Positions 1 through 64,000 of a stretch of DNA of 64,000 bases are shown piece after piece. This stretch comes from Kushneria konosiri (GTDB lineage Bacteria > Pseudomonadota > Gammaproteobacteria > Pseudomonadales > Halomonadaceae). Position numbers and translations under genes: made by a program. Positions within the stretch are counted from its first letter, which is position 1. Each line of letters begins with the position of its first letter. Under the pieces are notes generated by a model. The model searched no databases. It saw nothing but the letters and a program-made list of their open reading frames with translations, and was not told the origin of the DNA. Where the stretch lies: positions 3,162,001 through 3,226,000 of the forward strand of contig NZ_CP021323.1 in assembly GCF_002155145.1 (NCBI RefSeq), in the 5' to 3' direction.

Positions 1-1616
1 TGCTCCCCCTGTTTCTGGGCATCGGGATGCTGGCTGGTGTCGACGGTCTGGGGTTGATCGATTTCGGCGACTATAACCTGGCTTATCTGATCGGCCAGCT
101 CGCCCTTGCCATGATCCTTCTGGATGGTGGCCTTCGAACACGCATGAAAACCTTCAGGGTAGGGCTTCGACCGGCGCTGTCGCTGGCCACACTTGGCGTC
201 TTTTTGACCAGTGGCCTGACCGGTCTTTTTGCCATGTGGGTGTTCGATCTCAGCGTATTTCAGGGATTGCTGGTCGGAGCCATCGTCGGCTCGACAGACG
301 CGGCAGCTGTATTTTCGATGCTCAGCGGTCAGGGGATTCGTCTCAATGAGCGTGTGGGTGCCACGCTTGAGATCGAGTCGGGTACCAATGACCCAATGGC
401 CATCTTTTTGACGCTGATTTTGTCTCAGACCCTGGCAGGCTCCATCGACAGTGTTTCCGGAACGCTTTTGATGTTTGTCGAGCAGTTCGGCATCGGCGCC
501 CTGGCCGGCATTGCCAGTGGCTGGCTGCTGGGTCGTCTGTTGCGCTGGCTGGATCTGGCGCCGGGGCTTTATTCACTGCTGGCTGCCGCCATGGGCTTCA
601 GCGTTTTCGCACTGACCAACATGCTGGGTGGCAGCGGCTTTCTGGCCATTTATCTGGCCGGGGTCATGATCGGCAATATCCGCGGCAAGCATCTCGAATT
701 CATACTGCCCGTACATGACGGGTTGGCCTGGCTGAGTCAGATCGGGCTTTTCCTGACCCTCGGGCTGCTGGTCACACCCAGCGAAATGGTCGATTATGCC
801 TGGTCCAGCGTTCTGGTCGCCGTTGTGCTGATTTTTGTTGCAAGACCACTGTCGGTCCTGCTGAGTCTCAAGCCCTTTTTCGGATTTCGCTGGCGAGAGC
901 TTGCCTTTATCTCATGGGTCGGGTTGCGCGGTGGCGTACCAATCGTTCTGGCCATCTTCCCGGTCATCGCGGGCGTTGAAAATGCCTCGCTTTATTTCAA
1001 TGTGGCCTTTTTCGTGGTGCTGATCTCACTGATATTGCAGGGCACCACCATCGGCCATATGGCGCGCTGGCTCAAGGTCGAAGTGCCTTCGGAAACTGCA
1101 CCGGCACGCCGTCGCCTGCTGGGCGTGCTGCCTGAGGATGACTATGAGATGTTCGTTTACAAGGTGGACAGCAAGCGTGTCGAAAATACGCCGCTTAGAA
1201 TGCTCCGCTTTCCTTCAGGTGCGGTTGTGGCTGCGATTTTTCGTGAACATGTCATGATTCACCCGACCGGCAGCACCCGACTGCAGGCCGGCGATGTTGC
1301 CTGCGTCATCGCCCGAACCCACGATCTCAATGCCATCAATCATCTGTTCAACGGTGATGCCGAACTCAAGCGGGAGCGCGACTTCTTCGGGGCCTTTGCC
1401 CTGTCAGGTGAAGCCTCGATGGGCGATGTGGCCGATGCCTATGGTCTGACCCTGTCGCTTTGGGAGCGTGAGGAAACGCTGGGTGCCTTCATTGCCCGTC
1501 GTGTCGGCGGCTACCCGGTGGTGGGGGATGATATCGACTGGCATGGTATTCACTGGGTCGTGCAGGATGTCGAGGGCAATAACGTCACACGAGTCGGTTT
1601 GAGGCTGCACGGCTAA
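1..1616 (+). CDS. cvrA: K+/H+ antiporter, NhaP2/CvrA type (5' end outside window)
   Basis: Inner-membrane potassium/proton antiporter of the CPA1 family, which removes K+ and protects cell volume at low osmolarity. The reading frame is already open at base 3, with residues LPLFLGIGMLAGVDG matching an internal part of CvrA, so the ATG at 27 is internal and the start lies upstream. About ten hydrophobic segments cover the first 350 or so visible residues and include the family motifs GSTDAAAVF and ESGTNDPMA (ion-binding Asp region) and GLRGGVPIVLA. A soluble C-terminal part of about 170 residues follows, consistent with the TrkA-C-like and CorC/HlyC-like regulatory domains known in NhaP2. The stop is followed closely by a strong terminator. 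The family is certain; substrate preference is inferred from the similarity to CvrA. Confidence 0.9.
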   Translation, partial: LPLFLGIGMLAGVDGLGLIDFGDYNLAYLIGQLALAMILLDGGLRTRMKTFRVGLRPALSLATLGVFLTSGLTGLFAMWVFDLSVFQGLLVGAIVGSTDAAAVFSMLSGQGIRLNERVGATLEIESGTNDPMAIFLTLILSQTLAGSIDSVSGTLLMFVEQFGIGALAGIASGWLLGRLLRWLDLAPGLYSLLAAAMGFSVFALTNMLGGSGFLAIYLAGVMIGNIRGKHLEFILPVHDGLAWLSQIGLFLTLGLLVTPSEMVDYAWSSVLVAVVLIFVARPLSVLLSLKPFFGFRWRELAFISWVGLRGGVPIVLAIFPVIAGVENASLYFNVAFFVVLISLILQGTTIGHMARWLKVEVPSETAPARRRLLGVLPEDDYEMFVYKVDSKRVENTPLRMLRFPSGAVVAAIFREHVMIHPTGSTRLQAGDVACVIARTHDLNAINHLFNGDAELKRERDFFGAFALSGEASMGDVADAYGLTLSLWEREETLGAFIARRVGGYPVVGDDIDWHGIHWVVQDVEGNNVTRVGLRLHG

Positions 1617-1633
1617 TTCCTGCCGCCGGACAT

Positions 1634-1664
1634 AAAAACGCCCGCTCAGTCGCGGGCGTTTTTA
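1634..1664 (+). terminator. Rho-independent terminator of the antiporter gene
   Basis: A perfect CGCCCGC/GCGGGCG stem with a short loop is followed by a T-run and preceded by an A-run. It lies 17 bases after the antiporter stop codon. The A-run on its left could let it also serve the small minus-strand gene that ends at 1680. Confidence 0.85.
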
Positions 1665-1679
1665 TATTCAAGGCATATC

Positions 1680-1919
1680 TCAATTCATGACACGCCACTT
1701 GTTATTTTTCTGCGAAGTCGGGGGCAACGGCTCATCGTCGTGATCAAGCTGGATGCGCGTTGATTCGTCAAGCAGATCTCCCTGTGGGGTGCACTCCTGG
1801 AATTCACCAGCATGGCCCGGGCGATCACCGGCATCGTAAACCCCTGTGGGGTTATCCCCCTGATGCTCGCCTTCCCGCTCCATGTTGCCCTTGGTAAAAC
1901 CGCGTCCACTATTGGCCAT
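1680..1919 (-). CDS. Small hydrophilic protein, function unknown
   Basis: A 79-residue protein, not assigned to any family I can name. It is very hydrophilic and acidic, rich in Gly, Asp, Glu and Gln, with no cysteine, signal peptide or membrane segment. The start MANSGRGFTKGNMERE is preceded by a GGAGAA Shine-Dalgarno 7 bases upstream (just right of 1920), which supports translation on this strand. It ends shortly before the bidirectional-looking terminator at 1634-1664. The composition resembles small stress-related or disordered proteins, but that is only an impression. An overlapping minus-strand frame at 1685-1909 has no comparable start signal and is treated as a shadow. Confidence 0.6.
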   Translation of the reverse strand: MANSGRGFTKGNMEREGEHQGDNPTGVYDAGDRPGHAGEFQECTPQGDLLDESTRIQLDHDDEPLPPTSQKNNKWRVMN

Positions 1920-1998
1920 CAGAACTTCTCCGTGTCATTTGATCATCCTGAAATGAGCCTAGGCAAGGCTGCATCACTCTGCAACCGGAACGGCCCTG

Positions 1999-2274
1999 TC
2001 AGACGCTGCCGGTATCGCTCAGCCTCTGAAACGCCCGCACCGCGCTGTCCTCGATACCCTGCTGACGATAATGGGCTTCGAGATTGATGAAGACCTCCAG
2101 CATGTCCGGGTCGAGGAAGAGCTCATCCATTTTTTGGCCCTGCTGCCAGAGCTCCAGACACATCGCTCCGGAATCACGAAATTGTTGAATGACCTCACCT
2201 GGAAAGGGCTTGGAAGCAGCATTACAAGCTTGCTGTAGACTCACGGGTATCAAAGCCATTGCCTCGGTATGCAT
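1999..2274 (-). CDS. Hypothetical protein of about 91 residues
   Basis: Unrecognised small soluble protein. It is predicted mostly helical and acidic in its second half (LFLDPDMLEVFINLEAHY). The frame stays open upstream to 2370, but those 32 residues are Cys/Tyr/Asn-rich and unlike the rest, so I start at the ATG at 2274 (MHTEAMALIP). A further in-frame ATG at 2259 has GAGG only two bases away, so the start is uncertain. It is transcribed away from tRNA-Ser and not obviously in an operon. Codon use and the soluble helical character favour a real gene, but no domain is visible. Confidence 0.5.
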   Translation of the reverse strand: MHTEAMALIPVSLQQACNAASKPFPGEVIQQFRDSGAMCLELWQQGQKMDELFLDPDMLEVFINLEAHYRQQGIEDSAVRAFQRLSDTGSV

Positions 2275-2431
2275 ATTGATGAGGCAACAGTAAGTGCAGG
2301 TGTTCAGATTGTAAATTTTTGAAGGGTAAAAGTTGCTCGGTATGGTGTCTTGAAGAGGGGGGTGAGGCAAACCATGCCTGTAATTCAGATCATCAAGGCC
2401 AGTCAGGACAGAGCCAAAGGGAGAAAAGGCA

Positions 2432-2476
2432 TCAAAAACGAAAAGGGCCTGCCAATCAATGATTGGCAGGCCCTTT
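2432..2476 (-). terminator. Terminator of tRNA-Ser
   Basis: A very long perfect stem of about 16 base pairs (AAAGGGCCTGCCAATC paired with its complement around a 3-base loop) lies immediately 3' of the tRNA on the minus strand. It is followed in that direction by TTTTCGTTTTTG, as expected for an intrinsic terminator. Confidence 0.85.
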
Positions 2477-2482
2477 GAATAG

Positions 2483-2572
2483 TGGCGGAGGGACAGGGAT
2501 TCGAACCCTGGAAGGGCGTTAACCCTTGCCGGTTTTCAAGACCGGTGCATTCAACCGCTCTGCCATCCCTCC
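2483..2572 (-). tRNA. tRNA-Ser (anticodon TGA)
   Basis: Read on the minus strand, the 90-base sequence starts GGAGGGATGGC and ends with the paired acceptor strand, a discriminator G and encoded CCA. The anticodon loop CTTGAAA gives TGA, decoding UCN. It has a long variable arm, as serine tRNAs do, and the T-loop GGTTCGAATCC. In E. coli the equivalent gene, serT, also lies next to yccA and tusE, and the same neighbours occur here on the right. A sigma70-like promoter lies just upstream and a strong terminator just downstream, so it is a single-gene unit. Confidence 0.97.
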
Positions 2573-2587
2573 GGCTTACGGCGATGC

Positions 2588-2615
2588 ATCTTAACAGCCT
2601 GCCAGCAAAGGTCAA
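2588..2615 (-). promoter_or_regulatory. Sigma70-type promoter of tRNA-Ser
   Basis: On the minus strand TTGACC (2615-2610) is followed after 16 bases by TAAGAT (2593-2588). This puts the predicted start a few bases before the tRNA 5' end at 2572. Confidence 0.65.
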
Positions 2616-2719
2616 GGAGCTTAATTCAATCAAAAGGGTCATCGCTTGCAGAGAAGGCGTTTGAAGCTCATTCTTGGTTAAAATTCCACCATAACCATGC
2701 ACGATGCAGGGAGTGATCC

Positions 2720-3385
2720 ATGGTCGATAGAACCTATGGGGTCTCGCAGAGCGGGGCCAGAAGTGTCGAAGCGCACAAGGTATTGCGCAATACCTACATG
2801 CTGCTGGCCATGACGCTGCTGTTCTCGGCTGTCACTGCCGGGGTTGCAATGTCGATGGGCATCCAGCGCATGAACATTTTTGTCTTTTTCATTGGCGCTT
2901 ACGGGCTGATGTTTCTGGTCCACAAGACCGCCAACTCGGCCGCAGGGCTGCTGGCGACCTTCGCGTTTACGGGCTTTATGGGGTTCACCCTCGGCCCGAT
3001 TCTCAGCGCCTATCTGACGCTGTCCAACGGACCGCAGCTGATCATGACCGCACTGGGCATGACAGCAGTGACCTTTGCCGGTCTGTCGGCCGTGGCGCTG
3101 ATTACCCGAAAGGACTTCAGCTTTCTGAGCAATTTCATCATGGCCGGCGCCATCGTGCTGATTCTGGCCATGGTGGTAGCAATGATCTTCAATATCTCCG
3201 GTCTGGCCCTGGCCGTATCGGCGGGTTTTGTGCTTTTTGCCTCGGCCGTGATCCTTTATGAAACCAGTCAGGTGATCCATGGCGGACAGGACAACTACAT
3301 TCTGGCCACCATCAGCCTGTATGTGGCCATCTACAATCTGTTTATCAGCCTGCTGTCGATTCTGGGCCTGAGTTCCAGCGACTGA
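2720..3385 (+). CDS. yccA: Bax inhibitor-1 family protein YccA
   Basis: Seven-helix inner-membrane protein of the BI-1/YccA family. In E. coli, YccA is a substrate and modulator of the FtsH (HflB) membrane protease. The 221 residues are almost wholly hydrophobic after a short polar N-terminus, with about seven membrane segments between residues 25 and 215 and the family-typical acidic end (LGLSSSD). Its place between tRNA-Ser(TGA) and the tus genes is conserved with E. coli. A terminator follows at once, so it is probably transcribed separately from tusD. A channel or calcium-leak role known for other BI-1 proteins cannot be judged from sequence alone. Confidence 0.9.
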   Translation: MVDRTYGVSQSGARSVEAHKVLRNTYMLLAMTLLFSAVTAGVAMSMGIQRMNIFVFFIGAYGLMFLVHKTANSAAGLLATFAFTGFMGFTLGPILSAYLTLSNGPQLIMTALGMTAVTFAGLSAVALITRKDFSFLSNFIMAGAIVLILAMVVAMIFNISGLALAVSAGFVLFASAVILYETSQVIHGGQDNYILATISLYVAIYNLFISLLSILGLSSSD

Positions 3386-3416
3386 CCCCTCACGGCGTCA
3401 TGATCTGTTAACATGA

Positions 3417-3446
3417 GACCCTGCCTTCCGGCAGGGTTCTTTTGTT
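3417..3446 (+). terminator. Terminator between yccA and tusD
   Basis: The hairpin ACCCTGCC-TTCC-GGCAGGGT is followed by TTCTTTTG. It lies 30 bases after the yccA stop and before the tusD ribosome-binding site. Confidence 0.75.
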
Positions 3447-3476
3447 TCAAGAAGCTTGTTTCTGGAGAAATATCTG

Positions 3477-3881
3477 GTGTCTCAAGGACTGACCTACGCC
3501 CTGATGGTCCAAGGCGCACCCTATAGCCAGCAGGCCTCTCATAGTGCGCTGCGTTTTGCTGAAGCCTTGCCGGCGCAGGGGCATCGTGTGGCCACGGTCT
3601 TTTTCTATCATGACGGCATCTACAATGCCGCCAGCATGATGACACCGCCGCGGGATGAGCCCCATCTTCTCGAGCGCTGGCGTGCGCTGCATCAGACCCA
3701 GCAATGCGAGCTTCTGGTCTGTGTGGCCTCGGCCGTTCGTCGTGGTCTGCTGGATGAGGGAGAGGCACGCCGTCATGGGCATTCACATCCCACTCTTGAG
3801 GCGCCGTTTGAGCTGACGGGACTGGGACAGCTCATGCAGGCCGCGCTTGAGCATGATCGACTGATCACCTTTGCCCCCTGA
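3477..3881 (+). CDS. tusD: Sulfurtransferase TusD (DsrE-like)
   Basis: Subunit of the cytoplasmic TusBCD complex, which takes persulfide sulfur from TusA and passes it to TusE for the 2-thiolation of wobble uridine by MnmA. The conserved catalytic cysteine is in LLVCVASAVRRG, matching the active-site Cys of E. coli TusD. The frame is open from a TTG at 3456, but GTG at 3477 (SQGLTYALMVQG follows) has a GGAGA 8 bases upstream and gives the usual length (about 134 residues), so I chose it. It is followed by tusC, tusB and tusE on the same strand at 28-45 base spacing, forming one operon. Confidence 0.93.
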   Translation: MSQGLTYALMVQGAPYSQQASHSALRFAEALPAQGHRVATVFFYHDGIYNAASMMTPPRDEPHLLERWRALHQTQQCELLVCVASAVRRGLLDEGEARRHGHSHPTLEAPFELTGLGQLMQAALEHDRLITFAP

Positions 3882-3911
3882 GGCGAGTATTACGGACAAG
3901 GCAACAACATC

Positions 3912-4265
3912 ATGGAATCCAAAAGCATACTGGTGGTCGTGCGACATCCACCGCATGGCTCGAGCTGGGTTCGTGAAGGGCTCGAAACGGCATTGGTCGG
4001 CGCAGCGCTGGGCCAGCCGCCGAATCTGCTGTTTAGCGGCGACGGGATTCTGGCGCTGCTGGCTCATCAGCAACGGGGCGCACTGGGACAGAAGGGCAGT
4101 GCGGCCATGCTGGAAGGCCTGTCACTCTATGACATCGAGCCCCTCTGGTATGACCGGCACTCGCTTGAAGCGCGCGGGCTTGACGCCAGTCAGTTGATAC
4201 CGGGGTGTCAGCAGGCCAGCACGGCGGACATGATCGCCCGACATGACGTGGTCATGAGTTTTTGA
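3912..4265 (+). CDS. tusC: Sulfurtransferase complex subunit TusC (DsrF-like)
   Basis: Second subunit of the TusBCD sulfur-relay complex; a structural partner in the TusB2C2D2 hexamer. It has 117 residues with the DsrE-fold opening SILVVVRHPPHGSSWVREGL and a closing stretch IARHDVVMSF typical of TusC. There is no conserved catalytic cysteine at the TusD position, as expected for this subunit. It is placed between tusD and tusB with short gaps. Confidence 0.92.
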   Translation: MESKSILVVVRHPPHGSSWVREGLETALVGAALGQPPNLLFSGDGILALLAHQQRGALGQKGSAAMLEGLSLYDIEPLWYDRHSLEARGLDASQLIPGCQQASTADMIARHDVVMSF

Positions 4266-4293
4266 TGCATCATTTCTTTCAACAGGGATCACC

Positions 4294-4578
4294 ATGAACA
4301 CGCTTCACCTGGTCAATCGCTCTCCCTTTGCTACTCGTATTCTGGATGAGCTTGCTGCCGCCGTCTGTGAAGGCGATCATGTTCTTCTGATCGAAGACGG
4401 CGTCTACGCAGCCTGTGGCACTGCGCTGAGCGACTTTCCGAAAGGCATCAAGCTCTGGGCACTGGAAGAGGACTGCGTATCGCGAGGCATCGTTCCCTCG
4501 GAATTCCCCAAAAGAGTGGACATGGCAGGTTTTGTCGACCTGACTGCCAGGGCACATCGCTGCGTCAGCTGGTTCTGA
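4294..4578 (+). CDS. tusB: Sulfurtransferase complex subunit TusB (DsrH-like)
   Basis: Third subunit of TusBCD. It has 94 residues, the normal DsrH length, with the typical start MNTLHLVNRSPF and the motif LLIEDGVYAA. A purine-rich AACAGGGA lies upstream of the ATG. The gene order tusD-tusC-tusB-tusE matches the sulfur-relay operons of Pseudomonas-type genomes. Confidence 0.93.
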   Translation: MNTLHLVNRSPFATRILDELAAAVCEGDHVLLIEDGVYAACGTALSDFPKGIKLWALEEDCVSRGIVPSEFPKRVDMAGFVDLTARAHRCVSWF

Positions 4579-4623
4579 TCGCCGATCAGGTATACGACCC
4601 CAAATTACATAACACCGGAACTC

Positions 4624-4974
4624 ATGACATCGGATACCGACACTCTAACACTTGCTGATGGCACGACTGTCGCGCTTGATAGCGACGGCCACCTGCTGGA
4701 TCCTGAATGCTGGTCGCCTGAAATAGCCGAGAAAATGGCCGAGCGCGAGGCTCGCGTACTGACCCCCGAGCACTGGGAAATCATCGAGCTGCAGCGTGAC
4801 TTTTATACACGCTTTGAGATGGCCCCGGCCATGCGAGCACTGGTCAAGGCTACTCGACAGCAACTGGGTGAAGAAAAGGGCAGCTCGCTTTATCTGATGT
4901 CGCTTTTCCCCGAGAGTCCTGCGCGCGTGTCAGCACGTCTTGCAGGACTGCCACGCCCCACCAACTGCCTGTAG
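4624..4974 (+). CDS. tusE: Sulfur-carrier protein TusE (DsrC family)
   Basis: Accepts sulfur from TusD and interacts with the MnmA-tRNA complex for 2-thiouridine formation. The 116-residue protein ends GLPRPTNCL, with the swinging-arm cysteine as the penultimate residue. It is the only cysteine near the C-terminus: the second conserved Cys of dissimilatory DsrC is missing, so this is the TusE type and not a sulfite-reductase DsrC. Other family features are the WSPEIAE and LTPEHWEII segments. It is last in the tus operon, followed 8 bases later by acpH. Confidence 0.95.
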   Translation: MTSDTDTLTLADGTTVALDSDGHLLDPECWSPEIAEKMAEREARVLTPEHWEIIELQRDFYTRFEMAPAMRALVKATRQQLGEEKGSSLYLMSLFPESPARVSARLAGLPRPTNCL

Positions 4975-4982
4975 GTCAGCGC

Positions 4983-5561
4983 GTGAACTTTCTTGCTCAT
5001 GCCCGACTGGCACGCCATGGCAACGATCTTTTCATGCTGGGCAATCTGGTGGCTGATGGCATCAAGGGGCCAGTGCCGACAACCGCTCCTTGCGAACTGG
5101 CCCGGGGCATACGGTTTCACCGCAGGATGGATGCCCTGATCGACCAGCACGATACGACTCTGGCGCTCAAGCGGCAGGCGCCGGCTCCACAACGGCGTGT
5201 CTGCGGCATCGCACTTGATATTGTGTGGGATCACTTTCTGGCCAGGTTGTACCACGACGAAGTGCTCAACCAGCGCGTCTATCACGTGCTTTCTTGCCAT
5301 TCGGACATGGTGCCAGAGCGACAGGTGCGTCTTTTCGAACACCTTCGTCGTGATAACTGGCTCAAGGCCTACGCAAGCTTTGATTTCACCTGCCGGGCCA
5401 TCGCAGGGGTGGGTACTCGCCTGTCAGGCCCCAACCGGCTGGCCGAACTAACGCCATGGCTTGAGCGAGAATATGCCTTGCTTGAAGAGAGTTTTCACGA
5501 GATCTGGCCATGGATGCAGCAGGCGGCATGCGAGCATGCCGCCGCATCAACTGGTCAGTAG
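4983..5561 (+). CDS. acpH: Acyl carrier protein phosphodiesterase
   Basis: AcpH (DUF479) hydrolyses the 4'-phosphopantetheine group from holo-ACP to regenerate apo-ACP. The 192-residue protein starts MNFLAHARLA and has the family pattern GNLVADGIKGP, RGIRFHRRMDALIDQH and DIVWDHFLAR, whose Asp and His residues are the likely metal ligands of an HD-like fold. The start is a GTG at 4983, eight bases after the tusE stop, so it may be translated from the tus transcript. Its 3' end overlaps convergent moeA by 15 bases. Confidence 0.9.
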   Translation: MNFLAHARLARHGNDLFMLGNLVADGIKGPVPTTAPCELARGIRFHRRMDALIDQHDTTLALKRQAPAPQRRVCGIALDIVWDHFLARLYHDEVLNQRVYHVLSCHSDMVPERQVRLFEHLRRDNWLKAYASFDFTCRAIAGVGTRLSGPNRLAELTPWLEREYALLEESFHEIWPWMQQAACEHAAASTGQ

Positions 5562-6746
5562 AAGACACCTGACGCGCTCGCCCGGCATGATTTTCGAATT
5601 TGCCCTGATGACTGCCAGCGCATTGGCACTCACGCATGAACGCAAAATAGAGGAGTCCTGATCCTCAAACGCTTGCGCGCGATAGCCATCGCCGTCCCAC
5701 TGAAGGGTCACGCGCATATAATGATCGCGCCCGGCAGTTTCGGTTTGGAACTCCGCTTGAGCTGTCACTTCCGGCAGGGCTCTCATGTCGTCGCATCCCT
5801 GCATGCCCCCCAAAAGCGGACGCAAAAAGAGCCACGCACCAACAAAGCTCGACACCGGATTTCCGGCAAGCCCAACGAAGCGGCAAGGACCGATATGCCC
5901 CAGCGCCAGCGGTTTGCCGGGGCGGATCGACAGGCGCCAGAGATCCAGCCTGCCCAGTGACTCCAGTGCACGACGGACATAATCAGCATCGCCGACCGAG
6001 ACTCCGCCAGTCGTGACAATGACATCCACCAGATGCGAGGCGTGCTCAAGAGCCTGTGTCATGGCCTCGAGCGTATCCGGCACCTGTTCCACCAGCGTCA
6101 GCTCGGCACCAAAGCGCACCAGAAGGTCCATCAGCATGAACCGGTTGCCGTTATAAATCTGCCCGGGCGCCAGAGATTCGCCCGGCAGTTTCAGCTCATC
6201 GCCAGTGAACAAAAGAGCCACTCTGGGCTTTCGGTAAACCGGTACCTGATCAAACCCCTGGCCTGCCAGAAATCCCAGTGCAGCGCTATTGAGCCGAGTC
6301 CCCCGGGAGACCAGCACTTCACCGATTCTGATTTCACGTCCCTTCAGGCGAACGCTGTTACCCGTCTCAAGGCCGGCCGGAATGAACACGCCCTCATCAC
6401 GGACGTCGACTTCCTCCTGCATGATGACGCTATCGGCGCCCTCGGGCAGGGGCGCACCGGTAAAGATGCGGGCACAGGTCCCTTCTTCCAGCGCAGTGCC
6501 ACTCTGGCCGGCCATGATGCGCTGGCTGACAGGCAGTACCCTGCCACTGTCCCCAGCGCGCAGAGCATAGCCATCCATGGCGCTGTTATTGAAAGGAGGT
6601 GTGTCGTGTCGGGCGTACAGCGTTTGCGCCAGCACTCGATCTCCTGCCGTCTCGAGCCTTACCCACTCACAGGGCAGCGGTGCAAGATCGGCTGACAGCG
6701 CCTTGAGTGCCTCCTGCGGCGTATGCAATCGATCGTTACCCACCAT
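5547..6746 (-). CDS. moeA: Molybdopterin molybdenumtransferase MoeA
   Basis: Inserts molybdate into adenylylated molybdopterin in the last step of molybdenum cofactor synthesis. The 399 residues hold the MoeA motifs NNSAMDGYALR near the N-terminus, RIFTGAPLPEGAD, LLFTGDEL and the catalytic-domain TTGGVSVGDADYV. Residue spacing and length match E. coli MoeA (411). The start overlaps the end of moaB by 11 bases, so the two are co-translated. No other moa genes and no molybdoenzyme are in the window. Confidence 0.95.
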   Translation of the reverse strand: MVGNDRLHTPQEALKALSADLAPLPCEWVRLETAGDRVLAQTLYARHDTPPFNNSAMDGYALRAGDSGRVLPVSQRIMAGQSGTALEEGTCARIFTGAPLPEGADSVIMQEEVDVRDEGVFIPAGLETGNSVRLKGREIRIGEVLVSRGTRLNSAALGFLAGQGFDQVPVYRKPRVALLFTGDELKLPGESLAPGQIYNGNRFMLMDLLVRFGAELTLVEQVPDTLEAMTQALEHASHLVDVIVTTGGVSVGDADYVRRALESLGRLDLWRLSIRPGKPLALGHIGPCRFVGLAGNPVSSFVGAWLFLRPLLGGMQGCDDMRALPEVTAQAEFQTETAGRDHYMRVTLQWDGDGYRAQAFEDQDSSILRSCVSANALAVIRANSKIMPGERVRCLLLTS

Positions 6747-7260
6747 GCTGGCCCCGCCCGGGAATCACCAGATTGGCAAAATTGCAGGGCTTGTGCCGAC
6801 TATCCAGCTGTTCAAGAAGGATGCCTTCCCAGCCAGTACGGCAGGCACCGGTTGAGCCCGGCAGGCAGAATACGGCCGTATGGTTGGCAAAGCCTGCCAG
6901 CGCCCGACTCTGTATGGTCGAGCTGCCGACATCATCCTGTGAGAGTCGACGAAACATTTCGCCAAATCCTTCGATATGACTATCGAACAAGACGCCGACC
7001 GCTTCGGGTGTGGAGTCCCGACCGGTAAAGCCGGTACCGCCCGTCGTGATCACGATCTGTATCTTCGGATTGGCGATCAGGCAGGCGACTTCCGCGCGAA
7101 TCTGATAGAGCTCGTCACGAATAATCTGACGAAAAGCGCAGCGATGACCGGCACGCTCAAGCGATTCGATCAGCAGGGCACCGGACCGGTCACTGCTTTC
7201 ATCACGCGTGTCAGAGATGGTCAAAACGGCAATGTCGAGCGGTATGAAATCATCGTTCAC
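6736..7260 (-). CDS. moaB: Molybdenum cofactor biosynthesis protein MoaB/MogA-like
   Basis: Adenylates molybdopterin or acts as a MogA-like protein upstream of MoeA; paralogues differ in activity, so the exact role is open. The 174 residues have the diagnostic VITTGGTGFTGRDSTPEA and a closing LPGSTGACRTGW. The frame remains open to 7344, but the GTG at 7260 overlaps the stop of the preceding gene as GTGA, with a GGGGA about ten bases before it, so this is the likely start. It lies between the DUF1244 gene and moeA, all overlapping. Confidence 0.92.
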   Translation of the reverse strand: MNDDFIPLDIAVLTISDTRDESSDRSGALLIESLERAGHRCAFRQIIRDELYQIRAEVACLIANPKIQIVITTGGTGFTGRDSTPEAVGVLFDSHIEGFGEMFRRLSQDDVGSSTIQSRALAGFANHTAVFCLPGSTGACRTGWEGILLEQLDSRHKPCNFANLVIPGRGQHGG

Positions 7261-7574
7261 GAAGAGGTATTCCCCTTTGCCTTTTGACGAGCCTCGAGCG
7301 CCTTGAGCTGTTCTTCGGTGGCCGGAGGCTGGTTCGCCTTCCATTCACTGTAGGGCATGCCATAGACATGCTCGCGAGCGCTTTCCAGGTCAAGCTCTAC
7401 ATGACGCTCTTCGGCTGCCGTCACCAGCCACTTGGAAAGACAGTTACGGCAGAAATCAGCCAGAATCATCAAATCAATGTTTTGCACATCGCGATTGTCA
7501 TCGAGATGCTTGAGAAGGCGGCGAAAGGCAGCCGCCTCGAGCTCGGTTCGGGTCTGCTTGTCCAGTTGGTCCAT
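7257..7574 (-). CDS. DUF1244 family protein, first gene of the moaB-moeA unit
   Basis: Small soluble protein (105 residues) of the DUF1244 family, whose biochemical role is not known to me. The family signature DFCRNCLSKWLVTAAEE contains a CxxC pair, followed by HVYGMPYSEWK. It is predicted mainly helical, with a Lys/Gln-rich tail. A clear AGGAG lies 6 bases before the ATG. Its stop overlaps the moaB start in a GTGA, so translation of the two is coupled, which hints at a link to molybdenum cofactor assembly or sulfur/metal handling. That link is inference. Confidence 0.85.
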   Translation of the reverse strand: MDQLDKQTRTELEAAAFRRLLKHLDDNRDVQNIDLMILADFCRNCLSKWLVTAAEERHVELDLESAREHVYGMPYSEWKANQPPATEEQLKALEARQKAKGNTSS

Positions 7575-7679
7575 GCTTGGCTCCTGTAAACGCCCTGAAT
7601 CCAGAAAATCCGGTGATCAGGGGTAACCTCATTGTAGGTCGTCATTGTCTACCGCAATAGTGACAACGCTGGCCCATGA

Positions 7680-8315
7680 TCAGGCACGCTCGCCCGGTGC
7701 GCATACCGATAGAACGAGAGCATCGGCGTCGCTGATGGATACCTTGGCGTGACCCATATCGCTGTCGAAATAAAGGCTGTCACCGGCTTCAAGCTGAAGA
7801 GGCTCATAAAACTCGCTGTACAGCAGAATAGAGCCCTCCAGTACCAGTAGAAACTCTTCGCCGCCATGACGTACCCAATCAGGAAACGCTTCAATGCTGC
7901 GCGCGCGAACGATCGTCTTGAAAGGGGTCATGAGCTTTTGCGCCATCTGCGCCGATAAAAGCTCATGTTCGTAGGTCGGCGTAGGGTGCAGCTCTCCCTC
8001 ACCGCACCGTGTCAGATCGCGGCGTCCGGCATTCCGGGGGGCGCCATGCGGGCTTTTCAAAAGCTGTGGCATATCCAGCTTGAGCCCGATCATCAATTTC
8101 TGCACCACCAGAAAACTGGGCGATATCAGATCGTTTTCAATCTTTGAAAGCGTTGATCGCGCCACCCCGGTACGACGGCTGACTTCTTCAAGTGTCAATT
8201 TCTGAGCGCGGCGAATTTCACGCAGGCGCTCGCCGAGCCGCAGCGGCTCGACAAAGGGCTTTTGGCTGCGAGCAATCTTCATGCCTGCCGCTGCCTTTGT
8301 ATCACGATCTGTCAT
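7680..8315 (-). CDS. XRE-family regulator with C-terminal cupin domain
   Basis: Transcription factor with an N-terminal helix-turn-helix (about residues 25-80; LTLEEVSRRTGVARSTLSKI) and a C-terminal cupin (about 125-205; EEFLLVLEGSILLYSE, LEAGDSLYFDSDMGHA). This architecture is common in regulators of amino-acid, polyamine or amine catabolism, where the cupin binds a small effector. It lies between pdxH and the DUF1244 gene on the same strand with 39- and 105-base gaps. The target is unknown. Confidence 0.88.
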   Translation of the reverse strand: MTDRDTKAAAGMKIARSQKPFVEPLRLGERLREIRRAQKLTLEEVSRRTGVARSTLSKIENDLISPSFLVVQKLMIGLKLDMPQLLKSPHGAPRNAGRRDLTRCGEGELHPTPTYEHELLSAQMAQKLMTPFKTIVRARSIEAFPDWVRHGGEEFLLVLEGSILLYSEFYEPLQLEAGDSLYFDSDMGHAKVSISDADALVLSVCAPGERA

Positions 8316-8354
8316 TTTTCCAGGCGTGCCCCCGGGCCGTCGAGCACACGATGA

Positions 8355-8999
8355 TCAGGGCGCCAGCCGGCTTTTCAGCCAGTGATTTTCGGCGGCCCGC
8401 CAGCGATAGCGGATTCGGTCATGCAGACGGCTCGGCTGGCCTTGCCAGAATTCGACCATGATCGGCACTACCCGGTAACCGCCCCAGTGTGGCGGACGAT
8501 CAATCTCGTTGTCCTGATAGGCTCGCTCAAAGCGATGAGTACGCTCATCAAGCCATTGCCTGCCCGGAATCTCGACGCTTTGCTGGGAAATCCAGGCGCC
8601 CAGCTGGCTCGCTCTGGGCCGTGAATGGAAATAGGCATCCGAGGTTTCTTCCGGGACCTGCTCCACATGACCTTCAACGCGCACCTGACGCTGCAGGGTG
8701 GGCCACCAGAAGACCAGCGCTGCATGAGGACAGGTGCCCAGCTCGCTGCCCTTGTGGCTCTGGTAGCTGGTGTAAAATACCAGGCCGTTCTCATCAAACC
8801 CCTTCAACAACACGATGCGCGCGTGTGGAAGCCCTTCATTGTCGGCCGTGGCCAGCGTCATGACGTTGGCGTCATCACGCTCGCTTTCCATCGCCGCATT
8901 GAGCCACTCGGAAAAAAGAGGCCAGGGGGTTTCGGGTGTATTGTCGTGATCGAGGGCGTCCCCGGTATAGTCACGACGCAGGTCAGAAATGGTGCTCAT
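8355..8999 (-). CDS. pdxH: Pyridoxine/pyridoxamine 5'-phosphate oxidase
   Basis: FMN-dependent oxidase that makes pyridoxal 5'-phosphate from PNP or PMP, the last step of vitamin B6 synthesis and salvage. The 214 residues match the family length (E. coli 218). Recognisable parts are PHARIVLLKGFDENGLVFYT and SHKGSELG (FMN-binding region), RQVRVEGHVEQV, the RASQLGAWISQQS segment and the C-terminal EFWQGQPSRLHDRIRYR with substrate-binding Arg and His. An in-frame ATG at 8999 gives a normal N-terminus. Confidence 0.96.
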   Translation of the reverse strand: MSTISDLRRDYTGDALDHDNTPETPWPLFSEWLNAAMESERDDANVMTLATADNEGLPHARIVLLKGFDENGLVFYTSYQSHKGSELGTCPHAALVFWWPTLQRQVRVEGHVEQVPEETSDAYFHSRPRASQLGAWISQQSVEIPGRQWLDERTHRFERAYQDNEIDRPPHWGGYRVVPIMVEFWQGQPSRLHDRIRYRWRAAENHWLKSRLAP

Positions 9000-9085
9000 G
9001 AACGGTTTCCTTCAAGCTTCGAGAGGCATCATCCAATCTGCCTCGCAGTATTGTTCGGGGTCTGGCGCACACTCTTGAAAGCGCT

Positions 9086-9496
9086 TCACTCGGTGCCCGG
9101 CGTCCTGTCATTGCGCTGCCAGCAATGGATGTACAACGCATAGCTGCCGGCACTCAACAGCAGGGTCAGGGCAGAAAGCACCTCAACCAGTCCCAGCCAC
9201 CATAGTCCCGGCAACTGCAGCATGACGGCCCCCTGAATGATATAAAGCACGCTGACAAATGCCAGCCAGCCATAACCACGGCGGCGCTCGGTGCGAAGTA
9301 CTACACCGAGAAGCAGCAGTGGGGCGAGACGTACCAGTACCGGCAGCAGCGATTCAGCCCCACCTTGCTGGGCCAGCATCAGCCCGGTCATCAGCGTCAC
9401 CGCTACAAGAATAATCCAGCTGACCGTTACGACACGGCGTGCCTTTTGACGTGCGCCGATGGCCCCATATCGCTGTTCAAAGGTGCGAAACAGCAC
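9086..9496 (-). CDS. DUF2069 family membrane protein
   Basis: Integral membrane protein of 136 residues with four predicted helices (about residues 25-42, 49-66, 75-95 and 98-120) after a basic N-terminus. It belongs to the DUF2069 group of predicted membrane proteins, often found directly downstream of wrbA in gammaproteobacteria, as here (2-base gap). No catalytic motif is visible and its function is unknown. The wrbA neighbour suggests a respiratory or redox context, but that is only context. Confidence 0.82.
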   Translation of the reverse strand: MLFRTFEQRYGAIGARQKARRVVTVSWIILVAVTLMTGLMLAQQGGAESLLPVLVRLAPLLLLGVVLRTERRRGYGWLAFVSVLYIIQGAVMLQLPGLWWLGLVEVLSALTLLLSAGSYALYIHCWQRNDRTPGTE

Positions 9497-9498
9497 GG

Positions 9499-10185
<687 letters not shown>

Positions 10186-10282
10186 TCAGGCCGGACCATC
10201 TTCAGATTCGATTGGTCAGAGCCTGCAGCGGTCGCTATGTTTCAGGAAGACAGTCAGCATTGATGGTCAGGAGCAGGACAAG

Positions 10283-11527
10283 GTGAGACGTTTTTCCATA
10301 CCCCAACCCCTGTGGTGCCTGTTGGCGCCGTTCAGGGCAATCATCAAACTCGTCAAACGCTTCAATGCTCATGACGGCCTGCAGACAGCCGCGTCACTGA
10401 CCTATACCACACTGTTTGCGGTAGTGCCCTTTACTACCGTGGTGTATGCCCTGTTTGCCGCCATCCCGGATTTTCAGGATGCCGGAGATCATATTCAGCA
10501 GTTCGTGTTTCAGCAGTTCGTCCCCGAGACCGGCCAGACCATACTGGATACGCTGCGCGGATTTACCCAGCAGGCACGCGGGCTGACCATGGTGGGTGGC
10601 GTCTTTTTGCTGGTCACCTCGATTCTGATGATGATGACCGTGGAGAATGCACTCAATCGGATCTGGGGCGTTCGCCATAATCGCCATGGCCTGATGGGCT
10701 TTCTTGTCTACTGGGCCGTATTGACGCTGGGCCCCATTCTGATCGGCAGCGGCTTTTTACTGTCGTCCTATCTGGCCTCCATCAGCGTTCTGAATTCTGC
10801 CGCCTCCTGGCTGGGAGGCAGTGATTTCATCCTTCACTTTCTGCCTCCGATCCTGAGCTTTCTGGCCTTCTGGTTTATCTATGTCACTGTGCCCAACGCT
10901 CGCGTGCGCATCAAGCATGCGGCTGCTGGGGCGCTATTGGTATCAATCTCGCTGGAGCTTGCCAAGTGGGGCTTTTCGATTTACGTCTCCAACTTTCCTT
11001 CCTATCAGATCCTTTATGGTGCCTTTGCTGCGGTGCCGCTTTTTCTGCTCTGGATCTTTCTAAGCTGGTTCATCATTTTGATGGGCGCAGAATTGGCGGC
11101 CTGGCTTGGGGAAACCCAGCATGCCGACTGGCGTCGCTGGCCACCTTTCTGGCAGGCCATGGGCATGCTGACGCTGTTGCATGAGAGACATGCCTGCGGC
11201 GAGGGAGCATTAAGGGCTTCCAATGTGAGGAAGCGATTGGGTGGGCACTATCACAAGCTCCTGAACGTGCTGTCAGAGCAGGGCTGGGTTGTCATCAGCG
11301 ACGAAGATGAGTGGGTACTGGCCAGATCACTTGATACCCTGACGCTGAGTGAAGTCGTGGCTGGACTGCCCTGGCCCATGCCCGAACAATATCGCCCTCC
11401 GGAAGGCTATAGTAAAATGGCTGATATCATGCGTAATGCCCAGCAGCGCTATCATGAAGCGCTGAATGTTTCGCTGGCATCCGCCCTGAATCAGAAATCC
11501 AGTGATAAAACGCCCATCACCCCATGA
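10283..11527 (+). CDS. YihY-family inner-membrane protein
   Basis: Membrane protein of the YihY/BrkB family, once misnamed ribonuclease BN. About six membrane helices lie between residues 35 and 280; the N-terminal signature AASLTYTTLFAVVPF and the segment NRIWGVRH are characteristic. A C-terminal cytosolic part of about 120 residues looks like a winged-helix fold (NVRKRLGGHYHKLLNVLSEQGW). The start is GTG at 10283 with AGGAG nine bases upstream. The 414-residue length is in the range of the long YihY forms found in Pseudomonas relatives. Molecular function is unknown. Confidence 0.88.
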   Translation: MRRFSIPQPLWCLLAPFRAIIKLVKRFNAHDGLQTAASLTYTTLFAVVPFTTVVYALFAAIPDFQDAGDHIQQFVFQQFVPETGQTILDTLRGFTQQARGLTMVGGVFLLVTSILMMMTVENALNRIWGVRHNRHGLMGFLVYWAVLTLGPILIGSGFLLSSYLASISVLNSAASWLGGSDFILHFLPPILSFLAFWFIYVTVPNARVRIKHAAAGALLVSISLELAKWGFSIYVSNFPSYQILYGAFAAVPLFLLWIFLSWFIILMGAELAAWLGETQHADWRRWPPFWQAMGMLTLLHERHACGEGALRASNVRKRLGGHYHKLLNVLSEQGWVVISDEDEWVLARSLDTLTLSEVVAGLPWPMPEQYRPPEGYSKMADIMRNAQQRYHEALNVSLASALNQKSSDKTPITP

Positions 11528-11664
11528 CGGCTCCGGCCGGGAGGTTCGGCACTTCATACTTATTCCCGACGCGACGCTCTGACATTGATGCCGCCGAATC
11601 TGCGGCCCCCCTGTTTGAACGACAAGCCTATTGGTGACCCGGCCAATACGCGAGGAGTAGCCCG

Positions 11665-12264
11665 ATGAATGCCAATCAACGCGATGAGCAGCTTTTCTCC
11701 CATGAAATGGCTGACGTCATTCCGCTGAACAAGGGACGCAACCGCGCCGATGCCGGCAATGGCGGGGCACGCCCACCCAGCGAGGCGCAGCTGGCCAGGC
11801 GTGCCAGTGCCCAGGACGGTGAGCAGGAAAGCAATTTCCTTTCCGACGAATTTGTCGATCTATTGCCATTCACCGATCCGATCGAGTTCCGTCGTGACGG
11901 CATTCAGACCGGCGTGATCGAAAAATTGCGACACGGAGGGTATCAGGTCGACTCCCAATTGAACCTGTTGAAGCGTCCGGTAGCCGAGTGTCGTCGTGAG
12001 GTTTTCAGATTTATCCGTGAAGCGCACCAGCATGAACTGCGCTGTGTGGTGATCGTGCATGGTCGAGGCAAAAGCGACGAAAGCCACGCCAACGTGGTGC
12101 GTTCCTATGTGAGCAAATGGCTCGAGCAGTTTGACGAGGTACAGGCCTACGCCACGGCCCAGCCTCGCCACGGGGGGCTCGGCGCCACCTATGTCATGTT
12201 GAGAAAATCCCATCGCGCCCGCCAGCGCAACCGTGAACTGCATCAGCGACGTCGTGCGCCATAG
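11665..12264 (+). CDS. smrA: DNA endonuclease SmrA
   Basis: Smr-domain nuclease related to the C-terminus of MutS2; E. coli SmrA (YdaL) nicks DNA. The 199 residues have the SmrA N-terminal segment and then the Smr domain (about residues 95-185): LNLLKRPVAECRREVFRFI, VVIVHGRGKSDESHANVV and AQPRHGGLGATYVMLRK. The ATG at 11665 follows GAGGAG nine bases upstream. It stands alone between the YihY gene and a terminator shared with metH. Confidence 0.93.
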   Translation: MNANQRDEQLFSHEMADVIPLNKGRNRADAGNGGARPPSEAQLARRASAQDGEQESNFLSDEFVDLLPFTDPIEFRRDGIQTGVIEKLRHGGYQVDSQLNLLKRPVAECRREVFRFIREAHQHELRCVVIVHGRGKSDESHANVVRSYVSKWLEQFDEVQAYATAQPRHGGLGATYVMLRKSHRARQRNRELHQRRRAP

Positions 12265-12278
12265 AATGACTGTCAGTC

Positions 12279-12310
12279 AAAAGGGCCTCTCATCGAGAGG
12301 CCCTTTTTTA
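12279..12310. terminator. Bidirectional terminator between smrA and metH
   Basis: The perfect AAGGGCCTCT/AGAGGCCCTT stem around a CATCG-type loop is flanked by A's on the left and T's on the right. It sits between the convergent smrA and metH genes and can serve both. Confidence 0.85.
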
Positions 12311-12368
12311 TCACAGCGCATTTATCGCCATTGAAAGCTCAAAAGCCTGCCCTGGCAGGGCATTCGGC

Positions 12369-15300
12369 CTATTCGTCGGGATTGTAGGACAAAATCGGCG
12401 ACAGCCAGCGCTCCATGGTGTCACGTGACATGTCCTTGCGCGTGGCAAGGGCATCAACCTGATCGCGACTGATACGCCCGGTCGAGAAGTAGCGCGACTC
12501 CGGGTGCGAGAAGTACCAGCCCGACACCGCGGCGGCCGGCCACATGGCAAAGCTTTCGGTCAGCGTCAGTCCCGTATTGTTGGTGGCATCAAGCATTTCG
12601 AAAAGGGTGGCCTTTTCCGTGTGATCCGGACAGGCCGGATAGCCGGGCGCCGGCCGAATGCCGCGATACTTTTCGTTGATCAGATCATCGTTGTCCAGCG
12701 CTTCATCCGGGACATAGCCCCAGTGTTCGCGACGCACCCGCTCGTGCATGTGCTCGGCCAGCGCCTCGGCCAGACGATCCGCCAGCGCCTTGACCATGAT
12801 GGCGTTGTAGTCATCACCGTTTTGCTCGTAGTGTCTGGCCAGCTCATCGGCGCCGTGCCCGGTGGTGACCGCAAAGCCGCCAATCCAGTCGGCACGCTCG
12901 CTTTCCCTTGGCGCCACGAAGTCGGCCAGACTGTAGCAGAGGCCGTCGCGATTCTTGGTAGTCTGCTGGCGAATGTGATGAAGCTGATGAATGACATCAC
13001 TGCGCGACTCATCCGAATAGACCTCGATCACATCATGATCGACCGTGTTGGCCGGCCAGAAACCGATGACGCCACGCGCCTGTAGATGGCGCTCGTCGAT
13101 CAGCTTGTCGAGCATCGCGCGCGCATCCTTGTACAGGTTGCGCGCCGCGTCACCGACTACGTGATCTTCCAGAATTTTGGGGAATTTGCCCGCCAGCTGC
13201 CAGCTCATGAAAAAGGGCGTCCAGTCGATGTAGTCGACCAGCGACCTTAAATCGATGTCGTCGAAGACGCGAACCCCGGTAAAGGTCGGTTGCGGCGGGA
13301 CATAGTCAGTCCAGCCGCCATCGAAGTGTCGCTCACAGGCCTGGGCGTAATTGAGATCGGCCGATTTGGGACGACGCTTGCTGTTCCGTTCGCGCACCTT
13401 TTCATACTCGGCGCGAATCTCCCCGACATAGGCTTCCTTGAGGCCGGGAGAGAGCAGACGACTGGCAACGCCCACGGCTCGAGAAGCATCCGTGACATAC
13501 ACCACCGGATGGCTATAGGCCGGCTCGATCTTGACCGCTGTATGGGCCTTGGAGGTCGTGGCACCACCAATCAGCAGGGGAATGTCAAAGCCCTGACGCT
13601 CCATCTCCTTTGCAACATGAACCATTTCATCCAGCGACGGCGTAATCAGTCCGGAAAGACCGATGATCTGGGCATTGTGTTCCCGCGCTGCGGCAAAGAT
13701 CTTCTCGGCCGGCACCATCACGCCCAGATCGATCACCTCGTAGTTATTGCACTGCAGCACCACGCCCACGATATTCTTGCCGATATCGTGCACGTCGCCC
13801 TTGACCGTGGCCATGATGATGCGGCCCTTGCTGTGATCTTCGTCACTCTTCTCGGCCTCGATATGAGGAATGAGGTAGGCGACGGCCTGCTTCATGACGC
13901 GTGCTGACTTCACCACCTGAGGCAGAAACATCTTGCCGGCGCCGAACAGATCGCCCACTACGTTCATGCCATCCATGAGCGGGCCTTCGATCACCTCGAT
14001 GGGACGCTCGGCCCGCTGACGTGCCAGCTCGGTGTCTTCCTCGATATAGCTGGTAATGCCCTTGACCAGCGCATGCTCGATGCGTTTTTCGACTTCCCAG
14101 CTGCGCCACTCCAGATCTTCCTTCTTCTGGGCGCCACTGCCGTCATCCTTGTAGCGCTCGGCAATGTCCAGCAGTCGTTCGGTGGCATCCTCGCGGCGGT
14201 TGAGCACCACGTCTTCCACGGCATTGCGCAGCTCTTCAGGCAGATCGTCATACACCGCCAGCTGACCGGCATTGACAATCCCCATGGTCAGGCCGGCATG
14301 AATGGCGTGGTAGAGAAAGACCGAATGAATGGCCTCGCGAACCGTGTTGTTGCCACGAAAGGAGAACGAGACGTTGGAGACGCCGCCGGAAATCATGGCA
14401 TGCGGTAGATGCTGCTTGATCCAGCGCGTGGCTCCGATGAAATCGACGGCGTAATTGTTGTGCTCTTCGATACCGGTGGCGATGGCAAAGATGTTGGGAT
14501 CGAAGATGATGTCTTCGGCCGGGAAATCGATCTCATCGACCAGAATGCGATAGGCACGCTCACAGATCTCGGTCTTGCGCGCCATGGTGTCGGCCTGACC
14601 CTGTTCGTCGAAAGCCATGACCACGATGGCCGCACCAAACCGGCGACACTGTCGAGCCTGATAACGAAAGCTGTCTTCGCCTTCCTTCATCGAGATAGAG
14701 TTGACGACCGCCTTGCCCTGAACGCATTTCAGCCCGGCCTCGATGATCTCCCATTTGGAGGAGTCGATCATGATGGGCACGCGCGAGATATCCGGCTCCG
14801 AGGCAACGAGCTTGAGAAAATGCTCCATTGCGCCCTTCGAGTCGAGCATCCCCTCGTCCATGTTGATATCAATGACCTGAGCGCCGTTTTCGACCTGTTC
14901 AAGCGCCACTTCAAGCGCAGTATTGAAATCTTCTTCCTTGATCAGGCGCTTGAAGCGGGCAGAGCCGGTTACATTGGTGCGCTCACCAACGTTGACGAAC
15001 AGTGATCTTGCGTTGATGTTGAACGGCTCAAGCCCCGAGAGGCGACAGGCCGGCGCCACATCGGGCACCTTGCGTGGTGGTAGATCGGTCATGACCCGCT
15101 TGATGGCCGCAATATGCTCGGGCGTGGTCCCACAGCAGCCGCCCATGATGTTCACCAGCTGCTGCTCGCCAAAGGTACGTACGATCTCGGCCATCTCATC
15201 GGCTTCCTGATCGTATTCGCCAAACTCGTTGGGTAACCCGGCATTGGGATGCACCGACACATAGGTATTGGCGCGGCGTGAAAGCTCCTCGAGATACGGT

Positions 15301-16076
15301 CGTAGATCTTCAGCACCCAAAGCGCAGTTGAGTCCCACACTGATCGGGCGGGCATGACGGACCGAGTTCCAGAACGCTTCGGTCGTCTGGCCTGAAAGCG
15401 TTCGCCCGGAAGCATCCGTGATGGTGCCCGAAATCATGATGGGTACCTGATACCCAAGCTCTTCGAACAGGACATCGAGTGCGTAGATGGCCGCCTTGGC
15501 GTTGAGCGTATCGAAAATGGTTTCGATCAGAATCAGATCGCTGCCGCCCCCGATCAGCGCGCGCGCGGCTTCGACGTAGTTGTCGACCAGTTCATCAAAG
15601 GTAACGTTGCGCTTTGATGGATCATTCACATCCGGCGAAATTGATGCGGTTCGGCTGGTAGGGCCCAGTACACCAGCCACAAAGCGGGGCAGGCCGGTCT
15701 CTGAGGCTACTTCGTCGCAGACAGCGCGGGCCAGACGTGCGGCTTCGTAGTTGAGCTCCACAACCAGTTCTTCAGCGTGATAATCGGCCTGAGACAGCCG
15801 GGTGCTGTTGAACGTATTGGTTTCGATGATATCGGCACCGGCTTCCAGATACTCGCGGTGCAGACGGGTAATCACCTCTGGCTGGCTGAGCACCAGCAGG
15901 TCATTGTTGCCCTTGAGATCACTCTCCCAGTGCGTGAAACGGTCGCCGCGGAAGTCCTGTTCGGTCAACCGCTCATTCTGGATCATGGTTCCCATACCGC
16001 CATCAAGGATCAGTATGCGATCCGACATCAGACGGGTCAGCGTCTCCAGAACCGGCGCATTGGCAGCTTGGGTCAT
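12369..16076 (-). CDS. metH: Cobalamin-dependent methionine synthase
   Basis: Transfers methyl from 5-methyltetrahydrofolate through cobalamin to homocysteine, making methionine. The 1235-residue protein has all four modules: a homocysteine domain (about 10-340) with zinc cysteines in GLNCALG and [10 protein letters not shown]; a pterin domain (about 350-640; [14 protein letters not shown]); the B12 cap and Rossmann domains (about 650-900) with the cobalt-ligand motif GDVHDIGKN; and a C-terminal AdoMet reactivation domain (about 930-1235). ATG at 16076 (MTQAANAPV) has GGAG ten bases upstream and is preferred over the extension to 16112. A TAGAAT -10-like box lies at 16125-16130. I saw no cobalamin riboswitch in the 264 bases upstream. 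Confidence 0.97.
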
Positions 16077-16270
16077 GAAAGGTGATCTCCGGGTAAACAG
16101 TGGGGCAGTCACAAAAGAGGGCGTATTCTAGCAAACCCCTGTGACGCAGACAGGTTTACAGCCTGAAAGACATTCACGACAGGCGTGAGTCAGGGTCATA
16201 TTGAAGGTACAAGACCCGGATAGCCGCCATAAAAGCGCTGAGCTTATTTACCCGAGTAATGCACTCGGAT

Positions 16271-16299
16271 TTGTCGCGAGCGGCTGGCTGGCATAAAAT
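16271..16299 (+). promoter_or_regulatory. Sigma70-type promoter of nfuA
   Basis: TTGTCG (16271-16276), a 17-base spacer and TAAAAT (16294-16299) lie about 40 bases before the nfuA start. No IscR-like site was recognised nearby. Confidence 0.6.
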
Positions 16300-16340
16300 A
16301 TCGACAGATTTCTTTATCGCGATTGCGTACGAGGCCGTCA

Positions 16341-16928
16341 ATGAGTCAGAGCATCGAAATTACCGAAAGCGCACAGGATTATCTCGCCGATCTGCTTTCG
16401 CGTCAGGACGTCGAAGGCATCGGTGTGCGTGTCTTTATCACTCAGCCGGGTACGCCCTATGCGGAAACCTGTCTGGCCTATTGCAGGCCCGGTGAGGAAG
16501 AAGAGAGCGATGAGCGCATTCCGCTTGAAAAATTCAATCTCTTTCTTGAAAAGCATAGCGTGGCTTTCCTGGAAGACGCCGTCGTTGATTTCAACGCCGA
16601 TCGCATGGGCGGTCAGCTGACGATCAAGGCCCCCAATGCCAAGATGCCGCAGGTCAGCGAGGATAGCCCGCTGGAAGACCGCGTCAATTATATCCTCTAC
16701 AGTGAGATCAACCCGGGGCTGGCTGCCCACGGCGGTGAGATTCGCCTGATTCAGCTGACCGAAGACAATGTCGCCGTCCTCCAGTTTGGCGGCGGCTGTC
16801 AGGGGTGCGCTGCCGTGGACATTACGCTCAAGCAGGGCGTTGAAAAGACGCTGACCGAGCGTATTCCCGAACTGACAGCGATTCGCGATGTGACAGACCA
16901 CACCGACACCACCAACGCCTACTATTGA
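16341..16928 (+). CDS. nfuA: Fe-S cluster carrier protein NfuA
   Basis: Carries and delivers [4Fe-4S] clusters to apo-proteins, important under oxidative stress or iron limitation. The 195-residue protein has an N-terminal degenerate A-type domain (about 1-95; [17 protein letters not shown]) and a C-terminal Nfu domain (about 105-190) with the cluster-binding CxxC in [17 protein letters not shown]. It ends in YY like E. coli NfuA. ATG at 16341 has GAGG six bases upstream, so the longer frame from 16323 is rejected. The sulfur acceptor gene sufE lies 2.5 kb downstream, separated by the KfrA/recombinase pair. Confidence 0.95.
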
Positions 16929-16968
16929 TCCAGCGTCAGGTTCGCCTGACAGACTTCAGTATCAAGCG

Positions 16969-16999
16969 TAAAAAAACCCCGGCTTGCCGGGGTTTTTTA
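16969..16999. terminator. Bidirectional terminator between nfuA and the KfrA-like gene
   Basis: The hairpin AACCCCGG-CTTG-CCGGGGTT is flanked by an A-run on the left and a T-run on the right. It lies between convergent genes. Confidence 0.88.
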
Positions 17000-17014
17000 T
17001 GGTCGCCGGCCCTT

Positions 17015-17980
17015 TTAATACACGAAAGGCGGCATGGGTGCCCTGGAAAGGCGCTCCTGTAACACTCTGAGTTCGGTTCTCAAGCGCGCCAGCTCCTGAT
17101 CCCGCTCTGCCAGCAAACCCGAAAGATGGTCCTCTCGCCCCCGGCTTTCCTGAAGCTGCTGCTCATGGTGACGAGCGTGCTGAGTCAGGTCGCGCATCTT
17201 GCGCTCTTCTTCCTGCAGGGTACGACGCTGCTGCTCCATCTGAGCCGTGATCTTTTCGATCCGCTCCTCAAGCTGCTCGTGTCGGCGACGCGCCTGTTTC
17301 TCAAGCTCCTGTTTTTCATGACGAGCGCTATCCAGCAACTGCATCAGGCGGTTTTCAGCACTTTCATGACGTGACTCTTCCTGTGCCAGACGCCGCTTGT
17401 GCGTCTGATCGAGCTGCTCGAGGCTTTCATGGTGCTCGCGCTCAAGGCGGTCACGCTCTTCGCTGAGCGTATTGATCTGGCGATCACGCATGGCCAGACG
17501 CTGATCGCGCTCTTCGACCTGACCACGCAGATGGGCGGCTTCACTTTCCAGTCGGGCAAGACTGGTCGCCTTTTCTTCCAGCCGCGCGGCCGTGCTGTCC
17601 AGACGCTCGCCAAGGGCAGACAGACGCTGCTCGGTGTCTTCGACACGTCGCTGGGCCTGTCGTGTTTCCTCGCGCGCCTGCTCGACCTGTTCATCGGACT
17701 GCTGACGATAAAAGGACAGAGCTTCGCCGGCTTCCTCCTGCGCCTGCTGCCAGAGCCCGGCCAGCGCATCGTGAAGACGTTCCGGAATGGCCTGCGGCAG
17801 GGGAACGTCGCGATTTTCCTCTCGTCTTGCCCGCCACTCCCGCAGGTGATCACTGATGGTGGTAAAGCTGCCGGTGCCCAATACCTCGCGTATGCGCTGA
17901 ACGCTTGGGACATCACCGCGCTGGATGAGGGTTTCTATCGCCCTTTGTACATCTTCGAATTGCACGCCACTTCGTGCCAT
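17015..17980 (-). CDS. KfrA-like DNA-binding coiled-coil protein
   Basis: Predicted DNA-binding protein of 321 residues. The N-terminal part (about 5-115) matches the KfrA N-terminal domain: ARSGVQFEDVQRAIETLI, SVQRIREVLGTGSFTTISDHL, then a helical segment. The rest (about 95-310) is an almost uninterrupted coiled coil rich in Glu, Gln, Arg and Leu, ending in a short proline tail. KfrA of plasmid RK2 is an autorepressor and filament-forming partition accessory; chromosomal homologues are not characterised to my knowledge. ATG at 17980 has a full AGGAGG five bases upstream, so the extension to 18046 is rejected. It is divergent from a tyrosine recombinase across a 237-base AT-rich spacer. Confidence 0.85.
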   Translation of the reverse strand: MARSGVQFEDVQRAIETLIQRGDVPSVQRIREVLGTGSFTTISDHLREWRARREENRDVPLPQAIPERLHDALAGLWQQAQEEAGEALSFYRQQSDEQVEQAREETRQAQRRVEDTEQRLSALGERLDSTAARLEEKATSLARLESEAAHLRGQVEERDQRLAMRDRQINTLSEERDRLEREHHESLEQLDQTHKRRLAQEESRHESAENRLMQLLDSARHEKQELEKQARRRHEQLEERIEKITAQMEQQRRTLQEEERKMRDLTQHARHHEQQLQESRGREDHLSGLLAERDQELARLRTELRVLQERLSRAPMPPFVY

Positions 17981-18038
17981 GACGGCCTCCTGAGTTCCCT
18001 GTAATGCCCATTGATTGGTGTTGTTAGAGACAGGCTGC

Positions 18039-18076
18039 GTTTTCACAACACTATAGCGTTTTATTGTGACAAAAAC
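18039..18076. repeat. Imperfect inverted repeat upstream of the KfrA-like gene
   Basis: GTTTTCACAA (18039-18048) and TTGTGACAAAAAC (18064-18076) form an imperfect dyad around a 15-base AT-rich spacer. It lies 60-95 bases before the KfrA-like start codon. An operator role is inference. Confidence 0.4.
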
Positions 18077-18079
18077 ACT

Positions 18080-18104
18080 ATTACGTAAATACGTATTACG
18101 TAAT
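18080..18104. repeat. Inverted repeat with three ACGT cores (candidate operator)
   Basis: A perfect 9-base inverted repeat, ATTACGTAA (18080-18088) and TTACGTAAT (18096-18104), encloses ATACGTA. Three ACGT cores lie at 18083, 18091 and 18098, so the sites are 7-8 bases apart. It sits in the middle of the spacer between the divergent KfrA-like and recombinase genes. KfrA proteins are known to bind palindromes at their own promoter, so autoregulation from this site is a reasonable inference; a recombination site is the alternative. Confidence 0.55.
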
Positions 18105-18217
18105 GATATTTATCAAATAATCCAGAAATTCATGATTACGCGTCTTATCATGATTTTATTGGCTATAGTCGCTACAATGACGCCTCAAGGTATCGATGAA
18201 AGCAGGGCAAGGATGTG

Positions 18218-19393
18218 ATGAAAAAGCCATTGGGCGTAGAGCCTGCGGGCGATTCGATGCAGGAGGCGGCTCTGGTCGAGAGGGCGCCACCTGATGCTCG
18301 CAGTCAATTGGTTGAAGCTGGAAGCGATCGTGAAGTTGTGGCGGCCTGGCTCATGGAGTATCGCACCAGCCCTCAGACCTTCAGGCAGTACCGCAAGGAA
18401 GCCGAACGGCTGTTGTTATGGCTGGAAAGCAAGGGCAAACGCCTTTCACACATTGATCGCCGCGCCCTGGATGAATTCGAGGCATTCCTTGCCAGGCCCA
18501 CGCCGGTCACTGAATGGGTTGGCCCCCCAAGACCCCGACAAAGCGACGAGTGGCGACCGTTTCGCAAGGGACTTTCGGCCGCCAGCCGTCGTCAGGCCCT
18601 GGTCATTTTGCAGACCCTGTTTGGCTGGCTGATCGAGGCGGGATGGTTACACCAGAACCCGTTCAGGTTGATGCGCGACAAGCGCCGACGGCTCGATAAC
18701 ACCTCAGACAGTATTGAGCGCTATCTGGAGCGACCGCTGTGGCGATGGTGCTGGCAGCAACTCAATATGGGGCCGCCTGCTGATGCCACTCCTCGAATAC
18801 ATTATGAGCTTGAGCGTCGGCGCTTTGTTTTCGCCTTTGCCTATCTATTGGCGCCTCGTGTGAGCGAAATGAGTCAGGCACGCATGAATGATTTTCGGAT
18901 GCGCGAAGGTCAGTGGTGGTGGCAGGTCATCGGGAAGGGCGGCAAACGAGCCAGCATCCCCGTCCCGGATGCCATGATGACGGCGCTGATACAATGGCGC
19001 GGCATGCTTGGACTGCCGGCCATGCCATCACCGGAAGAGGAGACACCGGTAATACGCGCACTGGATGGCCGTCGAGGGGTCGGCGACAACCAGCTCTATC
19101 GCATGATCAAGGCCACCTTTGAGAGACTGGCACAGACAAGAGAGCACGAAGGCGAATCAACGTCACATGACGCACAGCGCCTGCGACAGGCCACTCCACA
19201 CTGGCTGCGCCATACCGCCATTACGCATCAGGCCCAGCAGGGCGTTGAGCTACGATATCTCTCTCGAACGGCGCGTCATTCAAGGCTCGAAACCACCGCA
19301 CGTTACCTCCACGCTGAAACGCAGGAGTGGCATGGACAGATCAATCGTCACACGCTTGATCTATCGGACGAACATCAGGATGACACGCTATAA
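18218..19393 (+). CDS. Tyrosine recombinase / site-specific integrase
   Basis: DNA breaking-rejoining enzyme of the phage-integrase family, 391 residues. An N-terminal core-binding domain (about 37-150; SPQTFRQYRKEAERLLLWLE) is followed by the catalytic domain with every catalytic residue present: Arg214 in APRVSEMS, Lys240 in IGKGGKRASIP, His328xxArg331 in PHWLRHTAITH, His354 in RTARHSRLETT and Tyr363 in ARYLH. An ATG at 18218 lies in AAGGATGTGATG; GTG at 18215 is also possible. It is longer than XerC/D and stands without excisionase, cargo or obvious att repeats. It is divergent from the KfrA-like gene. The substrate is unknown. Confidence 0.9.
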   Translation: MKKPLGVEPAGDSMQEAALVERAPPDARSQLVEAGSDREVVAAWLMEYRTSPQTFRQYRKEAERLLLWLESKGKRLSHIDRRALDEFEAFLARPTPVTEWVGPPRPRQSDEWRPFRKGLSAASRRQALVILQTLFGWLIEAGWLHQNPFRLMRDKRRRLDNTSDSIERYLERPLWRWCWQQLNMGPPADATPRIHYELERRRFVFAFAYLLAPRVSEMSQARMNDFRMREGQWWWQVIGKGGKRASIPVPDAMMTALIQWRGMLGLPAMPSPEEETPVIRALDGRRGVGDNQLYRMIKATFERLAQTREHEGESTSHDAQRLRQATPHWLRHTAITHQAQQGVELRYLSRTARHSRLETTARYLHAETQEWHGQINRHTLDLSDEHQDDTL

Positions 19394-19430
19394 TGCGACA
19401 CCTTTCCCTATACCAGCACATGGAGCCGGC

Positions 19431-19841
19431 ATGAGTCCGCAAGAGGCCCAGCAGGAATTGATCGACGAATTCGACATGTTTGATAACTGGATGGACCGTT
19501 ATCAATACATTATCGATCTGGGCAAGCTGCTGCCCGATTTTCCTGATGAATGGAAAAATGACGACACGCGCCTTGATGGTTGCCAGTCCAACGTTTGGGT
19601 GCATGGCGAACGCCAAGACGATACGCTGCATTTTTATGCCATATCCGATGCCGCCATCGTGTCAGGCCTGATCGCTATTTTGTTGCGCATCTACAACGAC
19701 CGGACGCCGCAGGAAATTCTCGACACGCCGCCCGATTTTTTGACTGCACTGGATCTGGACAAGCATCTGTCACCCACGCGCAGCAACGGGTTGCATGCCA
19801 TGCTTGAGCGCATCAAGACAACAGCGCATGCCCATGCCTGA
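19431..19841 (+). CDS. sufE: Sulfur acceptor protein SufE/CsdE family
   Basis: Accepts persulfide sulfur from a cysteine desulfurase (SufS or CsdA) for Fe-S cluster building. The 136-residue protein has the SufE fold with the acceptor cysteine in RLDGCQSNVWVHG and helical ends (LIDEFDMFDNWMDRYQYII). The frame is open from 19119 inside the recombinase gene, but ATG at 19431 has GGAG five bases upstream and gives the normal length. A perfect TATAAT at 19389-19394, overlapping the recombinase stop codon, may be its -10 box; the -35 is weak. No desulfurase gene is nearby, so SufE and CsdE cannot be told apart. Confidence 0.9.
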   Translation: MSPQEAQQELIDEFDMFDNWMDRYQYIIDLGKLLPDFPDEWKNDDTRLDGCQSNVWVHGERQDDTLHFYAISDAAIVSGLIAILLRIYNDRTPQEILDTPPDFLTALDLDKHLSPTRSNGLHAMLERIKTTAHAHA

Positions 19842-19892
19842 TAAAAATGCCGTCGTGGCCTCGGCCATTTCTGAAACAGTGGTGGGGCGGTG

Positions 19893-20291
19893 ATGAAAAC
19901 GTTCGAGATTTATCAGCACACCGACGGCCAACTTGAGGCCGTCAAGCAGGGCTGGAACTGGCCGGCCTTCTTTTTTGGTGCGTTCTGGGCGCTGAGCTGT
20001 CGACTATGGACCATCGCCATATTAACGTTCGTGGTGGTTTTTGCAGTGTCGATGGCAGGGGCATTTGATGACAGCGGGATGATCGACGTAATGGCCAACA
20101 TTGCGTGTCTGGGCCTGTATGTCGCTTTTGGCCTTAATGGCAATCAGTGGAAGCGGCGTCACCTGATCGCCCGCAGATATCAGCTTGTGAGCACTGTTGA
20201 GTCCCGAGGCGTCAAACAGGCGATCACGGCGTACCGGGAAAAGCGACAGCCCCAAACCTCCAGTGTGCGCACGCACACCTTTCAGGCCTGA
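19893..20291 (+). CDS. DUF2628 family membrane protein
   Basis: Small membrane protein of 132-133 residues with the DUF2628 signature near the N-terminus ([17 protein letters not shown]). Two or three membrane helices follow (about residues 22-40, 42-62 and 72-90), then a basic cytoplasmic tail. No function is established. A GTG at 19890 and an ATG at 19893 are alternative starts. Its last ten bases overlap convergent yidD. It lies 52 bases after sufE and may share its transcript. Confidence 0.8.
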
Positions 20292-20620
20292 TCCTTTTTC
20301 TGAACGATGGCTCGTCCAGAATCCGCGTGGCCTTCACAGCCCTTGCAGGGCGTCTCGGTGGGTGGCACCGGGTCTACGCCGCCGGCACAGAAGGGGTGGC
20401 AGCGCAGAAGCCGCTTGAGTGCCAGCCAGCTACCGCGAAGGGGGCCATGCAACTCGATGGCCTCGATCGCATAGTTGGAGCAGGTGGGCCAGAATCGACA
20501 GCGCGGTCCAATCAGGGGGCTGATGCCATATTGATACACCAGCACCAGCCCGATCAGTCCCTTTCGAAGCACTATCTGCAATATCCGCCCTAACTGACGC
20601 AACGCATCAGCTGCTGCCAT
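20282..20620 (-). CDS. yidD: Membrane protein insertion efficiency factor YidD
   Basis: Small membrane-associated protein thought to help YidC insert proteins into the inner membrane. The 112 residues have the invariant YidD pattern [20 protein letters not shown], then [11 protein letters not shown], and [16 protein letters not shown] with its conserved cysteines, after an N-terminal amphipathic helix. A longer C-terminal tail (about 25 residues) has an extra CKGC pair. It usually sits between rnpA and yidC; here it overlaps the end of hisI by 14 bases. Confidence 0.93.
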
Positions 20621-21056
20621 ACAATGCCTCAGTTGACATCAGAGGCGCGGCATCCACGCGCGCTCCGTTCGCATCCAGCGCCAGGTAAAAGCAGGTACGC
20701 CGTCCCGTATGACAGGCAGGACCGGTCTGATCCACCTTGAGCAGCAGGGTGTCTCCATCACAGTCCAGCCATGCCTGATGCAGCATCTGTACCTGGCCGG
20801 AGGATTCTCCCTTGCGCCACGGTCTTTGCCGCGAACGTGACCAGTAGCAGACACGCCCTGTCTGGAGCGTCTCTTCAAGCGTTTGTCGGTTCATCCAGGC
20901 CATCATCAGCACCTCACCACTGTCAAACTGCTGAGCAATGGCAGGGATCAGGCCGTCATCGTTCCAGCCGGCAGCGCTGAGAAGTGCTTCGAGCCCGGTC
21001 TCGTGACCGGGCGACGCCTGTTCGAGCGCCTTGTAGGTAGGGGAGGATGCACTCAT
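20607..21056 (-). CDS. hisI: Phosphoribosyl-AMP cyclohydrolase
   Basis: Zinc- and magnesium-dependent enzyme of the third step of histidine synthesis, opening the adenine ring of PR-AMP. The 149 residues have [36 protein letters not shown], the metal site LDCDGDTLL and the zinc cysteines in [15 protein letters not shown]. It is a single-domain HisI without the fused HisE pyrophosphohydrolase. It is followed by overlapping yidD and preceded by pyrC (20-base gap) on the same strand. There are no other his genes in the window. Confidence 0.95.
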
Positions 21057-21076
21057 GTTCCCAAAGACTCCTTGAT

Positions 21077-22411
21077 TTAGCGACGGCGATAGGTCACGCG
21101 CTCACCAGCCGGTGCGCTGGCGAGGTTTTCGCCATCCCAGGCAATGACGCCATTCACGATGGTGGTCTCGACATGACCTCGCAGCGGTGTTTCTTCAAAC
21201 GGGCTCCAGCCACACTTGTAAAGCAATGCATCACGCGTGACGGTAAAGCGTTTTTCAAGATCCACCAGCACAAGATCCGCCATGTAGCCTTCACGAATGA
21301 AGCCGCGATCTTCCAGTTCAAAACGCCGGGCCACGTTATGGCTGGTTTTCTCGACGATGGTGGTCAATTCGAAATGACCGGCATTGACCTGATCGAGCAA
21401 AGAGGAGAGAGCATGCTGTACCAGCGGCATGCCGGAAGGCGCGCTAAAATAGCTGTTGTTCTTTTCCTCCAGCGTATGCGGCGCATGATCGGTGGCCACA
21501 ATATCAATCCGGCCGTCGTTGACGGCATCTCGTATGGCCTGGCGGTCGGCGGCAGTCTTGATGGCCGGGTTGCACTTGATCCAAGAACCCAGACGCTCAT
21601 AGTCCTCGTCACAGAACCACAGGTGATGAACACAGGCCTCAGCCGTGATCAGCTTGCCATCCACCGGGCCGGGCTCAAAAAGCGCCATCTCTTCGGCCGT
21701 GGTCAGATGCAGCACGTGCAGGCGCGTACCGTGCTTGCGCGCCAGATCAATTGCCATGCTGGAACTCTTGTAGCAGGCCTCACGAGAGCGGATTTCGCCG
21801 TGCAGGGAGAAGGGCACCTGTTCCCCGAAACGCTCACGCGCCTGGCGCTCGCTTTCCTGAATCATGGGGGTGTCTTCACAGTGCGTGATGACCGGAATTT
21901 TCGCGCTGGCGAAAATATCTTCCAGCGTTTGCGGGGCATCGACCAGCATATTGCCGGTTGAAGCCCCCATGAAAATCTTGATGCCACAGGTGGTGGCCGG
22001 GTCGAGCGCCTTGATGGCTTCCAGATTATCGTTGCTGGCACCATGGTAAAAGGCATAGTTGGCATGCGACCGGCCGCGCGCCAGCGCGTACTTGTCTTCC
22101 AGTGCCTGACTGTCCAGCGTGGGCGGCTTGACGTTGGGCATTTCCATGTAAGTCGTAATGCCGCCGGCGACAGCCGCTGCGGACTCAGTGGCCATATCCG
22201 CCTTTTGTGTCAGACCCGGCTCACGAAAATGCACCTGATCATCAATCATGCCGGGAAGCAAATGGCGTCCACGGGCATCAATGACCTTTTTGGCATCACG
22301 AGACAGGGAAGGCGCAATGGCGTTGATGCGGCCATCAAGAATGCCGACATCCAGTTCTCGAATGGTACCTTCATTGACGACGCGGGCATTAACGATCAGC
22401 AGATCGAACAT
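21077..22411 (-). CDS. pyrC: Dihydroorotase (long, 444-residue type)
   Basis: Amidohydrolase that cyclises carbamoyl-aspartate to dihydroorotate in pyrimidine synthesis. The start is ATG at 22411 (MFDLLIVNARVVNEG); the frame upstream into zur is not coding. Metal-site elements: DDQVHFREPG at 57-66, where the first His of the usual HxH is Gln59; Lys145 in CGIKIFMGAS (the carboxylated lysine position); His177 in THCED; His235 in HVLHLTT; Asp308 in ATDHAPHT. Other residues fit a functional DHOase of this long clade. It is separated by 61 bases from zur on the same strand. Confidence 0.88.
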   Translation of the reverse strand: MFDLLIVNARVVNEGTIRELDVGILDGRINAIAPSLSRDAKKVIDARGRHLLPGMIDDQVHFREPGLTQKADMATESAAAVAGGITTYMEMPNVKPPTLDSQALEDKYALARGRSHANYAFYHGASNDNLEAIKALDPATTCGIKIFMGASTGNMLVDAPQTLEDIFASAKIPVITHCEDTPMIQESERQARERFGEQVPFSLHGEIRSREACYKSSSMAIDLARKHGTRLHVLHLTTAEEMALFEPGPVDGKLITAEACVHHLWFCDEDYERLGSWIKCNPAIKTAADRQAIRDAVNDGRIDIVATDHAPHTLEEKNNSYFSAPSGMPLVQHALSSLLDQVNAGHFELTTIVEKTSHNVARRFELEDRGFIREGYMADLVLVDLEKRFTVTRDALLYKCGWSPFEETPLRGHVETTIVNGVIAWDGENLASAPAGERVTYRRR

Positions 22412-22472
22412 GGCATGGGACCTGTATGATTGAGTAAAACGAAAGTCACGATAAAAATCGGACCACCCTCGA

Positions 22473-22916
22473 TCAGCGTGACGACTGACACTTTTGACAA
22501 ACGCCAGAGAGTTCAATGGTCTGGCGCTCGATGAGAAACCCATGACCGGCAGCCGTCGCCTCCAGACGATGCATGGTGTCATGGTCATGCATTTCTTCGA
22601 CAAGACCGCAGTGCCGGCAGATCATTAGCTGAAAGCCACGGGCATGATCAGGGCACGGACAGGCGACGTAGGCATTGAGCGATTCGATACGATGTACCAG
22701 CCCCTGTTCCAGAAGAAAGTCCAGTGCACGATATACGGTCGGTGGGCGCGCCGAGGCATGTTCGCTGGAAAGCAGATCAAGAAGTTCATAGGCCTTGAGG
22801 CCACTGGAGTGCGTGCTGATGATCTCAAAGACACGACGGCGAATGGGCGTGAACCGCACGTCGTTGTCATGACATCGCTCTTCGGCCATGCGCAGCAGGC
22901 TGGATACATCAGGCAT
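22473..22916 (-). CDS. zur: Zinc uptake regulator, Fur family
   Basis: Zn-responsive repressor. The 147 residues resemble Zur more than Fur: the recognition segment ARPPTVYRALDFLLEQGLVH is followed by RIESLNAYVACPCPDHA and two CxxC zinc motifs (ICRHCG and CQKCQ). A winged helix occupies roughly residues 15-85 and the dimerisation domain the rest. It is transcribed towards pyrC. No znuABC genes are in the window; a perfect palindrome lies 149 bases upstream of its start, nearer the divergent DUF1161 gene. Confidence 0.88.
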   Translation of the reverse strand: MPDVSSLLRMAEERCHDNDVRFTPIRRRVFEIISTHSSGLKAYELLDLLSSEHASARPPTVYRALDFLLEQGLVHRIESLNAYVACPCPDHARGFQLMICRHCGLVEEMHDHDTMHRLEATAAGHGFLIERQTIELSGVCQKCQSSR

Positions 22917-23064
22917 TGAATGTTCTCATCATTGAAAGCGCAGGACAGCATGGGAAATATAGGTCTATGGTAACGTCATCGAGCAGGGCTCGCATCTTGC
23001 CAGCCAAAATTGGCTGATCGTGACTTCATGATCCGGCCTCCAGATCTCAAATCACCATATTTAA

Positions 23065-23080
23065 CATAATATATATTATG
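23065..23080. promoter_or_regulatory. Perfect 16-base AT-rich palindrome (candidate operator)
   Basis: CATAATATATATTATG is a perfect palindrome in the 268-base divergent spacer between zur and the DUF1161 gene. It is about 105 bases before the DUF1161 start. It resembles Fur-superfamily operators in AT-rich dyad form but does not match the usual Zur box closely, so Zur binding is only a possibility. Confidence 0.4.
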
Positions 23081-23184
23081 CGAACTTATTGTGCACCGTC
23101 AGTGCATCCGGATATGGCCGGCGCCATAATGGGTTATATTCATGGCATCGAATAATGGTGCTTATCGTTTTCAGGAGATCCCGC

Positions 23185-23694
23185 ATGAAGTACTCACGCC
23201 CGCTGGCAGGCTGTTCGACATTTGCCCTGACCCTGGCAACGCTCTGCCTGCCCACGCTTGCCTTTGGCGCCTGTCAGGATGTTCGCGATCAGATCGCTCA
23301 AAAAATCGAAGCCAACGGTGTCGAGCCAATGGGCTATTCGCTTCAGGTTATTCCAACCGCCGATGCCGATCAGGCCGAAGGACAGATTGTTGGGCATTGC
23401 GATAATAATCAATACCAGATTGTCTATCAGCGCCACTATCGCAGCAGCACTGCCGAAACCATGGAAGACACGTCTGCTGATGAAGATGAAATTGATGGCG
23501 CTTCGCAGACTGCACCTGTAACGAACAGCGACCTCCCTGAGACTTCAGAAACGCCGTCTGTATCTGAATCAACGGACACTACCGCAGCGCCTGCTTCAAA
23601 CCAGCCTGACAACAGTGAGCCTTCATCAGGTCAACGGCGCGTCGAGACCTCCGATATGCCGGTCAGCCCCAAAAACTCGGACTCGGTCAACTAA
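23185..23694 (+). CDS. Secreted DUF1161 protein with long polar tail
   Basis: Predicted exported protein, 169 residues. A signal peptide of about 29 residues (LTLATLCLPTLAFGA) is followed by a DUF1161-like domain (about 30-88: CQDVRDQIAQKIEANGV, GQIVGHCDNNQYQIVYQR) with two conserved cysteines. The last 80 residues are a low-complexity Ser/Thr/Asp/Glu tail not usual for this family, which is normally near 80-100 residues. ATG at 23185 has AGGAG seven bases upstream, so the frame from 23089 is rejected. It is divergent from zur. Function unknown. Confidence 0.78.
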   Translation: MKYSRPLAGCSTFALTLATLCLPTLAFGACQDVRDQIAQKIEANGVEPMGYSLQVIPTADADQAEGQIVGHCDNNQYQIVYQRHYRSSTAETMEDTSADEDEIDGASQTAPVTNSDLPETSETPSVSESTDTTAAPASNQPDNSEPSSGQRRVETSDMPVSPKNSDSVN

Positions 23695-23738
23695 TTGGCG
23701 CTGAAAAGAATTTGCCTGGCGCCTTGTTCATCAGACCT

Positions 23739-23771
23739 GAAAAAAGCCTGCTCAGTTGAGCAGGCTTTTTA
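23739..23771. terminator. Terminator between the DUF1161 gene and ectC
   Basis: The stem AAAAGCCTGCTC/GAGCAGGCTTTT around a short AGTT loop has A-rich left and T-rich right flanks. It lies between the convergent DUF1161 gene and the ectABC operon, so it can terminate both. Confidence 0.87.
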
Positions 23772-23795
23772 CTTGCATTTGACGCATGCAGGACT

Positions 23796-24191
23796 TCAGT
23801 CCTCCGCTGGCGCGTAGGAGCCATCCTCGCGGTGTATTTCCCGGCCGGTCAGCGCAGGACTGAACACGCAGGCTACCGTCATGCCTTTTTCCTTGCCACG
23901 CAACCAGTGCTCGTCGTGCTGGTCCAACAGATACATGTCACCGGCCTTGATGGTGTGCTTTTTGCCATCGGCGATGGTTTCCACCTCGCCTTCGCCTTCA
24001 TAGCAAAAGACGGCCTCAATGTGGTTTTTGTAATGAATATGGGTTTCCGTCCCCGGATAAATACGGGTGATATTAAAGGAAAAACCACAGTTATCATCGG
24101 CCAGCATCAGGCGCGTGCTGTCCCAGTTGCCATTTTCGGCTTCAACAAAACGGTCGGTCTTACGGCACTCTTCAAGGTTACGAACGATCAT
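23796..24191 (-). CDS. ectC: L-ectoine synthase
   Basis: Cyclises N-gamma-acetyl-diaminobutyrate to ectoine, the main compatible solute of halophilic bacteria. The 131 residues form a single cupin: [39 protein letters not shown] with metal-binding residues, [14 protein letters not shown] and [10 protein letters not shown]. Length is typical (about 130). It is the last gene of ectABC, 86 bases after ectB, and followed by a terminator. No ectD hydroxylase or ask_ect gene follows. Confidence 0.97.
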
Positions 24192-24277
24192 CTGTCTGGC
24201 TGCCTTCTATGGTCACAATGAAAAAATCATTATCGATGCGGGCGCACTTGGCGCCCGCCAGAGCCAATGCCCCAGAG

Positions 24278-25573
<1,296 letters not shown>

Positions 25574-25589
25574 TCAGGAATTCAGATGA

Positions 25590-26171
25590 TCATGATTGGA
25601 TCTGCTGCGGATCAAAGGGCCCTATCCGCACCAGGTTTTCCGGGTCGTGCTCTCCACCAAGTTGTTCTTCGGAAAAATATTCGCGACTGTTCAATGGCGC
25701 CTGCCAGCGCTGCGCCAGACGTCTGAAAAGACCCCACGACGCTTCATTGTCCGGCGTAATGGTGGTTTCAAGATGTCGCACATTGGCCTGATGCTCTCGT
25801 GCAAGGACGGTCTCTACCAGTTTGCGGGCAAGCCCTGTGCCTCTTGCCTTCTCACCTACTGCAACCTGCCACAGAAAGAAGGTATCCGGCGCATTGGTTT
25901 TGACGTATCCCGAAACAAAACCAACGATCTCACCATCCCCCAGAGTGGCGACCGCACAGCGGTCACGAAACTGCGTTGCAAGTAGCAGGTAGGCGTAAGC
26001 GGAATTGACGTCTAGCGGTGGGCAGGCCTTGATGAGCTCATATATGCCCCAGCCGTCATCCGTACCAGGTGGACGGATCAAAATGGGAGGATCCCCTTCA
26101 ATGATCATTTCTGCCAGATCAGGGTGAGAAATGTCGCTTGCAGCCGTCGTCGTTTGATTGGTTGGTATCAT
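25590..26171 (-). CDS. ectA: L-2,4-diaminobutyrate N-gamma-acetyltransferase
   Basis: GNAT-family enzyme that acetylates diaminobutyrate in ectoine synthesis. The 193 residues begin with a polar leader, then IRPPGTDDGWGIYELIKACPPLDVNS (split below 20 here as IRPPGTDDGWGIYELI) and the acetyl-CoA loop VGEKARGTGLARKL. The C-terminal ITPDNEASWGLF is also typical. It is the first gene of the operon; a good -35/-10 pair lies upstream in an AT-rich island. The Shine-Dalgarno before the ATG is weak. Confidence 0.96.
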   Translation of the reverse strand: MIPTNQTTTAASDISHPDLAEMIIEGDPPILIRPPGTDDGWGIYELIKACPPLDVNSAYAYLLLATQFRDRCAVATLGDGEIVGFVSGYVKTNAPDTFFLWQVAVGEKARGTGLARKLVETVLAREHQANVRHLETTITPDNEASWGLFRRLAQRWQAPLNSREYFSEEQLGGEHDPENLVRIGPFDPQQIQS

Positions 26172-26202
26172 GGATATTTCGCAATTGGCGAATTAGGCCC
26201 AA

Positions 26203-26231
26203 ATAATAACAATAACTTATAAAATCATCAA
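26203..26231 (-). promoter_or_regulatory. Promoter of ectABC
   Basis: On the minus strand TTGATG (26231-26226) is followed after 17 bases by TATTAT (26208-26203), about 30 bases before the ectA start. The region is clearly AT-rich compared with its surroundings. Ectoine promoters are osmotically induced in relatives; no specific osmoregulator site was recognised. Confidence 0.55.
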
Positions 26232-26340
26232 ATCGATTCATTATGAGATCAGGACAATTCCATAACCCGACTTTATGTGAGGGCTGGCTACTCCTGTGTC
26301 CCGGTATTGAGCCACGATGCTGATCGAGTTAACTATAGAC

Positions 26341-26366
26341 AAGAAAAAGCCGCCTGCGGCGGCTTT
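26341..26366 (-). terminator. Terminator of gor
   Basis: AAAGCCGCC-TGC-GGCGGCTTT followed, on the minus strand, by TTTTTCTTG. It lies 30 bases after the gor stop codon. Confidence 0.8.
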
Positions 26367-26395
26367 CGTAGATACGCATGGTACTCGTCAATGCA

Positions 26396-27757
26396 TTACG
26401 TTCTGGTGACACTGCGTAGCGTGACAAACTCCTCAGCACTGGTGGGATGCACGCCGATGGTGGCATCAAAGTCACGCTTCGTGAGTCTGGCCCTTACGGC
26501 AATGGCCAGCCCCTGAATCAGTTCACCGGCCTCTTCGCCCACCATATGAGCCCCCAGCACACGATCGGTGCTGTCATCGACCACCAGCTTCATCAGGCAA
26601 CGCTCATCGCTGCCTGAAAGCGTGTGACGCATGGGTTTAAAGTCGGTGGTGTAAACGCGAATGCTGTCGTGCCTTTCTCTGGCCTGCTCTTCGGTCAGGC
26701 CCACCGTGCCCATATTGGGATGACAGAACACGGCCGTGGCCACGCTATCGTAATCGATAGGGTCAGCGCTGCCGCTGCCATAATGAAGCTCGACCAAGCG
26801 CATGGCTTCCTCGAGCGCCACGGGTGTCAGCTCCGGTCCTTCGATAATGTCACCAAGGGCCAGAATTGATGGAACGGAGGTCTGATAGCGGTCATCGATT
26901 TTTAGCTTGCCATCGAACTCGCGCTCAACATCAACATTTTCAAGCCCCAGTCCTTCAAAGCGCGGACGTCGCCCTGTTGCCCCCAGAATGGCGTCTACTT
27001 CCAGCGTTTCACCATTGCTGAGCTCCACGTCATAGACCTCATCGCGCTTTTCGACACGATTGATCGTGGATTCGAAATGCAGGTTCACACCCTTTTTCAG
27101 CATCTCGTCACGGATAAAGTCCCGCAACTCATTATCAAACCCGCGAAGAAACAGCGGACCTCGATAAGACAGATGAGTTTCCGCGCCCAATCCATTGAAA
27201 ATGCTGGCAAATTCGACAGCGATATAACCACCGCCCATGACCAGAAATCGCTTCGGGAATGTGGGCAGGTCAAAAATCTGATCGGACGACAGTACATGCT
27301 CACGTCCTTCAAACTCCGGCATCCACGGCGTGCCACCGGTAGCGATCAGAATTTTTTCAGCACTGACACGACGACCGTTGATGGCCACCGTGTGCTCATC
27401 GACGATTTCAGCACGCCCCTGAATCAGCTCAACGCCTGAATTGGTCAGAAGCTTTTCGTAGATACCATTGAGACGCGATATTTCGGTCTTCTTGTTATCT
27501 CGAAGCCTTGACCATTCAAAGCGCGGTGCGCTGTCGAAATGCCAGCCAAACCCCTGACTGTCTTCAAAGGCATCATGGAAATGGGCCGCATAGGAGTAGA
27601 GCTTTTTGGGGACGCAGCCGACGTTGACACAGGTACCACCCAGATATCGATCCTCGGCGATGGCTACCCGGACGCCCTTGCCGGCTGCGGTGCGAGCAGC
27701 CCTGACGCCACCTGATCCTGCACCGATGACAAAAAGATCGACATCATATTGCGACAC
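26396..27757 (-). CDS. gor: Glutathione-disulfide reductase
   Basis: FAD enzyme that keeps glutathione reduced with NADPH. The 453 residues have the FAD fingerprint VIGAGSGGVRAAR, the redox disulfide GGTCVNVGCVPKKL (about residues 41-54), an NADPH fold VMGGGYIAVEFASIFNGLG followed by SYRGPLFLRGFD with the two Arg expected for NADPH binding, LALGDI, and the C-terminal HPTSAEE catalytic His-Glu. The YRG-LRGFD segment resembles cyanobacterial/plant GR more than E. coli Gor. It stands alone, with its own terminator. Confidence 0.95.
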   Translation of the reverse strand: MSQYDVDLFVIGAGSGGVRAARTAAGKGVRVAIAEDRYLGGTCVNVGCVPKKLYSYAAHFHDAFEDSQGFGWHFDSAPRFEWSRLRDNKKTEISRLNGIYEKLLTNSGVELIQGRAEIVDEHTVAINGRRVSAEKILIATGGTPWMPEFEGREHVLSSDQIFDLPTFPKRFLVMGGGYIAVEFASIFNGLGAETHLSYRGPLFLRGFDNELRDFIRDEMLKKGVNLHFESTINRVEKRDEVYDVELSNGETLEVDAILGATGRRPRFEGLGLENVDVEREFDGKLKIDDRYQTSVPSILALGDIIEGPELTPVALEEAMRLVELHYGSGSADPIDYDSVATAVFCHPNMGTVGLTEEQARERHDSIRVYTTDFKPMRHTLSGSDERCLMKLVVDDSTDRVLGAHMVGEEAGELIQGLAIAVRARLTKRDFDATIGVHPTSAEEFVTLRSVTRT

Positions 27758-27918
27758 GTTGATTGCTCCAGCTGAAAAATATTTGAAACGAAGGCGCTTC
27801 CGTTGGAATCCTGCCCTGGGAATAATGGGTCATGATGCTATCACATGAGTGTGCGCCATGGCCGTTCTGGCGTGTTTACCATTCTCTATGCTGTTCATTG
27901 AAAAGGCTGTAAAAAACG

Positions 27919-28563
27919 ATGTGTGATCACAAGAATTGTCAGGATATCTCGCAGCTTCTCGAGCAGAATCGGCTCTGGGCCGATCAAATGGTTGAAAACG
28001 ACCCTGACTTTTTCAAGCGTCTCTCCGATCAGCAAAACCCTGATTTTCTGTGGATAGGCTGCTCCGACAGTCGGGTGCCTGCCAACCAGATCATCAATCT
28101 CCCGCCGGGAGAGGTATTCGTTCACCGTAATGTGGCCAACATACTGCATCACAACGACATGAACGCCCTTTCCGTTATCCAGTTTGCCGTTGATGTCCTA
28201 AAGGTGAAGCACATCATGATCGTGGGTCACTATGGGTGTGGCGGCGTCAAGGCTGCCGTCACGGGTGGCGACAACGGCATTGTGGATTACTGGCTTAATA
28301 CCGTTCGCAACCTGTATCACCAGCATCAGGAAAGCCTGGCGGACCTGTCACTTGATGAGCAGGTCAATCGCATGTGCGAAATCAATGTCAGAGCCCAGGT
28401 ATCCAACCTCTGCCAGACCAAGATTCTGCAGCGCGCCTGGGAGCGCAATCAGAACGTTTCGGTCCATGGCTGGTGCTACAGCCTTGAAAATGGTCTGGTC
28501 AAGGATCTCGAGTGCACAGTGACCACTTCGGATGAGGCAGAAGCTTTCCGGCTATCCTGCTGA
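27919..28563 (+). CDS. can: Beta-class carbonic anhydrase
   Basis: Interconverts CO2 and bicarbonate in the cytoplasm, supplying bicarbonate for carboxylations. The 214 residues have the zinc ligands Cys48 and Asp50 in GCSDSRVPAN, His104 and Cys107 in GHYGCGGVKAA, with Arg52 to complete the Asp-Arg dyad. Sequence and length closely follow E. coli Can. It is monocistronic on the plus strand, divergent from gor. Confidence 0.96.
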   Translation: MCDHKNCQDISQLLEQNRLWADQMVENDPDFFKRLSDQQNPDFLWIGCSDSRVPANQIINLPPGEVFVHRNVANILHHNDMNALSVIQFAVDVLKVKHIMIVGHYGCGGVKAAVTGGDNGIVDYWLNTVRNLYHQHQESLADLSLDEQVNRMCEINVRAQVSNLCQTKILQRAWERNQNVSVHGWCYSLENGLVKDLECTVTTSDEAEAFRLSC

Positions 28564-28686
28564 CGGGTCAGGCGTTTTCAGAATCTGCCTGACTGACGTC
28601 ACATCAATAAACACAACAATGCTTGACCTGCCTTCCGCTCTCGGTGATAACAGACCTTCACCGCTTTGAAGGCAAAAAGAGTCGAC

Positions 28687-29724
28687 ATGTCGGGCATGAC
28701 TCACAAGGCCGGCTTTCGCGCGCCGCGCGGGCTGGCCAATCCCCATATCCAGACCCTGCTGCCCCTGCTTTTGCCTCGCAGCAAACTGCATGTTGAAACA
28801 GAGCTACTGACGCTACCCGATAACGATGTTGTGGAACTCAGCTGGGCCCAGCCTTCCCATCCGGATGCCCGAGCGCCCATTATGGTGCTGTTTCATGGCC
28901 TGGAAGGGTCGATTGACTCTCCTTACGCCCGAACACTGATGCGCACGGCGACCGATATGGGATGGCGTGCCGTACTGATGCATTTTCGTGGCTGCGGGCG
29001 CGTGCCCAACCGGGGTCTGCGCAGCTATCACGCCGGAGAAACCGCCGATGCTTACTGGATGCTGTCACAGTTGACGCGACGTTATCCCAATGCACTCAAG
29101 GTTGCGGTCGGTGTATCGCTGGGCGCCAACGTCCTGCTCAAGCTGGCTGCAGAACAGGGTGGCGATGGACTGGATCTGGCCGGTGCCATTGCCATTAGCC
29201 CACCGCTGGATCTGGCAGCCTCGGCGGATGCCATCAATATCGGGTTCGCGCGTTACTATCAGCGCCACATTCTGAAGTCCATGAAGCACAAGATGATGCG
29301 TCATGTGGAAGATGGCCGCCTGAGCAGAATCAACCGACAACAGCTCAAGGCGCTTGATACCTTCTGGGCCTTTGACAACGAAATTACCGCACCACTGCAC
29401 GGTTTTGGCTCCGCCACGGATTACTATCAGCGTGCCTCTTCAGGTCTCATGCTGCATCGTATCGAGCTGCCTACGCTGATACTGCATGCCGCCGACGATC
29501 CATTGATGCCCATAAACCTGCTGGATCGCCTGCCTGTGCCATCAAGAAGTGTGCGTATTGAAATGGCCGAACATGGAGGACATGTCGGTTTTATAGAGTA
29601 TCGCCAGGGACTGCTGCGACCCTGGCTTGCCACACGTGTGGCACAGCAGCTTGAAAGCTGGCGCAATGTACCCGGTCGAAAGCCACAGACCCGGCTGCTG
29701 GGGCGCAACCAGCCACAGGATTGA
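28687..29724 (+). CDS. YheT-family alpha/beta hydrolase
   Basis: Serine hydrolase of the YheT/ABHD1-3-like family, probably acting on an ester; physiological substrate unknown. About 345 residues: family N-terminal signature FRAPRGLANPHIQTLLP, oxyanion region LFHGLEGSIDSPYA, nucleophile elbow GVSLGANVLL (Ser about 146), Asp in HAADDPLMP and His in EHGGHVGF complete the triad. ATG at 28687 is preferred; a TTG at 28666 and an ATG at 28696 are possible. It follows can by 123 bases and converges with msrA. Confidence 0.88.
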   Translation: MSGMTHKAGFRAPRGLANPHIQTLLPLLLPRSKLHVETELLTLPDNDVVELSWAQPSHPDARAPIMVLFHGLEGSIDSPYARTLMRTATDMGWRAVLMHFRGCGRVPNRGLRSYHAGETADAYWMLSQLTRRYPNALKVAVGVSLGANVLLKLAAEQGGDGLDLAGAIAISPPLDLAASADAINIGFARYYQRHILKSMKHKMMRHVEDGRLSRINRQQLKALDTFWAFDNEITAPLHGFGSATDYYQRASSGLMLHRIELPTLILHAADDPLMPINLLDRLPVPSRSVRIEMAEHGGHVGFIEYRQGLLRPWLATRVAQQLESWRNVPGRKPQTRLLGRNQPQD

Positions 29725-29752
29725 AACGCCCCGAACGGTTTAACGGAAAGAT

Positions 29753-30385
29753 TCAGATTGGGCAGCTGACACCAGTACCCTTGAGGCCGCAATAGCCCAT
29801 GGGGTTCTTGCTCAGATACTGTTGGTGGTATTCCTCGGCATAGTAAAAGGCCTCGAGATCGTCGATCTCGGTAGTAATGTCACCCTTGCCGCCCTGCTGC
29901 AACGCCTGCTGATACTCTTCCAGACTCTTGCGCGCCACCTCACGCTGCTGTTCGTTGCTTACCAGAATCACGGAGCGATATTCATTGCCGATATCATTGC
30001 CCTGACGCATCCCCTGCGTGGGATCGTGCGCCTCCCAGAACACCTTGAGCAGTTCACTCAGAGAGATTTCTGATGGATTGAACACCACCCGAACAACTTC
30101 GGCGTGGCCGGTCCTGCCGGTGCAGACCTCGTCATATGTGGGGTTGGGAGTATACCCACCGGCATAACCGACCGCCGTCACCCACACCCCCGGCAGTTGC
30201 CAGAAAAGGCGCTCGGCACCCCAGAAACACCCGAGCCCCAGGACGATGTCCTCGAAACCTTCAGGCGGAACGGATGAGATATTGCGATCGTTAACGTGAT
30301 GCACGCCGCTGATGTTCATGGGCGTGTCACGGCCTGCCAGTGCCTCTTCAGCACTGGGCATACGCATTCTGTCGTATCCGAACAT
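29753..30385 (-). CDS. msrA: Peptide-methionine (S)-S-oxide reductase
   Basis: Repairs oxidised methionine (S-sulfoxide) in proteins. The 210 residues match E. coli MsrA in length and layout: PSAEEALAGRDTPM leader, catalytic cysteine in LGLGCFWGAERLFW, GYAGGYTPNPTYDEVCTG, and the recycling cysteines in YCGLKGTGVSCPI at the end. It is a single-domain enzyme; no msrB is adjacent. Confidence 0.96.
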   Translation of the reverse strand: MFGYDRMRMPSAEEALAGRDTPMNISGVHHVNDRNISSVPPEGFEDIVLGLGCFWGAERLFWQLPGVWVTAVGYAGGYTPNPTYDEVCTGRTGHAEVVRVVFNPSEISLSELLKVFWEAHDPTQGMRQGNDIGNEYRSVILVSNEQQREVARKSLEEYQQALQQGGKGDITTEIDDLEAFYYAEEYHQQYLSKNPMGYCGLKGTGVSCPI

Positions 30386-30499
30386 GGTGCCTCCTCAACG
30401 GGTCTCGAAACAGATGCGTCTCGAGACAGGATAAACGTTAACAGGCTACAGGTTATCGGGGCTGTGGGGCCAAAACACAAGCCCCTCACCCTCTCGTGG

Positions 30500-33400
30500 T
30501 CAATACGGTCTTTCGGGCGTGCGCCCCAGGCTGAAGGTATAAATCAGATCAACGGCCTGATTGGCACCCGATACAGCCTGCAGATAGAGGTTCTGAATCA
30601 ATCGATAACGCAGCGTCAGCTCTGCGATCGAAGAAAACAGGCCCATGCCATAACTGACCTGGAAGTCATCAAAGAGGTAGCCGCTGACCACCACCTGGCT
30701 ATCATCGCCACTGCCGGCCGTGTCCAGTGACAGGTCTTCGATGCCAAAGCTCTCACCCAGCTGACCGATGGCCTTGCCACTTCTGGAAAGCGACAGCCCG
30801 ATCAGCGCCGAAGTCAGCATGCCATCGCTGTCACCGCTGGCATCCGGAGCACGCCCACGCAGCAAATAGGACAGCGCACGCGACTCATTCATGGCAGGCT
30901 CCGAGAAGACCTTGAGCTCCGGCTGATCCGCCGGCCCGGTGACCTGCAGTCCGGCAATGACATTGTCGGCCGTGCTGTCTGGATTTCGAATGGCATCGAT
31001 GTTGAGATAAGGCTGCCCGGGCGGTCCGCTGAAAAGCACCTGACCGCGACGGATGATCAGATCCTGGCCGAAGGCCTGGAAGCGACCATCCTTGAGTGCG
31101 ACATCGCCGAACAACTGGAGCTGATTGGCGTTCTGGCGCACATTGAGACGACCCTGAACGTTAGCATTAAGCCCATAGGCTTCAAGCTGAACATCGTTGC
31201 CGACAATGATGTTAACGCCAACATTGACCTCCATGCCGGCCGCTTCAAGATCCTGGGTATTGGCCCAAGCCAGTTGCCGTTCTATATCGTTGCTCGCCTC
31301 GAGCTTCGCCTGCCTCTGCTGGCGGGCTTCATATTCCTCACGTGTGATGATGACTTCATCAGAAGAGGGTTTTACAGCCGATGGCGGGATCTGACCGACT
31401 TCAAGGCGTGCCCAGGGAATACGCACATCCCCGTTGATATTCAGACGTTGTGGATTGGCCGCCACTCTGATGTCGGGCGCCACTCGCAGGCGACCAAATT
31501 CAGGCATACGGATCTCGAGCGGCGAATTGGCACCATCCAGCGCCATATTGGCCTGCCAGTTTTCGGTGGTCGGCCAGTTGGCGTTGCCGCTGAGATTCCA
31601 CCGGGCATCATCAACCTGCAGATAGCCATCCAGCGTACCGCGATCCCCCTGGAATGCCATCGCCATGCGCGCATCATCAAGACTGACCGGCAGTTGAGGG
31701 CCACTGGCACGAACATCACTGAGTACCATATTGCCGTCAAGACGCGGCTCGACCAGCGTCCCTGAAAGCGACACATCACCATTGAGCTGGCCGGCCAGCC
31801 TGTCAAGTGCCGCGACCAGCGGCGTATAGGGGGATAGCGTCACGCCATTGGTGACCAGACGGCCCGATAGTGTTCGACGGCCCAGCGGGTCGCCCACATC
31901 TGCATCAAGTCGAAGGCTGCCTGCATCGCGCAGATTCATGTTCAGCCGGGCCTGTGCCCTGTCAGGCGTGGCCTCGGCGTTCACGCGAATACCCAGATGC
32001 GGCAGTGTAAAGGGCTGGTTCTGAGCGTTCCGACCGCGCACATCGATCTCACTTTGCAGGTCGGTTGCCACATTCCATCGACGCCCCGCCTGTGACCACC
32101 TGGCATTAATGTCACCTTCCAGTCCACCGGCAAGACGCCACTGGGGCGGAAGATAGTCGTTGGCCAGTGACAGATCGATTTCCGATAGACGCAGGGCCGC
32201 ATTTCCGCTGTCGGCACTCGCCTGGAGTGTGTCGACCGAGCACAGCCGTCCTCCCTGACGTCTGGAGAGACAAAACGGTGAAGCGGTCACGCTGGACTGT
32301 TTCAACAGCGCCGTAAACTTCAGCGGATTATCCAGGGCAATATCCCCACCCTGGGGCGCGCTGACTTCCAGCGGCGTGATGGTGCCAGCATAGCGCTGTG
32401 CAGCCTGATCAAGGCTGCCTTCAAGTGCCATGCGTACCCGACTGACGGGTAAACCGTCTCCGCCGACAACATCAAGCGTTAGCCGATGCTGTTTCAATGT
32501 GCCCTTCAAAGCGGTGGTGACCTGGCGAATATGCTGGTTGGCAGCACTGATATCGCGGGCATCAAGGTCAACATCAAAGCTTGGGTTATCAAGCCCCTGC
32601 GCCCTGGCCGTCAGCTGAAGCGAGCCGATGCGATTGTCCTGGTAGCGAAGTCCCTGGCCACGCAGATCAACGTTGCCATTCGGATTATCCAGCGTACCTC
32701 GAAGCCGAATCTGGCCGTTGGCACTACCACTCAGGTCTGGAAGAATTGTCCCAAGTGCCGGCGCCGAGATATCTGCATTGAGCGAGAGCTGATCATTGAT
32801 ATCCCCCGTAGCCGATACCCGGTTATTGCCCTGACGCAGATCCAGCTGATCAATGTGCCACTGCATATCACTATTGCCATTTAGCCTGCCCTGCAGGGAA
32901 AGCGCTCGCTGCTGAAGCGTGCCGTTGATATCAAGTTCGGGAACATCAACCTGCCATTGATCACCATGCTGCTTGAAGCCTGCCTGCAGCGTGCCGTTGA
33001 GGCGGCCGGTCACGGCATTGGTCAGATTCTCCAGCGCCAGGTTATTGACGTTCAGTGACGTCGCGACATCCAGTGACGGCGACCATGTTGCGGTTCCTCT
33101 GGCTTCCAGCTTCCCATCGCCGGTGGACACGGTCAGCGGTGCCCAGCTGAAATGGGTGATGTCACCGTCACCTTCCAGGCGAATATCCAGCGGCGCAATG
33201 TTCGGCCCTTCGACATGGCTGCCTATCGCCAACTGGTACTCCCTGAGCGAGCCTTCAGCATCAATACTCATATCACGGACAATCCAGGGCGTTATGCCGG
33301 GCGAGGCCTCAAGCGGCCAACGCACCTGCGGACTGGAGAGCCCGAGTTTGAAAGGCAATTCCGGCGCCAGAAGATCGGCGTGGGCATTCAGGGTCGCCAA

Positions 33401-34594
33401 AATGGGTCCGGAGGCATTGACGGCAAGCGTCAGGTCAGCCAGCGATCCATTTGCCTCAATCTCTACATGCTCGCCCTGAACCGGCGCCTGCAGTGCATCT
33501 GCATTCATCGACAGGGTCAGCGGATAGTCGCCGCTGAGCGTCGCCTTCGCCTTCATGGACAGGCGCGCCATGGAAGAGTCCAGCGTCAGTTGCCGGAGCT
33601 CAATGTCTGACTCCCCTGTTCTGACAGCCAGTGCAAGCTGGTTAACGACCAGCGGGGTTTCTCCCTCAAGTCTCAAGCGGTTGATGGCGACGTCTTCAGC
33701 GTCAATATCAAGTGGCAGCGTGATGTCAGGCATGACGATACGGCCCTGCTCATCCGTCTGACCGATCACACCGGCCAGCGGATTGGCCAGCGGTTGCTGT
33801 CCGAAGTCGGCAAGCATTTCCAGTACGGTGGGTGGCTCGGGGTTGGCCACTTTCAGAGCCCCCTCAACGGCATCGGCAGACAACGCAAAATTGGCGTTGT
33901 TGTCGACCAACACCGGCGGTACCGAGGCAACAATGGCCTCAGCAGCGGCGATGGCCGGTGCCGTAATCATGTCAGGATCAGCGACACGCCGGGCCGTGCG
34001 AACATCCACACTCGCATTGAGAAGGTCTGGCTGATCAAGCCCCGGAGAGGAAGCAGGCATCACACGAGTATCTTCCAGTCGCGTTTCGCCCAGTGTGAGA
34101 TGGCTGCCTTCAAATATCGCGCTGCTGTGGAAGTGCCCCAGTTCAACACGGGCACCGTTGGCCAGACGTAGATCGATGTCATCCAGCCGCAGATCGCGCA
34201 GCTCCACCGGCACGGGCGTGCTGATACGGCTCATGGGCGAACCGTCATCCACGGCCTCGGGAGCAGGTGTGTCGCTACTGTTTAACACGGCATCCACGCC
34301 ACTGATCTGCAGCTGATCGATGCAAAGGCGACCGCGCAGCAGGCAATCGCTGCTCCAGTGCAGTGCAAACTGGTCAACGTTGAGTCGAAGCGGGGGCAAA
34401 TCCAGATGAAGCCCCTGAAGGGTGAAATCATCCAGTAGCGCGCCTTCCGCGTGTTGATAGGTCAGAAAACCACGCGACTGCGCCTGCTCAAGCAGTTTGG
34501 CAGTACCCCATGGTGACAGGGCAGTCCCCGCCACGATGAGTACCAGCGCAATGAGCGTTACGGCTACCCACAGGATAGCGCGGGGCAGTAACAT
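30500..34594 (-). CDS. tamB: Translocation and assembly module subunit TamB
   Basis: AsmA-like inner-membrane-anchored protein that spans the periplasm and works with TamA in outer-membrane protein assembly and lipid transport. It has about 1364 residues: an N-terminal signal anchor (LLPRAILWVAVTLIALVLIV), a very long beta-rich part with AsmA-type repeats, and the C-terminal DUF490/TamB domain (about the last 350 residues, ending with YTFSLGRTPERPY). The ATG at 34594 overlaps the tamA stop as TGATG. A TTG at 34630, with AGGAGG four bases before it, is an alternative that adds 12 residues (ASALRHRPRI). Confidence 0.93.
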   Translation of the reverse strand: MLLPRAILWVAVTLIALVLIVAGTALSPWGTAKLLEQAQSRGFLTYQHAEGALLDDFTLQGLHLDLPPLRLNVDQFALHWSSDCLLRGRLCIDQLQISGVDAVLNSSDTPAPEAVDDGSPMSRISTPVPVELRDLRLDDIDLRLANGARVELGHFHSSAIFEGSHLTLGETRLEDTRVMPASSPGLDQPDLLNASVDVRTARRVADPDMITAPAIAAAEAIVASVPPVLVDNNANFALSADAVEGALKVANPEPPTVLEMLADFGQQPLANPLAGVIGQTDEQGRIVMPDITLPLDIDAEDVAINRLRLEGETPLVVNQLALAVRTGESDIELRQLTLDSSMARLSMKAKATLSGDYPLTLSMNADALQAPVQGEHVEIEANGSLADLTLAVNASGPILATLNAHADLLAPELPFKLGLSSPQVRWPLEASPGITPWIVRDMSIDAEGSLREYQLAIGSHVEGPNIAPLDIRLEGDGDITHFSWAPLTVSTGDGKLEARGTATWSPSLDVATSLNVNNLALENLTNAVTGRLNGTLQAGFKQHGDQWQVDVPELDINGTLQQRALSLQGRLNGNSDMQWHIDQLDLRQGNNRVSATGDINDQLSLNADISAPALGTILPDLSGSANGQIRLRGTLDNPNGNVDLRGQGLRYQDNRIGSLQLTARAQGLDNPSFDVDLDARDISAANQHIRQVTTALKGTLKQHRLTLDVVGGDGLPVSRVRMALEGSLDQAAQRYAGTITPLEVSAPQGGDIALDNPLKFTALLKQSSVTASPFCLSRRQGGRLCSVDTLQASADSGNAALRLSEIDLSLANDYLPPQWRLAGGLEGDINARWSQAGRRWNVATDLQSEIDVRGRNAQNQPFTLPHLGIRVNAEATPDRAQARLNMNLRDAGSLRLDADVGDPLGRRTLSGRLVTNGVTLSPYTPLVAALDRLAGQLNGDVSLSGTLVEPRLDGNMVLSDVRASGPQLPVSLDDARMAMAFQGDRGTLDGYLQVDDARWNLSGNANWPTTENWQANMALDGANSPLEIRMPEFGRLRVAPDIRVAANPQRLNINGDVRIPWARLEVGQIPPSAVKPSSDEVIITREEYEARQQRQAKLEASNDIERQLAWANTQDLEAAGMEVNVGVNIIVGNDVQLEAYGLNANVQGRLNVRQNANQLQLFGDVALKDGRFQAFGQDLIIRRGQVLFSGPPGQPYLNIDAIRNPDSTADNVIAGLQVTGPADQPELKVFSEPAMNESRALSYLLRGRAPDASGDSDGMLTSALIGLSLSRSGKAIGQLGESFGIEDLSLDTAGSGDDSQVVVSGYLFDDFQVSYGMGLFSSIAELTLRYRLIQNLYLQAVSGANQAVDLIYTFSLGRTPERPY

Positions 34595-36468
34595 CAAAAT
34601 TCTGGGCCGATGCCGAAGTGCAGACGCCAAGAGTCCTCCTCACTATCAAAGGGATGGGCGATATCCATGCGAACCGGCCCAACGGGTGAAATCCATCGCA
34701 CGCCCACGCCTGCGCTTGTCTTGATTTCATTCGGCCACCAGTCATTGAAGGCATTACCGGCATCCACAAAGGTGGCCCCCCACCAGTTTTTGGCCACCTG
34801 GCGCTGATATTCCAGAGAGCCGACCAGAAGGTGCTTGCCCCCCAGAAGATCGCCGTCGCTGTTTTCAGGGGCAATGGTTTCGTATTCGTAGCCTCGTACG
34901 CTGCTGTCGCCACCGGTAAAAAAGCGTAGCGAAGGCGGCACCTGACTGAAGTCATCCGTACTGGTGGCCCCAACCGTGGCACGTCCTACAAAGCGATTGT
35001 TCTCTCCAAGGCTACGTATCCACTGACTTTCGAGGCGCGTGCGTAGAAAATTCGCATCCGAACCCCAGATATCGCTTGAGCCTTCTACCAGAATGTCCTG
35101 TCGATCTCCCCACATGGGAAACCGGGTATCGTCCGTGCGCGTGCGTGACCAGCTCATGCCAGGGATGAACAACAGTACCTTGTCTTCTTCATCCCCCTGA
35201 GTGAAATCTTCATATGTGGTACGCAGGTAGGCATTTTGAATCCAGTCATTTTCAAAACGCCACTCTCGTCCCAGAGAGACCGAGCTTTCAAAACTGCGGG
35301 TATCACTTTCACTTCGATCGGTATTCTTGAAGCCGTAGCGCATGTAGTAATTATCACGCGACGGATTGGCCAGCGGCACGTTGTACTCGCCTGTCAGGGT
35401 TTGCTCCGGGCCTGACAGGATAAGGTCATTGTTGAGACTGTCGCCTCGATCGTTGAGCCAGGGCATCTCCCAGCCAAGGTTGACTCGTGGCCCCACGTCC
35501 GTGGAATAACCAATACCCGTTTCGAACTTGTGTCGGTCTTCCGGAGTGACATTGATCTCGATGGGTACGATCGCTTGCTGAGGCTTTTCCTGAGCCTCAA
35601 TATCCTCCTGGAAGTTCTGACGCTTGCCTTCCGGGCTCTCTACTCTCGCATCCGGCGATGAGGTCACCATGGATGAAGCACCCTGGAGTGAACGCTCGTT
35701 GAGTCGCGGACGAACACTGACGCTTCGAAACCACCCTGAATCACCAAGGCGCTGGCTATAGCGGGCAACATCCGTGGCCAGATACCGATCATTGGGATCA
35801 AACGGCGCCATTCTGCGCAGGCGTTGTTCCCGGATCTGGCTACCGGTAACAAGGATGTCACCAAAGCGATAACGCTCCCCGCTTTCAAATATCAGTGATA
35901 TATAGGCGGCATGCGCCCAGGGATGTACTTCGATGCGGCTTTGCCGATAGCGAGCATCAAAATAGCCCCGCTCAAGGGCGAGAGCCGTCAGACGGGACTT
36001 GAGCGTTTCATACGGGGTGTGAAGAAGACGCTTGCCTTCCATGCTTTCCAGCGAACTGGCCTTGAGCGCCTGCTGGAAGGGCTCGTCATCCTTTGCCTCA
36101 CCTTCGACACGAACCACCACTGACCGAACACGCACGGGTTCACCGTGATCAACGTCGACCGTGACGTGCTCTCGGTCGCGAAAGCTCACCGATATCTCGG
36201 GCTCGTAATAGCCAAAGGGTCTCAGGGCATCACTGGTCTTTTGTATCACTTCGGCGCTGTAGCTTTGCGTCTCGGCATTTTCAGGAATACTGAGAGCCTG
36301 GAGATAATTGCGGATATTGGTCGCCAGTTCGCCCCGCACGCCCTGGACGTCGGCATCGATGGCAAGCGCAATCGATGACTGACAGATACCGGTCATCAGC
36401 AGCGTCGATAACAACAACCTGCGGGTCGATATGCCTGCAATCATGCGGTTACGAGGAAAGCGTCGCAT
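34594..36468 (-). CDS. tamA: Translocation and assembly module subunit TamA
   Basis: Omp85-family outer-membrane protein and partner of TamB. The 624 residues show a signal peptide (cleavage near residue 36), three POTRA domains (about 40-310) and a 16-strand barrel (about 312-624) with the lid-lock motif VRGYEYE and the strand start TGIGYSTDVGPRVN. Between the last POTRA strand and the barrel, residues about 256-299 are a charged low-complexity insertion absent from E. coli TamA. It ends in phenylalanine, the usual outer-membrane targeting residue. It is translated upstream of tamB with TGATG overlap. Confidence 0.94.
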   Translation of the reverse strand: MRRFPRNRMIAGISTRRLLLSTLLMTGICQSSIALAIDADVQGVRGELATNIRNYLQALSIPENAETQSYSAEVIQKTSDALRPFGYYEPEISVSFRDREHVTVDVDHGEPVRVRSVVVRVEGEAKDDEPFQQALKASSLESMEGKRLLHTPYETLKSRLTALALERGYFDARYRQSRIEVHPWAHAAYISLIFESGERYRFGDILVTGSQIREQRLRRMAPFDPNDRYLATDVARYSQRLGDSGWFRSVSVRPRLNERSLQGASSMVTSSPDARVESPEGKRQNFQEDIEAQEKPQQAIVPIEINVTPEDRHKFETGIGYSTDVGPRVNLGWEMPWLNDRGDSLNNDLILSGPEQTLTGEYNVPLANPSRDNYYMRYGFKNTDRSESDTRSFESSVSLGREWRFENDWIQNAYLRTTYEDFTQGDEEDKVLLFIPGMSWSRTRTDDTRFPMWGDRQDILVEGSSDIWGSDANFLRTRLESQWIRSLGENNRFVGRATVGATSTDDFSQVPPSLRFFTGGDSSVRGYEYETIAPENSDGDLLGGKHLLVGSLEYQRQVAKNWWGATFVDAGNAFNDWWPNEIKTSAGVGVRWISPVGPVRMDIAHPFDSEEDSWRLHFGIGPEF

Positions 36469-36532
36469 AACGTTCAGAATCTTCCTTGATGATATGAATC
36501 ACACCGTATGCCTACGGGGCTGGCGGCACCCT

Positions 36533-37267
36533 TCAAGGATTCAGAAGATCCTGAAGCGACTCCTGAGCGGCATGCAGACTGGTCTGATTTTGTTGAAGCC
36601 GCTCGGTCTGCGCTGACAGTTCATCGATACGCCCCCTGATCGAGGACAGCGCCCTTTCATGTTCTGTCACTCTATCAGCAAGCGCCTTCAACTGTTGACG
36701 ATTGTCTTCCATTGTCTGCAATCGGTCCGACTGCCTGGCGTTAGTATTATCTACATCCTTGAATCGTGCATCATAAGTGCTTTTAAGACCTTCGATAACC
36801 GCATCAAGCGAACCCATCGACTGTTGTAACGACACCAGCGTTTGCTGTCGCACGGTATCGGCCTTTTCCAGCTGATCAAGCTGTTCCTTTTGCACATCAT
36901 TGCTGGCCTGTTGCTCAAGACGCTGCTGCAGCGTCTCAAGCTGGGTACGCTGGGCTTGCTGTTCTCTTCGAACCCCATCGAGAATGTGATCAAGGTTTGT
37001 CGACATTTCCTGTCGGTTGGCAGCCACTTCATCTGCCTTGTCGGTCAACGCTGACACCCTGGCAGACCAGCGCTGGCGGTCCTGATAGTACTGTACTCCC
37101 ATGGCGACAATGGCGGCGGCAAGCAACACCACGAGTATATACAGGGGCCATAGTGTCGGCCGGCGTGCACCGTGATGCGCACCGGAAGAACGTGGTTCTG
37201 TACGGGTCGAATACGCAGCGTTGCGATCAGCGCCTATGACGGGCTCTTCATGATCTTTTTGCGGCAT
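36533..37267 (-). CDS. Single-pass membrane protein with long coiled coil
   Basis: Unrecognised protein of 244 residues. A polar N-terminal part (about 38 residues, with His/Arg) is followed by one membrane helix (about 39-60, LWPLYILVVLLAAAIVAMGV) and a long periplasmic coiled coil (about 65-240) rich in Gln, Leu, Asp, Arg and Glu. There is no catalytic motif. The orientation suggests type II topology. It lies 64 bases before tamA on the same strand with no terminator between them, so it probably heads the tamAB operon. Function unknown; a scaffolding or envelope-spanning role is only a guess. Confidence 0.72.
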   Translation of the reverse strand: MPQKDHEEPVIGADRNAAYSTRTEPRSSGAHHGARRPTLWPLYILVVLLAAAIVAMGVQYYQDRQRWSARVSALTDKADEVAANRQEMSTNLDHILDGVRREQQAQRTQLETLQQRLEQQASNDVQKEQLDQLEKADTVRQQTLVSLQQSMGSLDAVIEGLKSTYDARFKDVDNTNARQSDRLQTMEDNRQQLKALADRVTEHERALSSIRGRIDELSAQTERLQQNQTSLHAAQESLQDLLNP

Positions 37268-37438
37268 GAAAGTCTCGAGAAATGTAGCAATCTGAAAAAT
37301 AACCTGACCTTTTCAGCCAGGTCATGACACTGCATGCATGCTACGATGCATGGCCTGTTAAAAGCCAGTACAGGCGACTTGGCACACAGGTACGAACGGC
37401 AATACCAGGGGCTCCCTGGCCAGAATGGAACGTTGATC

Positions 37439-38059
37439 ATGCCCCTTGAACTTCCCTCTCTGCCCTATGCAACAGATGCACTGGCACCCGTGATTTCGGA
37501 ACACAATCTACGCATGCATCACGAAGGTGTTCATGCCGGCTATTTAAAACGTCTAAACACGTTGCTCGAGACAGATGAGCCAACGACACGTTCACTTGAA
37601 AATATCATGGGAACCGGACGCGGAGAGGCTCAGGCCTGCGCCTGTCAGGCATGGAACCATACCTTTTTCTGGCAATGCCTGACGCCCTGGTATCACCCGC
37701 CGGGCAGGGTTCTCAAGGAGGCGCTGGCAGCGCGCTGGGGAAGTCTTGAAGCCTTTCAGGAAGCGTTCATGGCCAGTGCCATGGCACACTTCATGGGCGG
37801 CTGGACATGGCTGGTATACACCCCTCAGGGCCGACTGGACATTCATAATGCCGCCGATGCAGGCTCCCCTCTGCTCAGAGGATTTACTCCCCTGCTGGCC
37901 GTCGATCTATGGGAACACGCGTGGTACGTCGATTACGGAAATGATCGACGCAAATATCTACAGAAACTCTGGGGCATTGTTAACTGGCCCTTCGTCGAGC
38001 AGTGCCTTGAAGATGCTCTGGCGACTGCCGAAGGCAGACGCAACCGGCTACACGCCTGA
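37439..38059 (+). CDS. Divergent Fe-type superoxide dismutase
   Basis: Converts superoxide to peroxide and oxygen. About 206 residues from ATG 37439 (MPLELPSLPYATDALAP); the frame extends to 37334 but that part is unlike SOD. Metal ligands are all present: His27 in MHHEGVHAGYL, His in QAWNHTFFW, Asp and His in VDLWEHAWYVDY; Tyr35 and the Gln of CACQAWNH point to the iron type. It differs from normal SodB: the conserved second-sphere His31 is Val, and there is an extra C-terminal tail of about 15 residues. It may be a second, specialised SOD. It stands alone between two minus-strand units. Confidence 0.85.
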   Translation: MPLELPSLPYATDALAPVISEHNLRMHHEGVHAGYLKRLNTLLETDEPTTRSLENIMGTGRGEAQACACQAWNHTFFWQCLTPWYHPPGRVLKEALAARWGSLEAFQEAFMASAMAHFMGGWTWLVYTPQGRLDIHNAADAGSPLLRGFTPLLAVDLWEHAWYVDYGNDRRKYLQKLWGIVNWPFVEQCLEDALATAEGRRNRLHA

Positions 38060-38144
38060 AAAGGCCTGACCATTAAATGGCATGAGAGAAACGGGCTGGC
38101 ACGATCTGGCGAAATGCCTATCGCGACCAGCCCGTCCAGGAGCC

Positions 38145-39455
38145 TCAGCGATCGTCGTCTGTTGCTCTCTCCTGTGGATTGGCACTCCGCCCGATGCCGC
38201 GATAGCAGAAGCCATGCTGCGCCACGAAAGCAGGGTCGTAAATGTTACGACCATCCAGAATCAGCGGCGTTTTCATCAAAGTCGATAGACGACGCCAGTC
38301 CGGATTCCAGTACTCCTTCCACTCCGTGACCAGCAACAGAGCATCAACGTTTTCACAGGCCGACTGAGCAGTGCCTGCAAGCGTCAGAAGAGGATGCTGA
38401 CCATAGTAGTGCTCGATGGCCGGCAAAGCCGCGGGGTCATGAAGCCTCACATGCACACCCTGCGCCCAGAGCGCATCCAGCAGGCGAAGAACCGGCGCAT
38501 GCGCGATTCGAGCTGTGCCGGGCTTGAAGGCCGCCCCCCAGATTGCCACCGTACGGCCTTCCAGATCGCCGTCGTAATGCTGCCAGAGCTTGCGAAAGAG
38601 CTCTTCCTGCTTTTGCTCGTTGACCTGTACAACCTGCTCAATCAGTCCGTTGGGCTGACCCTCGCGCGCCCGAATACTCGACAGGCGATAAAGGTTACGA
38701 GCAAAGCTCGGGCCGCCAAAGCCGCATCCAGGATAGAGATATTCGCGACCGATACGGCGATCTGAGCCCATTGCCTGACGTACCAGCTCGATATCGACAC
38801 CAAGGCTGTCTGCCAGACTGGCCAGTTCATTCATGTAGCTGACACGTGTGGCCAGCATGCCGATAACGGCAAGCTTGGTCAGTTCAGCAGCACGTCTTGG
38901 CATCAAACGGACGTTATTTTCGCGACGATTGAAGGCTCTTAAAAGCTCACCAATCTGGCGGGTCGCCCAGTCATCTTCACTGCCCAGGATCCAGCTGTCA
39001 GGACGCGTAAAGGTGGCCATGGCACGACCCTCTTCAAGCATGTCAGGCAGTGCGACCGCAACCTGACGCTCCTTGCGCAGCAGTGTCTCAAGCACTTCTG
39101 TATGGCCGATCGGAAATGTACTGTTGTTGACGAGTACGAAATCGTGCGGCTCGCGCCCCAGTGTCTGCTCGACCCACTGGTCAGCATCATTGCGCTGATC
39201 CGATGAAACGGCCAGCCAGTAGACACTGGCGCTCGGCAGCGACTTGGAGCTTTCACAGAGGGTTAGTGACCCATTGTTGATGCTCTGGGATAACTGGTGA
39301 TAAAGCCCCGGCTCATTTCTGATCCAGTCCGTCCCGGATAGAACATTCCATGGCTGAGCAGGGTGCGGCCACCAGTATACCTGGTGGCCTACCATTGAAA
39401 GTGCAGCGGCTGCCGTTGCTGCACTCAGTTCGCTTCCATGCACTACCACCTGCAT
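38145..39455 (-). CDS. UDP-glucose 6-dehydrogenase homologue with degraded active site
   Basis: The 436-residue protein keeps the whole UDP-glucose/GDP-mannose dehydrogenase layout, including RVSYMNELASLADSLGVD, GSDRRIGREYLYPG, GAAFKPGT, LLLVTEWKEY and the final DGRNIYDP with GIGR. But the N-terminal NAD motif GxGYVGL is replaced by HGSELSAATA, and the catalytic loop, normally GFGGSCFPKD, reads GFGGPSFARN: the nucleophilic cysteine is Ser250. The TDD-R of the AFKP segment is TARIAH. It is therefore probably not an active dehydrogenase. It starts two bases after galU ends and must be co-transcribed, so a role in UDP-sugar control or binding is plausible. Confidence 0.8.
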   Translation of the reverse strand: MQVVVHGSELSAATAAAALSMVGHQVYWWPHPAQPWNVLSGTDWIRNEPGLYHQLSQSINNGSLTLCESSKSLPSASVYWLAVSSDQRNDADQWVEQTLGREPHDFVLVNNSTFPIGHTEVLETLLRKERQVAVALPDMLEEGRAMATFTRPDSWILGSEDDWATRQIGELLRAFNRRENNVRLMPRRAAELTKLAVIGMLATRVSYMNELASLADSLGVDIELVRQAMGSDRRIGREYLYPGCGFGGPSFARNLYRLSSIRAREGQPNGLIEQVVQVNEQKQEELFRKLWQHYDGDLEGRTVAIWGAAFKPGTARIAHAPVLRLLDALWAQGVHVRLHDPAALPAIEHYYGQHPLLTLAGTAQSACENVDALLLVTEWKEYWNPDWRRLSTLMKTPLILDGRNIYDPAFVAQHGFCYRGIGRSANPQERATDDDR

Positions 39456-39457
39456 GA

Positions 39458-40348
39458 TTATGCCTCGCTTTGATAGCGCTTCAGCAGCTCACGGAATCCT
39501 TCGCCGTACTTGGGATGACGGCGGGCAAACGACAGTGTCGCTTCCAGATAGCCGAGCTGATGACCGCAGTCGAAAGTTTCGCCTTCCATACGATAGGCAG
39601 CAACATCCTGCTTGCTGCGCAAGGTATCGATGGCGTCAGTCAGCTGAATTTCGTTACCTGCACCGGGGCGTGTTTCAGCCAGCACCGAAAAGATACTGCC
39701 GGGCAGCAGATAACGGCCGATAACAGCCAGTGTAGAAGGCTCGGTACCGGTTTCAGGCTTTTCTACCATGCCTGTGATCTTTTCGCTCTTGCCGGCTTCA
39801 GGTGTTTCACCTTCCAGTGCCACGATGCCGTACTTGTAGGCAACTTCAGCCGGTACATCCTGAACCATGATCTGAGCAGCACCCGTCTGATCATAGGCAT
39901 CAATCATGCCACCCAGATCATTGCGCGTCATGCCTTCATCATCGACCAGAACGTCCGGCAGCAGCACTGCGAACGGAGCATCGTCACCGATGACCGGACG
40001 CGCGCAAAGAACGGCGTGACCAAGACCGAGAGCTTCCGGCTGACGAACGCTGATGATGGATACGTCGTCCGGGATGATGTTGCGCAGCTCATCAAGAAGC
40101 TCTTTCTTGCCCTTGGCTTCAAGCTGGGTTTCAAGCTCGAAATGCTTATCGAAATGGTTTTCGATGGCTGATTTCGAAGAATGAGTAACCAGAACAATTT
40201 CCTTGATGCCGGCCTTGACCGCTTCCTGGACGACGTACTGGATCACCGGCTTGTCGACAATGGTGATCATCTCCTTGGGGATAGCCTTTGAGGCGGGAAG
40301 ACAACGAGTACCAAAGCCGGCGACAGGCAATACTGCTTTACGAATCAT
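39458..40348 (-). CDS. galU: UTP-glucose-1-phosphate uridylyltransferase
   Basis: Makes UDP-glucose, precursor of polysaccharides, lipopolysaccharide sugars and trehalose (via OtsA). The 296 residues have the nucleotide-binding start KAVLPVAGFGTRCLPASKAI, the KEMITIVDKPVIQY segment, ALGLGHAVLCARPVIG, LLPDVLVDD and VEKPETG. ATG at 40348 has AAGGGAAAAGGA upstream, so the extension to 40375 is rejected. It heads the two-gene unit with the dehydrogenase homologue; a 521-base AT-rich spacer lies upstream. Confidence 0.96.
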   Translation of the reverse strand: MIRKAVLPVAGFGTRCLPASKAIPKEMITIVDKPVIQYVVQEAVKAGIKEIVLVTHSSKSAIENHFDKHFELETQLEAKGKKELLDELRNIIPDDVSIISVRQPEALGLGHAVLCARPVIGDDAPFAVLLPDVLVDDEGMTRNDLGGMIDAYDQTGAAQIMVQDVPAEVAYKYGIVALEGETPEAGKSEKITGMVEKPETGTEPSTLAVIGRYLLPGSIFSVLAETRPGAGNEIQLTDAIDTLRSKQDVAAYRMEGETFDCGHQLGYLEATLSFARRHPKYGEGFRELLKRYQSEA

Positions 40349-40869
40349 TCCTTTTCCCTTTCTATCGAATATCAAACATGTATGGACTTATGGCACAGTC
40401 GTGCTTGCCATGACCGTATCGTGATCCATAAGCCATTCAAAATCTTGCCTGAACAGGCGAAACGAATCACCACTATCGGGTAATCGGGTTATAACCGCAT
40501 AAAATACCGAACCTTTACCTTTATATCCTTGGCAAAATGTTTCTTTTTGTACAGCTCTATTCCCAAAATCACTTGTCGTATTTAAAGATAACGGTATAAA
40601 AAGAAATTTATGTTCCGCAGGTTTTGGAAGGCAACACAATCATGGATGGCCTGCGTCACTCCAGCATGATGCACTATTTATCATGCCTATCTCAGAACCT
40701 TGATTTTATGGTTCATTCAACGAGCCGGCTGGCTTTCGTCAGCCATCCTGCGAACTCAATTTAATTGGCATTGATAAACCGTACTGGTTCATGAACCTCA
40801 CAGACTCTATACAATACAGATCAATATCAGGGCGAGAAATGCCGCCCCTACCCCTGCAGGAGTTCATTG
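40349..40869. other. AT-rich intergenic region between galU and ubiG
   Basis: 521 bases without an established gene. It must contain the galU promoter (minus) and the ubiG promoter (plus). On the plus strand TTGTCG (40573-40578), a 16-base spacer and TATAAA (40595-40600) form a good promoter far upstream of ubiG. After it an ORF of 40 codons starts at ATG 40642, with GGAAGG ten bases upstream, and ends at 40764; its product is not recognisable. A minus-strand frame at 40388-40639 lacks a convincing start signal. A small RNA or long leader is possible. Confidence 0.5.
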
Positions 40870-41589
40870 ATGAGTGAAACACAGCGTTCCAATGTAGATC
40901 CGGGTGAAATTGCCAAATTCGATGATCTTGCCAGTCGCTGGTGGGATCGTGAAGGCGAATGCAAGCCGCTTCATGATATTAACCCCTTGCGCCTCGATTA
41001 TATCGATCAGCGTGCCGGTCTTACCGGTCATCGCGTAATCGATGTCGGTTGCGGTGGAGGCATTCTCAGCGAAGCCATGGCACATCGCGGCGCAGAAGTG
41101 ACCGGCATCGATCTGGGCGAAGCGCCGCTGTCTGTTGCCCGCCTTCACCAACAGGAAAGTGGTGTCGAAGTAGACTATCGCTGCATCAGTGCCGAAGAAA
41201 TGGCTGACCAGCAGCCGGGCAGCTTTGATGTAGTGGTCTGTTTTGAGATGCTGGAACATGTTCCCGATCCGGGAAGTGTCATCAAGGCCTGCGCCCGTAT
41301 GGCCAAACCTGGTGGACACGTCTTTTTTTCAACGATCAACCGAAACCCGAAGTCATGGGCAATGGCGATTGTTGGCGCCGAATACGTCCTGAATCTTTTG
41401 CCACGTGGCACACACAGCTTCCAGCGTTTTATTCGCCCTTCCGAGCTGGCACGCTGGGCGAGGCAGGCCAACCTTGAAGTGCGTGACATTACAGGCATGA
41501 TCTACAACCCCTTCACCCGCCACTACCGTCTTTCCAACAAGGATCTTGACGTCAATTATTTCATGCATACCCGTGTAGCACAGCAATGA
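40870..41589 (+). CDS. ubiG: Ubiquinone biosynthesis O-methyltransferase UbiG
   Basis: SAM-dependent enzyme that carries out both O-methylations of ubiquinone synthesis. The 239 residues have the UbiG N-terminal signature [20 protein letters not shown], the SAM motif [33 protein letters not shown] and [13 protein letters not shown] at 40870 has AGGAG eight bases upstream. The stop overlaps the start of mupP in ATGA, so both are one operon, as in Pseudomonas. Confidence 0.96.
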
Positions 41590-42278
41590 CCTGTTCACAT
41601 AGCATCCCAAAGGCTGTTCTGTTTGATTTGGATGGCACTCTGGTCGATACCGCTCCAGATCTGGCTCGGGCAACCAATGCGCTCAGGCGGGAACATGGGC
41701 TATCACCACTGTCCTATATCGACATTCGACGGGAAGTATCACATGGCGGAAGTGCACTGGTAACACTGGCGCTGGGATTGGAAAAACAGGAGACAGGGCA
41801 TAACGAAGCAAGGGCGCTTTTGCTTGAGCACTACGGTAAAAATGTTGCCGAAAAGAGCCACCTTTTTGCAGGCTTTCGGGAGGTACTTGACCACTATCGC
41901 CAGACGCAGCGCCCATGGGGAATCGTGACCAATAAGCCCAGAGAGTACGCAGTCCCCCTGCTAGAAGCATTGGATATAAAACCTGATGTACTTTTATGCG
42001 CAGATGACCTTCCAGTGAAAAAACCGGACCCTGCCCCACTTCTTGAAGCCGCAAAACGTCTGAATGTTGAACCAGAACAGTGCTGGTACATTGGTGATCA
42101 TCTACGCGACATCCAGGCGGCCAACAATGCCGGCATGACAGCCATTGCGGTCAAATATGGTTATCTGCGTCAGGAGGATGTCCCCGACGAGTGGCCCGCA
42201 AGTCAGCTTTTCGAAACGTCGGAAGCACTTTGCAAAGCGCTGCTACGGCACGATTCTCGTAAAGCAGGCAGCTTTTAA
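41586..42278 (+). CDS. mupP: HAD phosphatase, MupP/Gph type
   Basis: HAD-IA phosphatase next to ubiG. In Pseudomonas the gene at this position is MupP, the N-acetylmuramate-6-phosphate phosphatase of the cell-wall recycling bypass; phosphoglycolate phosphatase (Gph) is the related alternative. The 230 residues have the HAD motifs [15 protein letters not shown] (nucleophile Asp), [19 protein letters not shown] (Lys) and [10 protein letters not shown]. The segment [15 protein letters not shown] recalls MupP rather than Gph. It overlaps ubiG by four bases. Confidence 0.82.
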
Positions 42279-42295
42279 AGAGTAAGCAGGAAGTA

Positions 42296-42326
42296 GCGGG
42301 CATTTCGATTTTGGCGAAGTGCCCGC
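42296..42326. terminator. Hairpin between convergent mupP and cpoB
   Basis: GCGGGCATTTCG and CGAAGTGCCCGC pair over 12 bases with one G-T pair and a 7-base loop. There is no clear T-run on either side, so it may be a weak or processing-dependent bidirectional terminator. Confidence 0.45.
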
Positions 42327-42343
42327 AAATTCGGATTGAAATA

Positions 42344-43114
42344 TCAGCCACTGGTTTTTTGCATAAACTCGCGCGCAAGGCCTGCCGCATCACTGTCTGA
42401 ATGCTCGCTAATGACCTTTTTCAGCATGTTCTGACTTTCAGAACTTTTCCCCTGACGCGCATAAACAAGGCCCAGTTTGTACATGGCATCGGGGACCTTG
42501 TTGCTTTGTGGATAGTCATTAATGACCTTGCCAAAGGCAGCCGAGGAATTATCCAGCTGTGATTTGGCAGAATAAAGCTCGCCCAGCCAATACCAGGCAT
42601 TTCCGTTCAAACCGGATTGCGGATAGTCGCGATTAAAGGCTTCAAATGCGGAAATGGCTTGATCAAATTCGCGTTTTTGAACGTGCGAAAAAGCGGCCTG
42701 ATAGGCACCCTGAGCATCACTGGAGGAAGCGGGCGAACGCGAGGATGACGAAGATTGACTGCCACCAGAAGCTGCCTGGGTAATAGGGTCGCCACCGCTG
42801 GAAGAACTGCCATCATTGTTGGATGAAGGGCTGCCATTATCCTGTGAACCACTCAAGCGCTCTTCAAGATCAAGGTAGCGCTGTTGCGACAGCTTTGTCT
42901 GCTGTTCCAGCTGATGGCGGAGTTCTTCAATCTGACCACGCAACTGATTGATATCCTGCTCCTGGCTTTGCAAACGGTTAAAGATTTGCAAAGTGCCAGT
43001 ACCGGAACCCGTGGCGGCCTGATTATAAAAGGATTCTGTTTGTGCGGATGCCCAAACGGACAGCGGGAGCACCAGGGCTCCCGCGCCGCACAGTCGAACA
43101 AGACTGTATTTCAT
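42344..43114 (-). CDS. cpoB: Cell division coordinator CpoB
   Basis: Periplasmic TPR protein (formerly YbgF) that links Tol-Pal with PBP1B during constriction. The 256 residues: signal peptide (cleavage after WASA, about 23), an N-terminal trimerising coiled coil (about 40-90; LQIFNRLQSQEQDINQLRGQ), a 50-residue Ser/Gly/Asn/Asp-rich linker (about 90-135) and three TPR units (about 136-250; AYQAAFSHVQKREFDQAI). The linker is longer than in E. coli. It lies 14 bases after pal, last gene of the tol-pal operon. Confidence 0.94.
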   Translation of the reverse strand: MKYSLVRLCGAGALVLPLSVWASAQTESFYNQAATGSGTGTLQIFNRLQSQEQDINQLRGQIEELRHQLEQQTKLSQQRYLDLEERLSGSQDNGSPSSNNDGSSSSGGDPITQAASGGSQSSSSSRSPASSSDAQGAYQAAFSHVQKREFDQAISAFEAFNRDYPQSGLNGNAWYWLGELYSAKSQLDNSSAAFGKVINDYPQSNKVPDAMYKLGLVYARQGKSSESQNMLKKVISEHSDSDAAGLAREFMQKTSG

Positions 43115-43128
43115 TACTTACTCCGGGA

Positions 43129-43647
43129 TCAGTAGTCGATAACGACGCGGCGATCCTGAGCATAGGCCTGTTCAGAGTTGCCCGATGCTGCCGGACGCTC
43201 TTCGCCATAGCTGACAACTTCAATCTGCGAAGCAGGCACGCCCTGAATGGTCAGATACTGACGTACGGCGTTGGCACGACGCTCACCAAGACCCAGGTTG
43301 TACTCACGAGTACCACGCGGATCGGTGTGGCCTTCCAGTACGATATTGGTGCTGGAATTACGCTGCAGATACTGAGCATGCTGGTTCAGCATGGATTCGT
43401 ATTGCGGACGAATGCTGTCGCTGTCGAAATCGAAGTAGACACGGTTTTCGCTGGGCATCTGTGCCTGCTGTCCGGAGTTCTGACCGGTAGCACCTGAGCT
43501 GCTGCTCATGCCCTGAGTAGAAGAACCGCTGTTCATGCCACTGTTTTGCTGGTCACCATCCTGGGTACCGCCGCCACTGGAACAGCCGGCAACAACCGCC
43601 AGAGAGAGTGCGGCCGCCAGAGTCTTGGCGTAGGAAGAAAACTGCAT
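43129..43647 (-). CDS. pal: Peptidoglycan-associated lipoprotein Pal
   Basis: Outer-membrane lipoprotein that binds diaminopimelate peptides of peptidoglycan and interacts with TolB. The 172 residues: lipobox VVAGC at about 18-22, a Gly/Ser/Asn/Gln-rich linker of about 40 residues, and the OmpA-like domain (about 65-172) with VYFDFDSDSIRPQY, EGHTDPRGTREYNLGLGERR. ATG at 43647 with AAGGAG six bases upstream is the start. The polar low-complexity linker is richer in Ser/Gln/Met than in enterics. Confidence 0.96.
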   Translation of the reverse strand: MQFSSYAKTLAAALSLAVVAGCSSGGGTQDGDQQNSGMNSGSSTQGMSSSSGATGQNSGQQAQMPSENRVYFDFDSDSIRPQYESMLNQHAQYLQRNSSTNIVLEGHTDPRGTREYNLGLGERRANAVRQYLTIQGVPASQIEVVSYGEERPAASGNSEQAYAQDRRVVIDY

Positions 43648-43695
43648 GATGATCTCCTTGCTCTTATAAAGAATGACAAAATTCATTCTAGTCGT

Positions 43696-44991
43696 TTAAT
43701 TCAAAAACGGCGACCAGGAAGGTTCACGAACCTCACCATTGGGTGAAGGTATTACGAAAGAAGCCCTGCCATCTGCCGAAACAGCACCAAGCACACCACG
43801 TGCTCTCTGCTGAGTGGCATATACCACCATTGTGCCATTGGGCGCAACTGCCGGCGCTTCATCCTGATAAGTATTACTCAATACCGTGACACGTCCCGAC
43901 GACAAATCCTGCTTGGCCACCTGAAAACCGCGGTCCGTTCGAGTGGTCATGAAAATGGTCTTTTTGTCAGGTCCGTATAGCCCACCTGCATTGTAATTAC
44001 CGGTAAAGGTCATGCGCTTTGCATTACCGCCCGTGGCATCCATCTGATAAATCTGCGGCTGACCACTGCGATCGGAAGTAAACAGAATCGAGCGGCCATC
44101 CGGACTCCAGTCCGGTTCGGTATTGATGGAACCGGAGTTGGTCAACTGTGTCAGCGAACGAGACGCAATGTCCATGACATAAATTTCAGGGTTGCCATCC
44201 TTTGAAAGTGACATGGCAAGCTTGCGCCCATCCGGAGACCAGGCCGGTGCTCCATTGATTCCCTTGAATGATGTGAGCTGGACGCGTCGCCCGCTGGAAA
44301 GCTGCTGGACATAAATGGCAGGACGTCCTGATTCAAAGGAAACATACGCGAGCTTCTGACCATCCGGAGACCAGGCCGGCGAAAGGATGGGCTGATCGGA
44401 AGACAGAATCTGCTGCGGACGATGGCCATCCTGGTCGGCAACATAGAGCGCATAGCTGATGTTGGGATCAACACCATTGGCCGTCACATAGGCAATGCGT
44501 GTCTGAAAGGCGCCGCGAATACCGGTGATCTCTTCAAAGATCTGATCAGCAATATAGTGAGCACGAGAGCGCAGCTGATCTCCGCTGGAAGTCACCACTT
44601 CCCCAAGTTCGCGACGCTGGCCTGATACGTAATGAAGTTCATAGCTGATCTTGTAGCCATTCCCGGACGCCTCAACACGCCCTACGACCAGATAATTGGC
44701 CCTTACCCGACGCCAGTCGCCGTAATTGATACTATCGCCACTGGCAGGACGAGAGATCAGATCCTGTGGCGCCAGTGGCGCGAATTGACCACTGTGCTCA
44801 AGATCGTCGGCGATAATCTTGCCAATATCTTCAGAAGGACTGACGCCTTCGCCCCGGAAAGGCACCACTGCAATCGGTATGGCATTATCATTGCCACGTG
44901 TGATCTCGATGGTGAGATCACCAGCTGCCTGCGCCATCAGACTGGTCATCATGAGCATCATGAAACCAGCCAGTGCCATTAGTTTTTTCAT
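43696..44991 (-). CDS. tolB: Tol-Pal system beta-propeller protein TolB
   Basis: Periplasmic protein that links TolA and Pal. The 431 residues comprise a signal peptide (ending AQAAG, about 22), an N-terminal domain (about 25-160; [11 protein letters not shown]) and a six-bladed WD-type propeller with repeated WSPDGxKLAYVS motifs ([33 protein letters not shown]). The start is ATG at 44991, with GAGG ten bases upstream; a GTG at 44997 is possible. The gap from tolA is 106 bases. Confidence 0.96.
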
Positions 44992-45097
44992 CAGCACACA
45001 CCCTCGGGTTTTAACGATCCTTGATCCCTGCTGCCTGCCATTGAAACAGGCGCAATATCGACCACGTCCTTACACCACATAGCAAACCTTTCTAACC

Positions 45098-46426
45098 CTA
45101 GCGCACATCCTCGGGATTGAAGCGCAGATTGAAACTTCTGAATTTCTGCCTCGCTTCGGCCGGCAGTTGACTCATTTCAGTAAACGGCGCGGCCCTTTCC
45201 ACCGCTTGTACGGCCGAACGATCAAACCCTGGATCACCGCTGCTGCTGGAAACCGTGGCCGACAAAAGCTCACCGGTCGGTAAAAGCTGCACTCTAACCA
45301 CTGTGACCAGTCCGGAAGCCGCACTGGGTGGACGCGACCAACTCTGCTCGACGGCACGACGCACCAGGTTCATGAAGCCATTGGAGGCCTCCTGAGCCTG
45401 ACGTGCATTGGCAATGGATTGTGCCTCGTTGGTAATCTCATCGCCAAAGGCGTCCTGACTGGCCGCGGCAGCGGCTTCTGCAGCCCGCTTGCGATCAGCT
45501 TCCGCTTTTTTCTTGGCGGCAGCCTCTGCAGCGGCTTTCTTCTTCGCAGCGGCCTCGGCTTCTGCCTTTTTCTTGGCCTCGGCCTCTGCCTTTTTCTTGG
45601 CCTCGGCTTCTGCCTTCTTCTTGGCCTCGGCTTCTGCCTGCTTCTTGGCCTCGGCTTCTGCCTGCTTCTTGGCCTCGGCCTCTGCCTGCTTCTTGGCCTC
45701 GGCTTCTGCCTGCTTCTTGGCCTCGGCTTCTGCCTGCTTCTTGGCCTCGGCTTCTGCCTGCTTCTTGGCCTCGGCCTCTGCCTGCTTCTTGGCCTCGGCT
45801 TCTGCCTGCTTCTTGGCCTCGGCTTCTGCCTGCTTCTTGGCCTCGGCTTCTGCCTGCTTCTTGGCCTCGGCCTCTGCCTGCTTCTTGGCCTCGGCTTCTG
45901 CCTGCTTCTTGGCCTCGGCTTCTGCCTGCTTCTTGGACTCGGCTTCTGCCTGCTTCTTGGACTCGGCCTTCTGCTTGGCTTCTGCCTTCTGTTTAGCCTC
46001 GGCTTGTGCTTTTTGCTCAGCTTCGGCTTTTTCGCGGGCCTGCTGCTCCTGCTGCTGCAGAGCAGCAACTTCTTTGGCCTGTTCGGCTCGGCGCTGAGCG
46101 GCTGCCTGTGCTTCCTGAGCAGCCTGCTCAGCTGCCTCGGCCTGTTGGCGCGCCGTCTCCTCGGCAGCATTATCTTCCGTGGCTTCCGGCTCGGGCTGCT
46201 CACGCTCCGGCCCCTGCTGGGCACGTGGCTGCGCTTCAGTCGCCTGTTGCGCCTGATCTGTCGCCGTCTCCATTGAAATCAGTTCTGCCTGTACAACGGC
46301 ATTGGAGGTTTCAACAGGATCACTTTGTGGCCAGCGAAAAGCCATCAACCCGATGACGCCCACGTGCAGTAAAACTGCAAGCACGGTGGGCAACGTATAG
46401 CCTACACGGCGATCGTGTCTGGCCAT
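45098..46426 (-). CDS. tolA: TolA, inner-membrane force-transducing protein
   Basis: Spans the periplasm to couple TolQR to TolB/Pal. The 442 residues: one N-terminal helix (about 12-32; LPTVLAVLLHVGVIGLMAF), a long helical domain II (about 60-330) that includes a nearly perfect AEAKKQAEAEAKKQ repeat, and a C-terminal domain III (about 345-442; WSRPPSAASGLVTVVRVQL, SSGDPGFDRSAVQAVERAAPF) with the TonB-like fold. The repeat alone occupies over 200 residues. The frame overlaps open frames on both strands purely because of the repeat. Confidence 0.95.
   Translation of the reverse strand: MARHDRRVGYTLPTVLAVLLHVGVIGLMAFRWPQSDPVETSNAVVQAELISMETATDQAQQATEAQPRAQQGPEREQPEPEATEDNAAEETARQQAEAAEQAAQEAQAAAQRRAEQAKEVAALQQQEQQAREKAEAEQKAQAEAKQKAEAKQKAESKKQAEAESKKQAEAEAKKQAEAEAKKQAEAEAKKQAEAEAKKQAEAEAKKQAEAEAKKQAEAEAKKQAEAEAKKQAEAEAKKQAEAEAKKQAEAEAKKQAEAEAKKQAEAEAKKKAEAEAKKKAEAEAKKKAEAEAAAKKKAAAEAAAKKKAEADRKRAAEAAAAASQDAFGDEITNEAQSIANARQAQEASNGFMNLVRRAVEQSWSRPPSAASGLVTVVRVQLLPTGELLSATVSSSSGDPGFDRSAVQAVERAAPFTEMSQLPAEARQKFRSFNLRFNPEDVR
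45569..45960 (-). repeat. 24-bp tandem repeat with 96-bp higher-order periodicity in tolA
   Basis: The unit encodes KKQAEAEA (24 bases, about 16 copies). Synonymous changes are not random: the variant GGCCTCTGCC occurs at 45581, 45677, 45773 and 45869, each exactly 96 bases apart, so blocks of four units have been duplicated. At the left end KKQ changes to KKK, and at the right end GAGTCC-type variants (KKQAEAES) appear, as in older, diverged edges. Confidence 0.92.
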
Positions 46427-46435
46427 TATCTCTCC

Positions 46436-46873
46436 CTACTGCTGGTCGCCAGGCGGTGGATCAGAGATCAGTCCAACATTGGGAACACCTGCATTTTGCA
46501 GAGCTCCCATAAGCGTCACGACCTGACCATAGGAAACATTGCGATCGCCGCGCACCATCACAGGGGTACCCGGATTGCGATTAAGTACGGCCATAACCTG
46601 ATCACTGATGTCATCAAGTGACTTGCTCTGCTGCTCATCGCCCAGGCTGATGTAATAGTCGCCGTCACGATTGACCGTGACGACCAGAGGCTCATTGTCA
46701 CTTTGTACCGGCTCTGAGCTGATCTGTGGCAGATCAACGTCGATGCCCTGATTGATCGTGGGCGCCGCAATAATAAAAATCACCAGCAGCACCAGCATGA
46801 CGTCGATGAACGGCACAACGTTCATCTCACTGGAAAGCTTTTTACGCCGGTTACGTCGGTAGGATCCCTGCAT
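46436..46873 (-). CDS. tolR: Tol-Pal system protein TolR
   Basis: Inner-membrane ExbD-like protein that forms the TolQR proton channel. The 145 residues: cytoplasmic start MQGSYRRNRRKKLSSEMN, one helix (about 21-42) with the proton-path Asp in VVPFIDVMLVLLVIF, and a periplasmic domain (DGDYYISLGDEQQSKS, VMVRGDRNVSYGQVVTLMG). ATG at 46873 has AAGGAG six bases upstream; the extension to 46951 overlaps tolQ and is rejected. Nine bases separate it from tolA. Confidence 0.96.
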   Translation of the reverse strand: MQGSYRRNRRKKLSSEMNVVPFIDVMLVLLVIFIIAAPTINQGIDVDLPQISSEPVQSDNEPLVVTVNRDGDYYISLGDEQQSKSLDDISDQVMAVLNRNPGTPVMVRGDRNVSYGQVVTLMGALQNAGVPNVGLISDPPPGDQQ

Positions 46874-46883
46874 GAAGCGCTCC

Positions 46884-47570
46884 TTAGCTATTCTCGCCAG
46901 TGTTGCGGTTTTGCAGGTTTCGATGCAGGAAGGCATGAAACTCTTCGGCAAAGTTTTCCATGCGTACCATGAGCTTGTCCGCCTTGTGAGTCAGACGGTT
47001 ATAGCCGATGTTGGCGGGAATGGCCGCGAAAAGCCCCATGGCCGTAGCGACGAGTGCTTCCGCGATTGCTGGTGCAATCGTACCCAACGATACCTGCTGG
47101 GCACCGCCGAGTGCCTGAAAGGTGCCCAGAATGCCCCAGACAGTACCAAAAAGACCGACATAGACAGCAGACGAGCTGATAATGGCCAGAATCGCCAGGT
47201 GCGAGGTCAGACGCTCTTCTTCACGAGAGACGGAGACCCTCATTGAGCGTTCAACGCCCTCAAGTACGGCATTGTGGCTGCGCGATTTAGGCAGCAGCCG
47301 ATTGAACTCGCGAAATCCTGAACGAAAGATATGAGCGGCCCCCTGAGGATTATCAGCAGGGACTTCCCGGTAAAGCTCATTGAGATCAACACCTGACCAG
47401 AAGTGTGACTCGAAGTCATCCAGCTCTCGCGAGTCACGCTTTAGTGCAAAGGCTCGCTGAAAGATCAGCACCCAGGAAAGAACAGATGCTGCAAGCAGTA
47501 TCATCATGATCAGCTGGACGACCAGGCCAGCGTGAAAAAACAGCGAAATGATCGACATTGAATCGTTCAC
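46884..47570 (-). CDS. tolQ: Tol-Pal system protein TolQ
   Basis: Inner-membrane ExbB/MotA-like subunit of the proton-driven motor. The 228 residues have three helices (about 15-35, 135-160 and 170-192) with the conserved GLFGTVWGILGTFQALG and AIAEALVATAMGLFAAIPA. GTG at 47570 has GAGG six bases upstream and gives the usual length; an ATG at 47558 is the alternative. It lies 11 bases after ybgC and ten before tolR, in one operon. Confidence 0.96.
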   Translation of the reverse strand: MNDSMSIISLFFHAGLVVQLIMMILLAASVLSWVLIFQRAFALKRDSRELDDFESHFWSGVDLNELYREVPADNPQGAAHIFRSGFREFNRLLPKSRSHNAVLEGVERSMRVSVSREEERLTSHLAILAIISSSAVYVGLFGTVWGILGTFQALGGAQQVSLGTIAPAIAEALVATAMGLFAAIPANIGYNRLTHKADKLMVRMENFAEEFHAFLHRNLQNRNTGENS

Positions 47571-47581
47571 GAAAAACCTCT

Positions 47582-47986
47582 TCAGGCGTTCTGGGAATCA
47601 AGCGTCATGGCCGAAAGCATATCTTCGGGCCAACGAGCTGGTTTGTAACGTGTTGCATCAATACAGGCAATATCGACCATGCCACGAAAAAGAAGTTTTC
47701 CGTCTCGCATGACCCGTTGCTCGAATGCCACGGTGCATTGGCGGGGCGCGCCTGCCACGGTCTCGATGCTTATAAGGTCGTCGAGCTGTGCCGGCAGGCG
47801 ATACTGGCACTCCAGACGACGAACGACCAGCGCAATATTGCGTTTTAGCAGCGAGTGTTGATCAAAACCTTTCGCCCGTAGCCACTCGGTGCGGCCACGT
47901 TCAAGGTAGTTGAGATAGTTGGCGTGATAGACGATACCGCCGGCATCGGTATCCTCGATATAAACGCGTAAATCAAGAGAGGTCAT
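47582..47986 (-). CDS. ybgC: Acyl-CoA thioesterase YbgC
   Basis: Hotdog-fold thioesterase at the head of the tol-pal operon; in E. coli and Helicobacter it hydrolyses acyl-CoA and associates with phospholipid enzymes. The 134 residues have the 4-hydroxybenzoyl-CoA-thioesterase-like signature [20 protein letters not shown] with the catalytic Asp. It overlaps ruvB by four bases, so ruvCAB and tol-pal are probably co-transcribed. Confidence 0.95.
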
Positions 47987-49038
47987 GCCGTCCCGGGCTC
48001 CACTGTTGCCGTGCCATCACCGGCGTCCGGAATGTCATCCGTGGGTGAAAGGTCAAAGTGTAAATAGGCCAGGCGAGTTACCATACGGCCGCGAGCCGTA
48101 CGCAGCATGAACCCCTGCTGAATCAGATAGGGCTCAAGCACATCCTCAATGGTGTCACGCTCTTCACTGATGGCAGCGGCCAGACTCTCTACCCCCACCG
48201 GCCCGCCATCAAATTTCTCAATCATGGTCAGAAGCAGTCGCCGATCCATGTGATCAAGTCCATGGCGATCCACATGCAGCATATTGAGCGCCTTGTCCGC
48301 CACATCAGCGGTCAGTCGACCGTTGCCACGCACCTGTGCAAAGTCACGCACGCGCCGCAGCAGACGATTGGCAATACGCGGCGTTCCTCGTGCGCGACGT
48401 GCGACCTCAATGGCGCCACCTTCATCGGCTTCGAAATCCATGAGCCGGGCACTGCGATTCACGATGTGGGTCAGCTCATCGATATTGTAGAACTCAAGAC
48501 GCTGCACGATCCCGAAACGGTCTCTCAAGGGTGCGGTCAAAAGACCGGCCCTGGTCGTTGCCCCGACCAGCGTAAAGCGCGGGAGGTCGAGTTTGATGGA
48601 GCGTGCCGCCGGACCTTCGCCGATCATGATATCGAGCTGAAAGTCTTCCATCGCAGGATAGAGAACTTCCTCCACGGCAGAAGACAGCCTGTGAATCTCA
48701 TCAATAAAAAGCACATCGCCCGGCTGCAGATTGGTCAGCATGGCGGCAAGGTCGCCAGCCTTTTCAAGCACCGGGCCCGAGGTGGATTTGATATCCACGC
48801 CCATCTCTTTGGCGATAATGTGCGCAAGCGTTGTCTTGCCAAGCCCGGGCGGCCCGAAGATCAGCGTATGATCGAGGCTGTCCTCACGCTGACGAGCGGC
48901 TGTAATGAAAATATCGAGCTGCTCACGCACTGGTGCCTGCCCAACGTAATCATCAAGCATGCGAGGACGAATGGCGTGATCCTTTCGCTCCTCATCAGGA
49001 CGCTCGGCACCGGCAATAAGTCGATCGGTTTCAATCAT
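47983..49038 (-). CDS. ruvB: Holliday junction helicase RuvB
   Basis: Hexameric AAA+ motor for branch migration of Holliday junctions with RuvA. The 351 residues have Walker [16 protein letters not shown], Walker [11 protein letters not shown], sensor [17 protein letters not shown] with the arginine finger, and the C-terminal winged helix ([19 protein letters not shown]). The last 20 residues are an acidic tail ([18 protein letters not shown]). It overlaps ruvA by four bases. Confidence 0.97.
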
Positions 49039-49673
49039 GAGGCTCTACCCTTGCCGCTGCGCACTTCACTGCCGGCCAGACGGTCAGACAGCGCCGCCTT
49101 GATCAGGGCTTCAGTCGATTGAGTGGTATCGAGCCCCGACAGCATTCTGGCAGCTTCCGTCGGCTTGTAGCCAAGGGCAATCAGTGCTGCTTCGGCATCG
49201 GCGTGGTTGTCACTTTCAAGCGGAAGCTCGGCGTCTTCGACGCCCTGCTCCATTTGTTCGAACTCTGGCCAGTGCTTGAAACGGTCCCGCATTTCGATGA
49301 TCAGTCGCTCGGCGGTTTTCTTGCCTACTCCTGGCAGGCGCGTCAGCGTTTTGGTGTCATCTTCCATGACACTTTTCATGAACTGCTGACGATCCATGCC
49401 GGACAGTATTGCCAGCGCCAGACGAGGACCAACGCCGGAGATACGGATCAATTCACGAAACAGACGACGCTCGGTTTCATCAATGAAGCCATACAAAAGA
49501 TGAGCATCCTCGCGAACGCTTAGATGGGTGTAAAGCCGTACCGTTTCACCCGGCGCCGGCAATGCCAGCAGCGTATTCATGGACGCTTCAAGCTCATATC
49601 CGACACCATGAACATCGATCACGATCAGGGGCGGTTTCTTTTCAAGCAGTTGACCGTGCAGGCGACCTATCAT
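49035..49673 (-). CDS. ruvA: Holliday junction DNA helicase subunit RuvA
   Basis: Tetramer that binds four-way junctions and loads RuvB. The 212 residues show the OB domain ([36 protein letters not shown]), two helix-hairpin-helix motifs ([32 protein letters not shown]) and a flexible acidic linker to domain III ([16 protein letters not shown]), which binds RuvB. It is 8-10 residues longer than E. coli RuvA. It follows ruvC by 70 bases. Confidence 0.97.
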
Positions 49674-49743
49674 GCGTTATGTATCCAGACAGAAACGGTA
49701 AAAATACAGGGTCTTTAAATGTCATCGATGCTGAAATATCGGC

Positions 49744-50280
49744 TCAGGGGCGATAGTGGCGCCAGCTGGACGACCGCTGTTTCGTCGAGCGAGTCGGCGC
49801 TGGCATGGCAACCGCGCCTCGACTGGTAAAAAAGTGCGTCAGCGCGATGGCCAGCGCGTCGGCGGCATCTTCCTGAGGCAGCCCTGACAACTTAAGCGTT
49901 GACTGTACCATATGCTGCACCTGCGTCTTGTCGGCCCCGCCATTGCCTGTCACCACCTGTTTGATACGTCTTGCGGCATACTCATGCACGTCCAGCCCAT
50001 GGTTGGCTGCACAGACAATGGCCGTACCGCGAGCCTGACCCAGCTTGAGCGCGGAGTCAGCATTTTTGGACAGGAACACCTGTTCGATGGCCATCTCGCC
50101 TGGGGCATACTGGGCAATGATTTCGGCAACGCCGGCATATACCTGGGCCAGTTTCTGAGCCAGTGTCGAAGCGTCAATCCTGATGCAACCGCTGGTAACA
50201 TAGCGCGGCGCTCGACTTGAGACATCGATCACACCAAAGCCGGTACGACGCGACCCCGGATCGATGCCCAGCAGGATCAT
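49744..50280 (-). CDS. ruvC: Crossover junction endodeoxyribonuclease RuvC
   Basis: Resolves Holliday junctions by paired nicks. The 178 residues have the RNase H-like acidic tetrad: Asp7 in [15 protein letters not shown], Glu in [13 protein letters not shown], and two Asp in [13 protein letters not shown]. The N-terminus starts MILLGIDPG, as usual, and the C-terminal end is basic ([14 protein letters not shown]). It lies 28 bases after yebC. Confidence 0.97.
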
Positions 50281-50308
50281 TCTCCGCCTCCTGTCGAGCC
50301 GGTATCAC

Positions 50309-51067
50309 TCATGATGCACCCTCGAGCGCCTCGAGCACACGAGGCTCAAAATCAACGTTGGAATACACGTTTTGTACGTCGTCCAGATCTTCAAGACGAT
50401 CAAACAACATCACGATACGGCGCGCCGTATCGACATCATCAATACTTGAATAGCTGTCAGGGAACATGCCGACGTCGCTGTGCATTACCTCGATGTCAGC
50501 CTGATCAAGCGCATCTCTGACCGAGCCGAACTCGCTCGGGGTGGTGACCACCTCAAGCGTGCCATCATCTCGAGACTGCACGTCTTCGGCGCCCGCCTCC
50601 AGAGTCACCTCGATAACGCTTTCCTCGGTTGTTCCTGCAGGCAGCACAATACGACCCTGCTTTTGAAAGAGAAAGGCGACCGAACCACTGCTTCCCAGGT
50701 TACCGCCATGCTTGTTAAAGGCAGTGCGAACCTCCGAGACCGTCCGGTTGCGGTTGTCACTCATGCACTCAACCAGGATAGCCACGCCATCCGGCCCATA
50801 ACCTTCATACACCAGCTCTTCCATGGCATCGCTGTCGCTATTGCCAGCGCCACGGGCAACGGCTCGATCAATCGTATCGCGTGTCATATTGCTGGACAGA
50901 GCCTTGTCGACCGCCGCACGAAGCCGCGGATTGTCCTCCACGGCGCTGCCTCCCTGACGCGCGGCGACCGTTAACTCACGAATCAGGCGCGTAAATATCT
51001 TGCCCTTTTTGGCATCCTGGGCCGCCTTTCGATGCTTGATATTGGCCCATTTGCTGTGTCCTGCCAT
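50309..51067 (-). CDS. yebC: YebC/PmpR family protein
   Basis: Conserved protein of the YebC/TACO1 family, described as a transcriptional regulator (PmpR) and, in recent work, as a translation factor for proline-rich stretches. The 252 residues start MAGHSKWANIKHRKAAQDAK, with KIFTRLIRELTVAAR and the typical YEGYGPDGVAILVE; the last third is acidic. It is first in the yebC-ruvCAB-tol operon, the same order as in many gammaproteobacteria. Confidence 0.95.
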   Translation of the reverse strand: MAGHSKWANIKHRKAAQDAKKGKIFTRLIRELTVAARQGGSAVEDNPRLRAAVDKALSSNMTRDTIDRAVARGAGNSDSDAMEELVYEGYGPDGVAILVECMSDNRNRTVSEVRTAFNKHGGNLGSSGSVAFLFQKQGRIVLPAGTTEESVIEVTLEAGAEDVQSRDDGTLEVVTTPSEFGSVRDALDQADIEVMHSDVGMFPDSYSSIDDVDTARRIVMLFDRLEDLDDVQNVYSNVDFEPRVLEALEGAS

Positions 51068-51116
51068 GGGATGGCTCCTTCAACTGCTCGCCATCAATCA
51101 TACAATGGCGTCATAC

Positions 51117-51149
51117 AAAAATACGGGTGTGCAAGGCACACCCGTATTA
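51117..51149 (-). terminator. Terminator of aspS
   Basis: AATACGGGTGTG-CAAGG-CACACCCGTATT with a T5 run on the minus side. It lies 57 bases beyond the aspS stop and separates aspS from yebC-ruvCAB. Confidence 0.87.
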
Positions 51150-51206
51150 ACCCTAACACTCCCGAGAAACGGTCACAGAAACGTTTCGTTTCCGTTTGCC
51201 CGTCGA

Positions 51207-52985
51207 TCAGGTGGTTGTGTTATCAGACGCTTTCTGGCGCAGGCGAATGTGCAACTCCTTGAGCTGCTCATTGCTGACCGTTCCGGGCGCTTCGGTCATC
51301 AGACACGCCGCGCTCTGCGTTTTGGGGAAAGCAATCACATCACGGATGGTACGACCACCGGTCATCAGCATGACCAGTCGATCGAGACCAAATGCCAGCC
51401 CACCGTGCGGCGGTGCACCGTGTGCCAGACCATCCAGCAGGAAGCCGAATTTCTCGCGGGCTTCTTCATCACTGATGCCCAGAGCTTCAAAGACCTGCCG
51501 TTGCATGCCCTGATCATGAATACGAATTGACCCGCCACCCAGCTCGGTACCGTTGAGGACCATATCGTAGGCGCGGGACAGCGCGTTTTCCGGATTCTGC
51601 TTGAGCGTTTCCGGATCGCAGGCCGGTGCCGTGAACGGATGGTGCAGTGCGGCAAGGCGACCACTGTCATCACGTTCGAACATCGGGAAGTCGACCACCC
51701 ACAGCGGCGCCCAGGGACGAGTATAGAGATCAAGATCGCCGCCCAGCTTCACACGCAGTGCACCCAGCGCTTCGTTAACGACTTTTGCACGGTCGGCCCC
51801 GAAGAAAAGGATATCGCCATCTTCGGCTCCGGCACGGTCCAGCAGCGTCTCGATCACGTTTTCCATGAACTTGACGATAGGCGACTGTAGTCCTTCGATG
51901 CCCTTCGAGCGGTCGTTGACCTTGATCCAGGCCAGACCGCGAGCGCCATAGATACCGACAAATCTGGTGTACTCGTCGATCTCCTTGCGAGAAAGCTTCG
52001 CCCCACCGGGCACCCTGAGTACGGCAACACGGCCGTCTTCAGCATTGGCCGGACCAGAGAACACCTTGAAGTCGACATCCTTCATCAGATCATCAACGTC
52101 GACGAATTCCAGCGGAATGCGCAAATCCGGCTTGTCAGAACCATAACGACGCATGGCGTCATGCCAGGTCATCCGCGGGAACTGCGGCAGCGACACGTCG
52201 AGCACTTCCACGAAAAGACGACGAATCATCTCTTCGGTCATCCCCATGATGTCGTCTTCCTCGACAAAGGAGGCTTCGATATCGATCTGGGTGAATTCCG
52301 GCTGACGATCGGCACGAAGATCTTCATCACGGAAGCACTTGGCAATCTGATAATAGCGGTCAAAACCGGCTACCATCAGCAGCTGCTTGAAGAGCTGCGG
52401 AGACTGCGGCAGTGCAAAGAACTCACCGGCATGGGTGCGGCTGGGCACGAGATAGTCACGTGCACCTTCAGGCGTGGCACGAGTCAGAATGGGCGTTTCG
52501 ATATCGAGAAAACCGTTGTCTTCAAGATAGGCGCGAACGCTGTGAGTGATACGCGAACGAAGCCGCAGGCGATCGATCATTTCGGGGCGACGCAGATCGA
52601 TGTAGCGATACTTGAGGCGAACGTCTTCACCGACCTTGCCATGTTCATCGAGCTGGAACGGCGGGGTTACGGCCGTATTGAGCACCTCAACCTGCGTGGC
52701 AAGCACCTCGATCAGACCCGTCGGCATGTTGGCGTTCTGGGTACCTTCCGGACGCATGCGAATACGACCGGTAATACGCAGTACATACTCGCTGCGGGCT
52801 CGATCTGCATTGGCAAAGGCATCCGGCGTGTCCGGATCAACCACAACCTGTGCAATGCCATCACGATCACGCATGTCGAGGAAAATCACCCCACCATGAT
52901 CGCGGCGGCGGTGGACCCAACCGCAGAGTGTGACTTCCTGGTCGACAAGGCTTTCGTTTAGCTGGCCGCAATAATGACTGCGCAT
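51207..52985 (-). CDS. aspS: Aspartyl-tRNA synthetase
   Basis: Class II synthetase that charges tRNA-Asp. The 592 residues show an OB anticodon-binding domain (about 1-110; [21 protein letters not shown]), the catalytic core with [42 protein letters not shown] (motif 2), the bacterial GAD insertion (about 290-420) and motif 3 [18 protein letters not shown] at 52985 (MRSHYCGQL) has AGGA six bases upstream; the extension to 53081 is rejected. It lies 98 bases after fmdB across a strong hairpin. Confidence 0.97.
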
Positions 52986-53032
52986 CTTTAATCCTGTGTT
53001 GTAACGCTTGATGTAATGCCTGAGTTGTTTGA

Positions 53033-53062
53033 ATGCCGAAGGCAGTTGACTGCCTTCGGCAT
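53033..53062. repeat. Perfect 13-bp hairpin in the fmdB-aspS intergenic region
   Basis: ATGCCGAAGGCAG-TTGA-CTGCCTTCGGCAT is a perfect 13-base stem with a 4-base loop between fmdB and aspS. On the transcribed strand no T-run follows, so it looks more like an mRNA-stabilising or partial terminator element than a full terminator. Confidence 0.65.
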
Positions 53063-53083
53063 GGGGCAATTCCCGCAACAACG

Positions 53084-53326
53084 TCAGCTGTCGGACGTAC
53101 CGCCCTTGTCGGACTTGCTGTCACCGGCAAGGTTACGACGACCCGAACTCTTGAAATCGGTCTCGTACCACCCACCCCCTGAAAGCCGGAACCCCGCAGC
53201 TGAAATCAGACGCTCAAGAGCGCCCTCATGACAGGATGGGCATTCCACCAGAGGAGCAGCATCAATCTTTTGAATCTTTTCAAGGCGCGTACCGCAGGCG
53301 CGGCACTCATATTCATAAATCGGCAT
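53084..53326 (-). CDS. FmdB-family zinc ribbon protein
   Basis: Small putative regulator with a single zinc ribbon. The 80 residues start [16 protein letters not shown] and carry CxxC pairs in CRACG and CPSCH, then an aspartate/glycine-rich basic tail. It is regularly found upstream of aspS in gammaproteobacteria, as here, and is likely transcribed with it. Function unknown. Confidence 0.9.
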
Positions 53327-53526
53327 GGTCTTTCATACCCGATATTTGATGTTACTGCAGGTGCGCTCAAGCAACCTGCCCCTGCCGGGAAACAATATCC
53401 ATCGGATGGCAGACATTATTCCCGATGTCTGATTGACGCATCGGTCTACTGACACGACGATACAACCTCGCACAAGGCACGCATTATAGCGCGGCAGACA
53501 TCATGATGGGCAAGGAGTGCACCCCC

Positions 53527-54465
53527 ATGAAGGCAGTAATTCTCGACAGCGATACCCTGGGCAGCGACATTGATCTTTCACCTCTTTCCAGCATGGTCGA
53601 TGAGTTCGATCATTGGGGCGCCACACACCCGGAGGACGTTGTCAAACGTCTTGAAGGTGCCACTATTGCCATCACCAACAAGGTCGTCATTGATGATGAC
53701 ATCATGGCTGCATTGCCTGATCTAAAGATGATCGCCGTAACCGCCACCGGTACCAACAATATCGACATGCAAGGCGCCCGGGAACGCAACATTACCGTGG
53801 CCAATGTCACAGGATACGGCACACAAAGCGTGGCGCAGCACACACTGATGATCATGCTGGCTCTGGCCACACGACTGCCCTGCTACCAGCATGATGTTGC
53901 CACCCATCAATGGGAGCAGGCTTCCTCCTTTTGCCTTCAGCATTACCCGACCATGCAACTTGCCGGCAAGCATCTGGCGCTGGCCGGCAGTGGCGAACTC
54001 GGTCAGGCGGTAGCGCAACTGGGCCGGGCTTTCGGAATGAAGGTCAGCTTTTGTGCACGTCCCAATGCCGAGCACGATGACCGCCCGTCACTTGAAGCAC
54101 TTCTCCCGGAAGCTGATGTGGTCTCTCTGCATTGCCCTCTGACGCCTGAAACACATCACCTGATCAACCAGGCGCGCCTGAAGCTGATGAAACCAGACGC
54201 CCTGCTGATCAACTGCGGGCGCGGAGGATTGATCGATGAACAGGCCTCACTTGAGGCACTAAAGAATCGGCGCCTTGGTGGTCTGGGTGTTGATGTCCTG
54301 CCAAAGGAGCCTCCCCGCGAGGGCCATGAACTAATCGAAGCGATGTCGCAGGGATCTCTCAATCTTGTCGTCACGCCTCATAACGCATGGATAGCCCCGG
54401 AAGCTCGACAGAATATTGTTTCCATGACGGCTGATAACATCCGCAAATTTCTATCAACCGAATGA
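53527..54465 (+). CDS. D-2-hydroxyacid dehydrogenase (glycerate/hydroxypyruvate type)
   Basis: NAD-dependent dehydrogenase with 312 residues. NAD-binding motif LAGSGELGQAVAQLG; catalytic Arg in INCGRGGLIDE, Glu in DVLPKEPP and His in VVTPHNAWIAPE. The N-terminal ATGTNNID fits the HprA-like group that reduces hydroxypyruvate or glyoxylate, which is also its closest relative by eye, but substrate is not certain. ATG at 53527 has AAGGAG nine bases upstream. It stands alone. Confidence 0.88.
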   Translation: MKAVILDSDTLGSDIDLSPLSSMVDEFDHWGATHPEDVVKRLEGATIAITNKVVIDDDIMAALPDLKMIAVTATGTNNIDMQGARERNITVANVTGYGTQSVAQHTLMIMLALATRLPCYQHDVATHQWEQASSFCLQHYPTMQLAGKHLALAGSGELGQAVAQLGRAFGMKVSFCARPNAEHDDRPSLEALLPEADVVSLHCPLTPETHHLINQARLKLMKPDALLINCGRGGLIDEQASLEALKNRRLGGLGVDVLPKEPPREGHELIEAMSQGSLNLVVTPHNAWIAPEARQNIVSMTADNIRKFLSTE

Positions 54466-54646
54466 CTTAAGTATTCAGATCTCTGGCCAAAACATAATAT
54501 AACGGTATAAGCGTTACTGATTGATTACGCGATTACCCTGAAAAAAAATATTGGGCCGATGCTGCCATTGTCATAATCCTTTGGTCGAAGACCATGTCGC
54601 ATGGCAGACACTTCCCAAACCTCTTTTTCAGGTATGAAACAGCAGC

Positions 54647-55246
54647 ATGGAAGCTTTTAATCAGCATCTTTTTCTTGCTCTCAACGCGCAACCACAAAGC
54701 CAACCACTGGTGATCTGGTTTGCCATTATCATGGCCAAATATGCCATCCTTTGTGTTCCTTTGATCATGATCATGGGATGGTTTGGCAAGAGCGAGGCGC
54801 ATCACAAGATAATGTTGACAGCGCTTCTGGCAACGGTGGGTGCCCTGCTGATCAATAATCTGATCGGTTCGGTAATCTGGTATCACCCTCGCCCCTTCGT
54901 GATGCCACTAGGACATACGCTGATTTCGCATGCACCTACGCCCTCTTTTCCAAGCAACCACATGACGATCGTTTCAACGGTTGCCTTCAGCTTTATTCTA
55001 CGCCCGGCGCTACGCAAAACGGGTGTTGCACTTGCCGTACTGGCTCTGCCCATTGCCTGGTCACGTATTTATCTGGGCGTGCATTTCCCGCTGGACATGC
55101 TGGGCGCTGTCATCGTTGCTGGTGTGGCTTCCCTGATGATGCTCTGGCTGCAGCCCCTGTATCTCGAAACGCTTTATGGTGTAACCCGTGGCGTTTATCG
55201 CATCGTTTTTTCACCCTTGATCGCTCGTGGCCTTTTACATCGATAA
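54647..55246 (+). CDS. PAP2-family phosphatase, undecaprenyl-diphosphatase-like
   Basis: Integral membrane phosphatase of 199 residues with about five helices and all three PAP2 motifs: a WYHPRPF segment (motif 1), SFPSNH (motif 2) and SRIYLGVHFPLDMLG (motif 3). It most resembles BcrC-type undecaprenyl pyrophosphate phosphatase, which recycles the lipid carrier of peptidoglycan and O-antigen, but a phosphatidylglycerophosphatase role cannot be excluded. It is followed by a terminator. Confidence 0.86.
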   Translation: MEAFNQHLFLALNAQPQSQPLVIWFAIIMAKYAILCVPLIMIMGWFGKSEAHHKIMLTALLATVGALLINNLIGSVIWYHPRPFVMPLGHTLISHAPTPSFPSNHMTIVSTVAFSFILRPALRKTGVALAVLALPIAWSRIYLGVHFPLDMLGAVIVAGVASLMMLWLQPLYLETLYGVTRGVYRIVFSPLIARGLLHR

Positions 55247-55261
55247 CATCAATTTCAGAAT

Positions 55262-55291
55262 CAAAAGCCCGCTGTCAGGCGGGCTTTTTTA
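55262..55291 (+). terminator. Terminator after the PAP2 phosphatase gene
   Basis: AAAAGCCCGC-TGTC(A)-GGCGGGCTTTTTT-type hairpin with a T-run, 15 bases after the stop. Confidence 0.85.
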
Positions 55292-55436
55292 TGTCACCAC
55301 CCTTCTTTGGGGGATCAGCTACGCACGGACACTGAACTTATGTCAGACTTGCATCACAATATTTTCAGCGACTTAAAGAAATGCCGTTGCGGCTGCAGCA
55401 GTGATTTCAATGTCGATACAGACGTGGAGGCCTTGT

Positions 55437-56393
55437 ATGACACATACCATTATTTTCGATACTGACCCGGGCGTTGACGATGCACAGGCCATTGCGCTGA
55501 TCATGGCGCACCCGGATATCGAAGTCCTGGGACTGACCACTACCTTTGGCAATGTTCGTGTCGAAACCGCCACCCGTAATGCCCTGCTACTGACCGAGCT
55601 GGCCGGCCAGAGCATCCCTGTCGCTCAGGGCGCAGATTATCCGCTGGTGAAAACGCCCTATCCGGTGCCGGCCCATATTCATGGCGCTGATGGACTGGGC
55701 AATCAGACACTTGATGAACCTGCCGGTCAGATCGAAGCCATTAGTGCAGCGCAATTCATCGTGGACAAGACCCGCGAACGCCCGGGGGAAATCACGCTGG
55801 TGGCCGTGGGCCCTCTGGGCAATCTGGCCATGGCCATCGCCCTTGATCCGGACGTCGTCAATCGTGTCAAGCAGGTCGTGATCATGGGCGGCTCGGCAGC
55901 GCGAGGCGGCAACGTCACCCCGCTGGCCGAAGCCAATATCTTCTCCGACCCGCACGCTGCCAAACGTGTCCTGACAGCGGACTGGCCACTGGTAATGGTA
56001 GGCCTTGATGTCACACTGGATACGGTCATCACCCCGGATCGCATGGCGCGCATTGCCAAGGGCCAGGGGGCGCTGGGCGACGTGCTGTCACACAGCTATG
56101 ACTTTTATGCAGACTTCTACCGCAGTGCCATCGGCCTTGATGGCTGCTGTCCCCACGATAGCTGCGCGGTCGCATGGCTGATCCATCCGGAATTTTTCGA
56201 AACCGTCCCCGGGCATCTGGATGTGGTGACAGAAGGTGCTGCGGAAGGCCAGACCATCTTTGCACCGGCAGAGCGCCAGTACGTCAGCGATCGCTGGTCA
56301 AAGACACCAACCGTACAGGTCTGTATGAAAGTGGATGGTGACGCGGTTGCGAACTGGATCGAGCAGACACTGACCACATCGCACAACGTATAA
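55437..56393 (+). CDS. Inosine/uridine-preferring nucleoside hydrolase
   Basis: Hydrolyses ribonucleosides to base and ribose, a salvage enzyme. The 318 residues have the Ca-binding motif DTDPGVDDAQAI at the start, the HGADGLGN loop and VAVGPLGNLAMAI, NIFSDPHAA and PHDSCAVAWLIHP, all in order. ATG at 55437 has GGAGG six bases upstream; the extension to 55401 is rejected. It lies 27 bases before otsB on the same strand. Confidence 0.9.
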   Translation: MTHTIIFDTDPGVDDAQAIALIMAHPDIEVLGLTTTFGNVRVETATRNALLLTELAGQSIPVAQGADYPLVKTPYPVPAHIHGADGLGNQTLDEPAGQIEAISAAQFIVDKTRERPGEITLVAVGPLGNLAMAIALDPDVVNRVKQVVIMGGSAARGGNVTPLAEANIFSDPHAAKRVLTADWPLVMVGLDVTLDTVITPDRMARIAKGQGALGDVLSHSYDFYADFYRSAIGLDGCCPHDSCAVAWLIHPEFFETVPGHLDVVTEGAAEGQTIFAPAERQYVSDRWSKTPTVQVCMKVDGDAVANWIEQTLTTSHNV

Positions 56394-56420
56394 CAACCGT
56401 CACGCCATGACAGGGAGGTA

Positions 56421-57191
56421 ATGGTGAATACGATACCCCGCAAGGATGCTCCCGACCTGCCTGAGAGCGGCCAGGCATGGGCCCTTTTTCTGGATCTCGA
56501 TGGCACACTGGTCGATCTGGTAGACCACCCTGACAACATTGCCGTTGATGGGGCTCTCCGAGAACGCCTTGAGACCCTCACCGACCTGCTGGATGGGGCG
56601 GTAGCGGTCATCAGCGGTCGCGCCATCGATGATCTGGACAGGCACCTGAAACTGTCTTCGCTTGCCATGTCAGGCCAGCACGGTGCTGAATGGCGTAATA
56701 GCCAGGGGGATCGTCAGATTGCACGAGAGCATCAAAAGGCGCTGGATGCCGTGCGAGAAAAGGTCAGAAAACAGGTAGAGCGCGATGATGCGCTCTACCT
56801 GGAGGACAAGGGGGCCAGTCTTGCCCTGCATTATCGAAACCGGCCCGATGCAGGCGATATGCTCAAGCAGGAGCTGGACTCAATGATCGAGCATTACCCG
56901 GATCTTCTGGAACTTCATCAGGGTAAATTCGTGTTCGAGATCAAGGGCCAGGGCTATGACAAGGGCGTGGCACTCGAGCGCTTTCTGGCCGTTGCCCCCT
57001 TTGCAGACCGATGCCCGATATTTATCGGCGACGACCGTACTGACGAAGACGGGTTTCGTGTTGTTAATGCCCGTCAGGGCCTGGCCATCAAGGTAGGGAC
57101 AGGCGAGAGTGTTGCCACCTGTCGTCTGACGGATCCCGCGGCCGTCCATGCCTGGCTGGATGAGTGGATCACACGGCTACAACGCTCATGA
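56421..57191 (+). CDS. otsB: Trehalose-6-phosphate phosphatase
   Basis: HAD phosphatase that dephosphorylates trehalose 6-phosphate. The 256 residues have the nucleophile motif [45 protein letters not shown] and GDDRTDEDGF. The ATG at 56421 is only two bases after GGAGG; a GTG one codon downstream (56424) has better spacing, so the true start may be there. It is second in the unit nucleoside hydrolase-otsB-otsA. Confidence 0.95.
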   Translation: MVNTIPRKDAPDLPESGQAWALFLDLDGTLVDLVDHPDNIAVDGALRERLETLTDLLDGAVAVISGRAIDDLDRHLKLSSLAMSGQHGAEWRNSQGDRQIAREHQKALDAVREKVRKQVERDDALYLEDKGASLALHYRNRPDAGDMLKQELDSMIEHYPDLLELHQGKFVFEIKGQGYDKGVALERFLAVAPFADRCPIFIGDDRTDEDGFRVVNARQGLAIKVGTGESVATCRLTDPAAVHAWLDEWITRLQRS

Positions 57192-57219
57192 AGCCATCAA
57201 AGAGTTCACGGAGGAAACC

Positions 57220-58620
57220 TTGAAGCAACTGATCGTAGTCTCCAATCGTGTCCCCTCGCCTGACAAGGACAGCGGTAGTCAGGGCGGGTTGGCCGTCGGT
57301 GTCATGAATGCCCTGAGTCGCACACAGGGGCTATGGATGGGCTGGAACGGCCAGCTGGTCGAGGACGCCGAGCAGCATGCGCCTCAAAGCTATGAAAACG
57401 AGGGCGTGCAGTTCGCAACCTTCCCGCTGACAGAGCAGGAACACGAGCTTTTCTACGTTGGCTATTCCAACGAGGTACTCTGGCCCCTTTTCCACTATCG
57501 CTCGGACATGGTCGAGTACTCGCGCGAAAAGGATGCAGGCTATCAGCACGTCAACGAGCGCTTTGCTCGTCAGGTGGCCGGTCAGATCACGAAAGACAGC
57601 GACGCATCGATCTGGGTCCACGATTATCAGCTGCTTTCCACGGGCCACTATCTACGCCTTATGGACGTCGAATGCCCCATCGGCTTTTTTCTCCATATCC
57701 CGGTGCCGCCCTGGGAAGTGTTCCGCATTCTCCCCCATCATGCGCGCATGATTGAGCATTTGTGCGCCTATGACACCATCGGGTTTCAGACCGCCACTGA
57801 CCTCAGACACTTCCTTGAAAATGTCGAGCGCAGCGGCGTTGCCACTGTTGAAGGCAACACGGTGATTTATGACCGTCGACGCATCAACACCGGCGTTTTT
57901 CCCATTTCGATCGATGTGGATACCGCTCGCGAGATGGCAGAAAAGGGCGAACAATCCTCACGCAGCCATCGACTTAAGGAATCCCTCCAGGGCGGCCCTT
58001 TGATCATCGGCGTGGACCGCCTTGATTACAGCAAGGGGCTCTACAAACGCTTTCAGGCCTTCGAACAGCTGCTGGAAAATACCCATACCCGCTACGGCAA
58101 TGTGACCTACCTGCAGATTGCCCCGCTGTCCAGAACCGGTGTGGAGCGTTATGCCAGCCTGCGCCGCGAGCTTGAACGTATTGCGGGTCACGTCAATGGT
58201 CGCTTCTCGACCTATGACTGGATGCCCCTGCGCTATCTCAACACGGGCTATGACCGTGAAACCCTGATGGGCTTCATGCGACAGAGTCGCGTCGGGCTGG
58301 TAACGCCCCTGCGTGACGGCATGAACCTAGTAGCCAAGGAGTATGTCGCCGCCCAGGACCCGGAAGACCCGGGTGTTCTTTTGCTGTCCAACCTGGCAGG
58401 TGCCGCCGAGGAGCTCGATGGCGCCATGCTGTGCAATCCCTTCGACGTTGAAGAGATGGCCGATATGCTCGATGCAGCCCTTTCCATGTCGCTGGAAGAG
58501 CGCAAGGAGCGCTGGCAACGTCTTCACAAGGTCATCAGCACCTACGATATCCATCGCTGGGGAGAAAGCTTTGTAACGGCGCTGGATCAGTCCGCGGCCG
58601 CAAGGCATGCTGACGAGTAG
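57220..58620 (+). CDS. otsA: Trehalose-6-phosphate synthase
   Basis: GT20 glucosyltransferase joining UDP-glucose and glucose 6-phosphate, giving the osmo- and stress-protectant trehalose. The 466 residues include IVVSNRVPSPD at the start, GWNGQL, WVHDYQLLSTGHYLR, FFLHIPVPPWEVFR, VDRLDYSKGLYKRF, and LVTPLRDGMNLVAKEYVA, all very close to E. coli OtsA. The start is TTG at 57220 with GGAGG five bases upstream; no ATG lies in frame close enough, and the upstream frame belongs to the overlap with otsB. It follows otsB by 28 bases. Confidence 0.96.
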   Translation: MKQLIVVSNRVPSPDKDSGSQGGLAVGVMNALSRTQGLWMGWNGQLVEDAEQHAPQSYENEGVQFATFPLTEQEHELFYVGYSNEVLWPLFHYRSDMVEYSREKDAGYQHVNERFARQVAGQITKDSDASIWVHDYQLLSTGHYLRLMDVECPIGFFLHIPVPPWEVFRILPHHARMIEHLCAYDTIGFQTATDLRHFLENVERSGVATVEGNTVIYDRRRINTGVFPISIDVDTAREMAEKGEQSSRSHRLKESLQGGPLIIGVDRLDYSKGLYKRFQAFEQLLENTHTRYGNVTYLQIAPLSRTGVERYASLRRELERIAGHVNGRFSTYDWMPLRYLNTGYDRETLMGFMRQSRVGLVTPLRDGMNLVAKEYVAAQDPEDPGVLLLSNLAGAAEELDGAMLCNPFDVEEMADMLDAALSMSLEERKERWQRLHKVISTYDIHRWGESFVTALDQSAAARHADE

Positions 58621-58668
58621 TCATTGCCTCGCCCTGACAAGGGTTTAAAAACCGTTCACCAAAAAGCG

Positions 58669-58698
58669 AAATGCCATGTCAAAAGACATGGCATTTTT
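58669..58698 (+). terminator. Terminator of otsA
   Basis: AAATGCCATGTC-AAAA-GACATGGCATTTTTT: a 12-base stem and T-run about 50 bases after otsA. Confidence 0.88.
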
Positions 58699-58719
58699 TA
58701 TGGATCCAGCCTGTCACGA

Positions 58720-58986
58720 TCAGGCAGTCTGAAAACCGCTCCAGGACTGCGGCGCAATCCGCTCCCCTGTTACCTGATCTACCCGAGCCGCTGGCGGGCC
58801 GGTCTGCAGCCAGTCGATCATCGCCGCCACATCATCATGGCTACCCGCCATGCCTACCTCGACACTGCCGTCGTCACAGTTTCTGGCGTAACCCGATATT
58901 CCCAGCTGGCGAGCGCGCTGTGCCGTGGCGTAACGAAAGCCGACACCCTGAACATCGCCGGTGACTCGTGCCTTCATATATCGCAT
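58720..58986 (-). CDS. acyP: Acylphosphatase
   Basis: Small alpha/beta sandwich enzyme that hydrolyses carboxyl-phosphate bonds. The 88 residues have the catalytic Arg in VTGDVQGVGFRYATAQ and Asn in GYARNCDDGSVEV. ATG at 58986 has GGAGG five bases upstream; the frame to 59016 is rejected. It is a single-gene unit converging on the otsA terminator. Confidence 0.95.
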   Translation of the reverse strand: MRYMKARVTGDVQGVGFRYATAQRARQLGISGYARNCDDGSVEVGMAGSHDDVAAMIDWLQTGPPAARVDQVTGERIAPQSWSGFQTA

Positions 58987-59082
58987 GACGTCCTCCATCG
59001 ATGAATGATGCTTCAAAGCCTGGCACAGTCACGACCAGTCAATGCAGACAACTTTCAGGGATTGCCCATATTCTGCCATCGC

Positions 59083-60000
59083 CTACATTTTCAGGAAATC
59101 TCGCGGGAGTTTTTGCAGCTGGTGCCATAGTCTCTCAACGTCTGGCTTGTGTACCAGCGAACAACGATAGAGTCGAATATCGAGCGGAATGTTCCATTTT
59201 TCATCGCCTGCGCGCACCAGACGGTTGGACGCCAGCTCCTCATGAATGCAGAAGTCGGGAATCCAGGCCATGCCTACGCCCTGCAATGCCATACCCTTGA
59301 GCCCTTCGGCCATGGCGGTTTCATAGATGGTGCGAAGCCGCAGCCGCAGGGGATCGTTTTTTAACAGCATATGCACGCTTCGCCCCAGAAAGGCGCCCTG
59401 GGTATAGGCCAGGTGCGGGATACTGTCGCCGCTTTCGAGATTGAAAAGAGGGTTGCCCTGAGCATCCGGTACACATACCGGCAACATGCAGACCTGACCG
59501 ATGGAAAAGGAGGGAAATATTTCACTGTCGAGCTGCATGGTTGCATAAGGATCATGATAGGCCAGCATCAGATCACAGTTCCCGTCACGCAGCACATGGA
59601 TGGCGTCTCCGACATTCATGGCCATCAAGCGGGTAGGCAGCTCTCCTACCCCTTTTTGCAGCCGGGAAATCCAGCGTGGAAAAAAGGCCAGCGCCAGTGA
59701 GTGCGCGGCAGCAATATCAAGTGCCTCATTGGCAATGTTGAGCCCACGCAGATGGCTAATACTTTCGTTGAGCTGCTCTACCAGACTGCGAGCGGTCACC
59801 AGAAAAAGCTGACCTTCCGGGGTAAGACTGACAGGCGTCGTGGAACGGTCCACCAGCATGACCCCGGTGGCCTGCTCAAGCGCTCGAATGCGGCGGCTAA
59901 AGGCAGGCTGAGTGACGTGTCGACGGCGTGCGGCAGCAGAAAAGCTGCGCGTGGCATTGAGGGCCACGAAATCTTCAAGCCATTTGGTTTCCAGATTCAA
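59083..60000 (-). CDS. LysR-family transcriptional regulator
   Basis: The 305 residues have an N-terminal winged HTH (about 6-65; FSAAARRRHVTQPAFSRRI) and a substrate-binding domain (about 90-300). It is divergent from a dicarboxylate/amino-acid symporter gene across 135 bases that hold a 19-base dyad, so it most likely controls that transporter and possibly itself. The effector is probably the transported acid; this is inference from gene placement. Confidence 0.92.
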   Translation of the reverse strand: MNLETKWLEDFVALNATRSFSAAARRRHVTQPAFSRRIRALEQATGVMLVDRSTTPVSLTPEGQLFLVTARSLVEQLNESISHLRGLNIANEALDIAAAHSLALAFFPRWISRLQKGVGELPTRLMAMNVGDAIHVLRDGNCDLMLAYHDPYATMQLDSEIFPSFSIGQVCMLPVCVPDAQGNPLFNLESGDSIPHLAYTQGAFLGRSVHMLLKNDPLRLRLRTIYETAMAEGLKGMALQGVGMAWIPDFCIHEELASNRLVRAGDEKWNIPLDIRLYRCSLVHKPDVERLWHQLQKLPRDFLKM

Positions 60001-60066
60001 CGCGTAGTACCTGCTTTTTTGTCAGCCTGCCCCCAGGGGCGCGAGGCGGCGATTCTAACCGGCACG

Positions 60067-60085
60067 AGCCTACAAGTGATAGGCT
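60067..60085. promoter_or_regulatory. Candidate LysR binding dyad
   Basis: AGCCTA (60067-60072), a 7-base spacer, and TAGGCT (60080-60085) form a perfect interrupted dyad in the divergent spacer between the LysR gene and the symporter gene, about 50 bases before the symporter start. The layout fits a LysR regulatory site, though the classic T-N11-A is not exact. Confidence 0.45.
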
Positions 60086-60135
60086 GGCAACGTCAGACAT
60101 GACACATTCAACGACGGCACAAAAGAGATAACTTC

Positions 60136-61386
60136 ATGTCCCAACGCACTTTCTCCCTTTCCAGCATCCCCCTGTGGCAGAAAATCATGGCGGGGCTGGT
60201 GCTGGGTATCCTTGTCGGCTGGCTGCTGGGAGATCATGCCCAGTGGCTTTCCCCCATTGGCACGCTTTTCATCAATGCCATCAAGATGCTGATCGTGCCG
60301 CTGGTCTTTACGTCATTGATCAGCGGCATTGTCTCCATGGGCGACCCGGCCAAGATGGGCAGAATCGGCGGCAAGGCGGTCGCACTCTATCTGGTAACGA
60401 CCGCCTTCGCCATCGCGTTGGGCTTGCTGGCAGCCTCTATCCTGCAGCCGGGCGTTGGCGTTGACATGCAGATGGACAATAGCGTCACCCCCGGGGAAGC
60501 ACCCACCCTGACCGAGATTCTGGTCGGTCTGGTACCGACCAATCCGATCAATGCCATGGTGGAAGGCAATATCCTGCAGATCATCGTCTTTGCCATTGCT
60601 CTGGGCATTTCACTGGTATTGATTGGTGAGCGCGGCCAGCCGGCCATTAAAGTGATCAACTCTGTGGCCGAGGCGCTTTACAAGCTGACCTCACTGATCA
60701 TGGCCTGTGCCCCTGTCGGTGTATTTGCCCTGATTGCGGTCGTTGCAGGACAGTACGGCCTGGCCGTTCTGCTCCCCCTGCTCAAGGTCATCGGCGTGGT
60801 GTATCTCGCCTGCATCCTTCACGTACTGCTGATTTACAGCGGCATGCTTGCCCTGCTGGCACGACTCAATCCGCGGCGCTATCTCACCGGTAGTCTGGAT
60901 GCCATTGTCGTGGCCTTCTCTTCGGCCTCAAGCGCAGGCACCCTGCCTGTCTCCATTCGCTGCGCGCGAGAAAAACTAGGAATCTCGCAGGGGGTCTCGG
61001 GGTTTGTGCTACCGGTAGGTGCCACCATCAACATGGACGGCACGGCGCTTTACATGGGCGTGGTGGCGCTTTTCGTGGCGCAGCTGACCGGTACCGACCT
61101 GACCACGACCGACTACATCATGATCGTTCTGACGGGTACGCTGGCCTCGATTGGTACAGCGGGCGTCCCGGGTGCCGGACTGATCATGCTCTCGATCGTA
61201 TTTGCTCAGACCAACCTGCCACTGGAAGCACTGGGCCTGATTGCCGGCATTGATCGTATTCTGGACATGGCGAGAACCGCCGTGAATGTCTCGGGTGATC
61301 TGATGGTCACCACGCTGGTGGGCAAAAGCGAACGTGAGATCGACCTGGACATTTATAACGACAAGTCTGCCGGACAAGCCTCCTGA
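60136..61386 (+). CDS. Dicarboxylate/amino acid:cation symporter (DAACS)
   Basis: Sodium- or proton-coupled symporter of the glutamate/C4-dicarboxylate family. The 416 residues give about eight helices plus two re-entrant hairpins. HP1 has the serine-rich SSASSAGTLPVS, and TM7 the NMDGTA motif, both part of the substrate and sodium site; AGVPGAGLIML is HP2. It resembles GltP/GltT and DctA about equally; glutamate, aspartate or succinate cannot be decided. It is divergent from a LysR regulator. Confidence 0.92.
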   Translation: MSQRTFSLSSIPLWQKIMAGLVLGILVGWLLGDHAQWLSPIGTLFINAIKMLIVPLVFTSLISGIVSMGDPAKMGRIGGKAVALYLVTTAFAIALGLLAASILQPGVGVDMQMDNSVTPGEAPTLTEILVGLVPTNPINAMVEGNILQIIVFAIALGISLVLIGERGQPAIKVINSVAEALYKLTSLIMACAPVGVFALIAVVAGQYGLAVLLPLLKVIGVVYLACILHVLLIYSGMLALLARLNPRRYLTGSLDAIVVAFSSASSAGTLPVSIRCAREKLGISQGVSGFVLPVGATINMDGTALYMGVVALFVAQLTGTDLTTTDYIMIVLTGTLASIGTAGVPGAGLIMLSIVFAQTNLPLEALGLIAGIDRILDMARTAVNVSGDLMVTTLVGKSEREIDLDIYNDKSAGQAS

Positions 61387-61419
61387 GAGCCTGACAGGTA
61401 GAGATATCACCCGCCCTTA

Positions 61420-61453
61420 CTGGCATCATCGATCACTGGATCGGTGATGCCAG
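61420..61453. terminator. Long hairpin between convergent symporter and cls genes
   Basis: CTGGCATCA-T-CGATC-ACTG-GATCG-G-TGATGCCAG: a 15-base stem with one T-G pair, 4-base loop. It spans the cls stop codon (61433-61435). T-runs are lacking on both sides, so it may be a weak bidirectional terminator or mRNA 3' end stabiliser. Confidence 0.5.
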
Positions 61454-62854
61454 ATAAGCCGCTCGCGCCGCCAGCTTGTGCCACAGGGGGCGCTTGTTAA
61501 TCTCCTCGAGCGTTACCTGTCGGCAGCTGGCAAAGTCCTCTTCAAGCATCTGGGCGACTTCTGCGGCAAACCCTTCATCTGCCACGTAGGCAGTCACCTC
61601 AAAATTGAGCCGGAAAGATCGGTTGTCCAGATTAACCGTGCCGACAGCACTGGCGTGATGGTCGATTAAAAAGGTTTTCTGGTGCAAAAACCCCGGTTGA
61701 TAACGGTATATTTTGACGCCAGCGCGAATCATGTCGCCCAGAAATGAAAATGCCGACAAAAATACCAGCAGATGATCGGGGCGCTCCGGCATCATCACCC
61801 GAACATCCACGCCTCTGAGCGCCGCCAGCTTGAGAGAGTCCTGAACGCCCTGATCCGGCACAAAATAAGGGCTGGTGACCCAGAAGCGTTCATTGGCCTG
61901 ATTGATGGCATGCTGAATCAAAAGACTTGCAGTCTCCAGCGGATCGGAAGGTCCAGAAGGCACGATGACCACATGCTGCCCTGCATCGCCCGGCGCCTTG
62001 CGGGGATGCCATGCCAGCGACAGAATATCGCCAGTGGCCCAATGCCAGTCCTCCCAGAAGGACTCCTGTAATCCCAGCACGGCAGGCCCGATCAGCTTCA
62101 GATGAGTATCACGCCAGTGGCCATGTTTTTTACTTTCGCCGCGGTACTCCACACCAACATTCAGGCCACCCACCCATCCTTGACGACCATCGACAACCAG
62201 GATCTTGCGATGGTTGCGAAAGTTGACCTGAAAACGATGCCGCCAGCCCTTCGAGGATCCAAAGGGATGCACGGCCACCCCCGCCGAACGCAGCTCATTA
62301 AAATAGCGATCCGGCATGCCGTGCGAACCAATCTCGTCATAGAGAAAAAACACATGCACACCGCGCTCGGCGCATTCGATCAATCGCTGTTTAAGCGCCT
62401 GCCCCAGAGCATCATCACGCACGATGAAAAACTGGATAAGCACGTAATCTTCGGCCTGCTCGATGCCCCGAAAAAGACTTTCAAAGGTGGCATGGCCATT
62501 GATCAAAAGCTGACAGTGGTTGTCACCGGTCATCGGCAGCATGGCGAGCCGTTCTACTGCACGAAGACGAGCATCTTCGGGGCGTGCAAAGGCAGGTTCC
62601 ACCAGGGTTCGAAACTGGTCCAGCACGCGACGCAGAGAGGTATCACGCTGCTCACGCGCGGATACATAGCCATAAAAACGAGGGCGACCCAAAAACCAGT
62701 AGGCCGGGATGGCCAGATAGGGAAAGGTGATCAGGCAGATGATCCAGGCGATGGCGCCCTGAGAGGTACGACTCGACATCAAGGCCATGAGCCCCGAAAG
62801 CGCTCCCAGCAAATGCAGGCAAATAATGAGCAGACCGCCCAGCAAGGCTGTCAT
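61433..62854 (-). CDS. cls: Cardiolipin synthase
   Basis: Phospholipase D-superfamily enzyme that makes cardiolipin, a lipid that rises under salt stress. The 473 residues: two N-terminal helices (about 5-50), then two HKD motifs, HRKILVVDGRQGWVGG (about 215-235) and HQKTFLIDHHASAVGTVNLD (about 395-415), with GGLNVG and NLDNRSF. Length matches ClsA (486). ATG at 62854; it converges on the symporter gene. Confidence 0.94.
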   Translation of the reverse strand: MTALLGGLLIICLHLLGALSGLMALMSSRTSQGAIAWIICLITFPYLAIPAYWFLGRPRFYGYVSAREQRDTSLRRVLDQFRTLVEPAFARPEDARLRAVERLAMLPMTGDNHCQLLINGHATFESLFRGIEQAEDYVLIQFFIVRDDALGQALKQRLIECAERGVHVFFLYDEIGSHGMPDRYFNELRSAGVAVHPFGSSKGWRHRFQVNFRNHRKILVVDGRQGWVGGLNVGVEYRGESKKHGHWRDTHLKLIGPAVLGLQESFWEDWHWATGDILSLAWHPRKAPGDAGQHVVIVPSGPSDPLETASLLIQHAINQANERFWVTSPYFVPDQGVQDSLKLAALRGVDVRVMMPERPDHLLVFLSAFSFLGDMIRAGVKIYRYQPGFLHQKTFLIDHHASAVGTVNLDNRSFRLNFEVTAYVADEGFAAEVAQMLEEDFASCRQVTLEEINKRPLWHKLAARAAYLASPIQ

Positions 62855-62940
62855 GTCGAGGTACCACCCTTATCATCAGCAATTTGGGCGGAGCATACCC
62901 CACTATGGCACATGGGTCATTGCCGCCTTGAAACGAAAGC

Positions 62941-63774
62941 TCAGGCAGGCGTCTTATCCTGCTGACAGCACGGACAGTAATAGAGCCGGCGCGAAGTCAC
63001 CGTGATTCTTTCAATGGGCGTCCCGCAGGCATGACAGGGCAACGCGGCGCGATTGAATACCGCATGTCGCCAGCGCGCTCTGGGCTCACCGGCCTCGATC
63101 ATGGGCTCGCGCCAGACTTCGAGGTTGGTCACGCCGGCATGACGCCAGGCACGCGCCGTTACTTCCAGTATTTTTTCAGCCAGACGCTGGCATTGGGTCG
63201 CATCAAGGTCCATGGGTCGATAACGCTCATGCAGTCCCGCAAAAAAAAGAATCTCCGAACGCAAATAGTTGCCGATCCCGGCGTAGAAATGCTGATCCAG
63301 CAGCAGGGAGCCCAGCCGACGACGCCTGAAACGTGAGCCCTGCAGGCGGTTGACGATATCGTCAACCGTGACGTCATGCGTCAGCAGGTCAGGGCCAAGC
63401 CTTGATAAAAATGGATGCTCAGCGAGTTCTTCACGGTGCCAGAGCGAAATATCGGAGGCACTCATCAACCACGCTGAATGGGTCGCGGTGCTCAATCTCA
63501 GCCTCGGCGAACGCCTGCCGCCAGGTTCATTGCCACGACGCATGATGCGCCAGACCCCATAGAGCTGATTGTGCGAGTAGATGACATGGCCATCTTCGAA
63601 ACCGGTCAGGAGCGCCTTGCCCCAGCTGTCGACGCTTGTCACCCGCTGTCCCACAAGGCGGGTCTCAAACGGCTTGAGGTGATCAAAGGCGAACCAGATA
63701 TCTTCAATGGTATGCCCCGCCAGCACCTTGCCCAACCGGTCAGCGATGCGTCTGATTTCGGGTCCTTCCGGCAT
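62941..63774 (-). CDS. nei: Endonuclease VIII
   Basis: DNA glycosylase/AP lyase that removes oxidised pyrimidines. The 277 residues start MPEGPEIRRIADRL with catalytic Pro2 and Glu3. The helix-two-turn-helix is in QHFYAGIGNYLRSEILF, and a C-terminal zinc finger (CHACGTPIERITVTSRRLYY, then CPCC) holds the DNA-binding Arg. The ATG at 63774 is required since Pro2 is the nucleophile; the extension to 63783 is rejected. Confidence 0.95.
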   Translation of the reverse strand: MPEGPEIRRIADRLGKVLAGHTIEDIWFAFDHLKPFETRLVGQRVTSVDSWGKALLTGFEDGHVIYSHNQLYGVWRIMRRGNEPGGRRSPRLRLSTATHSAWLMSASDISLWHREELAEHPFLSRLGPDLLTHDVTVDDIVNRLQGSRFRRRRLGSLLLDQHFYAGIGNYLRSEILFFAGLHERYRPMDLDATQCQRLAEKILEVTARAWRHAGVTNLEVWREPMIEAGEPRARWRHAVFNRAALPCHACGTPIERITVTSRRLYYCPCCQQDKTPA

Positions 63775-63809
63775 GCATGACATCCATTGTCAAAACGAGT
63801 GGTAAACAA

Positions 63810-63842
63810 GTAAACGCCTGCCCCATATCACGAGACAGGCGC
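63810..63842 (-). terminator. Probable terminator of uvrB
   Basis: On the minus strand CGCCTGTC pairs with GGCAGGCG (one G-T pair) around an 11-base loop, followed by TTTACTTGTTT. It lies about 35 bases beyond the uvrB stop codon. Confidence 0.55.
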
Positions 63843-63875
63843 CACCTGCCTTGGTCAGCCCTGTGCCTGGCGAGA

Positions 63876-64000
63876 CTACTTGAGTTCGATCAGGCGGGCG
63901 TTAAGGGTCTGCATCTGATCACGCAGCGAAGCGGCCGTTTCAAACTCGAGGTTCTGCGCCGCTTCATGCATACGATCCTCAAGCTTTTTGATCTCACGGT
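63876..64000 (-). CDS. uvrB: UvrABC system protein B, C-terminal end (partial)
   Basis: Only the last 40 residues and the stop codon (TAG at 63878-63876) lie in the window. The sequence IKKLEDRMHEAAQNLEFETA with LRDQMQTLNARL is the UVR domain that ends UvrB and contacts UvrC. UvrC also has a UVR domain, but there it is internal, so a stop ten residues later favours uvrB. The gene continues beyond 64000 on the minus strand. Confidence 0.85.
   Translation of the reverse strand, partial: REIKKLEDRMHEAAQNLEFETAASLRDQMQTLNARLIELK

Follow-up and report, generated by a model that had tools for sequence, protein, structure and literature searches.

The described systems that come closest to the locus reported here are enzymes and regulators of nucleotide-sugar metabolism. 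BceC of Burkholderia cepacia (PDB 2y0c, 2y0d, and 2y0e) is a UDP-glucose 6-dehydrogenase (UGDH). GalF (NCBIfam TIGR01105, i.e., "GalU regulator GalF") regulates GalU, and the signal read by OpgH and UgtP is UDP-glucose. The latter two proteins are described, in the available parts of the reports, as glucosyltransferases that couple nutrient status to cell size (PMC3723540 and PMC5889556). In Bacillus subtilis, GlmR (YvcK) is presented in excerpts of two papers as a UDP-GlcNAc-binding regulator of GlmS (PMC7525490 and PMC6171935), and the title of a Listeria paper names GlmR an accessory uridyltransferase (PMC10128056). For the dehydrogenases themselves, an analysis of 229 sugar-nucleotide dehydrogenases gives conserved residues with their roles; in the sections used here, Arg244 of the S. 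pyogenes UGDH contacts the glucose of UDP-glucose across the dimer, a Gly-Gly turn binds UMP, and Lys320 is assigned to the UDP-glucose diphosphate (PMC4794789). In human UGDH, Arg260 and residues 260 to 280 are proposed to relay UDP-glucose occupancy between subunits; the C276S variant accumulates a covalent adduct, and the C276A variant leaves the UDP-glucose reaction incomplete while still oxidizing the aldehyde intermediate (PMC3184952, in the available text). Among the titles and abstract beginnings listed for UGDH homologs, galU, and pgi, we found no description of a UGDH-derived pseudoenzyme, and the available part of a paper on Halomonas hyaluronate does not mention the homolog.

The window analyzed here is a 64,000-nt stretch of the Kushneria konosiri genome (contig NZ_CP021323.1, positions 3,162,001 to 3,226,000). 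It carries a galU-UGDH homolog pair with the following features (class A and class C are groups of the homologs collected below).

38145..39455, minus strand: predicted non-catalytic UDP-glucose dehydrogenase homolog, 436 amino acids (open reading frame with an ATG start; Pfam domains; match to BceC, E = 1.6e-69)
39458..40348, minus strand: galU, UTP-glucose-1-phosphate uridylyltransferase, the upstream partner of the pair (TIGR01099, 341.3 bits; cut-off, 326.8)
39420..39440, minus strand: residues 6 to 12, HGSELSA, in place of the GxGYVGL dinucleotide-binding loop (from the alignment)
38706..38708, minus strand: Ser250 at the column of the catalytic Cys (Cys260 of S. pyogenes UGDH), where residues 247 to 254 read GGPSFARN
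38508..38516, minus strand: residues 314 to 316, TAR, in place of the TDD of canonical UGDHs
38754..38756, minus strand: Arg234, kept (Arg244 of S. pyogenes UGDH; 64 of 64 class A and class C sequences)
38712..38717, minus strand: Gly247-Gly248, the kept UMP-binding turn (64 of 64)
38523..38525, minus strand: Lys311, kept (Lys320, at the UDP-glucose diphosphate; 64 of 64)

The original prediction had described a full-length UGDH frame 2 nt after galU, with changes at the catalytic Cys, the dinucleotide-binding loop, and the TDD segment. This description was borne out: galU ends at position 39458 on the same strand, the ATG of the homolog starts at 39455, and all three motif changes are present. 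The galU gene probably begins with the ATG at 40348, rather than the TTG at 40375 of the mechanically called frame (39458 to 40375); this TTG lies nine codons upstream of the ATG, and a close relative (L001) has a stop codon between them. The closest named relatives of the homolog are from Kushneria species (94 to 97% identity). In the genome of the window (G000), pgi is located elsewhere.

By homology, the protein is a member of the nucleotide-sugar dehydrogenase superfamily, as its similarity to BceC (phmmer against 2y0e) is far above chance. The central UGDH domain (PF00984, 87.4 bits) and the UDP-binding C-terminal domain (PF03720, 88.5 bits) both score above their cut-offs, in the window protein as well as in 10 of 10 diverse relatives; one class D member (L189) falls below the cut-off for PF03720. 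The NAD-binding domain (PF03721) scores 21.8 bits in the window protein, under the cut-off of 27, and passes in seven of the 10 relatives (29 to 65 bits). The window protein also exceeds the cut-off of the NCBIfam model TIGR03026, "nucleotide sugar dehydrogenase" (203.2 versus 189.8), as do nine of the 10 relatives, so annotation by this model would name these proteins enzymes. An AlphaFold model from a shallow alignment of 10 rows had a mean pLDDT of 62.8, and the value stayed under 50 in most of the active-site segments. A Foldseek search with this low-confidence model returned BceC as the top match (E = 9.7e-28); since the TM-scores were near 0.5 and the rmsd was near 10.6, this match adds nothing about the pockets beyond the sequence. 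The UDP site is thus a predicted one, assigned from aligned residues rather than from a structure.

We collected homologs from the family of the window, from four other families of its order, and from other orders of its class. The resulting 126 distinct sequences comprise 67 from the main clade of Halomonas and Kushneria, six divergent sequences from elsewhere in the window's family, 14 from f43, 10 from f37, two from f36, one from f26, 12 class C sequences (f1 and f37), nine more diverged class D sequences (f36), and five from three families of other orders. They include that of the window itself and L049 (G043), in which the C-terminal portion is shifted out of frame with respect to its relatives; eight duplicates, canonical hits, pieces at contig edges (G082 and G139), and split copies in four genomes were left out. 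These split or frameshifted copies (G251 C1:2369482, G111 C1:2575738, G222 C1:2490499, and G266 C1:2034004) are likely assembly errors, since three of the four genomes are rated at most 95% complete, but G251 is rated 100% complete in one contig. The site of the catalytic Cys was located in all 126 sequences and is occupied by Cys in none. GxGYVG is likewise absent from all 122 sequences that cover the loop, the remaining four being class D rows trimmed there. The original prediction had named orthologs with the Cys and GxGYVG as evidence that would speak against it, and none was found in this set.

Within the family of the window, 274 of 275 genomes have some match to the homolog, which may be a canonical UGDH, and 254 have a match at E <= 2e-117; the top verified canonical UGDH match is 2.3e-77 (L070; 29 genomes reexamined). 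Four genomes that are 99 to 100% complete (G005, G117, G118, and G274) carry galU, in pieces in G117, and no homolog was found in them, so GalU can do without the homolog there. Trees were built by a quick method that flagged long branches, with a canonical set that was chosen from the hits and includes one sequence without Cys (L165). In a tree of 95 sequences, a branch with an SH-aLRT value of 100 separates 63 non-catalytic members from 32 others, and a tree built earlier from 92 sequences divided them likewise (64 versus 28). The branch between the non-catalytic group and the canonical enzymes has a length of 0.46 in the tree of 95 and 0.95 in the earlier one. This pattern is most simply explained by a single ancient loss of catalysis, after which the proteins were long preserved. 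L165 (G608, family f38) groups with the canonical UGDHs and has Phe at the Cys column (GGSFFPHD) and a GTNYVG loop; its loss of Cys is possibly separate from that of the non-catalytic group. Class C (L050 to L052, L054, L056 to L059, L061, and L109 to L111) is a second non-catalytic UGDH paralog, located mostly directly after pgi; 11 of its 12 members have Ala at the Cys column, and in all 12 the Asp264 column holds Thr.

The first Gly of the dinucleotide-binding loop is kept in the window protein, while the second is replaced by Glu, Tyr10 by Leu, and the third Gly by Ala. The columns of two NAD contacts, Asp29 and Arg327 (the latter bound to the NAD pyrophosphate and located two residues past TAR), hold Pro30 and Ala318, i.e., both contacts are absent. 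The equivalents of Arg260 and of the Gly-Gly turn of human UGDH are kept (Arg234 and GG). Two residues, the Arg of the DGRN motif and Lys263, were our own additions to the sites scored for column conservation. The other sites were taken from section 4 of PMC4794789, in S. pyogenes numbering, and mapped onto 64 class A and class C sequences (60 rows for the Asp29 column). Among these 64, catalytic and loop residues are nearly all gone (Cys260, 0; Tyr10, 0; Gly9, 3; Gly12, 3; Arg327, 1), several others are partly kept (the general base Asp264, 29; Thr118, 29; Asn208, 28; Ser117, 46), and Gly7 is kept in all. The UDP-sugar sites, in turn, are almost invariant (Arg244, Gly257, Gly258, and Lys320, 64 each; Lys204, 63), and the DGRN Arg is kept in all 64. 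Columns of the UDP site are more conserved than those of the NAD and catalytic sites (42 nonredundant rows; 6 versus 11 sites; Mann-Whitney p = 0.001). Glu145, near the diphosphate, is kept in 47 of the 64 and is absent from all 12 class C members, and the nine class D sequences keep Arg244 and Gly257 (9 of 9 each) and Lys320 (7 of 9) and mostly lack Lys204 (1 of 9) and the DGRN Arg (2 of 9); preservation of the sugar site therefore does not extend to every branch. The N-terminal domain is the least conserved one in class A (mean pairwise identity, 0.35, versus 0.59 for the central and 0.53 for the C-terminal domain); in canonical UGDHs, it is also somewhat lower (0.63 versus 0.78 and 0.64). 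The class A N-domain has near-fixed residues of its own, namely a Leu where Tyr10 would stand (83rd percentile of conservation) and an Ala in place of Gly12 (84th percentile).

Gene neighborhoods were compared by distances counted from the ends of tblastn matches. Of the 67 main-clade loci, 55 have a galU gene at most 120 nt upstream; 20 of the 67 had been picked for their neighbors (10 with and 10 without adjacent galU, the latter with a downstream coverage of only 85 to 91 nt), and among the other 47, galU is this close in 45. The same arrangement occurs in six of six divergent family members, nine of 14 f43 loci, and both f36 loci. In turn, pgi lies within 120 nt in all f43 (14), f37 (10), f36 (two), and f26 (one) loci, in all five loci from other orders, in nine of 12 class C loci, and in three of nine class D loci; the other six class D loci have it within 233 nt. 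The pgi neighbor was verified as phosphoglucose isomerase by PF00342 in three of three cases tested. Outside the main clade, 58 of 59 loci have galU or pgi within 300 nt, and no copy of either gene was found at L059, a class C locus. The conserved association is thus with genes at the branch from glucose-6-phosphate to UDP-glucose.

In genus g23 (72 genomes searched), an ortholog of galU was found in 35 genomes (E <= 4e-126), a galU of about 56% identity and no other in 36, and none in G253. At loci L202 and L205 and in these 36 genomes, the galU ortholog of the locus is gone and the divergent galU lies elsewhere, which looks like gene displacement inside one genus; two loci still carry short remnants. 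G253 (99% complete) has no credible GalU (best E = 4.1e-7) and carries the homolog (E = 1.5e-164); the absence of galU could be an assembly gap, as the genome is in about 350 contigs.

Our tentative preference, held at somewhat below even confidence, is that the window protein is a UDP-sugar-binding pseudoenzyme that would sense UDP-glucose, or regulate in response to it, where the Pgi and GalU routes part, and not the enzyme that the databases name. The parts of this reading differ in strength. We are confident, on the basis of the residues lost, that the protein would not act as a UGDH catalyst: NAD-dependent oxidation is very probably impossible because the Cys, the hydrolysis Tyr, two of the three loop Gly residues, and the Arg of the NAD pyrophosphate are lost. 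That PF03721 is recognizable in seven of 10 relatives and that Gly7, Ser117, and other sites are at least partly kept count against our reading. The kept residues suggest that the protein probably binds a UDP-sugar, most likely a UDP-hexose such as UDP-glucose, at the conserved sugar site of the dimer, and the original prediction's example of a UDP-sugar sensor fits these residues. A role as sensor or regulator, proposed from the gene neighborhood and by analogy to known UDP-sugar sensors, is the likeliest one in our view, though at less than even confidence. In such a mechanism, UDP-glucose binding would alter the dimer, the protein would act as a ligand-dependent regulator that reads the UDP-glucose level of the branch from glucose-6-phosphate to UDP-glucose, and the bound form might act on GalU, Pgi, or a consumer of UDP-glucose through protein contact.

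Several other explanations were weighed against this one. A decaying gene would agree with the loss of several conserved sites and with the few assemblies that have split or frameshifted copies; against it stand the dN/dS values of the homolog versus six Kushneria relatives (0.02 to 0.04, with galU in the same genomes at 0.02 to 0.03; only close pairs were used because many dS values were saturated) and the strong matches in 254 of the 275 family genomes. We reject decay, to which we assign next to no probability, on these values and on the conservation across genera. The original prediction had proposed that selection maintains a non-catalytic protein here and that the gene is not decaying, with a dN/dS test as a check, and the purifying selection and the 254 strong matches support it. 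An active UGDH with unusual motifs would explain the full-length frame, the TIGR03026 scores, and the PF03721 matches of most diverse relatives, but the Cys is lost in 126 of 126 sequences, Tyr10, two loop Gly residues, and Arg327 are lost in nearly all of the 64, and the human Cys variants either accumulate an adduct (C276S) or do not complete the reaction from UDP-glucose (C276A) in the available text of PMC3184952; these losses in the sequences examined make this explanation very unlikely. The protein might instead be a different enzyme, with a UDP-sugar chemistry that needs neither NAD nor Cys or with an N-terminal pocket for another cofactor or nucleotide. Lys204 (63 of 64), the near-fixed Leu and Ala of the N-domain, and PF03721 in the relatives that pass it are in its favor, and the title of PDB entry 5vr8 places UDP-xylose in the coenzyme site of human UGDH. 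However, Asn208, Asp264, and Thr118 are each kept in fewer than half of the sequences, unlike a conserved active site, and the N-domain is the least conserved of the three in class A; on balance, we consider a different enzyme unlikely.

Two further explanations make the protein a partner of another enzyme. The 2-nt spacing in the window and the frequency of galU immediately upstream (45 of the 47 unselected main-clade loci, as well as the divergent, f43, and f36 loci given above) would suit an obligate subunit or chaperone of the adjacent GalU. Nevertheless, 12 g23 loci that have no galU in 1.2 to 1.5 kb upstream (two with short galU remnants) retain an intact homolog of 430 amino acids with a dN/dS of 0.02 to 0.05 (four usable pairs), versus 0.03 to 0.13 at 12 galU-adjacent loci (seven usable pairs); the role thus seems to be independent of a neighboring galU. 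Half of the g23 genomes have only the divergent galU, and the close neighbor is pgi, not galU, in f37, f26, class C, class D, and the other orders. The four genomes with galU and without the homolog, together with the galU-less loci that keep it, argue against a role confined to the neighboring GalU. The loci without galU make an obligate subunit unlikely, and the suggestion in the original prediction of a GalU partner is weakened by these loci and by the many relatives next to pgi. A non-catalytic partner of a canonical UGDH, i.e., a heterodimer regulating UDP-glucuronate synthesis, would accord with the kept cross-subunit Arg244 and with the UGDH with Cys and GTGYVGL that many genomes also hold, including that of the window (C1:1083732-1084433). 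Against it, in a search of 15 genomes, the homolog was the only PF00984 protein found in G030, G137, and G141 (95 to 99% complete), and the only other one in G156 was of class C; the role in the former three is thus not to modulate a canonical UGDH. The neighbors, moreover, are galU and pgi, and we regard this partnership as quite improbable.

The gene is present in most genomes of the Halomonas and Kushneria family, scores above the NCBI cut-off for a dehydrogenase, and very probably does not encode one. Metabolic models or annotations that credit UDP-glucuronate synthesis on its strength would err, for example, in G030, G137, and G141. If the protein is a UDP-glucose sensor, it would offer a clear point of control, open to testing, where central carbon metabolism meets the supply of precursors for the envelope and exopolysaccharides; this bacterial group also contains strains used in biotechnology, among them Halomonas bluephagenesis.

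Among the known systems, BceC is both the best sequence match and the top structural match of the low-confidence model, and it shares the three-domain architecture and the UDP-sugar residues with the window protein, which differs in lacking the catalytic Cys, Tyr10, GxGYVG, Asp29, and Arg327. GalF is, like the homolog, a paralog of an enzyme of the UDP-glucose pathway; however, GalF derives its similarity from GalU and the window protein from UGDH. In the case of OpgH and UgtP, UDP-glucose status is read by a protein of UDP-glucose metabolism, as is proposed for the homolog, but these two are glycosyltransferases and not UGDH homologs. As a working model, GlmR comes closest: it binds a UDP-sugar and is reported to tune the entry enzyme of a nucleotide-sugar pathway, as the window protein is proposed to do. 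GlmR belongs to a protein family different from UGDH, and its ligand and partner have been reported, whereas the window protein is known here from its sequence and gene neighborhood. A broader and more doubtful proposal, by analogy with GlmR, is that these UGDH-derived pseudoenzymes form an ancient and so far unrecognized family of single origin that may serve as a gammaproteobacterial UDP-glucose checkpoint setting the flux through Pgi (glycolysis/gluconeogenesis) versus GalU (UDP-glucose synthesis), i.e., as the UDP-glucose counterpart of GlmR.
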